Positions 1-54,629 of a DNA stretch of 54,629 nucleotides are shown here, piece after piece. The translations under genes and the position numbers were made by a program. The DNA is from Parcubacteria group bacterium Greene0714_7 (GTDB taxonomy: Bacteria; Patescibacteriota; Minisyncoccia; Phycocordibacterales; Phycocordibacteraceae), in the NCBI GenBank assembly GCA_007378985.1, contig VMHB01000003.1, positions 92,283 to 146,911 on the forward strand, read 5' to 3'. The stretch's first letter is position 1. Each line of letters opens with the position of its first letter. Under the pieces are notes generated by a model. It saw only the letters and a list, made by a program, of their open reading frames with translations, was not told where the DNA came from and ran no database searches.

Positions 1-2
1 AA

Positions 3-470
3 ACAATCGAAAATACATCTGGTAAATATACTGACTTTTTATATAAAAATAATCTTACTCAGAACATTGTCATTGTCGAAATTAAGACACCATTAAAGAA
101 AATTATAGATGCTAAAACCCCCTATAGAAGACCTGATGTTTTTTCACTAGGTAAGGAACTTACTGGGGGATTGGTTCAGCTCCTTGATCAAAAGGATACC
201 CTGCAAAAAGATTTCTTTACGCTTAAGAAAGAAGGCGCTCAATTCCAGTCTTTTAATCCAAAGGGTTTACTGCTTATAGGACTGCTTAAAAAGCTTACAA
301 AACAGCAATTAAAATCTTTTGAGCTTTTTAGAAGCAATTTGAAAGATATAGAGATAATGACTTACGATGAACTTTTGCAACGTACAGATTTGATTTTGCA
401 GCAGTTTGTTGATGATTCAACACTCCCACCAACAATTAAGCTCAAGAGGTCTATAAAAAGAAGACAATGA
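3..470 (+). CDS. Shedu-like (DUF4263) nuclease, C-terminal part, truncated by window start
   Basis: Frame is open from base 3; reads ...GKYTDFLYKNNLTQNIVIVEIKTPLKKIIDAKTPYRRPDVFSLGKELTGGLVQLLDQ..., with a PD-(D/E)XK-type 'IVIVEIKTP' strand and the YR..V..L..EL.G...Q pattern of DUF4263. Confidence 0.72.
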   Translation, partial: TIENTSGKYTDFLYKNNLTQNIVIVEIKTPLKKIIDAKTPYRRPDVFSLGKELTGGLVQLLDQKDTLQKDFFTLKKEGAQFQSFNPKGLLLIGLLKKLTKQQLKSFELFRSNLKDIEIMTYDELLQRTDLILQQFVDDSTLPPTIKLKRSIKRRQ

Positions 471-1351
471 CAGGGAATAAACAAGGCACACCGATAGAAG
501 TGATGAAGGAACTCCTTCCTGATCCAATCGCAAAGATAAAGTTGGAGGATTTTTTAATGGGTCATTTAAAAACTTTCTTAGAAGACGTTTCTTTAGAAAA
601 TTTCCCTCTCGAGAGCCCTAATCTTGATAAAGATGCTTTTTTAGCCCGTTTAGAATCATATGAAGAAAAAACCGATATTTTACAGCAGTTAATTACCTTA
701 TTGGCAAAATGGGGTAAGTCACCAGAACAACTTTATTTACTACAACAGATACTTGTCCGTATATCAGAGGCTAATCAAAAAGTAGCCGGAGTTATCGGGT
801 GGGCTAAATTTCAATGGTACCCACTTCAGTTACTTATGTATTCAGCAGGTATAGGTGCTTTAGCTACCAAAAACTTTGCAGCTTTAAAAATTATTCTTGA
901 TACTCCTGTTCGACGGGATGAAACTCCAAATGAAACCCACCCACTTTCTATAGTTGTTGGTAGTAAAGTTAGTGAAATGGGTGATTGGTTTAAACAATTG
1001 CCTGGACTTGAAGCAAAGAAGTATCCTCGGAGCGAACATTTATTTGTTGTTCTACAGCCTATTTTAGAAAATATATTATATTTATCGGGAAACTACGAAG
1101 AACTTTTTGATGAATTTGAAGTGTTACAGGCATTATCTTTTGCAAATTTTAGAGGAGGAGGATGGGGTCCTCAAGGACGTTTTTCTTGGAAACATCAACG
1201 ATATGACGCTGGTCCCTTCCTTCGTATGGTAGAAGAGGGGAGGGTGGAAGGAAAAAATTGGGGACCCATTAAAGCAGGAATGTTTAAGGGTTCTTCAGAG
1301 GACTTTTTGAAAACCGCCGAAGAATTTAAAGAGCGCCTTACTTCTTGGTAG
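467..1351 (+). CDS. Uncharacterised protein translationally coupled to the Shedu-like gene
   Basis: 294 aa; start overlaps the upstream stop (ATGA); contains 'KFQWYPLQLLMYSAGIGALATKNF', resembling a motif I recall from C-terminal regions of bacterial defence-associated proteins. Confidence 0.75.
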   Translation: MTGNKQGTPIEVMKELLPDPIAKIKLEDFLMGHLKTFLEDVSLENFPLESPNLDKDAFLARLESYEEKTDILQQLITLLAKWGKSPEQLYLLQQILVRISEANQKVAGVIGWAKFQWYPLQLLMYSAGIGALATKNFAALKIILDTPVRRDETPNETHPLSIVVGSKVSEMGDWFKQLPGLEAKKYPRSEHLFVVLQPILENILYLSGNYEELFDEFEVLQALSFANFRGGGWGPQGRFSWKHQRYDAGPFLRMVEEGRVEGKNWGPIKAGMFKGSSEDFLKTAEEFKERLTSW

Positions 1352-1451
1352 AAGAGCTTCCTAATAAAGAAAATTAGTAATTAATAATGTGGAAATGGTG
1401 GAAATGGGGACATAGTTGATGAATTTTTTCACATAATTCCTGTAATTACCT

Positions 1452-1841
1452 CTACAACCACCTAGCCACACCCCCATGATGCGAGCAGGTTCCACTTCGA
1501 TGCTGGCTAAAGCTATATGTTCCATCTTTGCATCGAGCTGATGCCCCCGCAGGAACCGAATTATCTTCCGTGTAGGCAGGGGAATGAACACTGTTCCCGT
1601 CTACGTTCGTATAGTAGTTATCATTAGAAAGCTCAGTACCTTGTTGAACTGATGTCTCTCTTTCAACTGCCTTCGATACAACAGGAATTTCTTTTACAGT
1701 TGGCTGAACACTGTAGGAGGCTTTCTGAACAGGAGTGATTGGGTGAGTAGGACTAGGGGCAGATAGGGCAGATGCACCCCAAATAAGTGCGGCGGTGGTA
1801 GCAATACCGATAATCCAAGGATTCTGGTACCAAGGCTTCAT
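1452..1841 (-). CDS. DUF3761-type secreted/membrane-anchored protein
   Basis: N-terminal TM; C-terminal YYTNVDGNSVHSPAY...ARCKDGTYSFSQHRSGTCSHHGGVARWL. Confidence 0.85.
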   Translation of the reverse strand: MKPWYQNPWIIGIATTAALIWGASALSAPSPTHPITPVQKASYSVQPTVKEIPVVSKAVERETSVQQGTELSNDNYYTNVDGNSVHSPAYTEDNSVPAGASARCKDGTYSFSQHRSGTCSHHGGVARWL

Positions 1842-1903
1842 GCTCGTGCATGCTACTCCTCGGACTCGATACTTCCTATTTTCTCGTTATACTGTGATTA
1901 TCT

Positions 1904-2470
1904 ATGATTCATAGATTTTTTAAACTCTTTTATATCCTGAGTCTACTGGCAATAATTGTGTCTTTGCCACTAAGTATTTTGTATATCCCTTTCGATGGGG
2001 TGGTAACTACATCATATAAAGCAAAATGCATTTCTAATGGTCAGTATGTGGTTTTGCAAGGAGCACCAGCAAATGAGCCTTATGTTTTTGATGAAATGTT
2101 TTTGAATAGTCCTATGTTTGGCAATCTAAAACAAGATCTAAATTTTTACTGCAAGTACTATGATGAAATTCAACCGTACATTGCGCAGTACTTAGAAGCA
2201 GGAGACAAAGTTCAAGCGAATAAGAACTATTTTACATTTAAAAACAAAGCAATCTCCAGTGTCTATACATATCCAGAACTTTATAAGCTTGAGATAGTAA
2301 GTGAGAAGACTGAGTGGTATAAAATTTATGGACCACTGGTTGGCTGGTTAGGGGGATCTTTACTTTTCTTTTTGCTCCTTCAGTTACTTAGGGTCTCTTA
2401 CACCTATGTGAGATTTGGTGAGTTGGTTTGGAATCCTTTCAGATCACGGAAAGAAACGAAGAAACAGTAA
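1904..2470 (+). CDS. Hypothetical membrane protein (two TM segments)
   Basis: 188 aa ORF with hydrophobic N- and C-terminal segments. Confidence 0.7.
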   Translation: MIHRFFKLFYILSLLAIIVSLPLSILYIPFDGVVTTSYKAKCISNGQYVVLQGAPANEPYVFDEMFLNSPMFGNLKQDLNFYCKYYDEIQPYIAQYLEAGDKVQANKNYFTFKNKAISSVYTYPELYKLEIVSEKTEWYKIYGPLVGWLGGSLLFFLLLQLLRVSYTYVRFGELVWNPFRSRKETKKQ

Positions 2471-2476
2471 CTCCCC

Positions 2477-2680
2477 ATGCCCCATAAACACCTCTACAAA
2501 AGCAACACCAATAAAGTATTCGCAGGCATCTGCGGAGGGCTTGGAGAATACTTCGACATCGACCCCGTGCTCCTGCGCCTTATATGGGTCTTAGTGGTAA
2601 TCTTTACAGGAGTTGTGCCAGGCGTCGTTGCCTATATCATTGCGACGTTCATTGTCCCTGAACACTCACATCATCAATAA
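2477..2680 (+). CDS. PspC domain protein
   Basis: HLYKSNTNKVFAGICGGLGEYFDIDPVLLRLIWVLVVIFTG. Confidence 0.92.
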   Translation: MPHKHLYKSNTNKVFAGICGGLGEYFDIDPVLLRLIWVLVVIFTGVVPGVVAYIIATFIVPEHSHHQ

Positions 2681-2692
2681 TTATTTAAAAAT

Positions 2693-2854
2693 ATGGAAAA
2701 AATAAAAATAGAACATCACACGCTATCAGGAGGATTTTGGATTGCAGCATGGCTTTTCACCGTAGGCTACTTACAGCTTAGTTTTTGGAAAGGTGTCTTA
2801 GCTCTCATCATCTGGCCGTATTATCTCGGCGTGGCATTGGCTGTTGCATCGTAG
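2693..2854 (+). CDS. Small hypothetical membrane protein (53 aa)
   Basis: MEKIKIEHHTLSGGFWIAAWLFTVGYLQLSFWKGVLALIIWPYYLGVALAVAS; below the ORF track cutoff. Confidence 0.6.
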   Translation: MEKIKIEHHTLSGGFWIAAWLFTVGYLQLSFWKGVLALIIWPYYLGVALAVAS

Positions 2855-2908
2855 GTAGTAGTGGTTGTTGATCCAATTTCTGCCATTCTTCTTTTATTTT
2901 TTTGAAGT

Positions 2909-3121
2909 ATGCTCACAGTTGCATTTATCATCCTAAAGTTTACTGACTCCCTTACATTAGGTTGGTGGTGGATTATTCTTAGTATTATTCTCGATTCACT
3001 AGCTACAAGTAGCGTTTCGAATAGAGTCAAAAGTGCTTACAATCAAGGGTACGAAGAAGGGAAAGGTGAGCCATCCGAAGAATCAAACTGGACAGAGACT
3101 TTAGGTGAAGTTGATGAATGA
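2909..3121 (+). CDS. Small hypothetical membrane protein
   Basis: 70 aa ORF with TM segment and acidic tail. Confidence 0.5.
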   Translation: MLTVAFIILKFTDSLTLGWWWIILSIILDSLATSSVSNRVKSAYNQGYEEGKGEPSEESNWTETLGEVDE

Positions 3122-3194
3122 AGTGAGATTGTAATCCAACCTGGTGAAAATAATGACTCACGCCACTTAATCACACATGCTACAATGATCTTTC

Positions 3195-3515
3195 ATGAAT
3201 TGGTTGAATTCACAGTCTAAAATCCGTGTCACTGAATTGGCAGTAAGTCTGCCCGTGGCTTTTATCGAAGAAGGTAATACCGTAATTGCCTATACGCCCT
3301 CTTTAGATCTTTCAACGTGTGGTCAAAATAAAACAGAAGCTAAGAAAATGTTTGAAGAAGCAGTTCAAATATTTTTTGATGACTTAGTAGAAAGTGATAC
3401 TGTTGACGAAGTATTGAGTGGGTTGGGTTGGAAAAAAGACCTTAAGCAAGCTTCGTGGGTACCGCCTGTAGTCTCTCAAGAATCAATCGGAGTTAAAGTT
3501 CCTGCGTTAGCTTAA
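3195..3515 (+). CDS. HicB-like antitoxin
   Basis: VAFIEEGNTVIAYTPSLDLSTCGQNKTEAKKMFEEAVQIFFDDL; immediately upstream of a HicA-like gene. Confidence 0.82.
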   Translation: MNWLNSQSKIRVTELAVSLPVAFIEEGNTVIAYTPSLDLSTCGQNKTEAKKMFEEAVQIFFDDLVESDTVDEVLSGLGWKKDLKQASWVPPVVSQESIGVKVPALA

Positions 3516-3523
3516 AATCCTCC

Positions 3524-3754
3524 ATGAAGGAGGTTGGAAACATAGATTGGAGGAGATTCGAAAGATTTCTCATTGCTGAGGGGTGCGTATTCAAAGGTAA
3601 GGTAGGTAGTCATAATAAATACAAGAAGATTGGTCTCACTAGACCAATAATTGTTCCTCGCTATAAATCTCTCCCTGATTTCATCATATCCAATAATCTA
3701 AGAACCTTAGGTGTTTCAAAAGAGTATTTCATAGAGAAGATAAGGAATCTCTAG
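3524..3754 (+). CDS. HicA-like mRNA interferase toxin
   Basis: DWRRFERFLIAEGCVFKGKVGSHNKYKKIGLTRPIIVPRYKSLPDFIISNNLRTLGVSKEYF: dsRBD-like HicA fold with GSHxxY. Confidence 0.82.
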   Translation: MKEVGNIDWRRFERFLIAEGCVFKGKVGSHNKYKKIGLTRPIIVPRYKSLPDFIISNNLRTLGVSKEYFIEKIRNL

Positions 3755-3806
3755 GGTCCTAATAGAATAAATATCGCACCCCTTTCCTAAGTGCTAAAAT
3801 AGACCC

Positions 3807-4202
3807 ATGTCCTCAAGAAACCAACTCCTCCCTGCACTACTCATCCTAGCTTTTATTTTTGTGGGGATTTTTGCGCCACTTGCCATGGTAGGAATGAGTC
3901 ATCACGGCATGGGCAGTATGGGGGATTGTCCGTTTATGCCAGGAGAAGCAGTGCTTTGTGAAATGAATATTTTCGCTCACCTTAATTCGTGGCAGGCACT
4001 GTTTGCGACGCTCACTCCCGAGCTATTTACTTTTGGAATCGCTCTTTTTGCAACTCTTCTTGCATTCGCATTGTTCCGTCATCTTTTTGATCCACCAAAC
4101 ATTTCCAAACGGCATCTTTCTTTTTTACATAGAAGAGGTGAATACGCTCCTTTATCTGCAGTACTTTTTCTTGGAAACTCCATAAGTCCACGTGCGCCAT
4201 AG
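3807..4202 (+). CDS. Hypothetical membrane protein with His/Met-rich loop
   Basis: Two TM segments, 'MSHHGMGSMGDCPFMPGEAVLCEM' possible metal-binding loop; upstream of DUF305. Confidence 0.7.
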   Translation: MSSRNQLLPALLILAFIFVGIFAPLAMVGMSHHGMGSMGDCPFMPGEAVLCEMNIFAHLNSWQALFATLTPELFTFGIALFATLLAFALFRHLFDPPNISKRHLSFLHRRGEYAPLSAVLFLGNSISPRAP

Positions 4203-4242
4203 GTACTTTTTTGTTTTGCATTATTTACACTCATAAAAAACT

Positions 4243-4635
4243 ATGGAAACAAAAAATAACACACTCATTATCGGACTCCTCACTCTCATTCTCGGTCTCG
4301 TTATTGGCTACTTTGCTGGCACGAGCTCGTATCGTCCTTTTGGAATGATGGGAGGTAACTACTCTCAGACGAGAGATATAGACAGCTACAATGGCATGCA
4401 CGGCGCTATGAACGGCATGATGATGGGCCTTGAAGGAAAGACAGGAGACGAACTTGATAGAGCATTTCTTGACGGCATGATCATTCACCATGAAGGGGCT
4501 GTTGAGATGGCACAAACCCTTCTTAAGGGTACAAAGCGCCCAGAGCTCATCAAGCTCGGTAATGACATCATTACTGCCCAAACAGGGGAGATACAGATGA
4601 TGAAAGATTGGCGCACGAGCTGGTTCAACCAATAA
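4243..4635 (+). CDS. DUF305 family protein
   Basis: DRAFLDGMIIHHEGAVEMAQTLLKGTKRPELIKLGNDIITAQTGEIQMMKDW. Confidence 0.9.
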   Translation: METKNNTLIIGLLTLILGLVIGYFAGTSSYRPFGMMGGNYSQTRDIDSYNGMHGAMNGMMMGLEGKTGDELDRAFLDGMIIHHEGAVEMAQTLLKGTKRPELIKLGNDIITAQTGEIQMMKDWRTSWFNQ

Positions 4636-4654
4636 GAAAGACTTAGATTATTAG

Positions 4655-4686
4655 AACAAAACACACCCCGAGGGGTGTGTTTTGTT
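4655..4686. terminator. Intrinsic (bidirectional) terminator
   Basis: aacaaaacacacccc-ga-ggggtgtgttttgtt, 15-bp stem. Confidence 0.85.
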
Positions 4687-4703
4687 ATGTAGGGTAACTA
4701 TTT

Positions 4704-4883
4704 TTACCAGTCCAATTCAGCATCACTGTCGCCATCACTGTCACCCTCATCGAGTAGCATTTCTGTAAGTCTTTCTTCATTTCGCTTAGCACGCTCAGCG
4801 TCGGTCATTCCACCAAAAGGCCTTCCTCCTTCGGGCTCTCGTTGAAGTCTTGCAAGAATAGTTTTGTCTGATTCGTGTGGCAT
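4704..4883 (-). CDS. Small hypothetical acidic protein
   Basis: MPHESDKTILARLQREPEGGRPFGGMTDAERAKRNEERLTEMLLDEG...; TATACT -10 box 7 nt before this start. Confidence 0.6.
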   Translation of the reverse strand: MPHESDKTILARLQREPEGGRPFGGMTDAERAKRNEERLTEMLLDEGDSDGDSDAELDW

Positions 4884-4973
4884 CAGGGGCAGTATACACA
4901 TTCACGCTCCGAGCTCAACAGAGCAAGTAGTGACTCAGAGCAACCTTGCTCAGGTAACCTAGGTTAGATAGAC

Positions 4974-5282
4974 ATGACTAAAAACCCAATTCTCAATGCG
5001 CTTAGCGCCGTGCTCTACATATGCATAGTTGCATCGATTATGTTCTTCGGCTCCTCATTAGGAGTCCCAACGGAAGACACTCTATTAATGCCTATCACAA
5101 TGTTATGTCTATTCTCACTTTCCGTTGCAGTAATGGCATTTGTGTTTTTCTATCAGCCGGTGCTCATGTATATGGAAGGTGAGAAAGCCAGAGGAGTAAA
5201 TCTCGCCCTACAAACCGTAGGAGCCTTCGCAGTTATTACGGCGATTCTCTTTGCATGTCTGTTTCTATCCAGATTCTTCTAA
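4974..5282 (+). CDS. Hypothetical membrane protein (three TM segments)
   Basis: 102 aa hydrophobic ORF. Confidence 0.65.
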   Translation: MTKNPILNALSAVLYICIVASIMFFGSSLGVPTEDTLLMPITMLCLFSLSVAVMAFVFFYQPVLMYMEGEKARGVNLALQTVGAFAVITAILFACLFLSRFF

Positions 5283-5323
5283 GAGTTCTGTCTTATTAGA
5301 AGGTAGAGGAGTAGAATGTTTCT

Positions 5324-5455
5324 ATGTCAGAGCTTCCGCCTCCAGTATTCGCTCCCTTTGTTGAAGCACTAGATGAACTTCGTACATCCATAACATGGAA
5401 GAGTGTATTGAAGAGTTTTCTAAATTGGAAACCTAAAAAGGTAGGTAAGTTATGA
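5324..5455 (+). CDS. Small ORF (43 aa) coupled to PAP2 gene
   Basis: MSELPPPVFAPFVEALDELRTSITWKSVLKSFLNWKPKKVGKL; stop overlaps the start of the next gene (ATGA). Confidence 0.5.
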   Translation: MSELPPPVFAPFVEALDELRTSITWKSVLKSFLNWKPKKVGKL

Positions 5456-5982
5456 ACCTTGATACAAAACTATTTTTTAAATTGAACAGCTTTGCCCATA
5501 AGAGCAAACGCGGTGATTTTTTAATACTGTTTTTTGGCTCGTACATCGCATACCCACTTGCTGTAGCATTTCCTTTGTATCTCTTCCTTGTACAAACTCC
5601 GATGAGAGAGGGGATTATCCTTTCTGTTTCGGCGCTCGTTGCAGGATTGATTGCTCGACTTATTTTTGGAAGTTCAATCAGATTTTTTCATCCCGTACCT
5701 CGACCACCGGTGACACATGCATTGAAACCGCTCATTAATCTGAAGTCACCCTCGTTTCCTTCCGGACACGCACTCTTTTTCTTCGCACTTTCAACCTTTG
5801 TTCTTTTCTTTTACCCCTTACTTGGAGTTATATTTCTTCTCATCACTCTAGGTATTGCCACTGCGCGAGTTATGGCAGGTGTGCACTATCCATCGGACAT
5901 GCTTGCAGGGTGCCTTATTGGGGTTGTGAGCGCGTATCTCAGCTATGTGTATGTTCTACCTCTGCTTGTTCAGTTATTCTAA
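5452..5982 (+). CDS. PAP2 superfamily phosphatase
   Basis: SFPSGHALFFF and ARVMAGVHYPSDMLAG motifs, multi-TM. Confidence 0.92.
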   Translation: MNLDTKLFFKLNSFAHKSKRGDFLILFFGSYIAYPLAVAFPLYLFLVQTPMREGIILSVSALVAGLIARLIFGSSIRFFHPVPRPPVTHALKPLINLKSPSFPSGHALFFFALSTFVLFFYPLLGVIFLLITLGIATARVMAGVHYPSDMLAGCLIGVVSAYLSYVYVLPLLVQLF

Positions 5983-5990
5983 CGGCATTA

Positions 5991-6019
5991 TTGACACATC
6001 TATAAAAACGATACATACT
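5991..6019 (+). promoter_or_regulatory. Sigma70-type promoter TTGACA-17-CATACT
   Basis: TTGACA 5991-5996, 17-nt spacer, CATACT 6014-6019. Confidence 0.65.
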
Positions 6020-6025
6020 ATAAAG

Positions 6026-6151
6026 GCATGAATTGGCATACATCAATGACAGTTTTGAGTTCAGCAAAGCGAAGCCTCCTTTGAGGTTGTTCGCGGATTT
6101 TTAAATTTCAAAAATAAAGATTCTGGAGCAGCCTCGAAGGGGGCTGTTTTT
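6026..6151 (+). ncRNA. Candidate short structured transcript with 18-aa ORF (6028-6084) and terminator (6129-6151)
   Basis: Own promoter, hairpin gcgaa..ttcgc at 6069-6094, terminal hairpin cagcc..ggctg plus T-tract. Confidence 0.45.
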
Positions 6152-6186
6152 CTTTTACTGGAATCTAGACAATCAACATCATAAAA

Positions 6187-7158
6187 ATGGTAAAACATAT
6201 GAGAAATGGACACGAAAATAAACCTATGAATATTGCAGGAGAAACTCGAGAACCTGAAGTCAGAGAGCGTGTGCTCGAAGCACTTCGTACATTTGGTGAA
6301 AAAACACTCCGCTATTCTGGCGAGAAAGCTGGACCTTCTATTCTTATTATCGGCGGTACTCATGGAAATGAAGTTCTTGGTGTTCTTGTTGCAGATCTTC
6401 TCCGTGAAAGCTTGGAGACTGGAGCATTGATGCTCAAATCTGGAGAAGTACAGCTCACTCTTGGTAATACGCGAGCTGAAGCTGACCTGCGGACAGCCTC
6501 AGGAGGAGTTGATTTGAACAGAATTTTTCTGCCATCAGTTATCTCAGGTAAGGAAGATAAAGGGTGGGAAGGTCGTCGTGTACAAAAAATTACCGAGGCT
6601 ATTCGCTCGTCGGACATCGTTATTGATCTCCATTCAACCAATAGACCGTCGCCAGCGTTTGTTTGCGCCCTAGGAGATGAGGAGCACAGTTCTGTCTACA
6701 AATGGCTTCCACGAGAGTCTGTGGTGCTTGACCCTGAAAGAATAGTTTCAGGTGGAGGTGGTTCTATTGATGAAGTAGCAGATGATTTTGGGAAAGTTGG
6801 TATTTGCTACGAATCAGGACAGGCAACTGATATGCGGAACATCGTTCCTGTATTTGAAGCCATTCGCGCCATCATGATTGAGAGAGGGATGGTAGATGGT
6901 GTGTTGCCAGAACTTCCAACACCGAGCTCTGAATACACAGTGGTGACATCAATTCCGTATGACGCTAGTCGACCATTTGTATTTGCGGAAGGGAAGGATC
7001 AGGGATTCGCTCCTGTAGCAAAAGGTGAAATTATTGGGCATCAAGGAGGCATTCCTGTGCACTCACCATTGAACGGCATAATTCTTTTTCCAAAGAAACC
7101 AGAGCATCAAGAAAGTGCAGGGTTAGTGTGTTACCTCGCCTCTCGAGAAGAAGCATAA
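6187..7158 (+). CDS. Succinylglutamate desuccinylase/aspartoacylase family protein
   Basis: ILIIGGTHGNEVLG, GGVDLNRIF, DIVIDLHSTNRPSPAFV. Confidence 0.88.
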   Translation: MVKHMRNGHENKPMNIAGETREPEVRERVLEALRTFGEKTLRYSGEKAGPSILIIGGTHGNEVLGVLVADLLRESLETGALMLKSGEVQLTLGNTRAEADLRTASGGVDLNRIFLPSVISGKEDKGWEGRRVQKITEAIRSSDIVIDLHSTNRPSPAFVCALGDEEHSSVYKWLPRESVVLDPERIVSGGGGSIDEVADDFGKVGICYESGQATDMRNIVPVFEAIRAIMIERGMVDGVLPELPTPSSEYTVVTSIPYDASRPFVFAEGKDQGFAPVAKGEIIGHQGGIPVHSPLNGIILFPKKPEHQESAGLVCYLASREEA

Positions 7159-7227
7159 GCATAGATCTACTTATTGTTATTGTGTTGGATTTACGAAACC
7201 CAACACACTCACAAGATAAAGGACCCT

Positions 7228-7295
7228 ATGGCAGACATCGTATGTCTGCCATTAACCTCTGGAAAATATGAACGACCTCGTAGGTCGCTCATATT
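7228..7295. repeat. Two adjacent hairpins, each with CGT triloop
   Basis: atggcagacat-cgt-atgtctgccat (7228-7252) and aatatgaacgacct-cgt-aggtcgctcatatt (7265-7295). Confidence 0.7.
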
Positions 7296-7299
7296 CATG

Positions 7300-7512
7300 T
7301 TATGCCCACATATCGGGGTCTTTTCGTCGGTTTCTTCTGTGTTTAATTCTTTTAGCTTTGAGTGACAACATTTCATGCTGAACCTCTGCCCATTTTTTGG
7401 TTGCGGTAATGATATCTCTTGTGCCCGAAGCAACTCTTTGAAAGGTTTGTCCTCGAAATCTATCAGCTGAAGTTATGCGATGTTTTTTGTGTACGCCAAT
7501 TTCGTGTGACAT
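7300..7512 (-). CDS. Small basic hypothetical protein
   Basis: MSHEIGVHKKHRITSADRFRGQTFQRVASGTRDIITATKKWAEVQHEMLSLKAKRIKHRRNRRKDPDMWA; just downstream of yqeY on the same strand. Confidence 0.55.
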   Translation of the reverse strand: MSHEIGVHKKHRITSADRFRGQTFQRVASGTRDIITATKKWAEVQHEMLSLKAKRIKHRRNRRKDPDMWA

Positions 7513-7525
7513 ACAATTTAGCGGA

Positions 7526-7978
7526 TCAATTGAACAGTGAATCAATGACGGCTTTCACATCCGTGCCGTCAGCCTTGCCTTGGAGGTCTTTCATTAAAGC
7601 TCCCATAAATTTACCCGCTTCTTTTTTGTCCGTGACACCCATTTCTGCTTTTTTAGCCTCAGCAATCTTTCGAATATCGTCTTGGCTCATCATGGCAGGA
7701 AGATAGGCTTCGAGCATGACGCGCTCAGCTTCTTCTTTTTGTGCCAACTCAGGGCGGTTGCCTTTGGTGAATTGCTCGAAGGCGTCTTTACGCTTCTTTA
7801 CTTCTCGACGGATAACTGTGAGAACCTCTTGATCAGAAAGCTCTTCCGTCGGGAGGCGCTTCAAAGAGACGAGCTCGTTAGTGCATGAAGACATAAGTCC
7901 GCGAAGCACTTCAACCTTAAGGGCTTCTCGTGCCTTCATCGCGGTCACCATGTCAGATTTAATTTGTGTTTGTAGCAT
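7526..7978 (-). CDS. yqeY: GatB/YqeY domain protein
   Basis: Helical DxxxAMKAREALKVEVLRGLMS..., PAMMSQDDIRKI..., GKFMGALMKDLQGKADGTDVKAVI. Confidence 0.9.
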   Translation of the reverse strand: MLQTQIKSDMVTAMKAREALKVEVLRGLMSSCTNELVSLKRLPTEELSDQEVLTVIRREVKKRKDAFEQFTKGNRPELAQKEEAERVMLEAYLPAMMSQDDIRKIAEAKKAEMGVTDKKEAGKFMGALMKDLQGKADGTDVKAVIDSLFN

Positions 7979-8005
7979 ATGTTTATTTTACCTCAGAATA
8001 TCTCT

Positions 8006-8182
8006 TTATCTAAAATCAATTTCGAAAAATTTTGCGAGATCTCCGAGTCGGCTTAATCTATCTAACTCGCTTACATAGTCTAGGCTTCCCACGGCTCCTT
8101 CATTTTCAGCCTGTCGTAATGACGCTAGTGCGTTTTCAAATGACTCCCAAAGGGTATCAGGGATAAGGCGTTCGATATTCAT
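8006..8182 (-). CDS. Small hypothetical protein
   Basis: MNIERLIPDTLWESFENALASLRQ...; divergent to rmuC. Confidence 0.5.
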   Translation of the reverse strand: MNIERLIPDTLWESFENALASLRQAENEGAVGSLDYVSELDRLSRLGDLAKFFEIDFR

Positions 8183-8221
8183 AAAATGAGCATACATTGG
8201 CACTCTGTTATAATCAACGGG

Positions 8222-9274
8222 ATGGAAATTCTACTTATCGTTTTGGTGCTAGCGCTTCTACTGCTCAACGCAGGAGCGGTTGTTTTTTTCCTTTCTAGAA
8301 AAAAGGACACCGGACAAGGGGAGGGGGTTACTATGATAAATCAGCGTATTGCCGAACTTTCTCGAACACTGGATGAGCGACTCGACAAGACATCGGAGAA
8401 TTTGATGCGCTCAACCCAAGCTCAGTCTACTGAGGCGAATCGCATTATTCGTGATGTGACAGAGCGTCTTACGAAGCTCGATGAAACTAACAGGCAAGTA
8501 GTTTCGTTTGCGGATCAGTTGCAAAACTTGCAGGACATTCTGAAGAATCCTAAACAGCGAGGAATATTAGGTGAGTATTATTTGGAAACATTGCTCAAGA
8601 ATGTTCTTCCACCAGGGCAGTATCAAATGCAGTACGCGTTTGCTAATGGTGAGATAGTGGATGCGGCGGTGTTTGTGAAAGACAAAGTCATTCCTATTGA
8701 TTCAAAATTCTCACTTGAAAACTATAATCGTCTTACGGAGGCTACTGACCCATCAGAGAAATTACGATTGGAAAAACTGTTTGTGAACGACTTAAAGCTT
8801 CGTATTCAAGAAACTGCAAAATACATTCGCCCAAGCGAAGGCACTATGGATTTTGCGTTCATGTTTATTCCCCATGAAGCTATTTATTACGATTTGCTCA
8901 TCAACAAAATTGGCGCTGTAACAGAAGACACGGAAAACCTCATTCAGCGCGCGGCAGGGAGATATAAGGTCATCATAGTTTCACCTACCTCATTCCTTGC
9001 ATACCTTCAGACGGTTTTGCAGGGGCTCCGTGCTATGCAAATAGAGGAACAAGCAAAAGATATTGTTCAACGGGTAGGGGAGCTTGGTAAGCACTTAAAA
9101 ACCTTTGAGGAATACCATGCGAAACTTGGAAACGCACTCGGCACCGTGGTGAACCATTTCAATAACTCAGGTAAGGAATTTAAAAAGATTGATAAGGATG
9201 TAATGCGCATTACTGGTGATGCCCCAGGGATTGCAATGCCTGTTATTGACGCACCTACCCGAGATGAAGATTAA
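8222..9274 (+). CDS. rmuC: RmuC-family DNA recombination protein
   Basis: N-terminal TM plus coiled coil; KQRGILGEYYLETLLKNVLPPGQYQMQYAF..., VIPIDSKFSLENYNRL; TATAAT 7 nt before ATG. Confidence 0.9.
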   Translation: MEILLIVLVLALLLLNAGAVVFFLSRKKDTGQGEGVTMINQRIAELSRTLDERLDKTSENLMRSTQAQSTEANRIIRDVTERLTKLDETNRQVVSFADQLQNLQDILKNPKQRGILGEYYLETLLKNVLPPGQYQMQYAFANGEIVDAAVFVKDKVIPIDSKFSLENYNRLTEATDPSEKLRLEKLFVNDLKLRIQETAKYIRPSEGTMDFAFMFIPHEAIYYDLLINKIGAVTEDTENLIQRAAGRYKVIIVSPTSFLAYLQTVLQGLRAMQIEEQAKDIVQRVGELGKHLKTFEEYHAKLGNALGTVVNHFNNSGKEFKKIDKDVMRITGDAPGIAMPVIDAPTRDED

Positions 9275-9321
9275 TTGCTGTTACCGAATGCGTGTCTTTC
9301 AGGTACTATTGCGGTATCACC

Positions 9322-9377
9322 CTATTAAATGCGCTGTTAAGACAGCGCTCCGCGAGGCGCGGATTTAACAGGGTCTA
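9322..9377. repeat. Inverted-repeat element (CCCTrTTAAAT ... ATTTAACAGGG)
   Basis: ccctattaaatgcgctgttaa...ggcgcggatttaacagggt; same ends as the element at 17871-17996. Confidence 0.6.
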
Positions 9378-9417
9378 AGATTTTTTAAGCTTACTTCGTT
9401 CACTAACAAAATCTAAG

Positions 9418-11238
9418 ATGTGCGGAATCTTTGCCTACACTGGCTCTAAAAAAGCGTCACCAATCCTTCTCGAAGGGCTCTCAATGCTTGAGTACCGAGG
9501 ATATGATTCTGCAGGAATATACATGCCTGGCTTTGATGTGGTGAAAACCCCTGGCGCGGTTGCAGAGCTCACCAAAAGAATGACAAAAGACTATTCCGCG
9601 ACTTCTGGGATAGCGCATCTACGCTGGGCAACTCACGGAGCCCCAAATGAAGTCAATGCGCACCCACATGGCGACTGTGATGGAGATGTGTTTGTAATTC
9701 ACAATGGCATTATTGAAAACTTCCGTGAGTTAAAAGAAGAGCTTTTAGCGGGAGGCCACACTTTTAAATCAGAAACAGACACTGAAGTGATTGCGCACCT
9801 TATTGAAGGAGCTCTGAAAGACAAACTTAATTTTGAAGATGCCGTTATTGATACCCTGAAGAAACTTCGAGGCACTTATGGTCTTTTGATTTCCTATGCA
9901 AAAGATCCCGACACCATTATTACTGCACGAATGGGTTCTCCTGTTGTTGTAGGTCTTGGAGACGGAGAGAATTTTATTGCCTCTGATGCAACGCCAATTT
10001 TGAAACACACGAAGCAAATGATGTTTCTCTCTGATGGAGATGTGGCGATTATCACGCCTACAACGCACCGTGTGCGTACACTTTTAGAAACCGAGGTTGA
10101 TCGCCCGTCTGAAACCATTACTTGGGATGTTGGGGAGGCATCACGGGGCGGGTATCCGCATTTCATGTTGAAAGAGATGATGGAATCGCCTGAGGTTATA
10201 GAGAACGCACTTCGAGGCAGGCTTATTATGGAAGAAGGGAAGGCAAAACTTGGCGGACTAGAAGCAGTTGAAAAAGAGCTTCAAAATATCGACAGACTTA
10301 TTATTGTTGGTTGTGGAACCGCATACTACGCAGGACTCATTGGTGAGTATTTAATTGAATCCCTTGCTGGTGTTCCTGTTGAAGTGGAACTTGCTTCGGA
10401 ATTTCGTTATAGAAAGCCAGTTATCAGACCAAACACCGCAGTCTTGGCAATCTCCCAGTCAGGCGAGACTCTCGATACACTTGAAGCTATCCGTGAAGCA
10501 AAGCGACACGGTGCACTTACTCTTGGCATTGTGAATACCGTAGGCTCTACCATTGCGCGCGAGACGGATGCTGGAGTGTATAACCATGCAGGCCCTGAAA
10601 TTGGCGTTGCTTCCACCAAGGCCCTTGTTTCTCAAGTAGTAATTCTTTCACTCGTTGCACTCTTCCTTGGCCGTACTCGCTCACTCTCTAAAGATGATGG
10701 CGTTGCATTGGCTAACGCACTTAAAAGTTTGCCAGAGTTAGCAAAAAAAGTATTAGAGCAGTCTGAGGAGATTCGTAAAGTTGCTAATGTATATAAAGAT
10801 TCACGAGATTTCCTTTTTATTGGTCGCAAGTTTAGTTACCCTGCGGCACTTGAAGGTGCACTGAAACTTAAAGAAGTTTCGTATGTGCACGCGGAAGGAT
10901 ATGGAGCAGGGGAGATGAAGCACGGACCGCTTGCAATGATTGATGAGAAATTCCCAACAGTTGCCATTGTTCCTCAAGACTCAGTGTATGAGAAAACTGT
11001 TTCTAACATGATAGAGATACGCACCCGCAAGGGGTCTGTGATTGCTATTGCCACTGCTGGTGATGAGAAAATCAAAGAGGTCTCTGATCATGTTATATAC
11101 ATTCCCAAAGCATCTGAAGAACTTTCAGTAGTGCTTTCCATAATCGCACTCCAACTTTTCGCCTATCACTTCGCAGCGGACAAGGGACTCAATGTTGACC
11201 GCCCTCGTAATCTTGCGAAGTCAGTAACCGTAGAATAA
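9418..11238 (+). CDS. glmS: Glutamine--fructose-6-phosphate aminotransferase (isomerizing)
   Basis: MCGIFAYTGSKKASPILLEGLSMLEYRGYDSAGI; SIS domains; C-terminal DRPRNLAKSVTVE. Confidence 0.98.
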   Translation: MCGIFAYTGSKKASPILLEGLSMLEYRGYDSAGIYMPGFDVVKTPGAVAELTKRMTKDYSATSGIAHLRWATHGAPNEVNAHPHGDCDGDVFVIHNGIIENFRELKEELLAGGHTFKSETDTEVIAHLIEGALKDKLNFEDAVIDTLKKLRGTYGLLISYAKDPDTIITARMGSPVVVGLGDGENFIASDATPILKHTKQMMFLSDGDVAIITPTTHRVRTLLETEVDRPSETITWDVGEASRGGYPHFMLKEMMESPEVIENALRGRLIMEEGKAKLGGLEAVEKELQNIDRLIIVGCGTAYYAGLIGEYLIESLAGVPVEVELASEFRYRKPVIRPNTAVLAISQSGETLDTLEAIREAKRHGALTLGIVNTVGSTIARETDAGVYNHAGPEIGVASTKALVSQVVILSLVALFLGRTRSLSKDDGVALANALKSLPELAKKVLEQSEEIRKVANVYKDSRDFLFIGRKFSYPAALEGALKLKEVSYVHAEGYGAGEMKHGPLAMIDEKFPTVAIVPQDSVYEKTVSNMIEIRTRKGSVIAIATAGDEKIKEVSDHVIYIPKASEELSVVLSIIALQLFAYHFAADKGLNVDRPRNLAKSVTVE

Positions 11239-11359
11239 ATGGGAGGTCTTAGGTTTGAATATTCCCGAGCGAACAATAAGAGGGAGCTTTGTTTGCGTAG
11301 AATAGGTGTCAGCCTCTCCATCCCTTAAATCAAATAATCGGATAAAAGGCGAAAAAGAC

Positions 11360-11401
11360 CTGTATAGTATAATCTAACGATCGTTAGATTATACTATACA
11401 G
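11360..11401. repeat. 42-bp palindrome, copy 1
   Basis: ctgtatagtataatctaacga|tcgttagattatactatacag, perfect. Confidence 0.95.
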
Positions 11402-11484
11402 ATACAAACATGAAGGATGTGGCTTGGAGGATACTGAGTGAATGACGACAGAAAGCTTTGGTTACGGTACAGTGCTTTTTAACT

Positions 11485-11736
11485 ATGTTTACAGATCCAA
11501 GCCCGTGGCTTCAGCACGATATGTTTTATACTCCTGAGGATTCTCTAGAGCCGAACTTAGATAGTCGTGTCATCAAGAAAACAGTCTTTTGGGCATCACT
11601 ATTTCGCCATGGGAAAGTAGGTCTAGCGTCTACTGCTTCAGAGAGATTTGTGCGACGATTATTCCACCCTACAAAGACAGTCTTGCGTCCTGAATTGATT
11701 GAGGGTTCTCTTGGTAGAGAGGGCTTTACTGGCTAG
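11485..11736 (+). CDS. Hypothetical protein
   Basis: ORF from MFTDPSPWLQHDMFY...; no recognised family. Confidence 0.4.
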   Translation: MFTDPSPWLQHDMFYTPEDSLEPNLDSRVIKKTVFWASLFRHGKVGLASTASERFVRRLFHPTKTVLRPELIEGSLGREGFTG

Positions 11737-11743
11737 TAGAGGG

Positions 11744-11771
11744 TTGCTTTTTAGGGCTTTTTTGGTACGAT
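11744..11771 (+). promoter_or_regulatory. Putative rplU promoter TTGCTT-16-TACGAT
   Basis: -35/-10 spacing upstream of rplU leader hairpin. Confidence 0.5.
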
Positions 11772-11790
11772 GCTCTGATATGAATCCCAG

Positions 11791-11806
11791 TCGGAAAGCT
11801 TTCCGA
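11791..11806 (+). promoter_or_regulatory. Perfect palindrome upstream of rplU (candidate L21 leader hairpin)
   Basis: tcggaaagctttccga. Confidence 0.55.
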
Positions 11807-11817
11807 TATGGCGAGGT

Positions 11818-12123
11818 ATTGCGGTTATAAAGACAGGAGGGAAGCAGTACCTTGTAAAAGAGGGTTCTTTGATTACGATTGAAAAAATAGCTGATGTCAA
11901 GAAAGACGACAAAATCACCTTTGATGCTGTCCTTTTTACTGACGATGGAGCAAAAGCATCAGTTGGTGCTCCAACTGTTTCAGGTGCAAAAGTTACTGGT
12001 ACCGTTTTGATGGTAGGACGCGCTCCTAAGGTTGTTGTTGTAAAGTACAAAGCAAAAAGCCGATACTACAAGAAACGAGGGCACAAACAGCCCAACATGA
12101 AAGTGAAGATCGAGACTGTTTAG
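11818..12123 (+). CDS. rplU: 50S ribosomal protein L21 (noncanonical start inferred)
   Basis: (I/M)AVIKTGGKQYLVKEGSLITIEKI...KRRGHKQPNMKVKIETV-type L21; conserved N-terminus lies upstream of the first canonical start (TTG 11869). Confidence 0.9.
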   Translation: MAVIKTGGKQYLVKEGSLITIEKIADVKKDDKITFDAVLFTDDGAKASVGAPTVSGAKVTGTVLMVGRAPKVVVVKYKAKSRYYKKRGHKQPNMKVKIETV

Positions 12124-12139
12124 ATCCCCATATTCTTTT

Positions 12140-12319
12140 ATGGGTGAACGCTTTTTAACTCCAAAAAGGACAGATTTTAAATCTCAAATTGCTGATTCTT
12201 TTTTAGTATTTGAAATAGAAGAATATAGAAGTTATCGGGGTCAGCCTATTGGCTATAATTTTGCACGACGAATAGCCGCTAGATTGCGTCGTCGACAAGA
12301 AAATAAGGAAGCTGGTTAA
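12140..12319 (+). CDS. Small basic hypothetical protein (59 aa)
   Basis: MGERFLTPKRTDFKSQIADSFLVFEIEEYRSYRGQPIGYNFARRIAARLRRRQENKEAG. Confidence 0.5.
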   Translation: MGERFLTPKRTDFKSQIADSFLVFEIEEYRSYRGQPIGYNFARRIAARLRRRQENKEAG

Positions 12320-12912
12320 GATCGGTTTCGAAGAGCACTTCGAAGTGTTTCTGAGTCTGCGTATTCTATTTCAGCACCCACTGAAAGCCCTCGCCCAAGA
12401 AGGGTTACTTTTTTATTTGGATGTGCTTTTTGTATTTCTTTTGAAAGTTCTCGTGCCGTGTAGTCACCCTCAGGTGTTGTTGAAAGTGCAAAAATGATCT
12501 CTTTTGTTTCATTTGTTGCTACACGCTCGAGTAGTTCTTTTGTTCGTACTCTTCGAGAGTTCTTTCTCTCCGTCATAGTTTTGAGTCCGCCCAGAATAAA
12601 ATAGATGCCCCTGTAAGCCCCAGAGCCTTCTATGCCTTCTATGTCGATATCTTTTTCAACTACCATCAGTGTTGTGTGATCGCGGAGAGAATCAGAGCAA
12701 ATTGAACATACGCCTGAGTCTCGTGCGTCATCGAAACGAAAGCATGTAGTGCAGGGGGATGTTGATTTACCAGATTCAATAATGAGGTTTGCTAATTTTT
12801 CGCGGAAAGGTACTCCTGCAGAGAGAAGAAATTGCACTACACGACGAGCTTGTCTTGGACCAATGCCGGGGAACTCCGCAATGTGTTCAATGAGGTCTTG
12901 TGTGGGACGCAT
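12316..12912 (-). CDS. recR: Recombination protein RecR
   Basis: FPGIGPRQARRVVQFLL, CTTCFRFDD..VCSIC zinc motif, Toprim VVEKDIDIEGIEGSGAYRGIYFILGG. Confidence 0.95.
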   Translation of the reverse strand: MRPTQDLIEHIAEFPGIGPRQARRVVQFLLSAGVPFREKLANLIIESGKSTSPCTTCFRFDDARDSGVCSICSDSLRDHTTLMVVEKDIDIEGIEGSGAYRGIYFILGGLKTMTERKNSRRVRTKELLERVATNETKEIIFALSTTPEGDYTARELSKEIQKAHPNKKVTLLGRGLSVGAEIEYADSETLRSALRNRS

Positions 12913-12951
12913 GTTAGCTTTTGTTACGAGTCATCGAGTTAGAAAAGCTTA

Positions 12952-13093
12952 CACCTGGTTGTAGAGTTTGGCGTTGTAGCTCATGTGTCGCTGTACGATA
13001 CGTGTCATTCACTGCGTTCCGAATCATGTTTTATCTTTCAAATATATACTATTTTGCTACAAGACACGACGCCAAACTTCACAAGCCGGGTTA
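12952..13093. repeat. Imperfect terminal inverted repeat element
   Basis: acctggttgtagagtttggcg...cgccaaacttcacaagccgggt. Confidence 0.6.
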
Positions 13094-13127
13094 AGAAAAT
13101 CTAATTCGCTCACGCTCATAAGATTTT

Positions 13128-14507
13128 CTAAAAATCATCCTGTGCGTTTCCAGGAACTCCTCCACTGAAGCCTGATTTTTCAATAGGGAGGAAAGTGGCA
13201 CGCTCTACATCGAAGAAGAGATCTATTTTCCCTGTACGACCATTGCGGTGTTTTTCAATCAAGATTTCAGTAACATTACTTCGCTCTTCTTTGTTGTCAT
13301 TGTATCTATCTTCATTGTGAATGAACATAACCACATCGGCGTCCTGCTCAATTGAACCAGAGTCACGAAGGTCTGAAAGGCGAGGACGGCCTCGTCTTTG
13401 TTCAATGGCACGCGAAAGCTGGGAGAGTGCAAGTACGGGAACGTCGAGTTCACGAGCAAGGGTTTTTAGAGAACGAGAGATTTCGGTGACTTGCTGAACC
13501 ATTGAGTCTGATGAGCGAGATGATGTTGGACTCATGAGCTGAAGGTAGTCAACCACAAGGAGGCCAATGCCATGCTCTCGTTTTAATCGACGAGCTGCAG
13601 AGCGCATACCGAGTGCATTAGTTGCAGGTTGATCATCGATGTGAATTGGAGCTTTAGACAGACGACCCATGGCATCGCGGATTCTTTCAAATTCTTCATC
13701 AGTAGAAATTTTTCCCGTACGGAGTTTCCATGCGTCTACTCGAGCCTCAGCTGCAAGCATGCGGTCGACTAATTGCTGTGCGCTCATTTCAAGTGAAAAA
13801 ATTCCCACCGGTGTGCCGTGCTTAATGGCGGTTTGCCTCGCGATGTCCAAGGCAAAAGCGGTTTTACCTGCGGAAGGACGAGCGGCAAGGATGATGAGGT
13901 CAGAGCGTTGAAAGCCTGCAAGCATGTTGTCGAGGGCATCAAAACCGGTAGGAATACCACGCATTTGATACTCACCTTTGTGGAGGTTATCGAAGCGCTC
14001 CCACGCTTCTCCCAAGGCATCACCAATCGCAACGAATTTTCTAACAGAAGGGGAGCTGGTCACTTCATAGATTCTTTTTTCAGCGCTATTTAACAGTTCA
14101 TCAATGTCTTGTGATTCGTCATAGCCCATCTCGCCAATGTCTGACGATGCAGAAATGAGGGAACGCATCATTGATTTTTTCTGAACAATTTCAGCATAGT
14201 GTTTGAGGTTTGCTGAGCTTGGTACTGCACTCACGAGTTCAGCTAGGTACGCGTTACCACCTGCACGCTCTAAGTCATTTGTCTCTTTGAGGCGGTTTGC
14301 AGTAGACAATAGGTCAATAGGATTTCCGCCAGTTGTAAGATCAGTGAATGCTCGATAAATGAGACGGTGTTTTTCTACATAGAAAGAATCTGCCGATACA
14401 AAGTCGGTGACTTCATGAATTGAGTCAGGCTTGATCATCACTGAGCCTAAAAGTGCTCGCTCTGCTTCAGTGGATTGTGGAGGAATTCGTGCGCCTTGGT
14501 TTGCCAT
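13128..14507 (-). CDS. dnaB: Replicative DNA helicase DnaB
   Basis: MANQGARIPPQSTEAERALLGSVM; Walker A AARPSAGKTAFALDIA; LLVVDYLQLM; TACAAT box overlaps the track's upstream ATG, favouring this start. Confidence 0.97.
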   Translation of the reverse strand: MANQGARIPPQSTEAERALLGSVMIKPDSIHEVTDFVSADSFYVEKHRLIYRAFTDLTTGGNPIDLLSTANRLKETNDLERAGGNAYLAELVSAVPSSANLKHYAEIVQKKSMMRSLISASSDIGEMGYDESQDIDELLNSAEKRIYEVTSSPSVRKFVAIGDALGEAWERFDNLHKGEYQMRGIPTGFDALDNMLAGFQRSDLIILAARPSAGKTAFALDIARQTAIKHGTPVGIFSLEMSAQQLVDRMLAAEARVDAWKLRTGKISTDEEFERIRDAMGRLSKAPIHIDDQPATNALGMRSAARRLKREHGIGLLVVDYLQLMSPTSSRSSDSMVQQVTEISRSLKTLARELDVPVLALSQLSRAIEQRRGRPRLSDLRDSGSIEQDADVVMFIHNEDRYNDNKEERSNVTEILIEKHRNGRTGKIDLFFDVERATFLPIEKSGFSGGVPGNAQDDF

Positions 14508-14686
14508 AGCAGTGCATTGTAGCACTCGTCGTTTTTAAAGAAATCTATAAAAAGAGCCGTTATGCGGAGGTTTGTACACTGAGTTTTGCACAGAGAAGAA
14601 AAGAAGATTCTAGGTGCTAGGTTCTAGCTTAAAATTCAACACCTAACACCTAGAAGCTAGCCCCTAGTACCTGACCCGTTCCGGGT

Positions 14687-15601
14687 CTAAAACCACTTCT
14701 TAATCTTAAAGTAGATGAAAAAGACTGCAGTAAGGACGACCATGGCTCCCGTGATGATCCAGAAACCGTTAGGGGATCCGACGATGGGTGTGTGTTCAGT
14801 GTTCATCCCGAACACTGCTGCTACCACGGAAAGCGGAAAGGTGATGAATGCCATGATAGTAAGATTTTTTGTGATTTCGTTTTGGCGTGTGGTCAAGAGG
14901 GAGTCGTTTGTTTTTCGAAGTTCGGTGACGATATCCATCATGGCAAGTGCTCGTTGGTGCGCACGGTAGTGAAATGCAGATACTCCACGGAGATATTCGG
15001 TGAAATGTTCACCGAATAAGGTCGTAGTCGCTTGTTCTAGAGAAGCAAGAACCTCAGCATGCATGGAGAGTGTGCGTTTTTGATCAATAAGTTCACGAGT
15101 GACACGCGATATTGCTAAGACCATGTCTTTCTCACGTCCTGAGAATATTGCCGTTTCAATTGCAGTTACAGAATCTTCAAGGGAATCTAACTCGTATTCC
15201 ACTTCTTGGTAGAGTCGTTGTGTAAGTTCCAAAAGTACATGCCCACTGTGGAATTTTCCTGTCGTGCGCTTAAGAAGCATCGCGGCTTCAAATGATCGAG
15301 CAAAATCAACAAGAGCATCAATGGTGTCATAGTGCACCGTAATGATGAAGTGTTTGCCGATAACGAAATCGACCTCCTGACTTTCTTGTGCATTATGAGT
15401 GTGTCTTCGTGCTGGGAAATGAAGAAGTGTATAGACAATCTCAGGATATAAATCTACACGGGGCTTTATTGTTGGTGCCAACAATTCTTGTCGGAGTAAA
15501 AGTCCAAGGTTAAATTCTTGCCCGACCTCAGCAATTTCATCAGCGGTTGGATTTTCTATGTCTATCCAAATTATGCCCTCGTATTCGTAGCGGTTTATCA
15601 T
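14687..15601 (-). CDS. corA: CorA-like Mg2+ transporter
   Basis: C-terminal two TM segments with GMN motif (VFGMNTEHTPIVG). Confidence 0.9.
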   Translation of the reverse strand: MINRYEYEGIIWIDIENPTADEIAEVGQEFNLGLLLRQELLAPTIKPRVDLYPEIVYTLLHFPARRHTHNAQESQEVDFVIGKHFIITVHYDTIDALVDFARSFEAAMLLKRTTGKFHSGHVLLELTQRLYQEVEYELDSLEDSVTAIETAIFSGREKDMVLAISRVTRELIDQKRTLSMHAEVLASLEQATTTLFGEHFTEYLRGVSAFHYRAHQRALAMMDIVTELRKTNDSLLTTRQNEITKNLTIMAFITFPLSVVAAVFGMNTEHTPIVGSPNGFWIITGAMVVLTAVFFIYFKIKKWF

Positions 15602-15727
15602 CAGAACAGTATACCAGCAGGGGTTAGTGTTTAGTGGTCAGCGTTTAGGGGAAAAATTTTAGAGATTCACAATTCTAAACGCTATTCCCTAAACCCTAAA
15701 CGCTTCTCTGTGGCATAATAGGAAACA

Positions 15728-16942
15728 ATGAAAGACAATTCTAAAATTGGACTTCGCACTGCACTGATAGCGGTAGTACTTGTTGCCATTATTGCCTTCT
15801 TTGTTGGTACAGAAGCTGGAGGAATGGTTCCTTGGACAACTCAGGCACGTGGCGCTACAGACTATTCAAAGGCGGATCTACAGCCATTATTTAAGGCGTG
15901 GGAACTACTTGATCAAAATTTTACTCCATCCACCACTACGGCAACGAGCACTGATGAAGATAGGTTGTGGGGAATGATAGAAGGCCTCGCTTCTTCTTAT
16001 GGTGATCCTTATACAACCTTTTTCCCTCCAAAAGAGAAAAAACTTTTTGATAGCCAAGTTCAAGGTGATTTTGGTGGTGTTGGGATGGAGTTAGGTCTTA
16101 AAGAGGGAATCCTTACCGTAGTAGCGCCACTTGAAGGTACGCCTGCATCAAAGGCTGGAATGAGGAGTGGGGATATCATTCTAAAAATTGAAGGTAAAGA
16201 TACTGTAGGCATATCTGTTGATGATGCAGTCAGTGTTATTCGAGGAGAAATTGGTACGCCGGTCACTATCACAGTGATTCGTGGCAAAGATGCTCCGTTT
16301 GATGTAACGCTAGTTCGAGCCACTATCAATCTCCCAACCATTAAGACAACGTCGCGACCTGATGGCGTGTTTGTAATCCGCCTTTTTACATTCAATGCAA
16401 ATGCTCCCGAGAAGTTCCGTCAGGCTATCCGTGAGTTTGCTGATTCAGGTTCCAATAAAATGATTATTGACCTTCGTGGTAACCCTGGTGGTTACTTGGA
16501 GGTGGCCGTTGACATTGCTAGTTGGTTTTTGCCAGTAGGGAAAGTAATAGTTACCGAAGATTTTGGTTCTAAGCAGGCTCCTGATGTTAGTCGAAGTCGT
16601 GGATATGATGTTTTTTCTGACAAGGTAAAATTTGCGATTCTAATTGATGAAGGTTCCGCTTCTGCGTCAGAGATTCTGGCGGGGGCACTCCGTGATCATG
16701 GCAAGGCAACTCTTATTGGTGGAAAATCATTCGGTAAAGGGTCGGTACAGCAACTTTTTAATGTAACCGCAGATACTTCATTAAAAATAACTATTGCTCG
16801 CTGGCTAACCCCTAATGGAGTCTCTATTTCTCATGAAGGTATAGTTCCTGATATTGAAGTGGCAGTTACTGAGGAAGATATAGATGCAAAGCGTGACCCT
16901 CAACTAGAAAGGGCTGCGGAGTTTTTGATTACAGGAAAGTGA
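15728..16942 (+). CDS. C-terminal processing peptidase, S41 family with PDZ
   Basis: GVGMELGLKEGILTVVAPLEGTPASKAGMRSGD PDZ; DLRGNPGGYL; DEGSASASEILAGALRD; GKSFGKGSVQ. Confidence 0.95.
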   Translation: MKDNSKIGLRTALIAVVLVAIIAFFVGTEAGGMVPWTTQARGATDYSKADLQPLFKAWELLDQNFTPSTTTATSTDEDRLWGMIEGLASSYGDPYTTFFPPKEKKLFDSQVQGDFGGVGMELGLKEGILTVVAPLEGTPASKAGMRSGDIILKIEGKDTVGISVDDAVSVIRGEIGTPVTITVIRGKDAPFDVTLVRATINLPTIKTTSRPDGVFVIRLFTFNANAPEKFRQAIREFADSGSNKMIIDLRGNPGGYLEVAVDIASWFLPVGKVIVTEDFGSKQAPDVSRSRGYDVFSDKVKFAILIDEGSASASEILAGALRDHGKATLIGGKSFGKGSVQQLFNVTADTSLKITIARWLTPNGVSISHEGIVPDIEVAVTEEDIDAKRDPQLERAAEFLITGK

Positions 16943-17021
16943 GAGAAGGTTCTAGGTGCTAGCTTCTAGGTTTTAGATGCTGGTTTTCAGCCCCTCTAAA
17001 TCAAATGAAGATAAAAAAGAT

Positions 17022-17063
17022 CTGTATAGTTTAATCTAACGACCGTTAGATTAAACTATACAG
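17022..17063. repeat. 42-bp palindrome, copy 2
   Basis: ctgtatagtttaatctaacga|ccgttagattaaactatacag; compensatory A/T swap versus copy 1. Confidence 0.93.
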
Positions 17064-17110
17064 GTAAGAACAAAGAAAACTGGCACCTGACAGCTGAAAC
17101 CTGTAAACTG

Positions 17111-17503
17111 TTGCATATGAAAGTCATAATGCTCGCCGATGTTAAGAAAGTAGGTCAACGAGGAACTCTGATTACTGTGGCTGATGGCTACGCTCAGAAT
17201 GTCTTGATTCCAAAGAAGTTGGCTTTACCTGCTACAGCTGAGAATATCCGTAGTTTTGAAAAACGAAATCAGAGCGCAAAAGATAAAGTGGCTATGGATA
17301 CCACCTTAGCTAAAAAGGCACTTGCTGAGATTGATGGAAAAGTGCTTGAAATTCAGGCTAAAGCAAATGACAAGGGGACACTCTTTGAGTCTATTCATGC
17401 AAAACAAGTTGCCCAAGCTATTTTGAAGCAATTTAAGATGTCAGTGCCTGAAGATTCAATTTTGATTGTCGATGGCCCAATAAAAAAGCTCGGCTCCAAT
17501 TAA
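17111..17503 (+). CDS. rplI: 50S ribosomal protein L9, short C-terminus
   Basis: MKVIMLADVKKVGQRGTLITVADGYAQNVLIPKKLA...; ends at ...DGPIKKLGSN. Confidence 0.95.
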   Translation: MHMKVIMLADVKKVGQRGTLITVADGYAQNVLIPKKLALPATAENIRSFEKRNQSAKDKVAMDTTLAKKALAEIDGKVLEIQAKANDKGTLFESIHAKQVAQAILKQFKMSVPEDSILIVDGPIKKLGSN

Positions 17504-17530
17504 AAAACTCCGCACATGTGCGGAGTTTTT
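17503..17530. terminator. Bidirectional intrinsic terminator between rplI and rpmA
   Basis: Perfect 28-bp palindrome aaaaactccgcaca|tgtgcggagttttt. Confidence 0.92.
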
Positions 17531-17553
17531 GTTTAACGATGCGGAACGGATGC

Positions 17554-17826
17554 TTATTTTACGTCAACAACATTTCGCTTGATGGTTGAACCGTCAAATT
17601 TTGTTTTTCGAGCAAGGCGGAAAGAGACAGTGCCTTCCTCAACTGCGTAGAGTGTGTGGTCTTTACCTACCTCAACATTCTTTCCTGGCATGAATTTTGT
17701 ACCGCGCTGACGGATGATGATTGAACCTTTCTTTGCCTTCTGACCCTCATAGAGCTTAACGCCCAAGTATTGCGGATTGGAATCGGTAAGATTTTTAGCG
17801 GAGCCGGCTGCTTTTTTTGTTGCCAT
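17554..17826 (-). CDS. rpmA: 50S ribosomal protein L27
   Basis: [61 protein letters not shown]. Confidence 0.97.
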
Positions 17827-17870
17827 GTTAGAAGTTCTTAGCGAGTATCGAGCTTAGAAATTCTTACACC

Positions 17871-17996
17871 CTGTTAAATCCAGCTTGGACTTAGATGTAT
17901 AGAAAACCGCTCATTGCGTACTCTATACTATAGAATATAACTGTTTTCAGGGAAAATTTCAAGCTGGCTGGCTTTGAGCCAGATTTAACAGGGTAT
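17871..17996. repeat. Terminal inverted repeat element (~126 bp)
   Basis: accctgttaaatccagctt...aagctggctggctttgagccagatttaacagggt. Confidence 0.7.
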
Positions 17997-18014
17997 AACT
18001 GAAATCTACTCAAT

Positions 18015-18419
18015 ATGTTTCGTGATTTCATTAATAAAATCAAGGCCCTAGGGGCGAGAGTACGGGAAAACACACTAATTGTTATCGTTATTGTGTTAGT
18101 TGCCCTGTTGGCTTTTGGGCTTGGGAGATTGTCTGTTTTCTACGGAGAAAAAGGTCAATTTAAGGTGATCTATCCAAATGGTCAAAGTGCTTCAGCTCTC
18201 ACTGGATTCTTGGGTGTTGGTGGTATTAGAGAGGAAATTACCTTACCGCCACTACCCCAGGTTGCGGGCTATTTTGTAGCGTCGAAAATAGGAAGTACTT
18301 ATTTTTTCCCATGGTGCCCGCTTGCGGTAAAGATTTCTTCAACGGACAGAATTTATTTCAGCAGTAGGGTTTCCGCTGAGGGTGCCGGCTACCACGCTGG
18401 CCGTTGTAATGGGATGTGA
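18015..18419 (+). CDS. Hypothetical membrane-anchored protein with Ada-like metal-binding-type C-terminus
   Basis: N-terminal TM; C-terminal YFVASKIGSTYFFPWCPLAVKISSTDRIYFSSRVSAEGAGYHAGRCNGM. Confidence 0.7.
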   Translation: MFRDFINKIKALGARVRENTLIVIVIVLVALLAFGLGRLSVFYGEKGQFKVIYPNGQSASALTGFLGVGGIREEITLPPLPQVAGYFVASKIGSTYFFPWCPLAVKISSTDRIYFSSRVSAEGAGYHAGRCNGM

Positions 18420-18496
18420 AGAAGGTTCTAGGTGCTAGCTTCTAGGTTCTAGCTTTCAATTTTTCAAATTAAGTCAAATATAAAAATTAAAAATGG

Positions 18497-18538
18497 CTGT
18501 ATAGTATAATTTAACGATCGTTAAATTATACTATACAG
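18497..18538. repeat. 42-bp palindrome, copy 3
   Basis: ctgtatagtataatttaacga|tcgttaaattatactatacag, perfect; compensatory C/G to T/A versus copy 1. Confidence 0.95.
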
Positions 18539-18653
18539 GTCTTAGGGCGTGTGTACTCTTAATTTTGAGTGAGAAGATATCTACATACTGGCTCTCGTTT
18601 TATTGTACATTTACCTCTAAACCCTATACCCTAAACACTGGCCCCTAACTAAA

Positions 18654-19253
18654 ATGATCGCTCTAGATATTGAATGCTCAGGCACAGAGCCTCATAAAAA
18701 TTCCATCCTCTCAATTGGGGGAGTCGATGTTGCTACTCCTGCTAATCGTTTTTATGGCGAGTGTAGAGTGTGGGACGGAGCTCATATTAATGAAGAAGCA
18801 CTTGGGGTTAATGGTTTTTCACACGCACAAGCCATTGATCTTTCAAAGAAAAGCGAAATAGAGCTGGTGCAAGATTTTATTTCATGGACACTTGCTGTCC
18901 ATGATCGAACTTTTGTAGGACAAAACCCATCTTTTGATAGAGATTTCTTGATTGCCGCTTGCGAGAGGGGAGGTATTAATTTTCCTTTTGCGCACCGAAC
19001 GATTGATACCCACACTCTTACTTACATGCATATGGTGGAACGAGGAATTGCGCCTCCGTTTGATGAGGAGAAACATCACACAAAATTGACTCTAGACACC
19101 GCTCTTAAATATGTAGGTATTCCAGAAGAGCCGAAGCCTCATAATGCTCTCACTGGCGCCCTTTCGCACGCCGAAGTTGCTTCACGGATCCTCTATGGCA
19201 AGCCACTTTTGCCAGAATTTTCCCCCTACCCCATCCCTTGGCTGTCCCAATAA
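18654..19253 (+). CDS. DnaQ-like 3'-5' exonuclease
   Basis: ALDIECSGTEPHKNSILSIGGV, VGQNPSFDRDFL, HNALTGALSHAEVASRI (DEDD motifs). Confidence 0.88.
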   Translation: MIALDIECSGTEPHKNSILSIGGVDVATPANRFYGECRVWDGAHINEEALGVNGFSHAQAIDLSKKSEIELVQDFISWTLAVHDRTFVGQNPSFDRDFLIAACERGGINFPFAHRTIDTHTLTYMHMVERGIAPPFDEEKHHTKLTLDTALKYVGIPEEPKPHNALTGALSHAEVASRILYGKPLLPEFSPYPIPWLSQ

Positions 19254-19330
19254 GTTTTCTTTTAACTTTGTCCTAAACCCTAAACGCTATCCACTAACCC
19301 CTAACCACTAATTCAGGTTACACTCTAACC

Positions 19331-20056
19331 ATGTCTGATCCGCAAAGAAAATACCGAATAGTAAATCCTCCTGGCGAACATCGCATGGAAGGGGATTTTC
19401 GTGTCTGTGACCCTGAAAAAACTGACCACACTAAAGACATGGAGTCGTGGCGTATTTTCAAGATAATGGGTGAATTGATTGATGGATTCTCCATGCTCCG
19501 CAAATACCGTCTGGCTGCGACCTTCTTTGGTTCAGCTCGTTCTCATATGAATCCAAAGATATATGAAGATGCGCGACTGCTTGCGGAGAAGCTCGCTAAA
19601 TCAGGGTTTGTGGTTATTACAGGTGGTGCAGGAGGTGTGATGGAGTCTGCAAGTAAGGGAGCATTTGAAGCGGGAGGGCAATCTGTAGGGCTTAATATCA
19701 AACTTCCAACTGAACAGCATGTTAATCCCTACCTCACCGACACAGCCCTCTTTAATTATTTCTTCACTCGGAAAGTGATGCTTTCCTTTGCCTCTGAGGT
19801 ATATATCTACTTCCCGGGCGGTTTTGGGACTATGGATGAGTTGTTCGAGATTTTGACCTTAGTTCAAACTAACAAAATCAAGCGGATTCCTATAATTCTC
19901 TACAATAGGGAATACTGGACACCACTCCTCAACTTCTTTAAAGAACACCTCCTCGTTAAGTATCAGACCATCAACAAGGAAGATTTAGACCTTTTTGTGG
20001 TGGCTGACACTCCTGAAGAGGCTCATCAGGCAATTTTGACTCTGGTTAAATGCTGA
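19331..20056 (+). CDS. LOG family / TIGR00730 Rossmann-fold protein
   Basis: ATFFGSARSHMNPKIYEDARLLAEKLAKSGFVVITGGAGGVMESASKGAFEAGG; FPGGFGTMDELFEILTLVQT. Confidence 0.92.
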   Translation: MSDPQRKYRIVNPPGEHRMEGDFRVCDPEKTDHTKDMESWRIFKIMGELIDGFSMLRKYRLAATFFGSARSHMNPKIYEDARLLAEKLAKSGFVVITGGAGGVMESASKGAFEAGGQSVGLNIKLPTEQHVNPYLTDTALFNYFFTRKVMLSFASEVYIYFPGGFGTMDELFEILTLVQTNKIKRIPIILYNREYWTPLLNFFKEHLLVKYQTINKEDLDLFVVADTPEEAHQAILTLVKC

Positions 20057-20278
20057 AATAAGCCACTAGCCACTCGGGTTTAGGGTTTAGGCGACGCCTC
20101 GTCGGTTCCGTAGGGAACAAGCCTCATCGTTTTCGCGGGAGGGTTCAACGTCGAAAATATCTTAAAAACCTCTATTTCCTCATCAGCATTTCTATGGCTC
20201 TGTAGAGCCGTAGAAGAGTGTTTTTTGGTTCCGCAAGCCTTGACACCAAAAGTTCCCAGTGCTAGCGTAGTGAGGTAG

Positions 20279-20303
20279 TCGGCTTTCGGGCCGGCTTTTT
20301 TAG
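20279..20303 (+). terminator. Intrinsic terminator
   Basis: gccggc/agtcggc stem: agtcggctttcgggccggctttttt. Confidence 0.75.
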
Positions 20304-20391
20304 TACCCCAATTTCGATTATTACGAAGGGGGACTCAAAGCAGGTTTACATCATCACTAACGGCCCCTATGGGCCAAAATCATTAAATCGT

Positions 20392-20823
20392 ATGTTCTTA
20401 CCAATTATGCTATTGCTAGCAAGCGTTGCCATGTCTACGCCCACAGCACTTTCTACGACCACAAACCCAGAAGGTCCAAAGGTGGAAACCTTAGGACAGT
20501 ATGTGAAGCAGTACTACGCTGATACGCCTATTTTGGCCGATATAGCATGGTGTGAGTCCAGAATTCGTCATGTCGATAAAGAGGGCGATATATTGCGTGG
20601 CGTCGTCAATCCTAAGGATATAGGGGTGATGCAAATTAATACCAAGTATCATGAAGAGCAAGCAGAGGCTATGAATCTCGACTTGCACACCCTTGACGGT
20701 AACCTTGCCTACGCTAAGCGTTTGTATGAGAAAGAGGGTACGAAGCCTTGGGCATCTTCTAAAGCTTGTTGGGGACCCCTCTCAAAGAAATCAACAGAAG
20801 GAGCTACGCTGGCTCAAAAATAA
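20392..20823 (+). CDS. Secreted lytic transglycosylase-like protein (SLT-type)
   Basis: Signal peptide; ADIAWCESRIRHVDK..., NPKDIGVMQINTKYH, NLAYAKRLYEKEGTKPWASSKACWG. Confidence 0.85.
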   Translation: MFLPIMLLLASVAMSTPTALSTTTNPEGPKVETLGQYVKQYYADTPILADIAWCESRIRHVDKEGDILRGVVNPKDIGVMQINTKYHEEQAEAMNLDLHTLDGNLAYAKRLYEKEGTKPWASSKACWGPLSKKSTEGATLAQK

Positions 20824-20872
20824 AGTTTTTCAATACAGAATTGATTACTCAATATCCGCCCTTAGGCGGGTA

Positions 20873-20901
20873 TTGACATATACATCAATCTAAGGTACAA
20901 T
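20873..20901 (+). promoter_or_regulatory. Promoter TTGACA-17-TACAAT
   Basis: Near-consensus -35/-10; -10 ends 10 nt before ATG at 20912. Confidence 0.8.
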
Positions 20902-20911
20902 GCAAAGAATT

Positions 20912-21850
20912 ATGAATGAAGCACATACAGAAAAGACTCCATTGGAGCGTACTGTCGAGCGTGTGGCACACTCGGTAGTTAGTGTGAAGGTTTTTAAAGA
21001 AGTTAAAGGGTCAGTGCATCCAAAGAATCCCGAACGAACACAGGAGTCTCACTGGGTTCCAACAGCTGAAGGGAGTGGCTTTTTTGTATCAAAGGATGGA
21101 ATGATTGTGACTAATAGGCATGTCGTTTCAGGTGGTAGCCAAGATGAGGCTCTGGTGGTGCAATTGGATTCAAAGAAAAAACTAACGGCAGAAGTTTTTT
21201 ATATAGACCCCGTGCGTGACTTTGCACTCTTGAAAGTTGCAGGAACTAAACATGAGCCACTTACCATTGGGGATTCAGATAAGGTAAAGAGAGGAGCAAC
21301 AATTACAATTGCTGGGAACCCTCTTGGTGTAGGAGGAAGTTTTTCTCAAGGGACTGTTACTTCAGTACCTGATGGCCATGAACAATTCGCCTTCAGAACA
21401 GATGCTGACATTCGTTCAGGAAGTTCTGGTGGGGTTATGCTTAATGCAAAAGATGAAGTCATAGGTATCAATACCTTTGCAAACCTCGATCAGACAGGTT
21501 CTATTGGTGGTGCTATTCCCATTAATGAGGTTAAAGTGATTATTGAACATCCTCGTGTTTTTCAGGGAATACAAGCACTCTTCCAAGAAATACGCATAGA
21601 GCGTGAAGCAGAAGAACCAATCTCGCTCGAGACAGCATTCGGTTTTGCTTTGCAAGGTCTGGAGATAATTTTCAAACAAGAGCTTTCGTCTCAGGGACGA
21701 GAAGTGTCAATGAAAGAAATTATGGCTGATGTAGCGGTTCAGTATTATTTTTCCGAGATGTTGAAGTCTGCTCGTTCATCTAAGTATCAAGAAGCATTAG
21801 AGAAGAAATTTGGAGTTTCGTTTTCTTCTACGCCAGCTTCAAAAAAGTAA
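20912..21850 (+). CDS. Trypsin-like (HtrA/S1C-type) serine protease
   Basis: GSGFFVSKDGMIVTNRHVVSGG, DFALLKV, FRTDADIRSGSSGGVMLN. Confidence 0.9.
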   Translation: MNEAHTEKTPLERTVERVAHSVVSVKVFKEVKGSVHPKNPERTQESHWVPTAEGSGFFVSKDGMIVTNRHVVSGGSQDEALVVQLDSKKKLTAEVFYIDPVRDFALLKVAGTKHEPLTIGDSDKVKRGATITIAGNPLGVGGSFSQGTVTSVPDGHEQFAFRTDADIRSGSSGGVMLNAKDEVIGINTFANLDQTGSIGGAIPINEVKVIIEHPRVFQGIQALFQEIRIEREAEEPISLETAFGFALQGLEIIFKQELSSQGREVSMKEIMADVAVQYYFSEMLKSARSSKYQEALEKKFGVSFSSTPASKK

Positions 21851-21870
21851 ATTGTGGAATAGGAAGTATT

Positions 21871-21900
21871 AAAAAACCTCCCCGAATGGGGAGGTTTTTT
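21871..21900. terminator. Intrinsic terminator
   Basis: aaaaaacctcccc-gaat-ggggaggtttttt. Confidence 0.92.
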
Positions 21901-21911
21901 AATAAAAGCAT

Positions 21912-22319
21912 TTAGTAGCTCTTTTTTGCGAGCATGGCGTCTAAACTGTATTTGCCTGCACCGTGAGCCATGAGGACAAGCATGCCTCCTATAATTGAGA
22001 CATTCTTCCAGAGCATTATCATGTTCACTGGATTGGTGAAGTCAGTGTGGAAGTAGTAGGTAACCGGAATAAGAAAGAGGGCAATAGCGAGAGCTACCCA
22101 CTTTGTTTTGAATCCTATAACAAGCATAATTCCACCGAGAAGTTCTATGACAATTGCAAGTACTATTGCAAGTTCAGGGAAGGGAACCCCGGCAGAGGCT
22201 GCATAAGCAACCATGCCTGCAAAACCAGAAATCTTAGTAAAACCAAAAATCACGAAGATGCCTGCAAGAGCGAGGCGACCAACAAGTGCTAAAGCGGATG
22301 CGTATTTATCCATACTCAA
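21912..22319 (-). CDS. DoxX family membrane protein
   Basis: GRLALAGIFVIFGFTKISGFAGMVAYAASAGVPFPELAIVLAIVIELLGGIMLVIGFKTK. Confidence 0.9.
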   Translation of the reverse strand: MSMDKYASALALVGRLALAGIFVIFGFTKISGFAGMVAYAASAGVPFPELAIVLAIVIELLGGIMLVIGFKTKWVALAIALFLIPVTYYFHTDFTNPVNMIMLWKNVSIIGGMLVLMAHGAGKYSLDAMLAKKSY

Positions 22320-22342
22320 AAAACTAAAATAATAAGGTGATT

Positions 22343-22511
22343 CTAGGGCATGTTCGGAAACCCGCGGTACCCAAGCCGAACTGTCTATTTTTGTGGCGAG
22401 ACACCGAGCTGGAGTCCGAAATGTACTGTAAGTACTTAGAGGACGAAGCGAGTGTGTTGTAGTCCAAAAATAGACGGTGCAGGCAGGGGGAGGTTTCCAG
22501 ACATGCCCTAG
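22343..22511. repeat. 169-bp inverted-repeat element
   Basis: ctagggcatgttcggaaacc ... ggtttccagacatgccctag ends; internal ctgtctatttttg/caaaaatagac pairing. Confidence 0.8.
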
Positions 22512-22556
22512 TATAACAGCTGAACTTCGAGTGCCCAGACTAGGCTCTAGTGAGTA

Positions 22557-22587
22557 CCCATGTTGGACCTCCGAGGTCCAACATGGG
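22557..22587. terminator. Hairpin/terminator
   Basis: cccatgttggacct-ccg-aggtccaacatggg followed by agggttttt. Confidence 0.8.
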
Positions 22588-22608
22588 AGGGTTTTTCATT
22601 TTGTTTCC

Positions 22609-22899
22609 TCACTTCTTTTGTTCAGGGTTTTCTCCTCCAGATTTGGATGTCCAAGGGCTTAAGACGGGTTCGTTGGGGAGACGATCATCAAACTTGATGT
22701 TATTTTTCTGCTCTATTTCTTCTACCTGTTGAGCGATTGCTTTGGCAATCATTTTTGCAGCGGGCAAGGGGAGTAAGAAGCATGAGGTTGTCTGACCCGA
22801 CTCTACCGCAAGGTGCAAGAGCCCATTTATAACTCGAACATTAACGGTATCAACAAAAAGCTTTGAAGGAACGGAGTTGAAGTCAAATTCTTGTGGCAT
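22609..22899 (-). CDS. DUF3467-like protein
   Basis: VDTVNVRVINGLLHLAVESGQTTSCFLLPLPAAKMIAKAIAQQVEEIEQ. Confidence 0.65.
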   Translation of the reverse strand: MPQEFDFNSVPSKLFVDTVNVRVINGLLHLAVESGQTTSCFLLPLPAAKMIAKAIAQQVEEIEQKNNIKFDDRLPNEPVLSPWTSKSGGENPEQKK

Positions 22900-23150
22900 A
22901 GCTGTAATTGTTACGAATAAGATGCAGTATAGCAAAATAGCGTTCGAGCTATTGAAATGAAAATTAACTATTACTATCCTTTAAGAAGGCGAGTATGACG
23001 ATGGCAAAGAATGCCAAGTTAAGCCAGTGACTTATATCATTTTCTATCATTCTTAATGCTCTCACAACTAAAGAATTCAGTAAAGCCTTTTAGGCGCTCT
23101 CAGGTGTGCATTATTGACATTGTCGTAAAGGATAGTATTGTAAAAAACAT

Positions 23151-23339
23151 ATGGGACAAGGAAGTTTTGATAAAGAATCTTTTTCAAAGCCTAGTAGGAT
23201 TTTTAGAGGTACGCGGATTAAAGATGGGGACAGAAAATTTTCTCCTGTTGGAAGTGCTAGTCGTAACAGTCATCAAAAGAAAAATTACAACGCAAACAAA
23301 GATCGCCTTGCAACTCAGGGTGTTTTAGATGACGAGTAA
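23151..23339 (+). CDS. Small hypothetical protein
   Basis: MGQGSFDKESFSKPSRIFRGTRIKDGDRKFSPVGSASRNSHQKKNYNANKDRLATQGVLDDE; preferred over the overlapping frame for composition. Confidence 0.45.
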   Translation: MGQGSFDKESFSKPSRIFRGTRIKDGDRKFSPVGSASRNSHQKKNYNANKDRLATQGVLDDE

Positions 23340-23386
23340 GATTACAGTCAAAGAAAAAAAATCGGTTTTAATATAAAATATTTACT

Positions 23387-23530
23387 ATGGCTAGTGAATC
23401 AGTAGAGGTCAGACTCCTAAAAGATCGGGTGCGGTCCTTAGAGAGTAGGGTAAGTCAGATGGCTCGGGCTCTTTCAGAGTTAACTCCTTCTACTCCTGCA
23501 AAGAAGAAAGTAGTAAATAAAAAAAAGTGA
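23387..23530 (+). CDS. Small coiled-coil protein with Lys-rich tail (47 aa)
   Basis: MASESVEVRLLKDRVRSLESRVSQMARALSELTPSTPAKKKVVNKKK. Confidence 0.5.
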   Translation: MASESVEVRLLKDRVRSLESRVSQMARALSELTPSTPAKKKVVNKKK

Positions 23531-23880
23531 CACTTGAAGCTTGTTAGCAATGGAAACATCGTTTCTTTCCGTCCTCGATACTTTGTTGTGCTTTAGTCTA
23601 TAGGGAATAGGATTAGGAATACTTCGCACAATATATCTTTTACGAAGTTAATATAGAGGGAAACTCGGCTTTCTCTGAACTTTGGATTTGAGCTCTTTAG
23701 GTATCACTTCATACATATTTATCTTGGATCCATATCTTATTTTACTTGTCGTGCTACCTCTCAAGTTCTCTAGGGATACTGAATTATCTTTTTGATTATC
23801 TATCCAGGAGAATTTAAAGCTTTTGACTCCCCTCTCGAGCTATTGCTTAAATTTAAATATGTTGTCTAATATAGTAATTT

Positions 23881-23907
23881 AAAAACCCTCCGAGCTGGAG
23901 GGTTTTT
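23881..23907. terminator. Intrinsic terminator
   Basis: aaaaaccctcc-gagct-ggagggttttt. Confidence 0.9.
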
Positions 23908-23929
23908 AAATAGAATAGCCTGAGATTCT

Positions 23930-24169
23930 TTAGACCATTGGCTTTGGTCCGCCCATGCACCAAGCGCATTCTTTCTTGTGTCCTAGTACAAGCCAGAGTG
24001 CTGAGAGTCCTACAAGGACATATACAACCCATTCCACCATTGGCCACGTGCCAAGGAGCATGCTAACGACATTCCAGTCGCTACCCATAAAACCACCAAG
24101 GCCTACGAGACCCCAATTGAGTCCGCCTACTACAAGGAGTAGGAACGCAAGCATATGCAAATACTTCAT
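23930..24169 (-). CDS. DUF378 family protein
   Basis: MLAFLLLVVGGLNWGLVGLGGF...NVVSMLLG...VEWVVYVLVGLSALWLVL. Confidence 0.92.
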   Translation of the reverse strand: MKYLHMLAFLLLVVGGLNWGLVGLGGFMGSDWNVVSMLLGTWPMVEWVVYVLVGLSALWLVLGHKKECAWCMGGPKPMV

Positions 24170-24328
24170 ATAAATATATTAATTATCTAAAACTATTAAT
24201 AATGACTTTACCAATACATTGAACACCCAAAACACCACTCTCTGGGGTTTTGAGACCTCTGGTGTGGATTGTTTATTTATCTTTCTTTTTCCTTCTCTAG
24301 AACCTAAAACCTAGTACCTAGAACCTTC

Positions 24329-25696
24329 TTAAAGGTATTTCATCGGATTCAAATAGGCCTCCGTAGGGGCTACTGGCATATAGGCTCCAGCACACTTTGT
24401 TATTGATTTCACATCACCAAGCTTAATAATTTTAACGGCACTTGCCACATATACGCTGAAATGGAGATGTGGTCCGGTGGCGTATCCTGTTTTACCGCTG
24501 TACCCAAGGAGGCTCCCTGTGCCTACTGTAGAGCCCTTAGAGACGCTAATGACTGACAGGTGGGCATAAATAGTGCCTAGGCCGTTATTGTGACGCACAT
24601 ACACCCATTTACCATAAGAGTAGCATCCCCGGAAAAGATCGGTATTACCAGTATCGACAACGACACCTCCCAAGGCTGAAACAATAGGCGTTCCTTCAGG
24701 TGCTCCAAAATCTACACCGTTGTGACCTTTGCCATTGTATGCACCACTTTGAGCGAATGCAGTATTGCCAAAGTATTGCGTAAGACAATATATATTTTTG
24801 AATGTATTGGTGCGATCCCTACAGCGAAGCATAAAGGCAGAATCAAGTGGAAATGAAAGAACCCCACTACCTGCCTTTGGGATACTTGTTGGATCAAGTG
24901 TGTATTTCAGGCTTGCTTCGTAGTCATTAAGTTGTTTTTCAAATTGAGCTTTTGCGGCCTGTTTATCTGCAAGTAGTTTTTGGAACGCAGATTCCTTATT
25001 TTTTGTCTGTGCAAGTAGTGTGGCCTGCTCGTTGCGATTTTGATCGAGAAGTATTTTTTGATCAGACAATTGCTTTTTCAAAGACAGAAGTTTCGCTTTC
25101 TCTTTTTCTGTAGCGCTATAGTCCACCGTAAGAGATTCTTTTGTATTTTGAAGATCAATAACTTCATTTCTGAGAACATTACTGAGTTGTTCTACACGAT
25201 CTACTTCTTGCCACACTTCGATCATCTCATCTGCGCTCAGGAGTTGTTCAACTATCGTGGTCTCACCTATCTGATAGAGAGCTTGGAAAGATTGCTCCAT
25301 TGTCTTCTTGGAAGTTTCTATACGTTTTGCTTTATCATCAATAGCCCCACCGAGACGTTTGAGCTGTAGTGTTGCCGAAGCAATTTTATTTTCTGTAACT
25401 GAAATGGTTGCTCCTATTTTTTTTCTAGAAACATCAATTCTGTTTACTTCTCCTTGCAGTGTTGTTTTTTCCCCGGCTATTTGATAGAGCGTGCTTTCGT
25501 ACTGTGCAATTTCTTTTTCCAATGCTGCGATTTTGGCACTCTGTTCAGCTATTTTTTCTTGGATGTCTGAGGTAGTATCACCAAAAACTATCGTAGGTGA
25601 AGTTTGAGAAAATCCTAGAATCCCAAAAAACAAAAAAAGTCCGATAAAAACCGATATAAAAGAAACAGAACTCTTAAATAGAGGTATCCATTTCAT
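24329..25696 (-). CDS. Murein hydrolase activator (coiled coil + M23 peptidase)
   Basis: Signal/TM, long coiled coil, GHNGVDFGAPEGTPIVSALGGVVVDTGN...GPHLHFSVY. Confidence 0.92.
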   Translation of the reverse strand: MKWIPLFKSSVSFISVFIGLFLFFGILGFSQTSPTIVFGDTTSDIQEKIAEQSAKIAALEKEIAQYESTLYQIAGEKTTLQGEVNRIDVSRKKIGATISVTENKIASATLQLKRLGGAIDDKAKRIETSKKTMEQSFQALYQIGETTIVEQLLSADEMIEVWQEVDRVEQLSNVLRNEVIDLQNTKESLTVDYSATEKEKAKLLSLKKQLSDQKILLDQNRNEQATLLAQTKNKESAFQKLLADKQAAKAQFEKQLNDYEASLKYTLDPTSIPKAGSGVLSFPLDSAFMLRCRDRTNTFKNIYCLTQYFGNTAFAQSGAYNGKGHNGVDFGAPEGTPIVSALGGVVVDTGNTDLFRGCYSYGKWVYVRHNNGLGTIYAHLSVISVSKGSTVGTGSLLGYSGKTGYATGPHLHFSVYVASAVKIIKLGDVKSITKCAGAYMPVAPTEAYLNPMKYL

Positions 25697-25698
25697 TG

Positions 25699-27144
25699 TT
25701 ATCCGAGGGCACGAATAGCGTCTTCAATACGGGTTATTGTTTCTTTCTTACCTATGACACCCGCAATGGTAAATGGGTCAGGGGATTTACCTCTACCTGA
25801 AAGCGTAAACCTAAACGGCCACAGCACAAGTCCCCTGCCCTTTTCTTCTGCGTATGGCCAAACAACCTCTTTAATTTTTTGATCATGCCATTCAGAATCG
25901 TTCAAGGTATTAAGGAGTGACATAACTTGCTTCAAGCGTGTCGCAGTTCTTTGCTTATCCATATCATCTTTTGGTAATAGTCCTGAGACTGGGTATGTGG
26001 GTGCCTCTGCATAAAAGGAAAATTCTCCTGCTTCATCCATGTCTTTCAATTCAGAGAAGGTTTGTATGCGTTCACGCATAAGAGGGACAAGACTTTCAAG
26101 AAGATTCTTTTTATTAAGTGCGGTGTACGTTTCCTTTGAAAGAAACAGAGAGGCGTGCTTCAAAAATTCATCAGAAGATAATTTTAGGATGTGTTCCCTA
26201 TTAAACCATTTGAGCTTCATCTCATTGAAGGCTCCCCCGCTCTTTTGGATTTGATCCACGCTGAACCGCTGTATTAATTCGTCTTTTGAAAATATTTCCT
26301 CATCGGTTCCTGGGTTCCATCCAATGAGTGCGAGGTAATTCACCATAGCACTCGGAAGATAGCCTTCAGTTTTGTATTCAAGAACATCTTTTGCGCCATC
26401 TCGTTTTCCTAATTTTTTAGTGCGATCGTCGCGAAGTATGGCAGGGAGTGTTACAAAGACAGGCGCTGGAACACCAAGGGCATCGTACAAACTAAGAAAT
26501 CGTGGCGTTGAAGAAATAAATTCGTCCGCACGAAAAATATGAGTAACACCCATGAGGTGATCGTCAACAATGTGTGCAAAGTTATACGTTGGGTATCCAT
26601 CGCCCTTCATGAGAATGAAGTCATCAAGAGCTTCTTCGCCCGCTTCAAGTTCACCTCGGACAGCGTCATTCCACTCGTATCTTTTTATTTCCGGTACCTT
26701 AAAGCGAAGTGGTGACTTCCCGTCCCATACAGAAAATGTTTCGGGGCGATGATCTCGAAATAAAAACGGTCGTTTTTCAGCTTTAGCCGTTTCTCTAAAT
26801 GCCGTTATTTCATCATGAGTGTACGGATCGGGATACGCATGGCCCGCGTCCATGAGCTTCTGTGCAAATGCTCTATATGAGTCCATTCTCTCTGATTGAA
26901 TGCAAGAACCGAAAGGCCCTGGTTTGTCGGGGCCATATTCCCAATCAATACCAAGCCACGAAAGAGAGTCTTGAATATGTTGAATGGAGCCTTCTATTGC
27001 CCGAGCTTGATCGGTATCCTCGATACGGAGTATTAGCGTGCCTTCATTTTTCTTGGCAAAAAGATAGGCAAATAGTGCCGTACGGACACCGCCGATATGC
27101 ATAAAGCCTGTGGGACTGGGAGCGAAGCGGGTAATTACTTTCAT
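25699..27144 (-). CDS. gltX: Glutamate--tRNA ligase
   Basis: RFAPSPTGFMHIGGVRTALFAYLFAKK; KKLGKRDGA. Confidence 0.97.
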   Translation of the reverse strand: MKVITRFAPSPTGFMHIGGVRTALFAYLFAKKNEGTLILRIEDTDQARAIEGSIQHIQDSLSWLGIDWEYGPDKPGPFGSCIQSERMDSYRAFAQKLMDAGHAYPDPYTHDEITAFRETAKAEKRPFLFRDHRPETFSVWDGKSPLRFKVPEIKRYEWNDAVRGELEAGEEALDDFILMKGDGYPTYNFAHIVDDHLMGVTHIFRADEFISSTPRFLSLYDALGVPAPVFVTLPAILRDDRTKKLGKRDGAKDVLEYKTEGYLPSAMVNYLALIGWNPGTDEEIFSKDELIQRFSVDQIQKSGGAFNEMKLKWFNREHILKLSSDEFLKHASLFLSKETYTALNKKNLLESLVPLMRERIQTFSELKDMDEAGEFSFYAEAPTYPVSGLLPKDDMDKQRTATRLKQVMSLLNTLNDSEWHDQKIKEVVWPYAEEKGRGLVLWPFRFTLSGRGKSPDPFTIAGVIGKKETITRIEDAIRALG

Positions 27145-27172
27145 AGAGCTTAGTGTATAGGTTACCGTCTAA

Positions 27173-27300
27173 CGAGTCGAGGGGAAAGAAGACTTTCTTT
27201 TTTCCCGAGCGAGAGCTGACGGAAAGTCAGCTACTGATTTACAGCCTAACGAAGCGAGTGGGAAGAGGGACTCCCCCTCTTCCCCGAGCGAGTGACAGCT
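27173..27300. repeat. Two tandem covarying hairpin units
   Basis: taacgagtcgaggggaaagaagactttcttttttcccgagcgag and taacgaagcgagtgggaagagggactccccctcttccccgagcgag. Confidence 0.7.
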
Positions 27301-27347
27301 ATAAAGTCTCTTTATAGGTTTTAGGTGCCAGTTTTTTTAGTTTTTAA

Positions 27348-27389
27348 CGGTATAGTATAATTTAACGATCGTTAAATTATACTATACCG
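27348..27389. repeat. 42-bp palindrome, copy 4 (opposite element orientation)
   Basis: cggtatagtataatttaacga|tcgttaaattatactataccg; perfect, compensatory T/A to G/C near ends. Confidence 0.95.
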
Positions 27390-27461
27390 TTCCCTTTTGT
27401 CTTTATTTGATTTAAGAAATTTAAAAAGCTGAAACCCTGGAAGCTATACTCTGGCACCTAG

Positions 27462-28601
27462 TTAGTTTTCATGTTCTAGGGCAGTATCCAGAATTATTTG
27501 CGCAATTGCTTTTGCTGAATCTGGTTTTGCAAATTTTCCCGCTGCCTCTGCCATGTCGTTGCGTGCTTTTGGATTAGTAAAAAGGCGTTCTATTTCTGCA
27601 AGTAGCAGATGGGGGGTAAGGTTTTGTTGCTCCATAACAATTGCGGCACCCGAGCGAGCATATGCGAAAGCATTTGAGCGCTGATCCCGACTTACCTCTT
27701 CAGGTATAGGGATAAGGATTGAGGCTTTCTTCCACGAAGCAACCTCCGCAATAGAACCCGATCCTGCGCGAGTGATTACAAGATCAGTTGCTCCCGCAGC
27801 CATCTTTAATGCAAGAGTTGAAAGATATCCATACGGTTTATAGCGGTATCGTTTTTCATTTTTTCCTAAAATGACATGGGCTGTTTCAGCAACGGATTTA
27901 ATATGTACCTGCCCTGCCTGATGTATAACTTGGAAATGATCAATAAGTTCTGGCAGTGCCTCGAGGATAGTGTTGTTAAGCTTCTCTGCTCCAAGTGAAC
28001 CACCAAGAAAAAGAAGTACGGGAACATTGCGTTCAAGTTCCAAAAATTCTTGCGCTCCTTCACGGGCAGGATTTTTAAGCTCAGTGCGTACAGGATTGCC
28101 AACGAGAGCTACTTTTGGTCGAAACTTTTCTGGAAAATAATCGTATGCCTCTTCGTATGAAATACCGATCTGTTTTGCAAAAGGTAGAGCAAGTATGGTG
28201 GCGCGCCCTGGCACGGCATCGGAATCATGTGCAATTACGGGGATGCGAAGCCACTTTGCTGCAAGAAGTGTTGGCACGCTTCCATATCCTCCTTTTGAAA
28301 AAACAACATCAGGAAATATTTGATAAAGAGCAAGAGTTGTTTGGAGTATCCCCCACCCTGTTTTAAAGAAATCAAAAAAATTGAGAATTGAAAAATAACG
28401 ACGCATTTTCCCTGCGGGTGTTTGTACGAAAGTAATGTTGTTTTCGTACAGTGCTCGTTCATCAAACGCCGTGGGTCCAAAAAAGTAGAGTTGAGGATCG
28501 AGAAGTTTTTTCTCTTTTACGATTTCATGGATTGCTTCAGCAACAGCAATAACTGGGTAAAAATGACCTCCAGTTCCGCCCCCAGTAAAAACAATTTTCA
28601 T
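27462..28601 (-). CDS. murG: UDP-N-acetylglucosamine--LPS-type N-acetylglucosamine transferase MurG
   Basis: MKIVFTGGGTGGHFYPVIAVAEAI; FLGGSLGAEKLNNTI; ITRAGSGSIAEVASWKKASILIPIP. Confidence 0.96.
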   Translation of the reverse strand: MKIVFTGGGTGGHFYPVIAVAEAIHEIVKEKKLLDPQLYFFGPTAFDERALYENNITFVQTPAGKMRRYFSILNFFDFFKTGWGILQTTLALYQIFPDVVFSKGGYGSVPTLLAAKWLRIPVIAHDSDAVPGRATILALPFAKQIGISYEEAYDYFPEKFRPKVALVGNPVRTELKNPAREGAQEFLELERNVPVLLFLGGSLGAEKLNNTILEALPELIDHFQVIHQAGQVHIKSVAETAHVILGKNEKRYRYKPYGYLSTLALKMAAGATDLVITRAGSGSIAEVASWKKASILIPIPEEVSRDQRSNAFAYARSGAAIVMEQQNLTPHLLLAEIERLFTNPKARNDMAEAAGKFAKPDSAKAIAQIILDTALEHEN

Positions 28602-28717
28602 CCCGTTAGAAATAGGACACGAACGCCATTGCGTCAGTGCCTATAACAGCTAGATGTGTAATGTTCGACTGTGCCATAGTGATACGTATTGATATGCGTC
28701 CGTGATTTCTAACGGGA
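28601..28717. repeat. 117-bp terminal inverted repeat element at the 5' end of murG
   Basis: tcccgttagaaat ... atttctaacggga, 13-bp perfect ends. Confidence 0.8.
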
Positions 28718-28792
28718 TTCATATCTCTTGTAAAGTATAAGTCCAGTAATGCATATGAGCTAGGAGCAGTGGTTGGGTAACTAGTGACATTT

Positions 28793-29899
28793 TTACTTTG
28801 TTATTGAACGAGAGATTGACAGCAAAATTCCTGCAGCTCCGAGGGACACCAAGAGTGCAGTGCCTCCGTGACTTACAAACACAAGCGGGAGTCCTGAAAG
28901 TGGCAGGAGAGCAAGCATTGCGCCGATGTTTAAAAATGATTGGGCTGTAATAAGCACCACAATACCTACGGCAACTAATCCTCCAAACATGTCTGGCGTC
29001 CTAGCAGCAACCCAGAGGCCTCGAAGGGCAAAGGTAATATACACAAATATAAGCGCCAATCCCCCAACAAAACCAAATTCCTCAGCGAAAACTGAAAATA
29101 TTGAGTCTGAAATAGGTTCTGGTAATTTTCCAAATTTTTGGATACTTTGTCCAAAACCACGACCGAATGTCTCACCAGCGCCAACAGCAAGAAGGGATTG
29201 CTGTACTTGATAACTTGTTCCGCGAGGATCTAGTGTCGGATGTAGGAACGTGGTAAGTCGATCCGCTAGGTAAGGACGGAAAGAAACTAGAATAATCAAA
29301 AGACAAATCCCTGCGCCAGCCAGAATTGCCAAATGTTTAATACGAGCGCCTGCAGCCATAAACATGGCGCCACCTGCAACTGCAATAATAACAAAGGTGT
29401 CTGTGTCAGGTTGAGCAAGAAGTGCAGCTCCAGTTATTGCAGTAATAATTCCGAATGGTATGAGGCCTTGACCAATAGTATTTATCTTTGATTTTGTATT
29501 TGAAAACCAAGTAGCAAGGTACAAAATATAGGCAATTTTTAAAAACTCTGAAGGTTGTAGCGTAATTGGACCAATATGTATCCAACGCGTAGCGCCATTC
29601 AATGTAAGACCAAGGTGTGGAATAAACACAAGAAGCGTGAGTACGATGGATGCGCCAAAAATATGCAAAGAAAAACGTTTCCATACGCGATACGGAACTG
29701 CTAAACAAAAGAAAAATGCAATGAGTCCTCCGCCGAGTCCAAAGATTAGCTGACTGCGCGCCACACTTGAAAATTTGGCACCATCGTATGCGAGTAATCC
29801 TAAAGAGGCCGAAAGGAAAATAAATAAACCACTGACTACGAGAGTCGCAACTGTCATTAGAAGTATCCGGTCTGGATGTTGGCGTGCCGATTTTCTCAT
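28793..29899 (-). CDS. ftsW: FtsW/RodA/SpoVE family peptidoglycan polymerase
   Basis: Multi-TM; GATRWIHIGPITLQPSEFLKIAYILYLA; LTAQSFLNIGAMLALLPLSGLPLVFVSHGGTALL. Confidence 0.93.
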   Translation of the reverse strand: MRKSARQHPDRILLMTVATLVVSGLFIFLSASLGLLAYDGAKFSSVARSQLIFGLGGGLIAFFFCLAVPYRVWKRFSLHIFGASIVLTLLVFIPHLGLTLNGATRWIHIGPITLQPSEFLKIAYILYLATWFSNTKSKINTIGQGLIPFGIITAITGAALLAQPDTDTFVIIAVAGGAMFMAAGARIKHLAILAGAGICLLIILVSFRPYLADRLTTFLHPTLDPRGTSYQVQQSLLAVGAGETFGRGFGQSIQKFGKLPEPISDSIFSVFAEEFGFVGGLALIFVYITFALRGLWVAARTPDMFGGLVAVGIVVLITAQSFLNIGAMLALLPLSGLPLVFVSHGGTALLVSLGAAGILLSISRSITK

Positions 29900-29905
29900 A
29901 GGGTG

Positions 29906-30970
29906 TTAGCCGAGGAGCGCAAGAGAAACACCGAGAATTGCAAAAATAATAGAAAGAATCCAGTAGCGCATGGTGACTTTAGACCCTGGCCAGCCTATTG
30001 CTTCAAAGTGGTGGTGGAGTGGGGCGATTTTAAAAACTTTTTTCTTAAAAACTTTTTTTGAGAACACCTGAATAATATTTGAAAGCACTGTTACGACAAG
30101 TAATAACGCAATAATTGGTAGTGCAGGAAGTCCCCTACCTTCACCAAGGGTATCGGTCATAAATGCAATGGCAGCAACGGTGAGCGTTAAACCCATTGTG
30201 CCGGTTTCTGTCATCCAAAACCTGGCAGGAGGTACATTGAACCAAAGAAAAGCGAGGAGCGCTCCAACAATCGTTGCACAAAATGCGGCTAGGTCTATTT
30301 GGTTTTGGTGAAATGCAATAAAGGCGTATGCGGTGAAGATAGATGCAAACACAGCCCCAGACAAGCCATCAATTCCATCAATAACCCCTGATGCGTAGAG
30401 AAATAAAGAAACCAGCATGAAGAATGGTATGACAAGCCATCCTATATAGAGAGGATCGCCAAACGGCATACTAATAGAAGTTATGTCGAGTTTTGTATAG
30501 AACCACCAGCCAATACAAAAGGAAAGTACGGCAACAAATAAAAGTCGAATTTTGAGTGGAATACCTTTCTCACCATTTCGATCAACAACATCGAGAATAT
30601 CGTTAATAAGTCCGACTAATGAGCCAAGAATTAGGGTTGTGAAAGGTATCCATGTTTGAGACCGTGAAAGAAAGAGGAGTTTTGTGGTTGATGAGTTTGG
30701 GAAAATATATTGAAGAGCCCAAAGTAGAGCGATAGTAAGAATAACTGATGCCCACACAAGAATGCCTCCCATGCGTGGAGTTTTTGTTTCAGTTTCTCCG
30801 TGGAGTCTTGCGAACTCAACAGCAACCTGCCCATCGAGGGCTTTTTTCCCGGGTTGTTTTTTCCATACGCGGTACTTATAAAGGTAGTGCGTAAGAAGTG
30901 GAGCAATGGCAATACCTACCCAGAAAGCAATTACGGATGGGACAAAAACTTTAAGAAGGTCAATAATCAT
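29906..30970 (-). CDS. mraY: Phospho-N-acetylmuramoyl-pentapeptide transferase
   Basis: KTPRMGGILVW; LINDILDVVDRNGEKG; ASGVIDGIDGLSGA; HHHFEAIGWPGSKVTMRYWI. Confidence 0.96.
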   Translation of the reverse strand: MIIDLLKVFVPSVIAFWVGIAIAPLLTHYLYKYRVWKKQPGKKALDGQVAVEFARLHGETETKTPRMGGILVWASVILTIALLWALQYIFPNSSTTKLLFLSRSQTWIPFTTLILGSLVGLINDILDVVDRNGEKGIPLKIRLLFVAVLSFCIGWWFYTKLDITSISMPFGDPLYIGWLVIPFFMLVSLFLYASGVIDGIDGLSGAVFASIFTAYAFIAFHQNQIDLAAFCATIVGALLAFLWFNVPPARFWMTETGTMGLTLTVAAIAFMTDTLGEGRGLPALPIIALLLVVTVLSNIIQVFSKKVFKKKVFKIAPLHHHFEAIGWPGSKVTMRYWILSIIFAILGVSLALLG

Positions 30971-31024
30971 AGTATGTGTGTCGAGTGATTCATTTTACTA
31001 TATAGAGCCTAAACAAGGTTCTTT

Positions 31025-31960
31025 TTATTGATTTGTATTGCAGATAAGAGAGCGTCGCATGCTTGTTTTCAGTGCATTTGTTAAGGCAACCATATCAGCA
31101 TCTCGTCCCTCTCTTGTTGAACCCAAGATAACCGCAACCACTCCATGGCCTGGTAGTGGTTCAAAAGTTATCGCTAAGTTTCCTCCAGCAATGTCTGTAA
31201 AGCCTGTTTTAGAACCAATAGCACCAGGAAGAAGGGATATGACAGAGCTAGTATTTGTTCCTCGATGTTTTGTATTATCGAGCGATAAAAAAGTATCCCT
31301 AACTACTGTTGTGCCTTCAACAAGGCGTGGCTTTGTTTCAACAATATGCGCAAATAATTTCCCAATGTCACGAGCAGACCCGAAGGCTCCAGCGGAATTT
31401 TCTGAGATATCAAGACCGGTGTCATCGGCAAAAAATGTTTGAGACATTCCGAGAGATACCGCCTTTTGGTTCATGTATTGTATAAACATTTCAGATGATC
31501 CGTGTTTCTTTTTTTCTGTAGCAAGTGCAAGCGCATGAGCCCCATCGTTTGAAGACGTTACAAGTGTAAAATCTATCAGATTTTTTACTCGCCACCTTTC
31601 TCCCAACGTAAATCCCGAGTCCCCTTCTGGTGTAAGGGCATCTTTTGATATTGTGACAGTATCATCATCTTCTAATACATCAGACGCAACGAGTGCGGTC
31701 ATAAGTTTTGTGAGTGAAGCCAGAGGTAATTGAATATCAGCATTTTTTTCATACAAAACTTCCCCTGTGTCTAGGTCTTGTGCATATGCCGCTTTCCCCG
31801 TCAAAGAGAGTTGCGGAGAGAGGTTTGCGCAAAACACTGACGCAGAAACTGTTGCGCGTGAATTCTCCTTAAAAACAAGTGGCCATGCCGAAAAAATAAT
31901 TGTTCCGCTCAAAAACACTGTACTCAATAGCAATAAATTTAGGCGCGTGTTTGGATTCAT
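31025..31960 (-). CDS. D-alanyl-D-alanine carboxypeptidase (S11)
   Basis: PLASLTKLMTALVA (SxxK), TSSNDGAHALA (SxN), GSKTGFTDIAG (KTG). Confidence 0.93.
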   Translation of the reverse strand: MNPNTRLNLLLLSTVFLSGTIIFSAWPLVFKENSRATVSASVFCANLSPQLSLTGKAAYAQDLDTGEVLYEKNADIQLPLASLTKLMTALVASDVLEDDDTVTISKDALTPEGDSGFTLGERWRVKNLIDFTLVTSSNDGAHALALATEKKKHGSSEMFIQYMNQKAVSLGMSQTFFADDTGLDISENSAGAFGSARDIGKLFAHIVETKPRLVEGTTVVRDTFLSLDNTKHRGTNTSSVISLLPGAIGSKTGFTDIAGGNLAITFEPLPGHGVVAVILGSTREGRDADMVALTNALKTSMRRSLICNTNQ

Positions 31961-32571
31961 AGTGCCGGAGTGCTTTCTTCTGATGAGGTCTCTTCGCGTC
32001 CAGCAAACACCTCATCAATAGCTGATCGTGTTTCAGTGTACCCAGGAATATCAGCGAGTGTGGCAACACCTAAGTATGCAGGTAACTCTGCGGTAGCTCG
32101 ATACAAAAAACTTCGTTTGTCACTCGTATTTTCAACTCGCTCTATTAATCCTCGAATGAGGAGCGAGCGAAGTATTGAGGAGCAATTAACACCTCGGACG
32201 TACTCAATATCTGATCTTGAAATAGGCCCTCGGAAAATCACTATACTAATAGTCTCTAAACCTGCCTTACCAAGTGGACCTTCCAGTTCTTCTCGGCGCA
32301 TCTTTTCAATGAGTTCATGTGTTTCTGGTGCAGTTGCGAGAGCCACCGTGTCACCTTCGCGTACCACGCGCACTCCTCGCCCTTCCAAGGACATAGCAAG
32401 ACTCGTAATACCAATTTCTGTTTCTTCTTTTGAAAGCCCTATGTATGAGGAGAGTTCTTTAACTGTAATTGCACCACCGCGGAAAAAAAGCGCAGCCTCT
32501 ATCTCTACTTCAATTGGAGGTTTTTGTGTCATATTAAAACTTTGGGGTTTTGGCGTTACCGTTGTATGCAA
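31957..32571 (-). CDS. scpB: Segregation and condensation protein B
   Basis: IEAALFFRGGAITVKELSSYIGLSKEE; GKAGLETISIVIFRGPISRSDIEYVRGVNCSSILRSLLIRGLIERV. Confidence 0.93.
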   Translation of the reverse strand: MHTTVTPKPQSFNMTQKPPIEVEIEAALFFRGGAITVKELSSYIGLSKEETEIGITSLAMSLEGRGVRVVREGDTVALATAPETHELIEKMRREELEGPLGKAGLETISIVIFRGPISRSDIEYVRGVNCSSILRSLLIRGLIERVENTSDKRSFLYRATAELPAYLGVATLADIPGYTETRSAIDEVFAGREETSSEESTPAL

Positions 32572-33259
32572 TAGCTATCTCGCCAAATGTTTGCTCTTGC
32601 TCTACTAACACTAATCCTCGTTTAAAAAGTTCCAGCATAGCAAGAAAGCTTACTACCACTTCTCTCTTATTTACAGCGCTCGTTCCTGCAAAATCTCGGA
32701 AAGTCATTTGTATTGCACGTTCAATTCGTCCTGATAGTCGGTCTATCATTTCCTCAAGAGAGATGACTGATTTTACTGCAACTTCGTCTCGTTCAATTTC
32801 TTTTGGTGCACTTGCTAAAACACGCTCAGTAGCTTCTTGTATGCTTTGAAGCGACAAATCGTTTGATGGTGTAAAAAGAGGTTCGATATTTCGAGAGCCA
32901 GTACCAAAAAACATCCTAGAATGTAGAGTGCTTATTTCTTTGGCGGTATCTCGAAATATTTTGTACAGTGTCAAACGAAATTCTAAATCTTTAACATTCC
33001 CCTCCTCTTCTTTAGTAAGGGAAAGTACTGGGAGTAGCGAACGAGATTTTAGGAGAAGTAATGTTGCTGCAACAAGGATAAAATGAGCAGCTTGCCCTAT
33101 CGGGAATGCGACTTGGCGCTGAATATATCCTAAAAAATCATCGGCAACACTTGAAAGCGAAATATCTGAAATCAAAAGCTTCCGCTCTTCGATGAGATTC
33201 AATAGTAACTCCAATGGGCCTTCAAATTGGGGTGTTTTGATGCTAAAGCTTGTTTCCAC
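32534..33259 (-). CDS. scpA: Segregation and condensation protein A (GTG start)
   Basis: FEGPLELLLNLIEERKLLISDISLSSVADDFLGYI; C-terminal VVSFLAMLELFKRGLVLVEQEQTFGEI. Confidence 0.95.
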   Translation of the reverse strand: METSFSIKTPQFEGPLELLLNLIEERKLLISDISLSSVADDFLGYIQRQVAFPIGQAAHFILVAATLLLLKSRSLLPVLSLTKEEEGNVKDLEFRLTLYKIFRDTAKEISTLHSRMFFGTGSRNIEPLFTPSNDLSLQSIQEATERVLASAPKEIERDEVAVKSVISLEEMIDRLSGRIERAIQMTFRDFAGTSAVNKREVVVSFLAMLELFKRGLVLVEQEQTFGEIAIAYNGNAKTPKF

Positions 33260-33366
33260 GGAGTAACTATATCATGCAAGAAATAGGGCTTTTAAGACTG
33301 TATAAGTCCGTAAGTAGAGCTCCGTATTCATTTTTGTTTTAGAAATACTACGGATATACTATCTAT

Positions 33367-34749
33367 ATGAAAATAGAATTCATTGAACCCAAAGGCGCCG
33401 TGTCTGTTGACCTTGTTGCTGGTGACGCTACCAGAGTGGTTGAAGACGCGCACGGTGTTGTTGTATTAAAAATAGGTATTGGAAAAGTTGACGAAATAAC
33501 GCGTCGGAAACTTGTAACCATTTCACGAAAAGTTATACGCATTGCCAATGAACACCGATTTAGTGCTCTCTCTATCCCCTTCCTCGATTTTCAATTTGCA
33601 GGAACAAAGGACATTTCTGACCATGAGCTTGGACGTATTCTTGCGGAAAATTTTGAAATGGCAAATTATGAGTTTCGGAAATACAAAACTCCACCTAAGG
33701 AAGGTTTCCCGACAATACAATCAATTTATATTCAAGGGGCAACCACAGACGCTAAGAAGGGTTTTAAGGAAGGGAAAATAATTGCCACTGAGATTAACTA
33801 CTGTCGTGATCTTGCCAATACACCTGGTGGTGACATGACGCCTACCATTCTTGCGAACAGTGCCAAGCTTCAACTTAAAGGTACCTCTGCAACCGTTACA
33901 GTCCTTTCTGTTGCTGAAATTAAAAAGCTTAAAATGGGTCTTATTTTAGGTGTCGATAAAGGTTCTATAGAGCCGGCAAAATTTATTATTGTTGAGTACT
34001 GGGGTGCAGGAAAAACTAGTAAGGAAAAACCAATTGTTCTTGTGGGTAAAGGTATTACCTTTGATACAGGTGGCATTAACTTGAAGCCCTCTGATGCATT
34101 AATGGGTATGAATCACGACATGGCGGGCGGTGCGTCAGTCATTGCTACGGTCGCTATTATTGCAAAGTTAAAGTTGAAGAAAAATGTTATCGCACTTGTT
34201 CCTGCTGTTGAAAATGCCGTTTCAGGTTCTGCGTATCGCCCTGGCGACATACTACGTGCGATGAATGGCAAGACTGTTGAAATATTCAATACTGATGCGG
34301 AAGGCAGGCTTATTTTAGGCGATGCTCTTACCTATGCTGAGCGATACGATCCACGACTTGTTATTGATGTTGCAACACTTACTGGGGCTGCTCTTGTTGC
34401 GCTTGGTAAACGAGCTTCCGCTATTATGACGAGAACGCCATCCTTAGAAAATCTACTTCGTGATCTTGGAGAAAAATCAGGGGAATATGTGTGGCCACTT
34501 CCCCTCTGGAAAGAGTACGAGGCAGAAGTTCGAGGTATTCATGCTGACCTTGCAAATGCCACAGTTGGAAGACCTGGCGGTGGAACAATTAATGGCGGAA
34601 TATTCTTAGCACAGTTTGCTGAAAAATTTCCACAATGGGCACACATCGACATTGCGCCTCGTATGGAGTCTATTCCTGACGATATGCTCGCAAAAGGCGC
34701 AACTGGTACGCCTATCCGTCTCCTCGTTCGCCTGATTGAAACTTTCTAA
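33367..34749 (+). CDS. pepA: Leucyl aminopeptidase (M17)
   Basis: VGKGITFDTGGINLKPSDALMGMNHDMAGGASV; NTDAEGRLILGDAL. Confidence 0.97.
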   Translation: MKIEFIEPKGAVSVDLVAGDATRVVEDAHGVVVLKIGIGKVDEITRRKLVTISRKVIRIANEHRFSALSIPFLDFQFAGTKDISDHELGRILAENFEMANYEFRKYKTPPKEGFPTIQSIYIQGATTDAKKGFKEGKIIATEINYCRDLANTPGGDMTPTILANSAKLQLKGTSATVTVLSVAEIKKLKMGLILGVDKGSIEPAKFIIVEYWGAGKTSKEKPIVLVGKGITFDTGGINLKPSDALMGMNHDMAGGASVIATVAIIAKLKLKKNVIALVPAVENAVSGSAYRPGDILRAMNGKTVEIFNTDAEGRLILGDALTYAERYDPRLVIDVATLTGAALVALGKRASAIMTRTPSLENLLRDLGEKSGEYVWPLPLWKEYEAEVRGIHADLANATVGRPGGGTINGGIFLAQFAEKFPQWAHIDIAPRMESIPDDMLAKGATGTPIRLLVRLIETF

Positions 34750-34836
34750 ATTTTCATCAGACCAATCCTTTCTCTTAGTCTGGGTTTTTTGACCGTAGGC
34801 TTTTAGTGCACCACACCTTCAATCGTTCTGTATATA

Positions 34837-34883
34837 AAGTGATTTGATATATCATATCAGTGATATGATATATCAAATCACTT
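34837..34883. repeat. 47-bp perfect palindrome (23-bp arms) at 3' end of TrpR-like gene
   Basis: aagtgatttgatatatcatatca-g-tgatatgatatatcaaatcactt; right arm contains the TGA stop of the regulator. Confidence 0.95.
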
Positions 34884-35327
34884 CTTTTTTAATTTGTCAG
34901 CAATATTGAAAAGTAGAAAGTGGAGTGGGTATTTACGTTTCAAGTTTTGCCAATTCTTTTTTGATTCAGTTTTTTTCAAACGCTCATCAAAAGCACGATT
35001 CATGCCTGTAATTGCCTTTTCATACCCAGGCATTTGGTCTTGGAGCCAACGCTTCACCTTTGCTACGGTATCTAAGCCAACACCCATCTCTTCTGAGATT
35101 GTCCGACTACTCTGCCCCTCAAGCAGGCTTTGTGCAATAAGAATGCGTCTTCCCAGCATGATGCGCTCACTCTCCGTCAAGAGATCCTTCAGAAAAGCCT
35201 TCATGACATCACGCCCCTTGAGGGAACCAGCGGACGTGTACAGTGCATCAAGAATTTTTATTCTATCCGTGTCATTCAAATTTTTTGCCTGTACTTTCAT
35301 ACTTTTCGTACATAATGGTTTATCCAC
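34878..35327 (-). CDS. TrpR-like (YerC/YecD family) transcriptional regulator
   Basis: AFLKDLLTESERIMLGRRILIAQSLLEGQSSRTISEEMGVGLDTVAKVKRWL; start may be the internal Met at 35300. Confidence 0.88.
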   Translation of the reverse strand: MDKPLCTKSMKVQAKNLNDTDRIKILDALYTSAGSLKGRDVMKAFLKDLLTESERIMLGRRILIAQSLLEGQSSRTISEEMGVGLDTVAKVKRWLQDQMPGYEKAITGMNRAFDERLKKTESKKNWQNLKRKYPLHFLLFNIADKLKKK

Positions 35328-35332
35328 CTTCC

Positions 35333-35350
35333 GATATGATATATCATATC
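35333..35350. promoter_or_regulatory. Operator-like palindrome upstream of TrpR-like gene
   Basis: gatatgatatatcatatc, 18-bp perfect; same core as 34837-34883. Confidence 0.75.
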
Positions 35351-35419
35351 ACTCACTACTCTACCAAAAATCACCACTCCAGCTCAAAGCTGTCTCTGAG
35401 AAAAGAATCACTCCTTGGT

Positions 35420-36772
35420 CTAGTTCGCGGTAGGGCCGGTTTGATTTAAGGATGAGTCTATGCGATGCATATCTCGAGGAAACATGGTTGCTTCACGAAT
35501 GTTTTCAAGACCCAAGATTTGCATAGTCATTCGTTCAACGCCAAAAGCAAAACCTCCTTCAGGTGGAACACCATAGCGGAACGCTTCAAGGAACATGCTG
35601 ATTTTCTCTGGGTCCATCCCCCACTCCTTCACGTGCTTCATAAGCTGTGCGTAGTCATTGATACGACGTCCACCTGAAAGCCACTCTCGCCCACGGCACA
35701 ATAGGTCTACCCCTTCATTAAACTCAGGGTTTTCAGGGTTCGGGTATACATAGAAGGGCTTTTGTTTTGTTGGGTAGCCATACACGTACACGAAATCAGA
35801 GCCTGTTTCGCCCTTAACAATCTCGCAAAGGATTCGCTCATCTTCTGCATTCAAATCTTTATCGCCACGCACATCTCGTCCGTTGAATGCAAAAATTTTA
35901 TCCTGCGCCTCCGTTAAGGTCACGGTGGGTGTGTGTTCGATAAGTACTGGCAGTTCTGCCTTGAGGTGCAGAAGCTCAGCAGCACAGCGCTCTTCCAATT
36001 GCTTTAAAATGTATCGCACTGTGTTTTCAGACATGTCACGTATGTCTTCCCAAGACTTAATGAATGCCCACTCTGCGTCAAGCGAAACCACTTCTGTGAG
36101 GTGGCGAGTGGTGGCGGATGGCTCTGCACGGAATATCTTGTTAACTGAAAAGACACGCTCGAACGCTGTCATTACAATTTGTTTATAGAGCTGTGGTGAC
36201 TGAGAAAGATAGGCTTTCTTACCAAAATACTGAACCTCAAATACCTCGGCTCCACCTTCAGCAGTTGCCGGAGTAATTGACGGCGCTTGAAATTCAAGGA
36301 AATCTTGCGACTTCATGTATTCACGGAACGAGTCAATGATGACGGCCTGTATTTTGAAAATTGCTTGATTACGCGAATGACGAAGTGTCAATGCACGATG
36401 ATCGAGTTCAGTTGTAAGGTCGAGATTGTAGCCCGATTCAGACATATCAAAGGGCAAGGCTTCGGCCTCAGCGAGAACTTTTATTTCGAGTACTTCGAGT
36501 TCGATACTACCGTTTTGTACTTTCTCGTTTACGTTTTTGGGAGGACGGGCATTCACTTTTGCATTCACTTCAACCACGTATTCATGACGCAATGTCTTTG
36601 CGGTTTCGAGTGCAGAGCTTGCTGGCAATACAACTCCCTGCACTTTGCCAGAGCGATCACGGAAGTCGAAGAAAATCATTTTTCCTTGATCACGACGAAC
36701 ATCCACCCAACCTTGAATTGATACCTCCCTTTCAATATGTTCTGGCAAGTTTTTTATTAATATTCTTTCCAT
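35420..36772 (-). CDS. aspS: Aspartate--tRNA(Asp/Asn) ligase, archaeal-type
   Basis: Short (450 aa), lacks bacterial insert; EFQAPSITPATAEGGAEVFEVQYFGKKAYLSQSPQLYKQ; FGVERMTMQILGLENIREATMFPRDMHRI. Confidence 0.9.
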   Translation of the reverse strand: MERILIKNLPEHIEREVSIQGWVDVRRDQGKMIFFDFRDRSGKVQGVVLPASSALETAKTLRHEYVVEVNAKVNARPPKNVNEKVQNGSIELEVLEIKVLAEAEALPFDMSESGYNLDLTTELDHRALTLRHSRNQAIFKIQAVIIDSFREYMKSQDFLEFQAPSITPATAEGGAEVFEVQYFGKKAYLSQSPQLYKQIVMTAFERVFSVNKIFRAEPSATTRHLTEVVSLDAEWAFIKSWEDIRDMSENTVRYILKQLEERCAAELLHLKAELPVLIEHTPTVTLTEAQDKIFAFNGRDVRGDKDLNAEDERILCEIVKGETGSDFVYVYGYPTKQKPFYVYPNPENPEFNEGVDLLCRGREWLSGGRRINDYAQLMKHVKEWGMDPEKISMFLEAFRYGVPPEGGFAFGVERMTMQILGLENIREATMFPRDMHRIDSSLNQTGPTAN

Positions 36773-36821
36773 ATTGTTTTGATATTTAACTAAACCCTAT
36801 ACGCTAAACGCTAACCACTTC

Positions 36822-37769
36822 CTATAATGTCACTCCGACCTTTTTTCTCACCTCAGCCATTTTCGCGGAAGCAAGAGTGCGAGCTTTCTCGCCCCCTTCT
36901 TTTAATACGAGCCTTACATCCTCGTCGGAGATTGAGGCACGCTTCTCACGCATAGGGGCGATATAGGTGTCGATGTCTTCGATCAACGCCTCTTTAAGGT
37001 CTTTATATTTTCCTTTCTTCTCTTCATAAAGAGGCGTGAGTTCAGCGTCGGTCTTGTAGAGGGTATGTATCGCATACACATGCTCCGGCTTGTCGCCAGA
37101 CGAATCCGTTACGATAGACATCACGGCTTTTTGTATTTCATCTCGGGTGGCAAAAAGCGGAATTGTGTTTTTGTAACTCTTTGACATTTTTTGTCCATCA
37201 GTTCCGGGCACTACCCCCACCGTTTTACTTATCAACTCTTGCGGTTCCTTGAAGGTTGTACCGTAGGCGTTGTTAAATTTAGCAGCCGCTTCACGTGCAT
37301 ACTCGACGTGCTGGCGCTGATCTTCCCCTACCGGCACGATATCTGTGTCATACAAAAGAATGTCAGCGGCCATAAGCATTGGGTAGGTGAAAAGTCCGGC
37401 GTTTGCCTCGAGCCCTTTTGCAACTTTATCTTTATATGCATGTCCCAACTCTAAAAAGGATACCGTTACAAGGCAATCAAATATCCAGGCGAGCTCGGCG
37501 TGCTCAGGAACGCTCGATTGCTGGAAGAGAATGGCGTTATCAAGATTCAGTCCTGCGGCAAAATAATCTTTTGCATTTTCAACGATACTCTTTCGAAGTT
37601 CTTCCGGATTCCTGACGCTTGTGAGGGCATGGTAGTCCGCTACCATCAGAAGTCCTTCGTGGTCGGTGAAGAGGTCAACGATGGGTTTGATGGTGCCGAA
37701 GTAGTTGCCAATATGAAGAGCTCCAGATGGCTGAAGGCCAGTGAGGAGTCTCTTTTTCTTTTCTGACAT
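36822..37769 (-). CDS. trpS: Tryptophan--tRNA ligase
   Basis: LLTGLQPSGALHIGNYFGTIKPIVDL; GTDGQKMSKSYKNTIPLF. Confidence 0.97.
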   Translation of the reverse strand: MSEKKKRLLTGLQPSGALHIGNYFGTIKPIVDLFTDHEGLLMVADYHALTSVRNPEELRKSIVENAKDYFAAGLNLDNAILFQQSSVPEHAELAWIFDCLVTVSFLELGHAYKDKVAKGLEANAGLFTYPMLMAADILLYDTDIVPVGEDQRQHVEYAREAAAKFNNAYGTTFKEPQELISKTVGVVPGTDGQKMSKSYKNTIPLFATRDEIQKAVMSIVTDSSGDKPEHVYAIHTLYKTDAELTPLYEEKKGKYKDLKEALIEDIDTYIAPMREKRASISDEDVRLVLKEGGEKARTLASAKMAEVRKKVGVTL

Positions 37770-37821
37770 GCTGTCAATAATAGCAGAAAATGATCTAATT
37801 TTCAGAATCTCCCCCATTCAA

Positions 37822-37850
37822 AACAAAAGACCCTTTTGGGGTCTTTTGTT
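37822..37850. terminator. Intrinsic terminator
   Basis: aacaaaagaccc-tttt(g)-gggtcttttgtt. Confidence 0.88.
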
Positions 37851-37868
37851 AGCGAGCAGTGTGTTTGA

Positions 37869-38273
37869 TTATTTTGAAGCCTTCTTAGCTTTGACTGATT
37901 TCTTAGCTGAACCAGCTTTTTTTGGTGCTGATTTCTTCGTTGCCTTATGTGCTTTTTGAATATGACTCCATGAGCTTTTCAATTCACGGGCAACCTTGCT
38001 TACTTCGTCCGCTGTTGAGTCTTTCATTGAAGCATAGCGCTTCATTACTTCGTCAACGATTTTCAAATATACAGCGCGATCAATAGCCGCCATTTTTTCT
38101 ACAGCCTCCATTACTTCAGCGCGAGCTTTGAGCATCCAGCTTTTTGCCATCTTACGATGCTTTGCTGAGTGTTTAGCACCATAAAGCCAATATGCCCCTA
38201 CTGCTGCAGCAGCCGCTGCAGTTACGCCTGCAGCAATGCCTACCTTCATTCCTAGATTATTTTTTTGTTCCAT
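37869..38273 (-). CDS. Hypothetical Ala-rich TM protein with Lys-rich histone-H1-like tail
   Basis: TM GIAAGVTAAAAAAVGAYWLYG; C-terminal KKSAPKKAGSAKKSVKAKKASK. Confidence 0.75.
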   Translation of the reverse strand: MEQKNNLGMKVGIAAGVTAAAAAAVGAYWLYGAKHSAKHRKMAKSWMLKARAEVMEAVEKMAAIDRAVYLKIVDEVMKRYASMKDSTADEVSKVARELKSSWSHIQKAHKATKKSAPKKAGSAKKSVKAKKASK

Positions 38274-38307
38274 TGCTGTTTTATTATTTTAATATTTTTC
38301 AATTATA

Positions 38308-38604
38308 TCACATCGTTTTTTCTGCCTTCTTTTTCTTAGGATGAGGAATCCAGCTTGCTATAAAGGCAAGAATCATGTCAGCAATTGAGCCTACTTTGGT
38401 ACCTTTATGTTTCAAATCAGTACGGAGTGTCTCAAAATCAACCTCAAGTTTGCCCGCTGCATTTTTTGCTTTCGTAGATATTTCACGTACATCTCTGAGT
38501 ATTTGAATTACATACCAAGAGGCAACAAGAAATGCTCCAGTACCGAGAACTACGGCAATTGCAGTAATGAAAAAGAAAATATCTGCCTGTATGAGTGTGT
38601 TCAT
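38308..38604 (-). CDS. Hypothetical single-TM protein (DUF948-like layout)
   Basis: 98 aa, TM then amphipathic helix; TATACT box 7 nt before ATG. Confidence 0.65.
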   Translation of the reverse strand: MNTLIQADIFFFITAIAVVLGTGAFLVASWYVIQILRDVREISTKAKNAAGKLEVDFETLRTDLKHKGTKVGSIADMILAFIASWIPHPKKKKAEKTM

Positions 38605-38651
38605 TCCGCTCAGTATACCTTGGAAAAATTCAGCGAGTTATTTTTACTATT

Positions 38652-38680
38652 TTGACAAAAATAGTAAAAAATGCGATAAT
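38652..38680 (+). promoter_or_regulatory. Promoter TTGACA-17-GATAAT
   Basis: TTGACA 38652-38657, GATAAT 38675-38680, ATG at 38687. Confidence 0.8.
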
Positions 38681-38686
38681 AAAGAA

Positions 38687-39562
38687 ATGGCACGAGAAGT
38701 TTTTGAAAAGGAACATTCTCCCTCTTACGCTGAGACAGAGAGCTACCACGGAGGTCCCGAGGTCGAAAGTGCATTGCATTTGGAAGAAGGAACATCTTTA
38801 AAAGGTAGGAATATCTATTTCGGGGGCAACTTGCCTGGTCGATGGGATTTTGGAAATGAGATGGTACGTCGAGGAGCTCGCGTCACCATGCGTGATGTCG
38901 GCGTGTTTGCAAACCCTTTGACACGCCCAGGGAAGCGAGCTCCAGAATTCAAAAAAAAGAATCGTTTCGATCAAGTAGTTATCTATATGGGACTTGCCTT
39001 CTACAAAGGTAAGGCTTTGGAGAATATTTTGAATGCGAGCATAGATACCGTTAACTTTAAAAATAAAGGAGAATTTAAGGCCATAACCCTCGACTTTACT
39101 TCTATGGAAAACGCAACTCCTGCGAATGCTTCCGAAGTAGCACTACACGCTCTTATGCATCGTTTTTTTCAAGCAGGAGGCTTCGATTCTCATCAAGGGT
39201 CTGTAACTCGAAAAACAATTCAAAATGTTTTAGAGAAAAGAGGTTTGGATTCTAAGCTCGTAGTAGAGGAAGCAATTCATATGCGTCCGACCGGATCTGG
39301 TGGTTGGGGTGAACTCTACGACCTATCGGGGATGCTGGCAGAGCAAAGCGGAGAAGCAGCTCTCGGAATGAGCAGGGTTCCACCTTTGATCCGAGCTCTA
39401 TTTTTGAATGGAAAGATTAAAGAATATCAAGAGCTTGAGAGATCATTTAAAGCAGTCCAGGAGGAAATTAAAATTCTTGCTAAAAATAAAACAACCACCC
39501 CCACTGGCACCCCACCTACAATTCATACTGTCACTGTCAAGACAAGAGAGGAAGTTCCATGA
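38687..39562 (+). CDS. Hypothetical protein of unknown family
   Basis: MAREVFEKEHSPSYAETESYHGG...; promoter position excludes the track's upstream start at 38567. Confidence 0.75.
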   Translation: MAREVFEKEHSPSYAETESYHGGPEVESALHLEEGTSLKGRNIYFGGNLPGRWDFGNEMVRRGARVTMRDVGVFANPLTRPGKRAPEFKKKNRFDQVVIYMGLAFYKGKALENILNASIDTVNFKNKGEFKAITLDFTSMENATPANASEVALHALMHRFFQAGGFDSHQGSVTRKTIQNVLEKRGLDSKLVVEEAIHMRPTGSGGWGELYDLSGMLAEQSGEAALGMSRVPPLIRALFLNGKIKEYQELERSFKAVQEEIKILAKNKTTTPTGTPPTIHTVTVKTREEVP

Positions 39563-41177
39563 TGAAGGTGGAGCCTTTACCGGCACCTTCAGATTCTGCC
39601 CAGATTTTTCCTTTGTGAGCCTCTACGTGAGCCTTGGTGACGAAGAGTCCTACGCCCGTTGAAGCAGGGTTAATACGCTTAGAATCTTCACCTGGTCTGA
39701 AGAGCTGGAAGAGGTTTTTGAGAGTGTCTTCTGTCATGCCAACCCCAGTGTCTTTAAGTGAAATACGAGCAACAGTGCCGATGCACTTCACACTAAGATT
39801 CATCTCTCCTGTTGGTGTGTACTTAATGGTGTTATCCAGAAGATTATTCAAGACTTCATTCATCTTTGAGACATCAATTTTCGCTTTCACGCCATCGAGA
39901 GCTGGATCGTAGGTTGCACTTAATTTCAATCCTTTCTTTTCAGCGTTCGGAGTGAACGCCATTACTGCATTTTTTATAAGTGGCACAAGCTCAATGTCTA
40001 CAAAATCGTATTTCATTCTCCCCTGTTCGATACGCGACACATCGAGATAGGTTTCCACTGACTTCGCCATGTCGGTTGCCCTATCAAAAACTTGCTGTAA
40101 ACCTTCCTTTCCTGCCGGTGCCAAAACCCCGTAAGAGCCATCCAAAAGCAGTGAAATAAAGTTACGAATGATAGTTAAAGGAGCGCGAAGGTCATGAGAC
40201 GCCATTGAGAGAAATTGTGATTTAAGTCTGTCGAGTTCTTTGAGTTTGTCGTTCGCAACTCTCAAATCAGCGGCGAGTAGTTCAATATGCTCTCGCTGCT
40301 CGACTTCTTTTGTTACACCTCGAATCAGTAGTATTCCAAAAGACAGAACAAGGAGAAATTCGCTTACGCGAAAAATTAATAAATGCGTTTCTTTTGAAAA
40401 GATTATTTCACCAAAAATTACCACAGCTAAAAAGGCCGTCAGAATCGCGACTGCCGCGGCTTTGGCGTTGAGAAATTTATATCGTAGCAATGCCAATGAT
40501 GCTGCAAATATAAAAGGAAATATGAATAGAGCCCCAAACTTGAGAAACGAAGGATTATCAAAAAATGCTGGGAGTACAAAGTTAAAAGTAATAAGAAGCG
40601 TAAATGTAATAACAATACCAGCAAGAATGACGCGCATTGGCGTGCGCTCCTGTGGTTTGGTTTTTTTAAATTTTGAAATGAAATGCACTAAACCTCCCAC
40701 AAGACAGAAAAATACAAATATACCAAAAATCACTATTCCAGGACCATTTACAATTGTTGCGATAGATCCATCTGAGGTAAGAGTGCCTATGCGTGTAAAT
40801 ACAAACGGGGATAAATTCAAAATTGAAACGCAAACCGCACAAAGAAATAGCCAGATCTGGGTTGTTTTTTTAAATGGTATTTTATGTTCTGGAAAGGTAG
40901 AGAGGAATAAAAAAAGACTAAATACAAACCACGCAGCGCTCGCGATTACTCCTCGAATAATCCAAAAAGCGGTATCAGCAACCTGTGTTTGATAAAACAG
41001 ATAGTTGAGCACGCTCCATGCTATTGAAGTGAAGCAGAAAAATAAAAAGATTGTATTTGAGCTACTTTTTGTATTAGAAAAATACACAACTGCACCTAAT
41101 ACAGCCATGAAGGCAATGATAACGCCGACAGTCAAAAGTTCTAGATTAACAAATGCCGATAAAGAAAAAACCATCAC
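39537..41177 (-). CDS. Membrane sensor histidine kinase
   Basis: N-terminal multi-TM; HisKA QFLSMASHDLRAPLTIIRNF; HATPase NLLDNTIKYTP, DTGVGM, STGVGLFVTK. Confidence 0.95.
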   Translation of the reverse strand: MMVFSLSAFVNLELLTVGVIIAFMAVLGAVVYFSNTKSSSNTIFLFFCFTSIAWSVLNYLFYQTQVADTAFWIIRGVIASAAWFVFSLFLFLSTFPEHKIPFKKTTQIWLFLCAVCVSILNLSPFVFTRIGTLTSDGSIATIVNGPGIVIFGIFVFFCLVGGLVHFISKFKKTKPQERTPMRVILAGIVITFTLLITFNFVLPAFFDNPSFLKFGALFIFPFIFAASLALLRYKFLNAKAAAVAILTAFLAVVIFGEIIFSKETHLLIFRVSEFLLVLSFGILLIRGVTKEVEQREHIELLAADLRVANDKLKELDRLKSQFLSMASHDLRAPLTIIRNFISLLLDGSYGVLAPAGKEGLQQVFDRATDMAKSVETYLDVSRIEQGRMKYDFVDIELVPLIKNAVMAFTPNAEKKGLKLSATYDPALDGVKAKIDVSKMNEVLNNLLDNTIKYTPTGEMNLSVKCIGTVARISLKDTGVGMTEDTLKNLFQLFRPGEDSKRINPASTGVGLFVTKAHVEAHKGKIWAESEGAGKGSTFIMELPLLS

Positions 41178-41178
41178 C

Positions 41179-42240
41179 TTACACTATAACAGGGGGCAGG
41201 CGTCGAGAGCGGGCACTGGCAGGTTTACTGTGTCCAAACCGCATAAGAAATGCTAGGTGTGAGTCTCTAGGGGCATCAAATGCATTAAATACTTTTTGAT
41301 ATGAATCAAGAATTTGTTTTTCAAAGTTTTTTGGAATAGGCCTTAAGTCATTAACTTCAGCCCGATGTGTTAAAAACATTAAACCCGTTACGGGTTGCAC
41401 GGCGATACCCAATGCCGTTGCTTCGAGCCATACCCGTTGCATTAGTTCACCAACCTGGACATATGCTTCAGGAGTTCTTTTGTTAATAAATATGCCGCCA
41501 TATATTGCAGAGTCACGATATACACTAGCCATTTGAGCCGCTATTTTTTTAGATAACCCAATAGATCTGTTGAGTGTGTCTGTTACTTTCCAATGTTTAA
41601 GAATGCGCATTGCAAATTGTGCAGGAGGCGGCAACTCTAACGACTTAATGTATAGACCTTCTATACCGGACTCGTTATCTTTTTTGTCCCATAAAATATC
41701 TTTAAAAAACAGGTGATGAAGTTCGGGAACCTGCAAAGCTATATCTTCCATGGTAGCAAGTGCCTTCCCCACCTCTTTTTTATCGACAGCGTCTTTTGAA
41801 AATACAAACGACACACTTGGCGAAATACTGTGTGTACTTAACAGTAGTGTTTTCTTATCAGATTCTGAAAGAGGTTTTTTTGAATAGTGTTTTCGGTTGC
41901 AACCACGCTTCGATATTGTTTCATAAAGCGTGTTTACAGCCTCTTTTGTTTCAGAAAATATAATTTCCGCTACGCAATTATTTTTTTCTGGAAAATAATT
42001 TACCGATATAGCAAGGGCCTTAGACGCTGCAATGATGCGTATATTTTGTATGAGAGCACCATGAGCAACATAGGAACCTGTTTGTTGGTAATTTAAAATA
42101 GGATTATCTTTTCCTGGTATATTCCAAATTCGAATTGTATTTCCTGAAAGAATAGAAAACTTCCAAGGTTGTGAGTTGTCACCCGACGGAGCAAAAACAG
42201 CATGAGCGAGTATCTCCTCTAGCGTTCTTCGTTCTGTCAT
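41179..42240 (-). CDS. Nitroreductase-like (Acg-type) FMN oxidoreductase
   Basis: LEEILAHAVFAPSGDNSQPWKFSI; C-terminal GELMQRVWLEATALGIAVQPVTGLMFL. Confidence 0.8.
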   Translation of the reverse strand: MTERRTLEEILAHAVFAPSGDNSQPWKFSILSGNTIRIWNIPGKDNPILNYQQTGSYVAHGALIQNIRIIAASKALAISVNYFPEKNNCVAEIIFSETKEAVNTLYETISKRGCNRKHYSKKPLSESDKKTLLLSTHSISPSVSFVFSKDAVDKKEVGKALATMEDIALQVPELHHLFFKDILWDKKDNESGIEGLYIKSLELPPPAQFAMRILKHWKVTDTLNRSIGLSKKIAAQMASVYRDSAIYGGIFINKRTPEAYVQVGELMQRVWLEATALGIAVQPVTGLMFLTHRAEVNDLRPIPKNFEKQILDSYQKVFNAFDAPRDSHLAFLMRFGHSKPASARSRRLPPVIV

Positions 42241-42245
42241 ACTGT

Positions 42246-43289
42246 CTAATTATTACTAAATATCTTTTCTAAGTTGACATCTATTTTCCCTGAACGAATA
42301 GGAAGCCCGAGAACAATTTGTTTTACTGCAAAGGCAACCACTACGCCAGAGAGGGTTGCCGCATCGCCTAGTTGTGGCCATGAATAAAGAGTTTTCCCAA
42401 CTTCAGCGAGAGAAGACATCATACGAGGTACTATCATCTCTGCCCCAGCTATTTTTGTTGCAAGTCTAGGTAATTCTTCCGGAGGAAATGCCTTAAACTC
42501 ATTGAGAGTGATATCTCCTATTAAGCCATTAAAAAGATATGTTTCTTTGTCTAAGTCAAAACGCTCAATATCGACAATAACCCCATCACCGTTATCTGTC
42601 GCCATCACAACAGGTATACCTCTTTTGCGGGCCTCTTCGCGAAGAAATATTTTTGTTTCCAGGTGGTCAGTCTCTTCTACTAGCACATCAACACCTCTTA
42701 GAAAACTATCAATATTTTCTGAGGTAACCCCCTCAGCGTATTCTTCAACTTCTCCATAAGGATCCATTTGGTAGATGTACTCTCTCGCAACAGTGGTCTT
42801 CTTTTGTCCCACTTTACTAAAGTCGTACCGTACACGATTCATATTTGACCCCGATAAGGTATCGGGGTCAGCAATTTTTATGTACCTACTCATACCCATC
42901 ATGTTGAGTGTAAGCGCACAGTGACTCCCTACACTCATTCCAGCAATAGCTATTCGCGAGTCTCGTAGTTTTTTCTGTTCGTCGGTTGTAATTAAATTCC
43001 TATTTCGGGTTGTGCGAAGTTCTTGGTGTTCAGTGTCAGAAAGGTAATGCACGAGTTGGTTATTCCAGGGAAAGTAAAACCAAGAACCAGATTCCTCCAT
43101 GCTATGACTACCAATATGCTCATTTATGAACAGTTCAAACTCTTCCGTGTAGTTCTTATTGAATTTAAACCGCGGATTTCTTATGAGAAACAAATCTTCC
43201 AAGAGCTCTCGATACACATCAATGACTAAAGCGTTCTTTGTATTTAGAGTCTGGTCTACATCTTTGAATTGTATAGGTTCAGGTTTCAT
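42246..43289 (-). CDS. ThiF/MoeB/HesA (E1-like) family protein
   Basis: DSRIAIAGMSVGSHCALTLNMMGMSRYIKIADPDTLSGSNMNRVRYDFSKVGQKKTTVAREYIYQMDPY; ATGA overlap with upstream gene. Confidence 0.88.
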   Translation of the reverse strand: MKPEPIQFKDVDQTLNTKNALVIDVYRELLEDLFLIRNPRFKFNKNYTEEFELFINEHIGSHSMEESGSWFYFPWNNQLVHYLSDTEHQELRTTRNRNLITTDEQKKLRDSRIAIAGMSVGSHCALTLNMMGMSRYIKIADPDTLSGSNMNRVRYDFSKVGQKKTTVAREYIYQMDPYGEVEEYAEGVTSENIDSFLRGVDVLVEETDHLETKIFLREEARKRGIPVVMATDNGDGVIVDIERFDLDKETYLFNGLIGDITLNEFKAFPPEELPRLATKIAGAEMIVPRMMSSLAEVGKTLYSWPQLGDAATLSGVVVAFAVKQIVLGLPIRSGKIDVNLEKIFSNN

Positions 43290-44776
43290 ATTTTTTTGAC
43301 CCATTTTTGTTTTATGCCAACAGGAAAATGAGTAGGATCGCCCAAGTCCCAAAACACTAGTTTGGGGTTTGCACGCTTACCCAGCATATCGGATAATTCC
43401 CTAAATTCCGAATTGAAAGTGCGCAGATGATTAGTTACAGTATGTAAAAGAAGGTCGCGTTCAACTATGCTCATCTTTCTGTTTCGCTTTTGTTCAAGGT
43501 GTATCTCTAAGTATTGATTTTTTTCTTTATCAAATACAGTAATCAGTGTGAACTTCCCTGTCAGAAATTTTTGGAATCTCTTTTCTAAGAGTACCTCACG
43601 AATCGTTTCAGGATAGATTTGAAGGCCGTAGAGGGTAGTAGAAAGATCGGTGCGCTCATACACAAAGACAAACGGTAGTTCGTATAGTTTTATTTTATGT
43701 TTTTTTGCTTCTTTCTCTAAATCAACTCCTGCTTCCTTTAAAATTTCTTTAAGTTCAGCAAATGAGTAGGTCCCTCCATGGTCTCCAACCGCATAGCGAA
43801 CAAGAGGTACTTCGCTATCACCCGTAAGAACTATTTCACCTTTAATTGTCTCAAAATATACGAAGTGAGGATTGTATTGAGCTAATGTTGGCGTGCGATG
43901 AATTTTCCCAAAAACTTTTTCAGCAAGAGAAGGGTTTCCAAGAACGAGACGTCTAATCAGAATTGAAGTTGGACTTTCGAACGCCATCGCGCCAATATCC
44001 GCTGTTCCATAGATATTTAATGTATCGGTGTGTATGTTATTCAAATCTACTTTCTTGGCTAGATATTCCCTAAACGTTTCAGTAAAAGCTTCTGCAGCAA
44101 AAATAAATTTAATATTGAGTTTTTTGGTTTCAATACCCTCTTCTTCAGCTTCGTCAATAACATCTTTAGTGAATGGAGGATATCCAACAAGAATAGTTTG
44201 GTCATACTGAGGAGAAAGTTCGCGGAGTGCATTAAAAATTTCTTTTTTATTCACCCCTGGTGTTATGAGAGAAAGAGTACCGATGCGTTCATTAACAAAC
44301 TCAAACGCTTTATATGTAATAAGACCTCCAATCCAAACACCCATTCCGAAACCAACAATAACAAGGGTTTTTTGTTTTTTATATTGAGCGGAAATTGCCT
44401 TTAAATATAGTTCTAGAAGTATTGAATATTCCCAATCCAAATGTGCATTGCGAGGGAAATAAAATGGTTTTCCTGTTGAACCAGATGTTGCAGAAAAAAC
44501 GATTGCACCAGCGAGGTTTGAATATGAAAGGCTTTTGAGCGGGAAAGTCCGCAGATATCTCTTCTTATCAGTAGTAGGTATTTTTTCAAATTCTTTCCAA
44601 TTTATTGTTTTTGGAACACGGATGCCATTTGTCTTTAAAAATGTTTTATATGCGGGAATAGAATGATAGCTTTTTTTGAATACACGAAGAGCAGTGCTCC
44701 TGCCGGTTTTTTCCCAAAAAACTGATTTTTTTGTAACAATATCCTTTAGAATTTTGTTTGCCTCTTTCTTAGTCAT
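43286..44776 (-). CDS. PaaK/CapK-like adenylate-forming ligase
   Basis: AIVFSATSGSTGKPFYFPRNAHLDWEY (AMP-binding P-loop); IYGTADIGAMAFES; VRYAVGDHG. Confidence 0.85.
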   Translation of the reverse strand: MTKKEANKILKDIVTKKSVFWEKTGRSTALRVFKKSYHSIPAYKTFLKTNGIRVPKTINWKEFEKIPTTDKKRYLRTFPLKSLSYSNLAGAIVFSATSGSTGKPFYFPRNAHLDWEYSILLELYLKAISAQYKKQKTLVIVGFGMGVWIGGLITYKAFEFVNERIGTLSLITPGVNKKEIFNALRELSPQYDQTILVGYPPFTKDVIDEAEEEGIETKKLNIKFIFAAEAFTETFREYLAKKVDLNNIHTDTLNIYGTADIGAMAFESPTSILIRRLVLGNPSLAEKVFGKIHRTPTLAQYNPHFVYFETIKGEIVLTGDSEVPLVRYAVGDHGGTYSFAELKEILKEAGVDLEKEAKKHKIKLYELPFVFVYERTDLSTTLYGLQIYPETIREVLLEKRFQKFLTGKFTLITVFDKEKNQYLEIHLEQKRNRKMSIVERDLLLHTVTNHLRTFNSEFRELSDMLGKRANPKLVFWDLGDPTHFPVGIKQKWVKKI

Positions 44777-45842
44777 AAGTTTTTTGAAACCGCTCTTCCG
44801 CTAATGCATCGGCGACCTCGCCTGTAGGAATAGAGTCCCTAATAGAAGTTTCTATTATTTTTTCAACAGTATTTCTAATACGCTTAATATCTGACTCTAC
44901 GCGTTCTTGTGAGTATCCTAATGGATGTAACTCGTCAGCAACGCTAATGAGTCCGCCGGCGTTTGCTACATAATCCGGAACATAGAGTATTCCAGCTTCA
45001 AAGAGAGCTTGCCCGTCCTCCTGTGTTGTTAATTGATTGTTAGCTGCACCGCAAATAATTTTTGTTTTCAGGTTTGGAATAGTATCTTTATTAAACTCGT
45101 TACCCATGGCGCACGGCGAATATATGTCAGATTCGATTGTGTGTATGATTGCAGAATCAACTATTTCAATGGTGGGATGATTCTTCAGCGCGCGTTCAAT
45201 TCGTTCAGGAACAATATCAGCTCCTATCAATTTTGCGCCAGTCTTCTCGAGAAGTGCACATAAATCAATACCTACCCCACCCAAGCCTTTGATAGCAATT
45301 TTCTTACCTTCAAAAGATGCGGAGCCTGTTTGCATTGCTAGCGCTCCTTCCATAGCATAGAAGACACTGAGTGCCGCCCACCGTGCTGGGAGACCGCCCA
45401 CTTTAGGTCTACCCACTATGGTATTTGAATGTTGTTCAAGTATCTGTATGTCGTGCTCATTAAGTCCTACATCTTCTCCAGTATAAAAAGGCTCACCTAA
45501 CTCTGCGAGAGCCTTTGCGTAGGCAGTAAGTATTGCGTCTTTATCTCCCTCACCGTCTTTTGGTGCAAGAATCACACCTTTTGCTCCTCCGAATGATACT
45601 TCTGCAATGGCACATTTGTATGTCATTGCACGGGACAGACGGAGAGAATCCCTCAAGGCATCCTCTTCTTTCTGGTAGTGCCAATAACGTGTTCCTCCTA
45701 TAGCAGGACCACGATTTGTATTGTGAATCGAAATAAATGCCAAAAGTCCACTTGCAGAATCTTCAATGCGTAAGACTCTCTTATGGGTATCAAATTCGGG
45801 AAATGTATTTACATCAACAGAGGTAATGCTCAAATTTGACAT
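44769..45842 (-). CDS. Leu/Phe/Val/Glu dehydrogenase family protein
   Basis: NRGPAIGGTRYWHYQKEEDALRDSLRLSRAMTYKCAIAEVSFGGAKGVI; GEDVGLNEHDI; KIAIKGLGGVGIDL; YVANAGGLISVADEL. Confidence 0.92.
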   Translation of the reverse strand: MSNLSITSVDVNTFPEFDTHKRVLRIEDSASGLLAFISIHNTNRGPAIGGTRYWHYQKEEDALRDSLRLSRAMTYKCAIAEVSFGGAKGVILAPKDGEGDKDAILTAYAKALAELGEPFYTGEDVGLNEHDIQILEQHSNTIVGRPKVGGLPARWAALSVFYAMEGALAMQTGSASFEGKKIAIKGLGGVGIDLCALLEKTGAKLIGADIVPERIERALKNHPTIEIVDSAIIHTIESDIYSPCAMGNEFNKDTIPNLKTKIICGAANNQLTTQEDGQALFEAGILYVPDYVANAGGLISVADELHPLGYSQERVESDIKRIRNTVEKIIETSIRDSIPTGEVADALAEERFQKTYD

Positions 45843-46037
45843 GAATTATAAAATTTTTAGTAAATCTCCGAGCTCACTTAAAAAGAGAAAGCCTTCAGAA
45901 AAAATGAATCAAGAATTTTATCTTATCACGGAATTTAGCTTCATAAGTCAAGGTACAGACATAGTATAGTATGAATGAACACACACCACAAAAACAATAC
46001 CTACTTTTACCTGATACGCTGTTGGGAGCACAAAGCT

Positions 46038-46967
46038 ATGTCTAAAAAGCTCATTTTTCTCTTCACTCTCGCTATTGTTTTCCTTCCTCTCGTGGCATTT
46101 GCGGTACAGACTCCTGCCGAGCTCTTGAGTGGGAGTGGTGGAGGCTTAGTCCCTCAATGTGAAGGTGCTTTTTGCCGAGCCTGTGACCTCATTGAGCTTT
46201 CTAGTAATGTCATCAATTTTGCTATTGCGTTTTCAGTGATTATCGCCACCTTGATGTTTGCCTACGCAGGCATTCTGTATGTAACCGCTGCCAGCAAGCC
46301 TGACCAAGTAAAGAAAGCACACGGGGTGTTTGTGAATGTGTTTGTTGGCTTATGTGTTGTGCTTACCGCATGGCTTCTGGTAAATATTACCTTCTCGGTG
46401 CTCACCGGAAAAGGTGTATCTATATGGACAGATATTTCATGCGTGGGAAATCCCACTAGTGCAGCTTTTCCTGATGCTCCTGGTGCAGTGCCTGCACGAC
46501 CTTCAGTGACTGGTGGCGGAACTGCAGTTGGTACGCCCATAAGCGTACCCGGAAACTCCCTTACTAACACTGAGGCAATTAGGCGTCTTGAACGTGACGG
46601 CGTATGTGGAGGTACGACAGGAACACCGTGTCTCTCCTCTGCCTCATTGAACGGTATTCAGTCAAGAACTGTTGATCAGGCAATCATTATGCACAATGCT
46701 TGTAGATGTACTTTTACTATTACTTCCGCTACCGACGGTAGACACAGTACCTCAGGGCCTTACAATCACAGAGCGGGCTACAAGCTTGATATTCAGCATA
46801 GAGGTAATCCAGCCCTGGTCAGCTTTGTGCAACGCTTAACTTTCATAGAGCATAAAGCTGACTGGGGTGGCGTAGCTGCTGATATTTATCATGATCGCTG
46901 TGGCAATGTATATGCAATGGAACCGACGATTCTGGACTTACAGGTAACGCAGGTATGTCAATATTAA
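46038..46967 (+). CDS. VirB2/TrbC-like pilin TM module fused to peptidoglycan-hydrolase-like domain
   Basis: Signal peptide, two TM with NFAIAFSVIIATLMFAYAGILYVTAASKPDQVKKAHGVFVNVFVGLCVVLTAWLLVN; C-terminal DGRHSTSGPYNHRAGYKLDIQHRG. Confidence 0.8.
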   Translation: MSKKLIFLFTLAIVFLPLVAFAVQTPAELLSGSGGGLVPQCEGAFCRACDLIELSSNVINFAIAFSVIIATLMFAYAGILYVTAASKPDQVKKAHGVFVNVFVGLCVVLTAWLLVNITFSVLTGKGVSIWTDISCVGNPTSAAFPDAPGAVPARPSVTGGGTAVGTPISVPGNSLTNTEAIRRLERDGVCGGTTGTPCLSSASLNGIQSRTVDQAIIMHNACRCTFTITSATDGRHSTSGPYNHRAGYKLDIQHRGNPALVSFVQRLTFIEHKADWGGVAADIYHDRCGNVYAMEPTILDLQVTQVCQY

Positions 46968-46971
46968 GGAT

Positions 46972-47574
46972 ATGAATCCCCGAAGCACCCTCGTAATCGT
47001 CATTGCCACCCTTCTTCTAATACTCAGTATGGGAGGTGTGGCAATATATATCCTATTTTTCGCTCCAGAGCAGAAAGTGTCCGTATCGCCTGATCCTTTC
47101 TCAAAACTTCTATCATTTTCAGATTCCAAAGGTGACAGTGCCAGACTTCTGTCAGATCAAGGAACACAAGATGACGTAGTTAAGACTGAAGGAACTATTC
47201 CTGTCCGTACATTCAGCGGAGTGATAGAAGTTAGGGATTTCACGAAAGATGCCGATGTCGCAATCGCGACTGGGGGCGATGCATTCTATGTTGCATTTCC
47301 TAAAGAATTTGAGTTTTCTGACGCCGGCCTTGAATACGAATTTGGATATATTCCTGATGAACAACGCATCTACGTATACATTTATAAAGAACCTATTGGT
47401 GAAATACGACGCAAGTCCACTGATAATCTTATGCAGAGGCTTGGCCTTTCTGAAAAAGACATTTGCACTCTTGACATTCTGGTCGTAGCCCCTCGCTGGG
47501 TGAGCGAGTATTATGCGGACAAAAACCTTGGTTTTCCTGGGTGCCCCGGAGCAATCCAATTTCAGGCTGATTGA
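46972..47574 (+). CDS. Hypothetical single-pass membrane protein
   Basis: 200 aa ORF starting 4 nt after the preceding stop codon. Confidence 0.7.
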   Translation: MNPRSTLVIVIATLLLILSMGGVAIYILFFAPEQKVSVSPDPFSKLLSFSDSKGDSARLLSDQGTQDDVVKTEGTIPVRTFSGVIEVRDFTKDADVAIATGGDAFYVAFPKEFEFSDAGLEYEFGYIPDEQRIYVYIYKEPIGEIRRKSTDNLMQRLGLSEKDICTLDILVVAPRWVSEYYADKNLGFPGCPGAIQFQAD

Positions 47575-47615
47575 TCTCTAATCAATTGAAAATAAAACTG
47601 CACTTGAGGCCGGTT

Positions 47616-47984
47616 TTAATGGAGTTGAGGGAGTTGAGGATGTCTTATTCTCTCTCTTTCTGCTGGGGACAATATTTGATGATACAGTGGATTTATGACT
47701 TCAGGGAGGTCAGGACAGTTGTATACTTCTTCAAAGTCCGGAGATTGCCGTCTTCTGAGTGCTTCTCTCGCTCTTCTTTCCACCACTAGGCATTCCCTTA
47801 TCCATCTAGGGGCCTCTGGATCATAACGAGAGTCGTACGCTGGATTTTTCATCCAAGGCGCCCTTACTACAGCCTGCTGCGCCCCTGCCTCAAAAGGGCT
47901 GAGCAATGCGCCAAGAAAGGCTACTCCAGCAAGAAGGGGGTTGGTTTTTGAACGTTCGCCTCTTTCCATATCTACTTTCACCAT
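47616..47984 (-). CDS. Hypothetical protein
   Basis: 122 aa with hydrophobic N-terminus; no recognised family. Confidence 0.5.
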   Translation of the reverse strand: MVKVDMERGERSKTNPLLAGVAFLGALLSPFEAGAQQAVVRAPWMKNPAYDSRYDPEAPRWIRECLVVERRAREALRRRQSPDFEEVYNCPDLPEVINPLYHQILSPAERERIRHPQLPQLH

Positions 47985-48089
47985 ACTCCTCTCTCGGTAG
48001 AGGTCAAGCGTGTCAACTGGACCCTGTGGATTGTTTAGAAATATGGTGACTGTCGGAAGTATGGAACTATGTTTGTTCTCTATTTAATT

Positions 48090-48596
48090 TCAGCGCTCTA
48101 GGAAAAAGAGTCCAACCAAAGGAGCTAGGAGCCACCAGAAGAAAGCTTGGTTTGAGGCAAAGAGTGCTTTTGTTGCGCTATTAAATGTATAAATCTGTTC
48201 TAAAGGAAGAATGTGAATACCGATAGCGAGAAGTGTTCCTGCAACAAGTATAGACATAGCGCCTACTCGAAGAAAGGATCGAGGGGCACTTGCCATAAAG
48301 AATGAAAGGCCCGAAAAAGCCACGAAAGAAAGGAATACAAACAAAAGGTAGAGAGCTATGGCTATGTAATGGTCTTGGAGTAGTGCAGTTTGAAATGGAA
48401 AGAAGAGATATAGAGGAATAGCTGTATAGATTGCAGCAATGAGTGGCATAAGACGATTTCGCCCAAGAAAAAAAGCAAATGCGGCGACAAGTCCTGCAAC
48501 AATTATGAATGGGAGGAAGTCCTGACCAAAGCCAATAATGAAGTTGAGAACTGCGTGAAATCGTGCGCCTATATCTAAATTATTGAGTGTGTTCAT
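48090..48596 (-). CDS. Hypothetical multi-TM membrane protein
   Basis: MNTLNNLDIGARFHAVLNFIIGFGQDFLPFIIVAGLVAAFAFFLGRNR... Confidence 0.7.
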   Translation of the reverse strand: MNTLNNLDIGARFHAVLNFIIGFGQDFLPFIIVAGLVAAFAFFLGRNRLMPLIAAIYTAIPLYLFFPFQTALLQDHYIAIALYLLFVFLSFVAFSGLSFFMASAPRSFLRVGAMSILVAGTLLAIGIHILPLEQIYTFNSATKALFASNQAFFWWLLAPLVGLFFLER

Positions 48597-48621
48597 ACGC
48601 AAAAATCATACCACGCCGAAA

Positions 48622-48700
48622 TCAGCTTCCAGCTGTCAGGTTTTAGGGACTAGGCATTAGGATCTGCAACCTAGAAGCTAGCACCTAGAACCTAGAAGTT
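48622..48700. repeat. CTA-rich degenerate repeat tract
   Basis: cagcttccagctgtcaggttttagggactagg...aacctagaagctagcacctagaacctagaag. Confidence 0.7.
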
Positions 48701-48701
48701 C

Positions 48702-49784
48702 TTAGATTCCTTCTTTCTTCAATTTTTGAAGTAACTCTTTTGCTTCTTTTGAAATCTTTTGTGGAAATTCAACGCGAACACGTATAAGAAGATCGCCTCG
48801 CTTCCCTCTCTCCGTTGGAACACCCTTACCTTTCATGCGAAGAATTTCATCGGTTGATTGTAGTGGGGGCACTGTTACGGTAACCGTGCCATCAAGAGTA
48901 TCGAGTTGGTATTCAGCGCCAATTAACGCGTCTGAAACTTTTACAGGAAGATCGGTGATTAAGTTAAAGCCCTCTTTTCTAAATTTTGCATCAGGTCGTA
49001 CATGTACTTTCACATACAAGTCCCCCGTTGCTCCTCCAGAAATTGCTTCCCCTAAACCTGCCAAACGAATAACTTGTCCGTTATCAATTCCTGCTGGAAT
49101 AACCACTGTAATCTCTTCTTGACGGCGATGCACGCCCGATCCTTTACAGGTGGTGCAAGGTTTCTCAGGTACAACACGCCTCCCACTGCAGGGAGTGCAG
49201 GCTGTCGACACGGAGAATGTTCCAAAAGGAGAACGACGAGATTCAACCACTTGTCCCTTACCATTACAGGTCGGACATGTCTTTGTTTTAGTTTCTGGTT
49301 CTGCTCCTGAACCGGCACACTTAGAGCAAGTACTATCTTTAGTGATGAGCATTCTACGCGTAAGTCCGAAAATTGATTCCTTGAATGAAAGCTCTAAATC
49401 AACCGATATATCTCTGCCACGAGCTTGCCTGCCCTTGCCACCGAAAATATCAGAGAATCCTCCGAATATGTCATTCAAGTCGACATCAAAATCAGCACCT
49501 CCTTGAAATTGTGAGAAATCAAAACCTTCGAATGGAGCTCCTCCTTGGCCTCCTTGAGGTCCCGCGCCACCTGAGAATACTCTTCCGTACGAATCGTATT
49601 CCGCACGCTTTTTATCGTCAGACAGTATGCTGTAGGCCTCACTCACTTCTTTAAACTTCGCCTCATTGCCACCTTTCTTGTCAGGGTGGTGCTGATGTGC
49701 GAGTTTACGAAATGCTTTCTTTATATCCTCTTTTGAGGCTTTTTTGTCGACACCAAGAAGTTGGTAGTAATCTTTTGAAGCCAT
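48702..49784 (-). CDS. dnaJ: Chaperone DnaJ
   Basis: [35 protein letters not shown]; four CxxCxGxG-type zinc repeats. Confidence 0.97.
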
Positions 49785-49788
49785 AAGG

Positions 49789-49895
49789 GTTAGGGTATAG
49801 CGTTTAGTGTTTAGTGTCTAGAGAAGAGAAATTAGTGTTCACAGTATAGCTCTAGGGTATTTCCCTAAACGCTAACCCCTATCCACTAAACCCTC
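49789..49895. repeat. Telomere-like inverted CCCTAAACGC tract
   Basis: gggttagggtatagcgtttagtgtttag ... ttccctaaacgctaacccctatccactaaaccc. Confidence 0.7.
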
Positions 49896-49896
49896 T

Positions 49897-51825
49897 CTAC
49901 ACATCCGTCACTGGTCCTTGAGTAGAAGTGTCCGAAGGAGGAGTATCGGTTGGTGGAGTTTGCTCTCCCTGCGTACTGCTGGGTCCCTGCGGACCCGATG
50001 AAGCATCGTCTGTCTTCTGCTCACCCTGCTGTGACATATACTGCCCGATCTTCTGCATCTCGCTCGAGAGCGCTTGCGTTGCAGTTTGAATGCCGGTTAT
50101 ATCGCCTGTTTCTTTTACCTCTTTCACCTTCGCAACAGCACCAGTGACTCCTTGCTTCACATCGTCTGGTATTTTTGCGCCATGTTCAAGAAGAGCTTTT
50201 TCAGCGGTGTAAATCATTTGATCAGCAAGATTCCTCGTTTCAACAAGCTCTTTTGACTTTTTATCGGTGTCGGCATTCATGTCGGCATCCTTCTTCATCT
50301 TCTCTATGTCAGCATCGGTGAGTCCCGAGCGTGCTTCGATGCGGATAGATTGCTCTTTGTTTGTCGCCTTATCTTTTGCAGTCACTTTGAGAATTCCGTT
50401 TGCATCCACATCGAACGACACTTCAACCTGTGGGAGACCTCGAGGAGCTGGTGGAATACCATCAAGGATAAAGCGCCCTAATGATTTATTATCGTTTGCC
50501 ATCGCTCTTTCTCCTTGAACTACATGGATTTCTACTGATGTTTGGTTATCTGCTGCGGTTGAGAACGACTGCGAGCGCGTTGCTGGGATAGTTGTGTTTT
50601 TTTCAATAAGCTTTGTAGCAACACCTCCCATTGTTTCAATACCGAGAGAAAGTGGAATAACATCAAGAAGAAGTACATCCTTTACATCGCCCTGCATAAT
50701 GCCTGCTTGAATTGCAGCGCCAAGTGCAACAACTTCATCAGGGTTAATACTGCGGTTTGGTTCTTTACCGAAAACATTCTTTACTGCCTCCTGAATAGCA
50801 GGCATACGAGTTTGCCCTCCGACAAGAATGATTTCTTCGATATCAGAAGTCTTAAACTTTGCGGACTCAAGAACTTGTTTAGTGATCTCAATAGAGCGAT
50901 CAATGTATTCTCGTGCAAGCTCTTCAAGTGCTGCACGGCCCATCTTCATAAGAAGATGCTTAGGGCCTGACGCATCTGAAGTAATGAACGGGATGTTAAT
51001 TTCCGTCTCCATGGTGGTGGAGAGTTCATGCTTCGCCTTTTCTGCGGCCTCATCCAAGCGTTGCAGTGCAAGTGAATCCTTAGTGATATCAATCCCGCTC
51101 TCTTTTTTGTATGAATCAGCGATCCATTGAACAATCTTTTGATCAATGTCCCTTCCACCCATGTGTGAATCCCCTCCTGTTGATTTTACTTCAATAACAT
51201 CATCTCCTACCTCGAGTACTGAAACATCAAATGTTCCCCCTCCGAAATCGTAGACAATAATTTGTTCGTTCTTTCTTTTATTGAAGCCGTATGCGAGAGC
51301 TGCAGCGGTTGGTTCATTGATAATTCGCTTCACATCAAGACCGGCAATTTTACCTGCATCTTTGGTAGCTTGTCGCTGTGCATCGTCGAAATATGCAGGA
51401 ACAGTAATAATTGCTTCAGTAATAGTTTCACCGAGCTTTGCTTCAGCGTCCGCTTTTAATTTCTGCAAAATCATTGCTGAAATTTCTTCAGGTCGGTACT
51501 CTTTATCTCCGAGTACTACAGACACACCACCGCCCGAAGCTTCTTTTGTTTTGTAGGAGGCAGTAGAGATGTCCTTCTGAACTGCTTCGTCACCCAGCTT
51601 GTGACCCATGAAGCGCTTTACGCCATATATGGTGTTTGTAGGGTTCGTCACTGCTTGCCTCTTTGCAACGAGCCCAACGAGGCGCTCTCCAGCCTTTGAA
51701 ATAGCCACTACTGAGGGTGTTGTGCGATTTCCTTCTGCATTTTCAATGATGCGTGGCTCACCACCCTCAACAATAGCCATTGCTGAATTTGTAGTTCCGA
51801 GGTCGATGCCGAGTATTTTTCCCAT
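49897..51825 (-). CDS. dnaK: Chaperone DnaK
   Basis: [41 protein letters not shown]... Confidence 0.98.
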
Positions 51826-51896
51826 AGTGTATGTACGTAAGTTATTAATTTTTTAATATTTTTTTCTAAAAACCTTTGCTTGTCAACTTCTGAACG

Positions 51897-52448
51897 CTAC
51901 CCTTCAAAGTGTCCAACTGCAATGCGTGCTGGGCGGATAATCGTACCATGAAGGGTGTACCCTTTTTGATAGACTTTGGTAACAACATTATCCTCCACCT
52001 GACTTTTTACTGCAACTCTTTCTACAGGTTCATGCTGTACTGGGTCAAATACTTCACCTAAAGGATCGAAAGCGCTCACACCTTCCGCCTTGAGAGCTTT
52101 CATGAGCTGACTGTGTGTATTTTTTATGCCCTCCACCCATGACCCTGATCCTTCTGCGGTACTTATTGCTTGGTCAAAGCTATCAAGTGCAGGGAGCAGA
52201 GCTTCAATGAGAGACTTAGAGGCATCTCGCACTAATATTTGGCGTTCCTCTTCTGCGCGACGACGGATATTTACATAGTCAGCTTTGGCTCTCTGCCACC
52301 CATCCAAGTATTCTTGCTTTTCTTTATTGGAATTTGCAAGCTCTAGGCGTAACTTTTTGTTTTTTTCCGCAAGTTTTTCAGCAGTAGAGCCTTCTCCCTC
52401 TAAGCTTTCATCATCAGATTCAATAACAATATCGTCTTCTTCACTCAT
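51897..52448 (-). CDS. grpE: Nucleotide exchange factor GrpE
   Basis: Coiled coil; LLPALDSFDQAIS..., FDPVQHEPV..., VTKVYQKGYTLHGTIIRPARIAVG. Confidence 0.95.
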   Translation of the reverse strand: MSEEDDIVIESDDESLEGEGSTAEKLAEKNKKLRLELANSNKEKQEYLDGWQRAKADYVNIRRRAEEERQILVRDASKSLIEALLPALDSFDQAISTAEGSGSWVEGIKNTHSQLMKALKAEGVSAFDPLGEVFDPVQHEPVERVAVKSQVEDNVVTKVYQKGYTLHGTIIRPARIAVGHFEG

Positions 52449-52455
52449 GAAGTAG

Positions 52456-52484
52456 ATTATGCGTCAAACAGATACGCAAGTCAA
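52456..52484 (-). promoter_or_regulatory. grpE promoter TTGACT-17-CATAAT
   Basis: -10 ends 7 nt before the grpE ATG. Confidence 0.75.
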
Positions 52485-52582
52485 AAACGACGACTATGCT
52501 GACATACCTCAAAGCAAAAACAATCCTCGTTTCCCCACCCCTTTAGTTAACTAAGGGGTAGAGGTGTGTTTATAAAAAGAAT

Positions 52583-53047
52583 TTAAAAAAGAGAACGGAC
52601 TCTTCTCGTTGCAGCACCAATACGCTTCACACCTACAACAATCAAACCTATACCGATGACGCTGAGAGTTATTGGCAGAACCACTCCAAATGGTATCGGC
52701 GCACCCATGGCAAGAAGTGTATATACTGCGAAGGGGAAATGTAAGCCACCCGCAGCAACAACACCACCCGCCACCACGGCTGTAGCACTCGCCAATAGTT
52801 CAACGATAGCAAGCGTAACTACTTGAGCAGTCTTTCCTAGTCCATGACGAAAATCTCCTTCCTCATTTCGAGCACCATAAGATGTATATCTGCCCTGCTC
52901 TTGACTGCCCACCCTTCTTGAAAGTGTCTGCACTCCAAACTCACCACCTCGCTCAAACAAGGGAATGGACTCCATTCTAGAAGCGGGAGCTCTTTCTGGG
53001 TGCACTTTGAATCCCTGACTTTCAAACCTATAACCTTCAGTGTTCAT
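52583..53047 (-). CDS. Hypothetical membrane protein
   Basis: MNTEGYRFESQGFKVHPERAP...; two C-terminal TM segments. Confidence 0.6.
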   Translation of the reverse strand: MNTEGYRFESQGFKVHPERAPASRMESIPLFERGGEFGVQTLSRRVGSQEQGRYTSYGARNEEGDFRHGLGKTAQVVTLAIVELLASATAVVAGGVVAAGGLHFPFAVYTLLAMGAPIPFGVVLPITLSVIGIGLIVVGVKRIGAATRRVRSLF

Positions 53048-53271
53048 TACTTTTATTAATACACCCACCAAAAGCATTAATCAACCAAGGCATCTCCCCA
53101 CTCTTTATTTATGCGATTTTTTTCCCAAAATTAAGGTGGCGAGCAAAATTGCTAATGCGAGCTCGGAAGCTACCATTTCATTTTTTGAAATCGGTCTATC
53201 AAGCAAGGGAATGGAGGGATGTTCTTTGGTAGTAAATGAACTAATTCCTCTCTCAAACATATTTGACAGTC

Positions 53272-53318
53272 TATCAACAAAAAAACCCGCATTTCGTGTG
53301 CGGGTTTTTTTGTTGATA
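53272..53318. terminator. Intrinsic terminator downstream of rpsI
   Basis: tatcaacaaaaaaacccgc ... gcgggtttttttgttgata, 19-bp stem. Confidence 0.93.
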
Positions 53319-53424
53319 TCTTTTTAACGCTTTACCCTCCTATACCCTGCCTCACAAGTTTCGGCAACGGGTATTTCAGCGTTTGCCTCAGAAGGCAAGC
53401 TGAACCGGAGCAAACTCTAAGCAG

Positions 53425-53817
53425 TTAGCGTTTGCTCCACTGTGCAGCCTTTCTTGCCTTTTTGAGACCTGGTTTTTTACGCTCTTTAGCACGAGGGTCA
53501 CGTTTCAAAAGTCCCAACTTCTTCAAAGGTGTTCGAGATGTTGCATCAAACTCAACTATTGCTCTCGCGATACCATGAGAAAGTGCTACTGCTTGGCCAG
53601 CAATACCACCCCCACGAAGAACTGCGGTTATAGTGAATTTCTTTTCATGATGTGCGAGTGGTGCAACAGAAATACGAACCAATTCTGCGGTGCGGAAATA
53701 TTCTTCAAGGGTCTTTCCGTTCACTGAAACATTTTGTTTTGCAGTTTCAGTAAGACGAACACGCGCAGATGCGGTTTTTCTTCTTCCTATGGTTTCAAGA
53801 TATTTTGCAGTTGCCAT
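53425..53817 (-). CDS. rpsI: 30S ribosomal protein S9
   Basis: LETIGRRKTASARVRL...; GIAGQAVALSHGIARAI; C-terminal LKRDPRAKERKKPGLKKARKAAQWSKR. Confidence 0.97.
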   Translation of the reverse strand: MATAKYLETIGRRKTASARVRLTETAKQNVSVNGKTLEEYFRTAELVRISVAPLAHHEKKFTITAVLRGGGIAGQAVALSHGIARAIVEFDATSRTPLKKLGLLKRDPRAKERKKPGLKKARKAAQWSKR

Positions 53818-53872
53818 ATGAACTAGGGGTTAGGGATTAGGGTATAGCGTTTAGGGAAATAATAAGAAAACA

Positions 53873-54229
53873 TCAATCAGTTATGATTAATCTTTTAAGC
53901 ATACCCGGACGAAGCTTTGTAGCAGGTATCATGCCTTTTATTGCCCGCTTTAGAGCTTCCTTGTATCCGTGGCGCTTAATAACCTCGTCAAGAGTGTCAA
54001 ATTTCAACCCTCCCTGATAACCAGAGAAACGAGCGTAGGTATTATCTTTCAAATGTTTTTCTGAGATTGAAAGCTTTGAAGCATTGATTATGGTGACAGA
54101 AAGCTCTGGAGCAATGTGTCTCGCAAATGCAGTAGAGTGCTTACCCATAAGAATATGAGCAGCCTGTGACGCTACGCGTCCCATCTTTTTTCCTTTAGCA
54201 TCAATAGTGTGTTCGGTGGGCTTGTTCAT
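53873..54229 (-). CDS. rplM: 50S ribosomal protein L13
   Basis: TIDAKGKKMGRVASQAAHILMGKHSTAFARH; MLPxxKL-type GMIPATKLRPGMLKRL. Confidence 0.95.
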   Translation of the reverse strand: MNKPTEHTIDAKGKKMGRVASQAAHILMGKHSTAFARHIAPELSVTIINASKLSISEKHLKDNTYARFSGYQGGLKFDTLDEVIKRHGYKEALKRAIKGMIPATKLRPGMLKRLIITD

Positions 54230-54579
54230 ACAAATTCAATGATGGCGCTCTTTCTTCCGTCTGAGCTTTTTTTAACTACTTTGGTGATGCGCGTATATCC
54301 CCCCTTGCGTCCCTTAAAACGAGGAGCGAGGACTTCTACCAGCTTCTTTGCGACTCTCTCTCTACCTGAAAGCGTTGCAATGAGGTTCCTGCGCGCACTC
54401 ACTGTTCCGCTTTTTGCTTTCGTTACCATACCTTCAACAAACGGTCGGATTTCCTTTGCGCGTGCTTCGGTAGTAACAATACGCTCACGGAGTATAAGCG
54501 CCTCTGCAAGCGAATTAATAAACGCCTTGCGCACATCGCGTTTTCTTCCGAAGGTCCGTCCTTTTTTACCGTGGTTCAT
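54226..54579 (-). CDS. rplQ: 50S ribosomal protein L17
   Basis: MNHGKKGRTFGRKRDVRKAFINSLAEALILRERIVTTEARAKEIRPFVE. Confidence 0.97.
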   Translation of the reverse strand: MNHGKKGRTFGRKRDVRKAFINSLAEALILRERIVTTEARAKEIRPFVEGMVTKAKSGTVSARRNLIATLSGRERVAKKLVEVLAPRFKGRKGGYTRITKVVKKSSDGRKSAIIEFV

Positions 54580-54629
54580 AGTTATGATTTCAAAGAAATA
54601 CCGAAATGTGAGAGAGCTTCTTTTATTTC

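Follow-up and report, generated by a model that had tools for sequence, protein, structure and literature searches.

A conserved five-gene operon of CPR bacteria with a predicted oxazolone-type product and a sensor kinase

Introduction

Most CPR bacteria, whose genomes are reduced, live on other cells, and little is known of their communication. A window of 54,629 nucleotides from Parcubacteria group bacterium Greene0714_7 (contig VMHB01000003.1, positions 92,283 to 146,911), which is the whole stretch of DNA analysed here, contains a set of tightly packed enzyme genes on its minus strand, and raises the question of what these genes make and what the product is for. The initial annotation had read four of them as an operon for small-molecule or peptide modification that it did not recognise as a described system.

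Results

Analysis of the locus revealed a five-gene operon on the minus strand, in the order AADH, LIG, ThiF, FDO and HK (histidine kinase). AADH (44769..45842; 357 aa), an amino-acid dehydrogenase of the Leu/Phe/Trp type, ends at 44769, while LIG (43286..44776; 496 aa), a PaaK-like adenylate-forming ligase, starts at 44776, and the two coding sequences share 8 nt (ATGACTAA, 44769..44776), as read from the sequence. The stop codon of LIG (43288-43286) and the ATG of the ThiF-like cyclase (43289-43287) overlap by 4 nt (ATGA), and because of this overlap the coding sequence of ThiF was set at 42246-43289 (347 aa); a 368-aa open reading frame, based on a merely mechanical upstream TTG start, was rejected. 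A gap of 5 nt (42241-42245) separates ThiF from FDO (41179..42240; 353 aa), a flavin-dependent oxidase of the nitroreductase superfamily beginning at 42240, and 1 nt past its stop codon a GTG at 41177 opens HK (39537..41177; 546 aa), a membrane histidine kinase with HATPase_c, HisKA and HisKA_7TM domains. The initial annotation had placed its four genes, both overlaps and the 5-nt gap correctly, and its gene order, coupling and family assignments also hold (an ELFV/ScyB-like dehydrogenase, a PaaK-like ligase, a ThiF protein and a nitroreductase of the Rv1355c C-terminal type); the gene count had to be revised, as HK was overlooked, and this kinase alters the likely meaning of the operon.

ThiF matched PF00899 (1.9e-26) and FDO matched PF00881. 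Compared with the Rv1355c family model NF005901, the two proteins represent, respectively, its N-terminal half (298 bits over 30-365) and its C-terminal half (177 bits, vs 114 for the Acg family). Jointly they span TrzS (Rv1355c) from end to end, including the TrzS-type N-terminal region, and they are fused in CPR loci L035 and L107. In the full-length alignment of ThiF with TrzS of M. simiae (L152), an invariant Asp within VEExDxLxxK (D229 in the numbering of the 368-aa frame, 208 from the ATG) aligned with D225, and through this protein it was taken as the ATP-contacting D217 of M. smegmatis TrzS. TrzS converts N-acyl amino acids to acyl-oxazolones, and its Asp to Ala variant abolished cyclisation (PMC12856293). 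Among PDB structures, the ThiF profile matched TcdA best, another ThiF relative that closes such rings. For FDO, the nearest solved structure was Acg (2ymv, 3.8e-17), and the motif APSGxNxQPW was invariant in the alignment; the FMN site was compared by this general motif, as a differing linker length left Arg540 and Gln651 of TrzS unplaced by fixed offset. An oxazolone-type product is predicted from these sequences, and homology supports this ring chemistry well.

Domain search placed AADH in the ELFV superfamily (PF02812/PF00208). Its best NCBIfam model was the ScyB Trp dehydrogenase, at 289 bits and below the equivalog cut-off of 600, and its nearest solved structures were LeuDH (6acf, 1.7e-78) and TrpDH (5b37, 5e-66); by eye, the lysines of TYKC and GGAKG and the aspartate of EDVG are kept. 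Across CPR the first gene is interchangeable and encodes AADH, an aminotransferase or a tyrosine/histidine ammonia-lyase. The near-sister loci L076 and L078 swap AADH and aminotransferase, and in the LIG tree the lyase loci group together (3 label changes, against 13.4 after shuffling), with lyases that resemble the FlxA-type tyrosine ammonia-lyase and one that is a full HutH. A recognised first gene is missing from about a third of the 49 well-flanked CPR loci, and in one locus (L056) AADH is fused to LIG.

In a profile search, LIG matched TIGR02155 (2.5e-14), and its 52.6 bits did not reach the PaaK equivalog cut-off of 646. The ANL motifs A3, A5, A7 and A8, the C-terminal Lys and the fold are all present; the SG..G P-loop, the YG motif, D332 and R375 are invariant in the alignment, with K489 in most rows, and the AlphaFold model (pLDDT 92) showed its best PDB fold match to PaaK1 (2y27, E 1e-22). 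CoaE was above cut-off in none of the 20 operon genomes, which fits a LIG that need not use CoA. The operon has no N-acyltransferase of the TyzA/TrzA/OxzA type, and the window's genome no PF13444 match; LIG probably stands in for the missing N-acyltransferase. The specificity of LIG is what we infer, as are the substrate, direction and CoA use of the first-gene and LIG steps, and amide formation is putative for an enzyme whose closest relatives are CoA ligases.

LIG and ThiF were found together in 44 of 381 sampled CPR genomes (LIG in 54, ThiF in 47), an association far beyond chance (hypergeometric p about 3e-44, shared ancestry uncorrected). ThiF adjoins 42 of 55 LIG matches, and the well-flanked loci contain FDO in 46, LIG in 45 and HK in 45 cases, with methyltransferase-like genes in some loci; because the operon is inherited as a block, these synteny counts are non-independent. 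The profile scan of genome contigs was built on a closer-relative subset of the alignments, the full-diversity alignments A1 and A2 being too divergent.

HK is intact, with its H, N, G1 and G2 boxes, and no other HisKA kinase was found in the window's genome. In a separate count HK was nearby in 36 of 41 loci; of the strong ThiF matches 40 of 48 have it within 5 kb, and of the weak ones 16 of 24, where roughly 1% would be expected. Elsewhere in CPR, kinases of the same family often adjoin other small-molecule synthases, FeeM/LuxI-like ones included: among the 381 genomes, five of six PF13444 matches (FeeM/LuxI-like) have such a kinase within 2 kb. A response regulator is present in 19 of 20 operon genomes, the exception being the window's genome, where none was found even at E 10. 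As regards quorum sensing, the window combines a candidate synthase with an adjacent, conserved sensor kinase, in a genome with no recognisable response regulator. A fold search with the transmembrane sensor part of HK (40308..41177, minus strand; alignment of 30 operon kinases, model pLDDT 89.6) returned animal GPCRs for all of the best 50 matches (best E 0.006, TM about 0.5); kinship to GPCRs is not claimed, since no match passes E 0.001.

Discussion

In our best reading, the product of the operon is most likely an (aryl)acyl-amino-acid oxazolone that would be sensed by HK. We give about an even chance to the view that an oxazolone (azlactone)-type molecule is made by the operon and that the sensor kinase encoded in it detects this product or a related cue. 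AADH or the aminotransferase would interconvert an amino acid and its keto acid, while in other CPR the ammonia-lyase would deaminate an aromatic amino acid, giving an arylacrylic acid, for example p-coumarate or urocanate. LIG, in place of a TyzA/TrzA/FeeM-type acyltransferase, would adenylate a carboxylic acid, probably the product of the first gene, and then join it to the amino group of an amino acid. By homology to TrzS, ThiF would adenylate the N-acyl amino acid at its free carboxylate, the amide oxygen closing the five-membered oxazolone, and FDO would desaturate the alpha-beta bond. Finally, as with the steps of the first gene and LIG, we infer that the 7TM-type kinase of the same operon senses the product.

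The main counter-evidence to an oxazolone signal is the genome of the window, with no recognisable response regulator; moreover, TrzS requires O2 for its FDO chemistry, and many of the listed hosts are groundwater MAGs. The loci that have no recognised first gene also speak against this reading, as does the lack of an acyltransferase beside a ligase related most closely to CoA ligases. An alternative, unlikely on balance and yet of some weight, is that the oxazolone or dehydro-amino-acid compound is an antimicrobial, a membrane lipid or a redox agent, and that the kinase controls the pathway on an external cue, for instance a host metabolite. Such a purpose would agree with the missing receiver, with the methyltransferase-like genes of some loci, as in stieleriacine clusters, and with the tyrazolones and tryptazolones, which are linked to stress and antibiotics without a proven signalling role; to our knowledge, no characterised oxazolone system has an established one. 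However, no partner is as constant as the kinase, even in loci with differing enzymes, and the same kinase family adjoins unrelated synthases, including autoinducer-synthase homologues.

The peptide modification raised in the initial annotation, in which ThiF would activate a peptide C-terminus in the manner of an E1, with LIG and FDO tailoring the peptide or protein, is very improbable. It draws on the ThiF fold, on weak matches to E1-E2 defence models and on the ThiF relatives PaaA and MccB, which use peptides, but is unsupported because the nearest characterised relative, TrzS, matched over its full length, has a free N-acyl amino acid as its substrate, because the window's ThiF (347 aa) has a single, non-conserved Cys and lacks the catalytic Cys and Zn-binding CxxC pairs of E1/ThiF-MoeB, and because the operon has no E2, Ubl, JAB or precursor gene, its junctions of 1-8 nt being too tight for the last. 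Catabolism, whereby a scavenged amino acid would be deaminated and then converted to a CoA ester, with ThiF and FDO as accessories, is the least probable of these explanations: the first genes are deaminases or transaminases and LIG is PaaK-like, but TrzS-type ThiF/FDO has no known catabolic role, CoaE is absent from the operon genomes and the kinase partner is constant. Anti-phage E1-E2 defence was rejected, as the match is weak and confined to the ThiF core, and the partner genes are absent.

The other proposal of the initial annotation, that two adenylating enzymes and a flavin redox enzyme serve a dedicated pathway to a small molecule, is borne out by the CPR-wide synteny, by the AADH-LIG and ThiF-FDO fusions and by the active-site motifs, which are kept. 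Its comparison of the ThiF and nitroreductase pair with Rv1355c was also apt: because later work has shown Rv1355c to be the oxazolone synthase TrzS (PMC12856293), half of the gene set now corresponds to an enzyme pair already described, and the view that the system is not a described one stands for the full combination. Literature searches turned up nothing on this gene set in CPR (nearest prior work PMC7567580); oxazolone synthases have been published, as has the adjacency of synthases and kinases in CPR, and no description of their combination was found.

If an oxazolone is indeed made and sensed by its co-encoded kinase, the barely studied CPR bacteria have a chemical signal of their own, and oxazolones reach beyond N-acyltransferase-based systems. 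The synthase-plus-sensor unit, which about one of every nine sampled CPR genomes contains, offers a concrete molecule class and receptor to test, and the co-encoded kinase a direct route to the purpose of oxazolones, a question shared with mycobacteria. A broader proposal, which we advance tentatively, is that CPR bacteria may use a new class of signal that they make themselves, aryl- or keto-acyl amino-acid oxazolones built from scavenged amino acids with neither fatty acids nor an acyltransferase and sensed by a seven-helix histidine kinase, and that the repeated pairing of this kinase family with different synthases across CPR may represent a general signalling scheme of the radiation.

Among known systems, the lyase variants of the operon recall flexirubin FlxA (tyrosine ammonia-lyase) and FlxY (ligase), where an ammonia-lyase is likewise followed by a PaaK-like ligase, although the operon proteins score below the cut-offs of both models and the operon showed no polyene genes. 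The CqsA/CqsS-, LuxI- and PpyS-type pairs of CPR (Bernard et al., PMC7567580) also join a small-molecule synthase to an adjacent membrane sensor kinase, but the ThiF/FDO/ligase class lies outside the reference families scanned there, and the main text does not contain the term 'ThiF'. Clusters for stieleriacine, kyonggic acid and thalassotalic acid (PMC12479983) share with the CPR operon a ThiF protein, a nitroreductase and an amino-acid acylating enzyme, with a methyltransferase in some, whereas their acylating enzyme is the N-acyl amino acid synthase NasY, with no ligase, and their reported products are open-chain dehydrotyrosines. In TyzABC of M. tuberculosis and OxzAB of P. rubra, which make tyrazolones (PMC10404671), ThiF and FDO-A are separate or fused in a small operon, as here, but these systems use fatty acyl-CoA and a FeeM-like acyltransferase, and no ligase, AADH or kinase is described for them. 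The closest likeness is to TrzAS of mycobacteria and Rhodococcus (Rv1356c-Rv1355c; PMC12856293), which synthesises N-acyl tryptazolones: the ThiF cyclase and FDO desaturase are homologous over their full length, are fused in TrzS and in some CPR loci, and share the tested Asp, whereas TrzAS has the acyltransferase TrzA and the CPR operon has a PaaK-like ligase and an amino-acid-converting enzyme, and ends in a sensor kinase.

Organization and conservation of the operon

Sequence inspection confirmed that the four genes recognized in the initial annotation (41179-45842) are coupled by an 8-nt overlap, a 4-nt overlap and a 5-nt gap, and revealed that they belong to a five-gene operon encoding, in order, an amino-acid dehydrogenase (AADH), a PaaK-like ligase (LIG), a ThiF-like cyclase (ThiF), a nitroreductase-superfamily flavin-dependent oxidase (FDO) and a membrane sensor histidine kinase (HK). 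The HK gene (39537-41177) has a GTG start one nucleotide past the FDO stop, and its product contains HisKA, HATPase_c and N-terminal HisKA_7TM domains, with the H box (SHDLRAP), N box and G boxes all legible. The host genome has 0.85 Mb in 8 contigs and an estimated completeness of 100%.

ThiF and LIG were each searched in one set of 381 genomes of the phylum. Strong matches were found in 47 genomes for ThiF, 54 for LIG and 44 for both (hypergeometric p ~3e-44, ignoring phylogeny), and a strong ThiF match lay within 4 kb of 42 of the 55 LIG matches. The link between the two genes is not due to chance, and the p value says nothing beyond that. Gene order was read directly in 40 loci of this set and 80 loci of a named-genome set. 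Among the 49 named loci of Patescibacteria (CPR) with at least 5 kb per side, the neighborhood of ThiF contained FDO (46/49), LIG (45/49), HK (45/49), a recognized first-gene enzyme (31/49, with none recognized in about a third) and a single-domain response regulator (9/49).

In named genomes, ThiF relatives occurred nearly throughout in CPR metagenome-assembled genomes (Kaiser-, Lipton-, Wolfe-, Magasanik-, Doudna-, Yanofsky-, Woyke- and Gracilibacteria, and others). Misbinning probably accounts for two records that bear the labels Nitrospirae and Planctomycetota. The clear non-CPR matches among the 80 loci kept were two, Rhodococcus sp. KRD162 and Mycobacterium simiae, the latter a TrzS (Rv1355c), the mycobacterial ThiF-FDO fusion that acts as acyl-oxazolone synthase. 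In the Rhodococcus locus (L151:4361-6936), LIG and ThiF overlap by 4 nt and no FDO was recognized nearby. Nonomuraea and Gemmatirosa records also contain LIG relatives.

Predicted functions of the enzymes

ThiF (298 bits) and FDO (177 bits) each matched one half of the Rv1355c family model, and the pair aligned over its full length with the TrzS of M. simiae, with an Asp retained. In TrzS, the ThiF part uses ATP to cyclise an N-acyl tryptophan, which the FDO part desaturates with O2, the equivalent Asp of the M. smegmatis enzyme being required for cyclisation (PMC12856293). Among solved structures, FDO is closest to Acg, in agreement with what is reported for TrzS. When searched against the PDB, the ThiF profile matched best to TcdA, which forms cyclic t6A by ATP-dependent ring closure. 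E1-type Cys/Zn motifs were absent from the window ThiF, since its single Cys is non-conserved. A TrzS-like fusion was also present in one CPR contig region, found twice (L035 and L107). By homology, the ThiF-FDO step is likely to follow the chemistry of TrzS.

No Pfam model matched LIG at 1e-3; weak matches were obtained to PaaK models, and LIG also matched the flexirubin ligase FlxY. A PDB search with the LIG profile retrieved PaaK (2y4o, 1.6e-21), and the predicted structure (pLDDT 92) matched PaaK1 (E 1e-22, TM 0.68) and, more distantly, the acyl-amino-acid synthetase JAR1/GH3.11 (E 4e-10). The adenylation motifs are retained, and the C-terminal lysine is invariant in a 32-row alignment and at least 90% conserved in a 61-row alignment. 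GH3 enzymes pass the acyl-adenylate straight to an amine. By analogy, such direct transfer by LIG would suit a cell lacking CoA synthesis, and CoA might be scavenged; CoaE was above cut-off in 0 of 20 operon-bearing genomes.

The first gene encoded one of three unrelated enzyme types: an ELFV dehydrogenase (as in the window), a class I/II aminotransferase or a PF00221 ammonia-lyase. The nearest relative of the lyases was FlxA, the tyrosine ammonia-lyase of the flexirubin pathway (595-626 bits; cut-off 700), and the L150 lyase exceeded the cut-off for histidine ammonia-lyase. In a LIG tree (FastTree, local supports only), lyase loci grouped together (3 label changes versus a shuffled mean of 13.4), while dehydrogenase and aminotransferase alternated even between the near sisters L076 and L078. 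In L056, AADH and LIG form a single fused gene. The first enzyme presumably prepares an amino acid for use by LIG. The reaction direction is clear for the lyase only (deamination); AADH and the aminotransferase could run either way, so their product may instead be the amino acid that receives the acyl group.

The kinase and its synthase neighbors

A search with the sensor part alone (alignment of 30 operon kinases) found HK relatives in 150 of 381 genomes, and 19 of the 20 best matches had a ThiF match within 5 kb. Conversely, such a kinase lay within 5 kb of 40 of 48 strong and 16 of 24 weak ThiF matches, against about 1% expected from a rough genome-size estimate. Neighbors of the weak ThiF matches and of ThiF-less kinases were other synthases, namely FeeM/LuxI-like acyltransferases, UbiA with polyprenyl synthetase, an alpha-oxoamine synthase, a FabH-like enzyme and an acyl-ACP-reductase-like enzyme. 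The FeeM/LuxI-like family PF13444 was rare (6/381 genomes), and 5 of its 6 matches had a kinase of this type within 2 kb.

Compact operons of other CPR (L153, L154, L157, L158, L159) carry a short ThiF (~260 aa), a FeeM/LuxI-like GNAT of ~210 aa, an HK-type kinase and often a response regulator; they appear to be a second form of the system, one that relies on an acyltransferase. L163 has GNAT and kinase without ThiF, and three loci (L155:6945-7694, L156:7288-8010, L161:6416-7135) combine short ThiF, a ~240-aa methyltransferase and the kinase without GNAT. UbiA-like prenyltransferase and polyprenyl synthetase genes lie near the kinase in L164, L165, L168 and L169, possibly indicating a prenyl-derived signal. 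A FabH-like ketosynthase (L166:7010-8143) and a BioF/Kbl-type alpha-oxoamine synthase (L170:5230-6513) adjoin other members of this kinase family. In L172, from the window's genus and without the ThiF operon, a PigE/acyl-ACP-reductase-like gene (4950-6080) is immediately upstream of the kinase, which thus has another enzyme partner within that genus. Nine loci (L082, L083, L084, L089, L092, L098, L103, L130, L138) encode a conserved ~310-aa protein between FDO and HK; by eye it reads like a SAM-dependent methyltransferase, and the one member searched had no Pfam match.

In the structural model of the sensor (40308-41177), helices 4 and 5 are separated by a beta-hairpin. A PDB fold search with this model gave only GPCRs among the 50 best matches, none of them significant. 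HK is the one HisKA kinase of the window genome, where even a threshold of E 10 revealed no receiver domain. Receivers do occur in the remaining 19 of the 20 operon genomes, close to the operon in about half of them. HK is apparently an orphan kinase in this genome: the receiver may have been lost, be too divergent or be absent from the assembly, or the output may not be a phosphorelay.

The balance leans slightly towards HK sensing the pathway product. That the enzymes make an oxazolone-type small molecule and HK senses it or a related cue is given an even chance, chemistry and sensing being taken as non-independent. The missing receiver and the loci without a recognized first gene weaken this reading.

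Comparison with known systems

The individual parts belong to known kinds. For their combination in CPR, an oxazolone route that uses a ligase and comes with its own sensor kinase, the literature searched gave no description. Homologues of CqsA, LuxI and PpyS have been reported beside sensory kinases in CPR (Bernard et al., 2020; PMC7567580), and the ThiF/FDO/ligase operon adds a synthase class missing from the reference set of that study.
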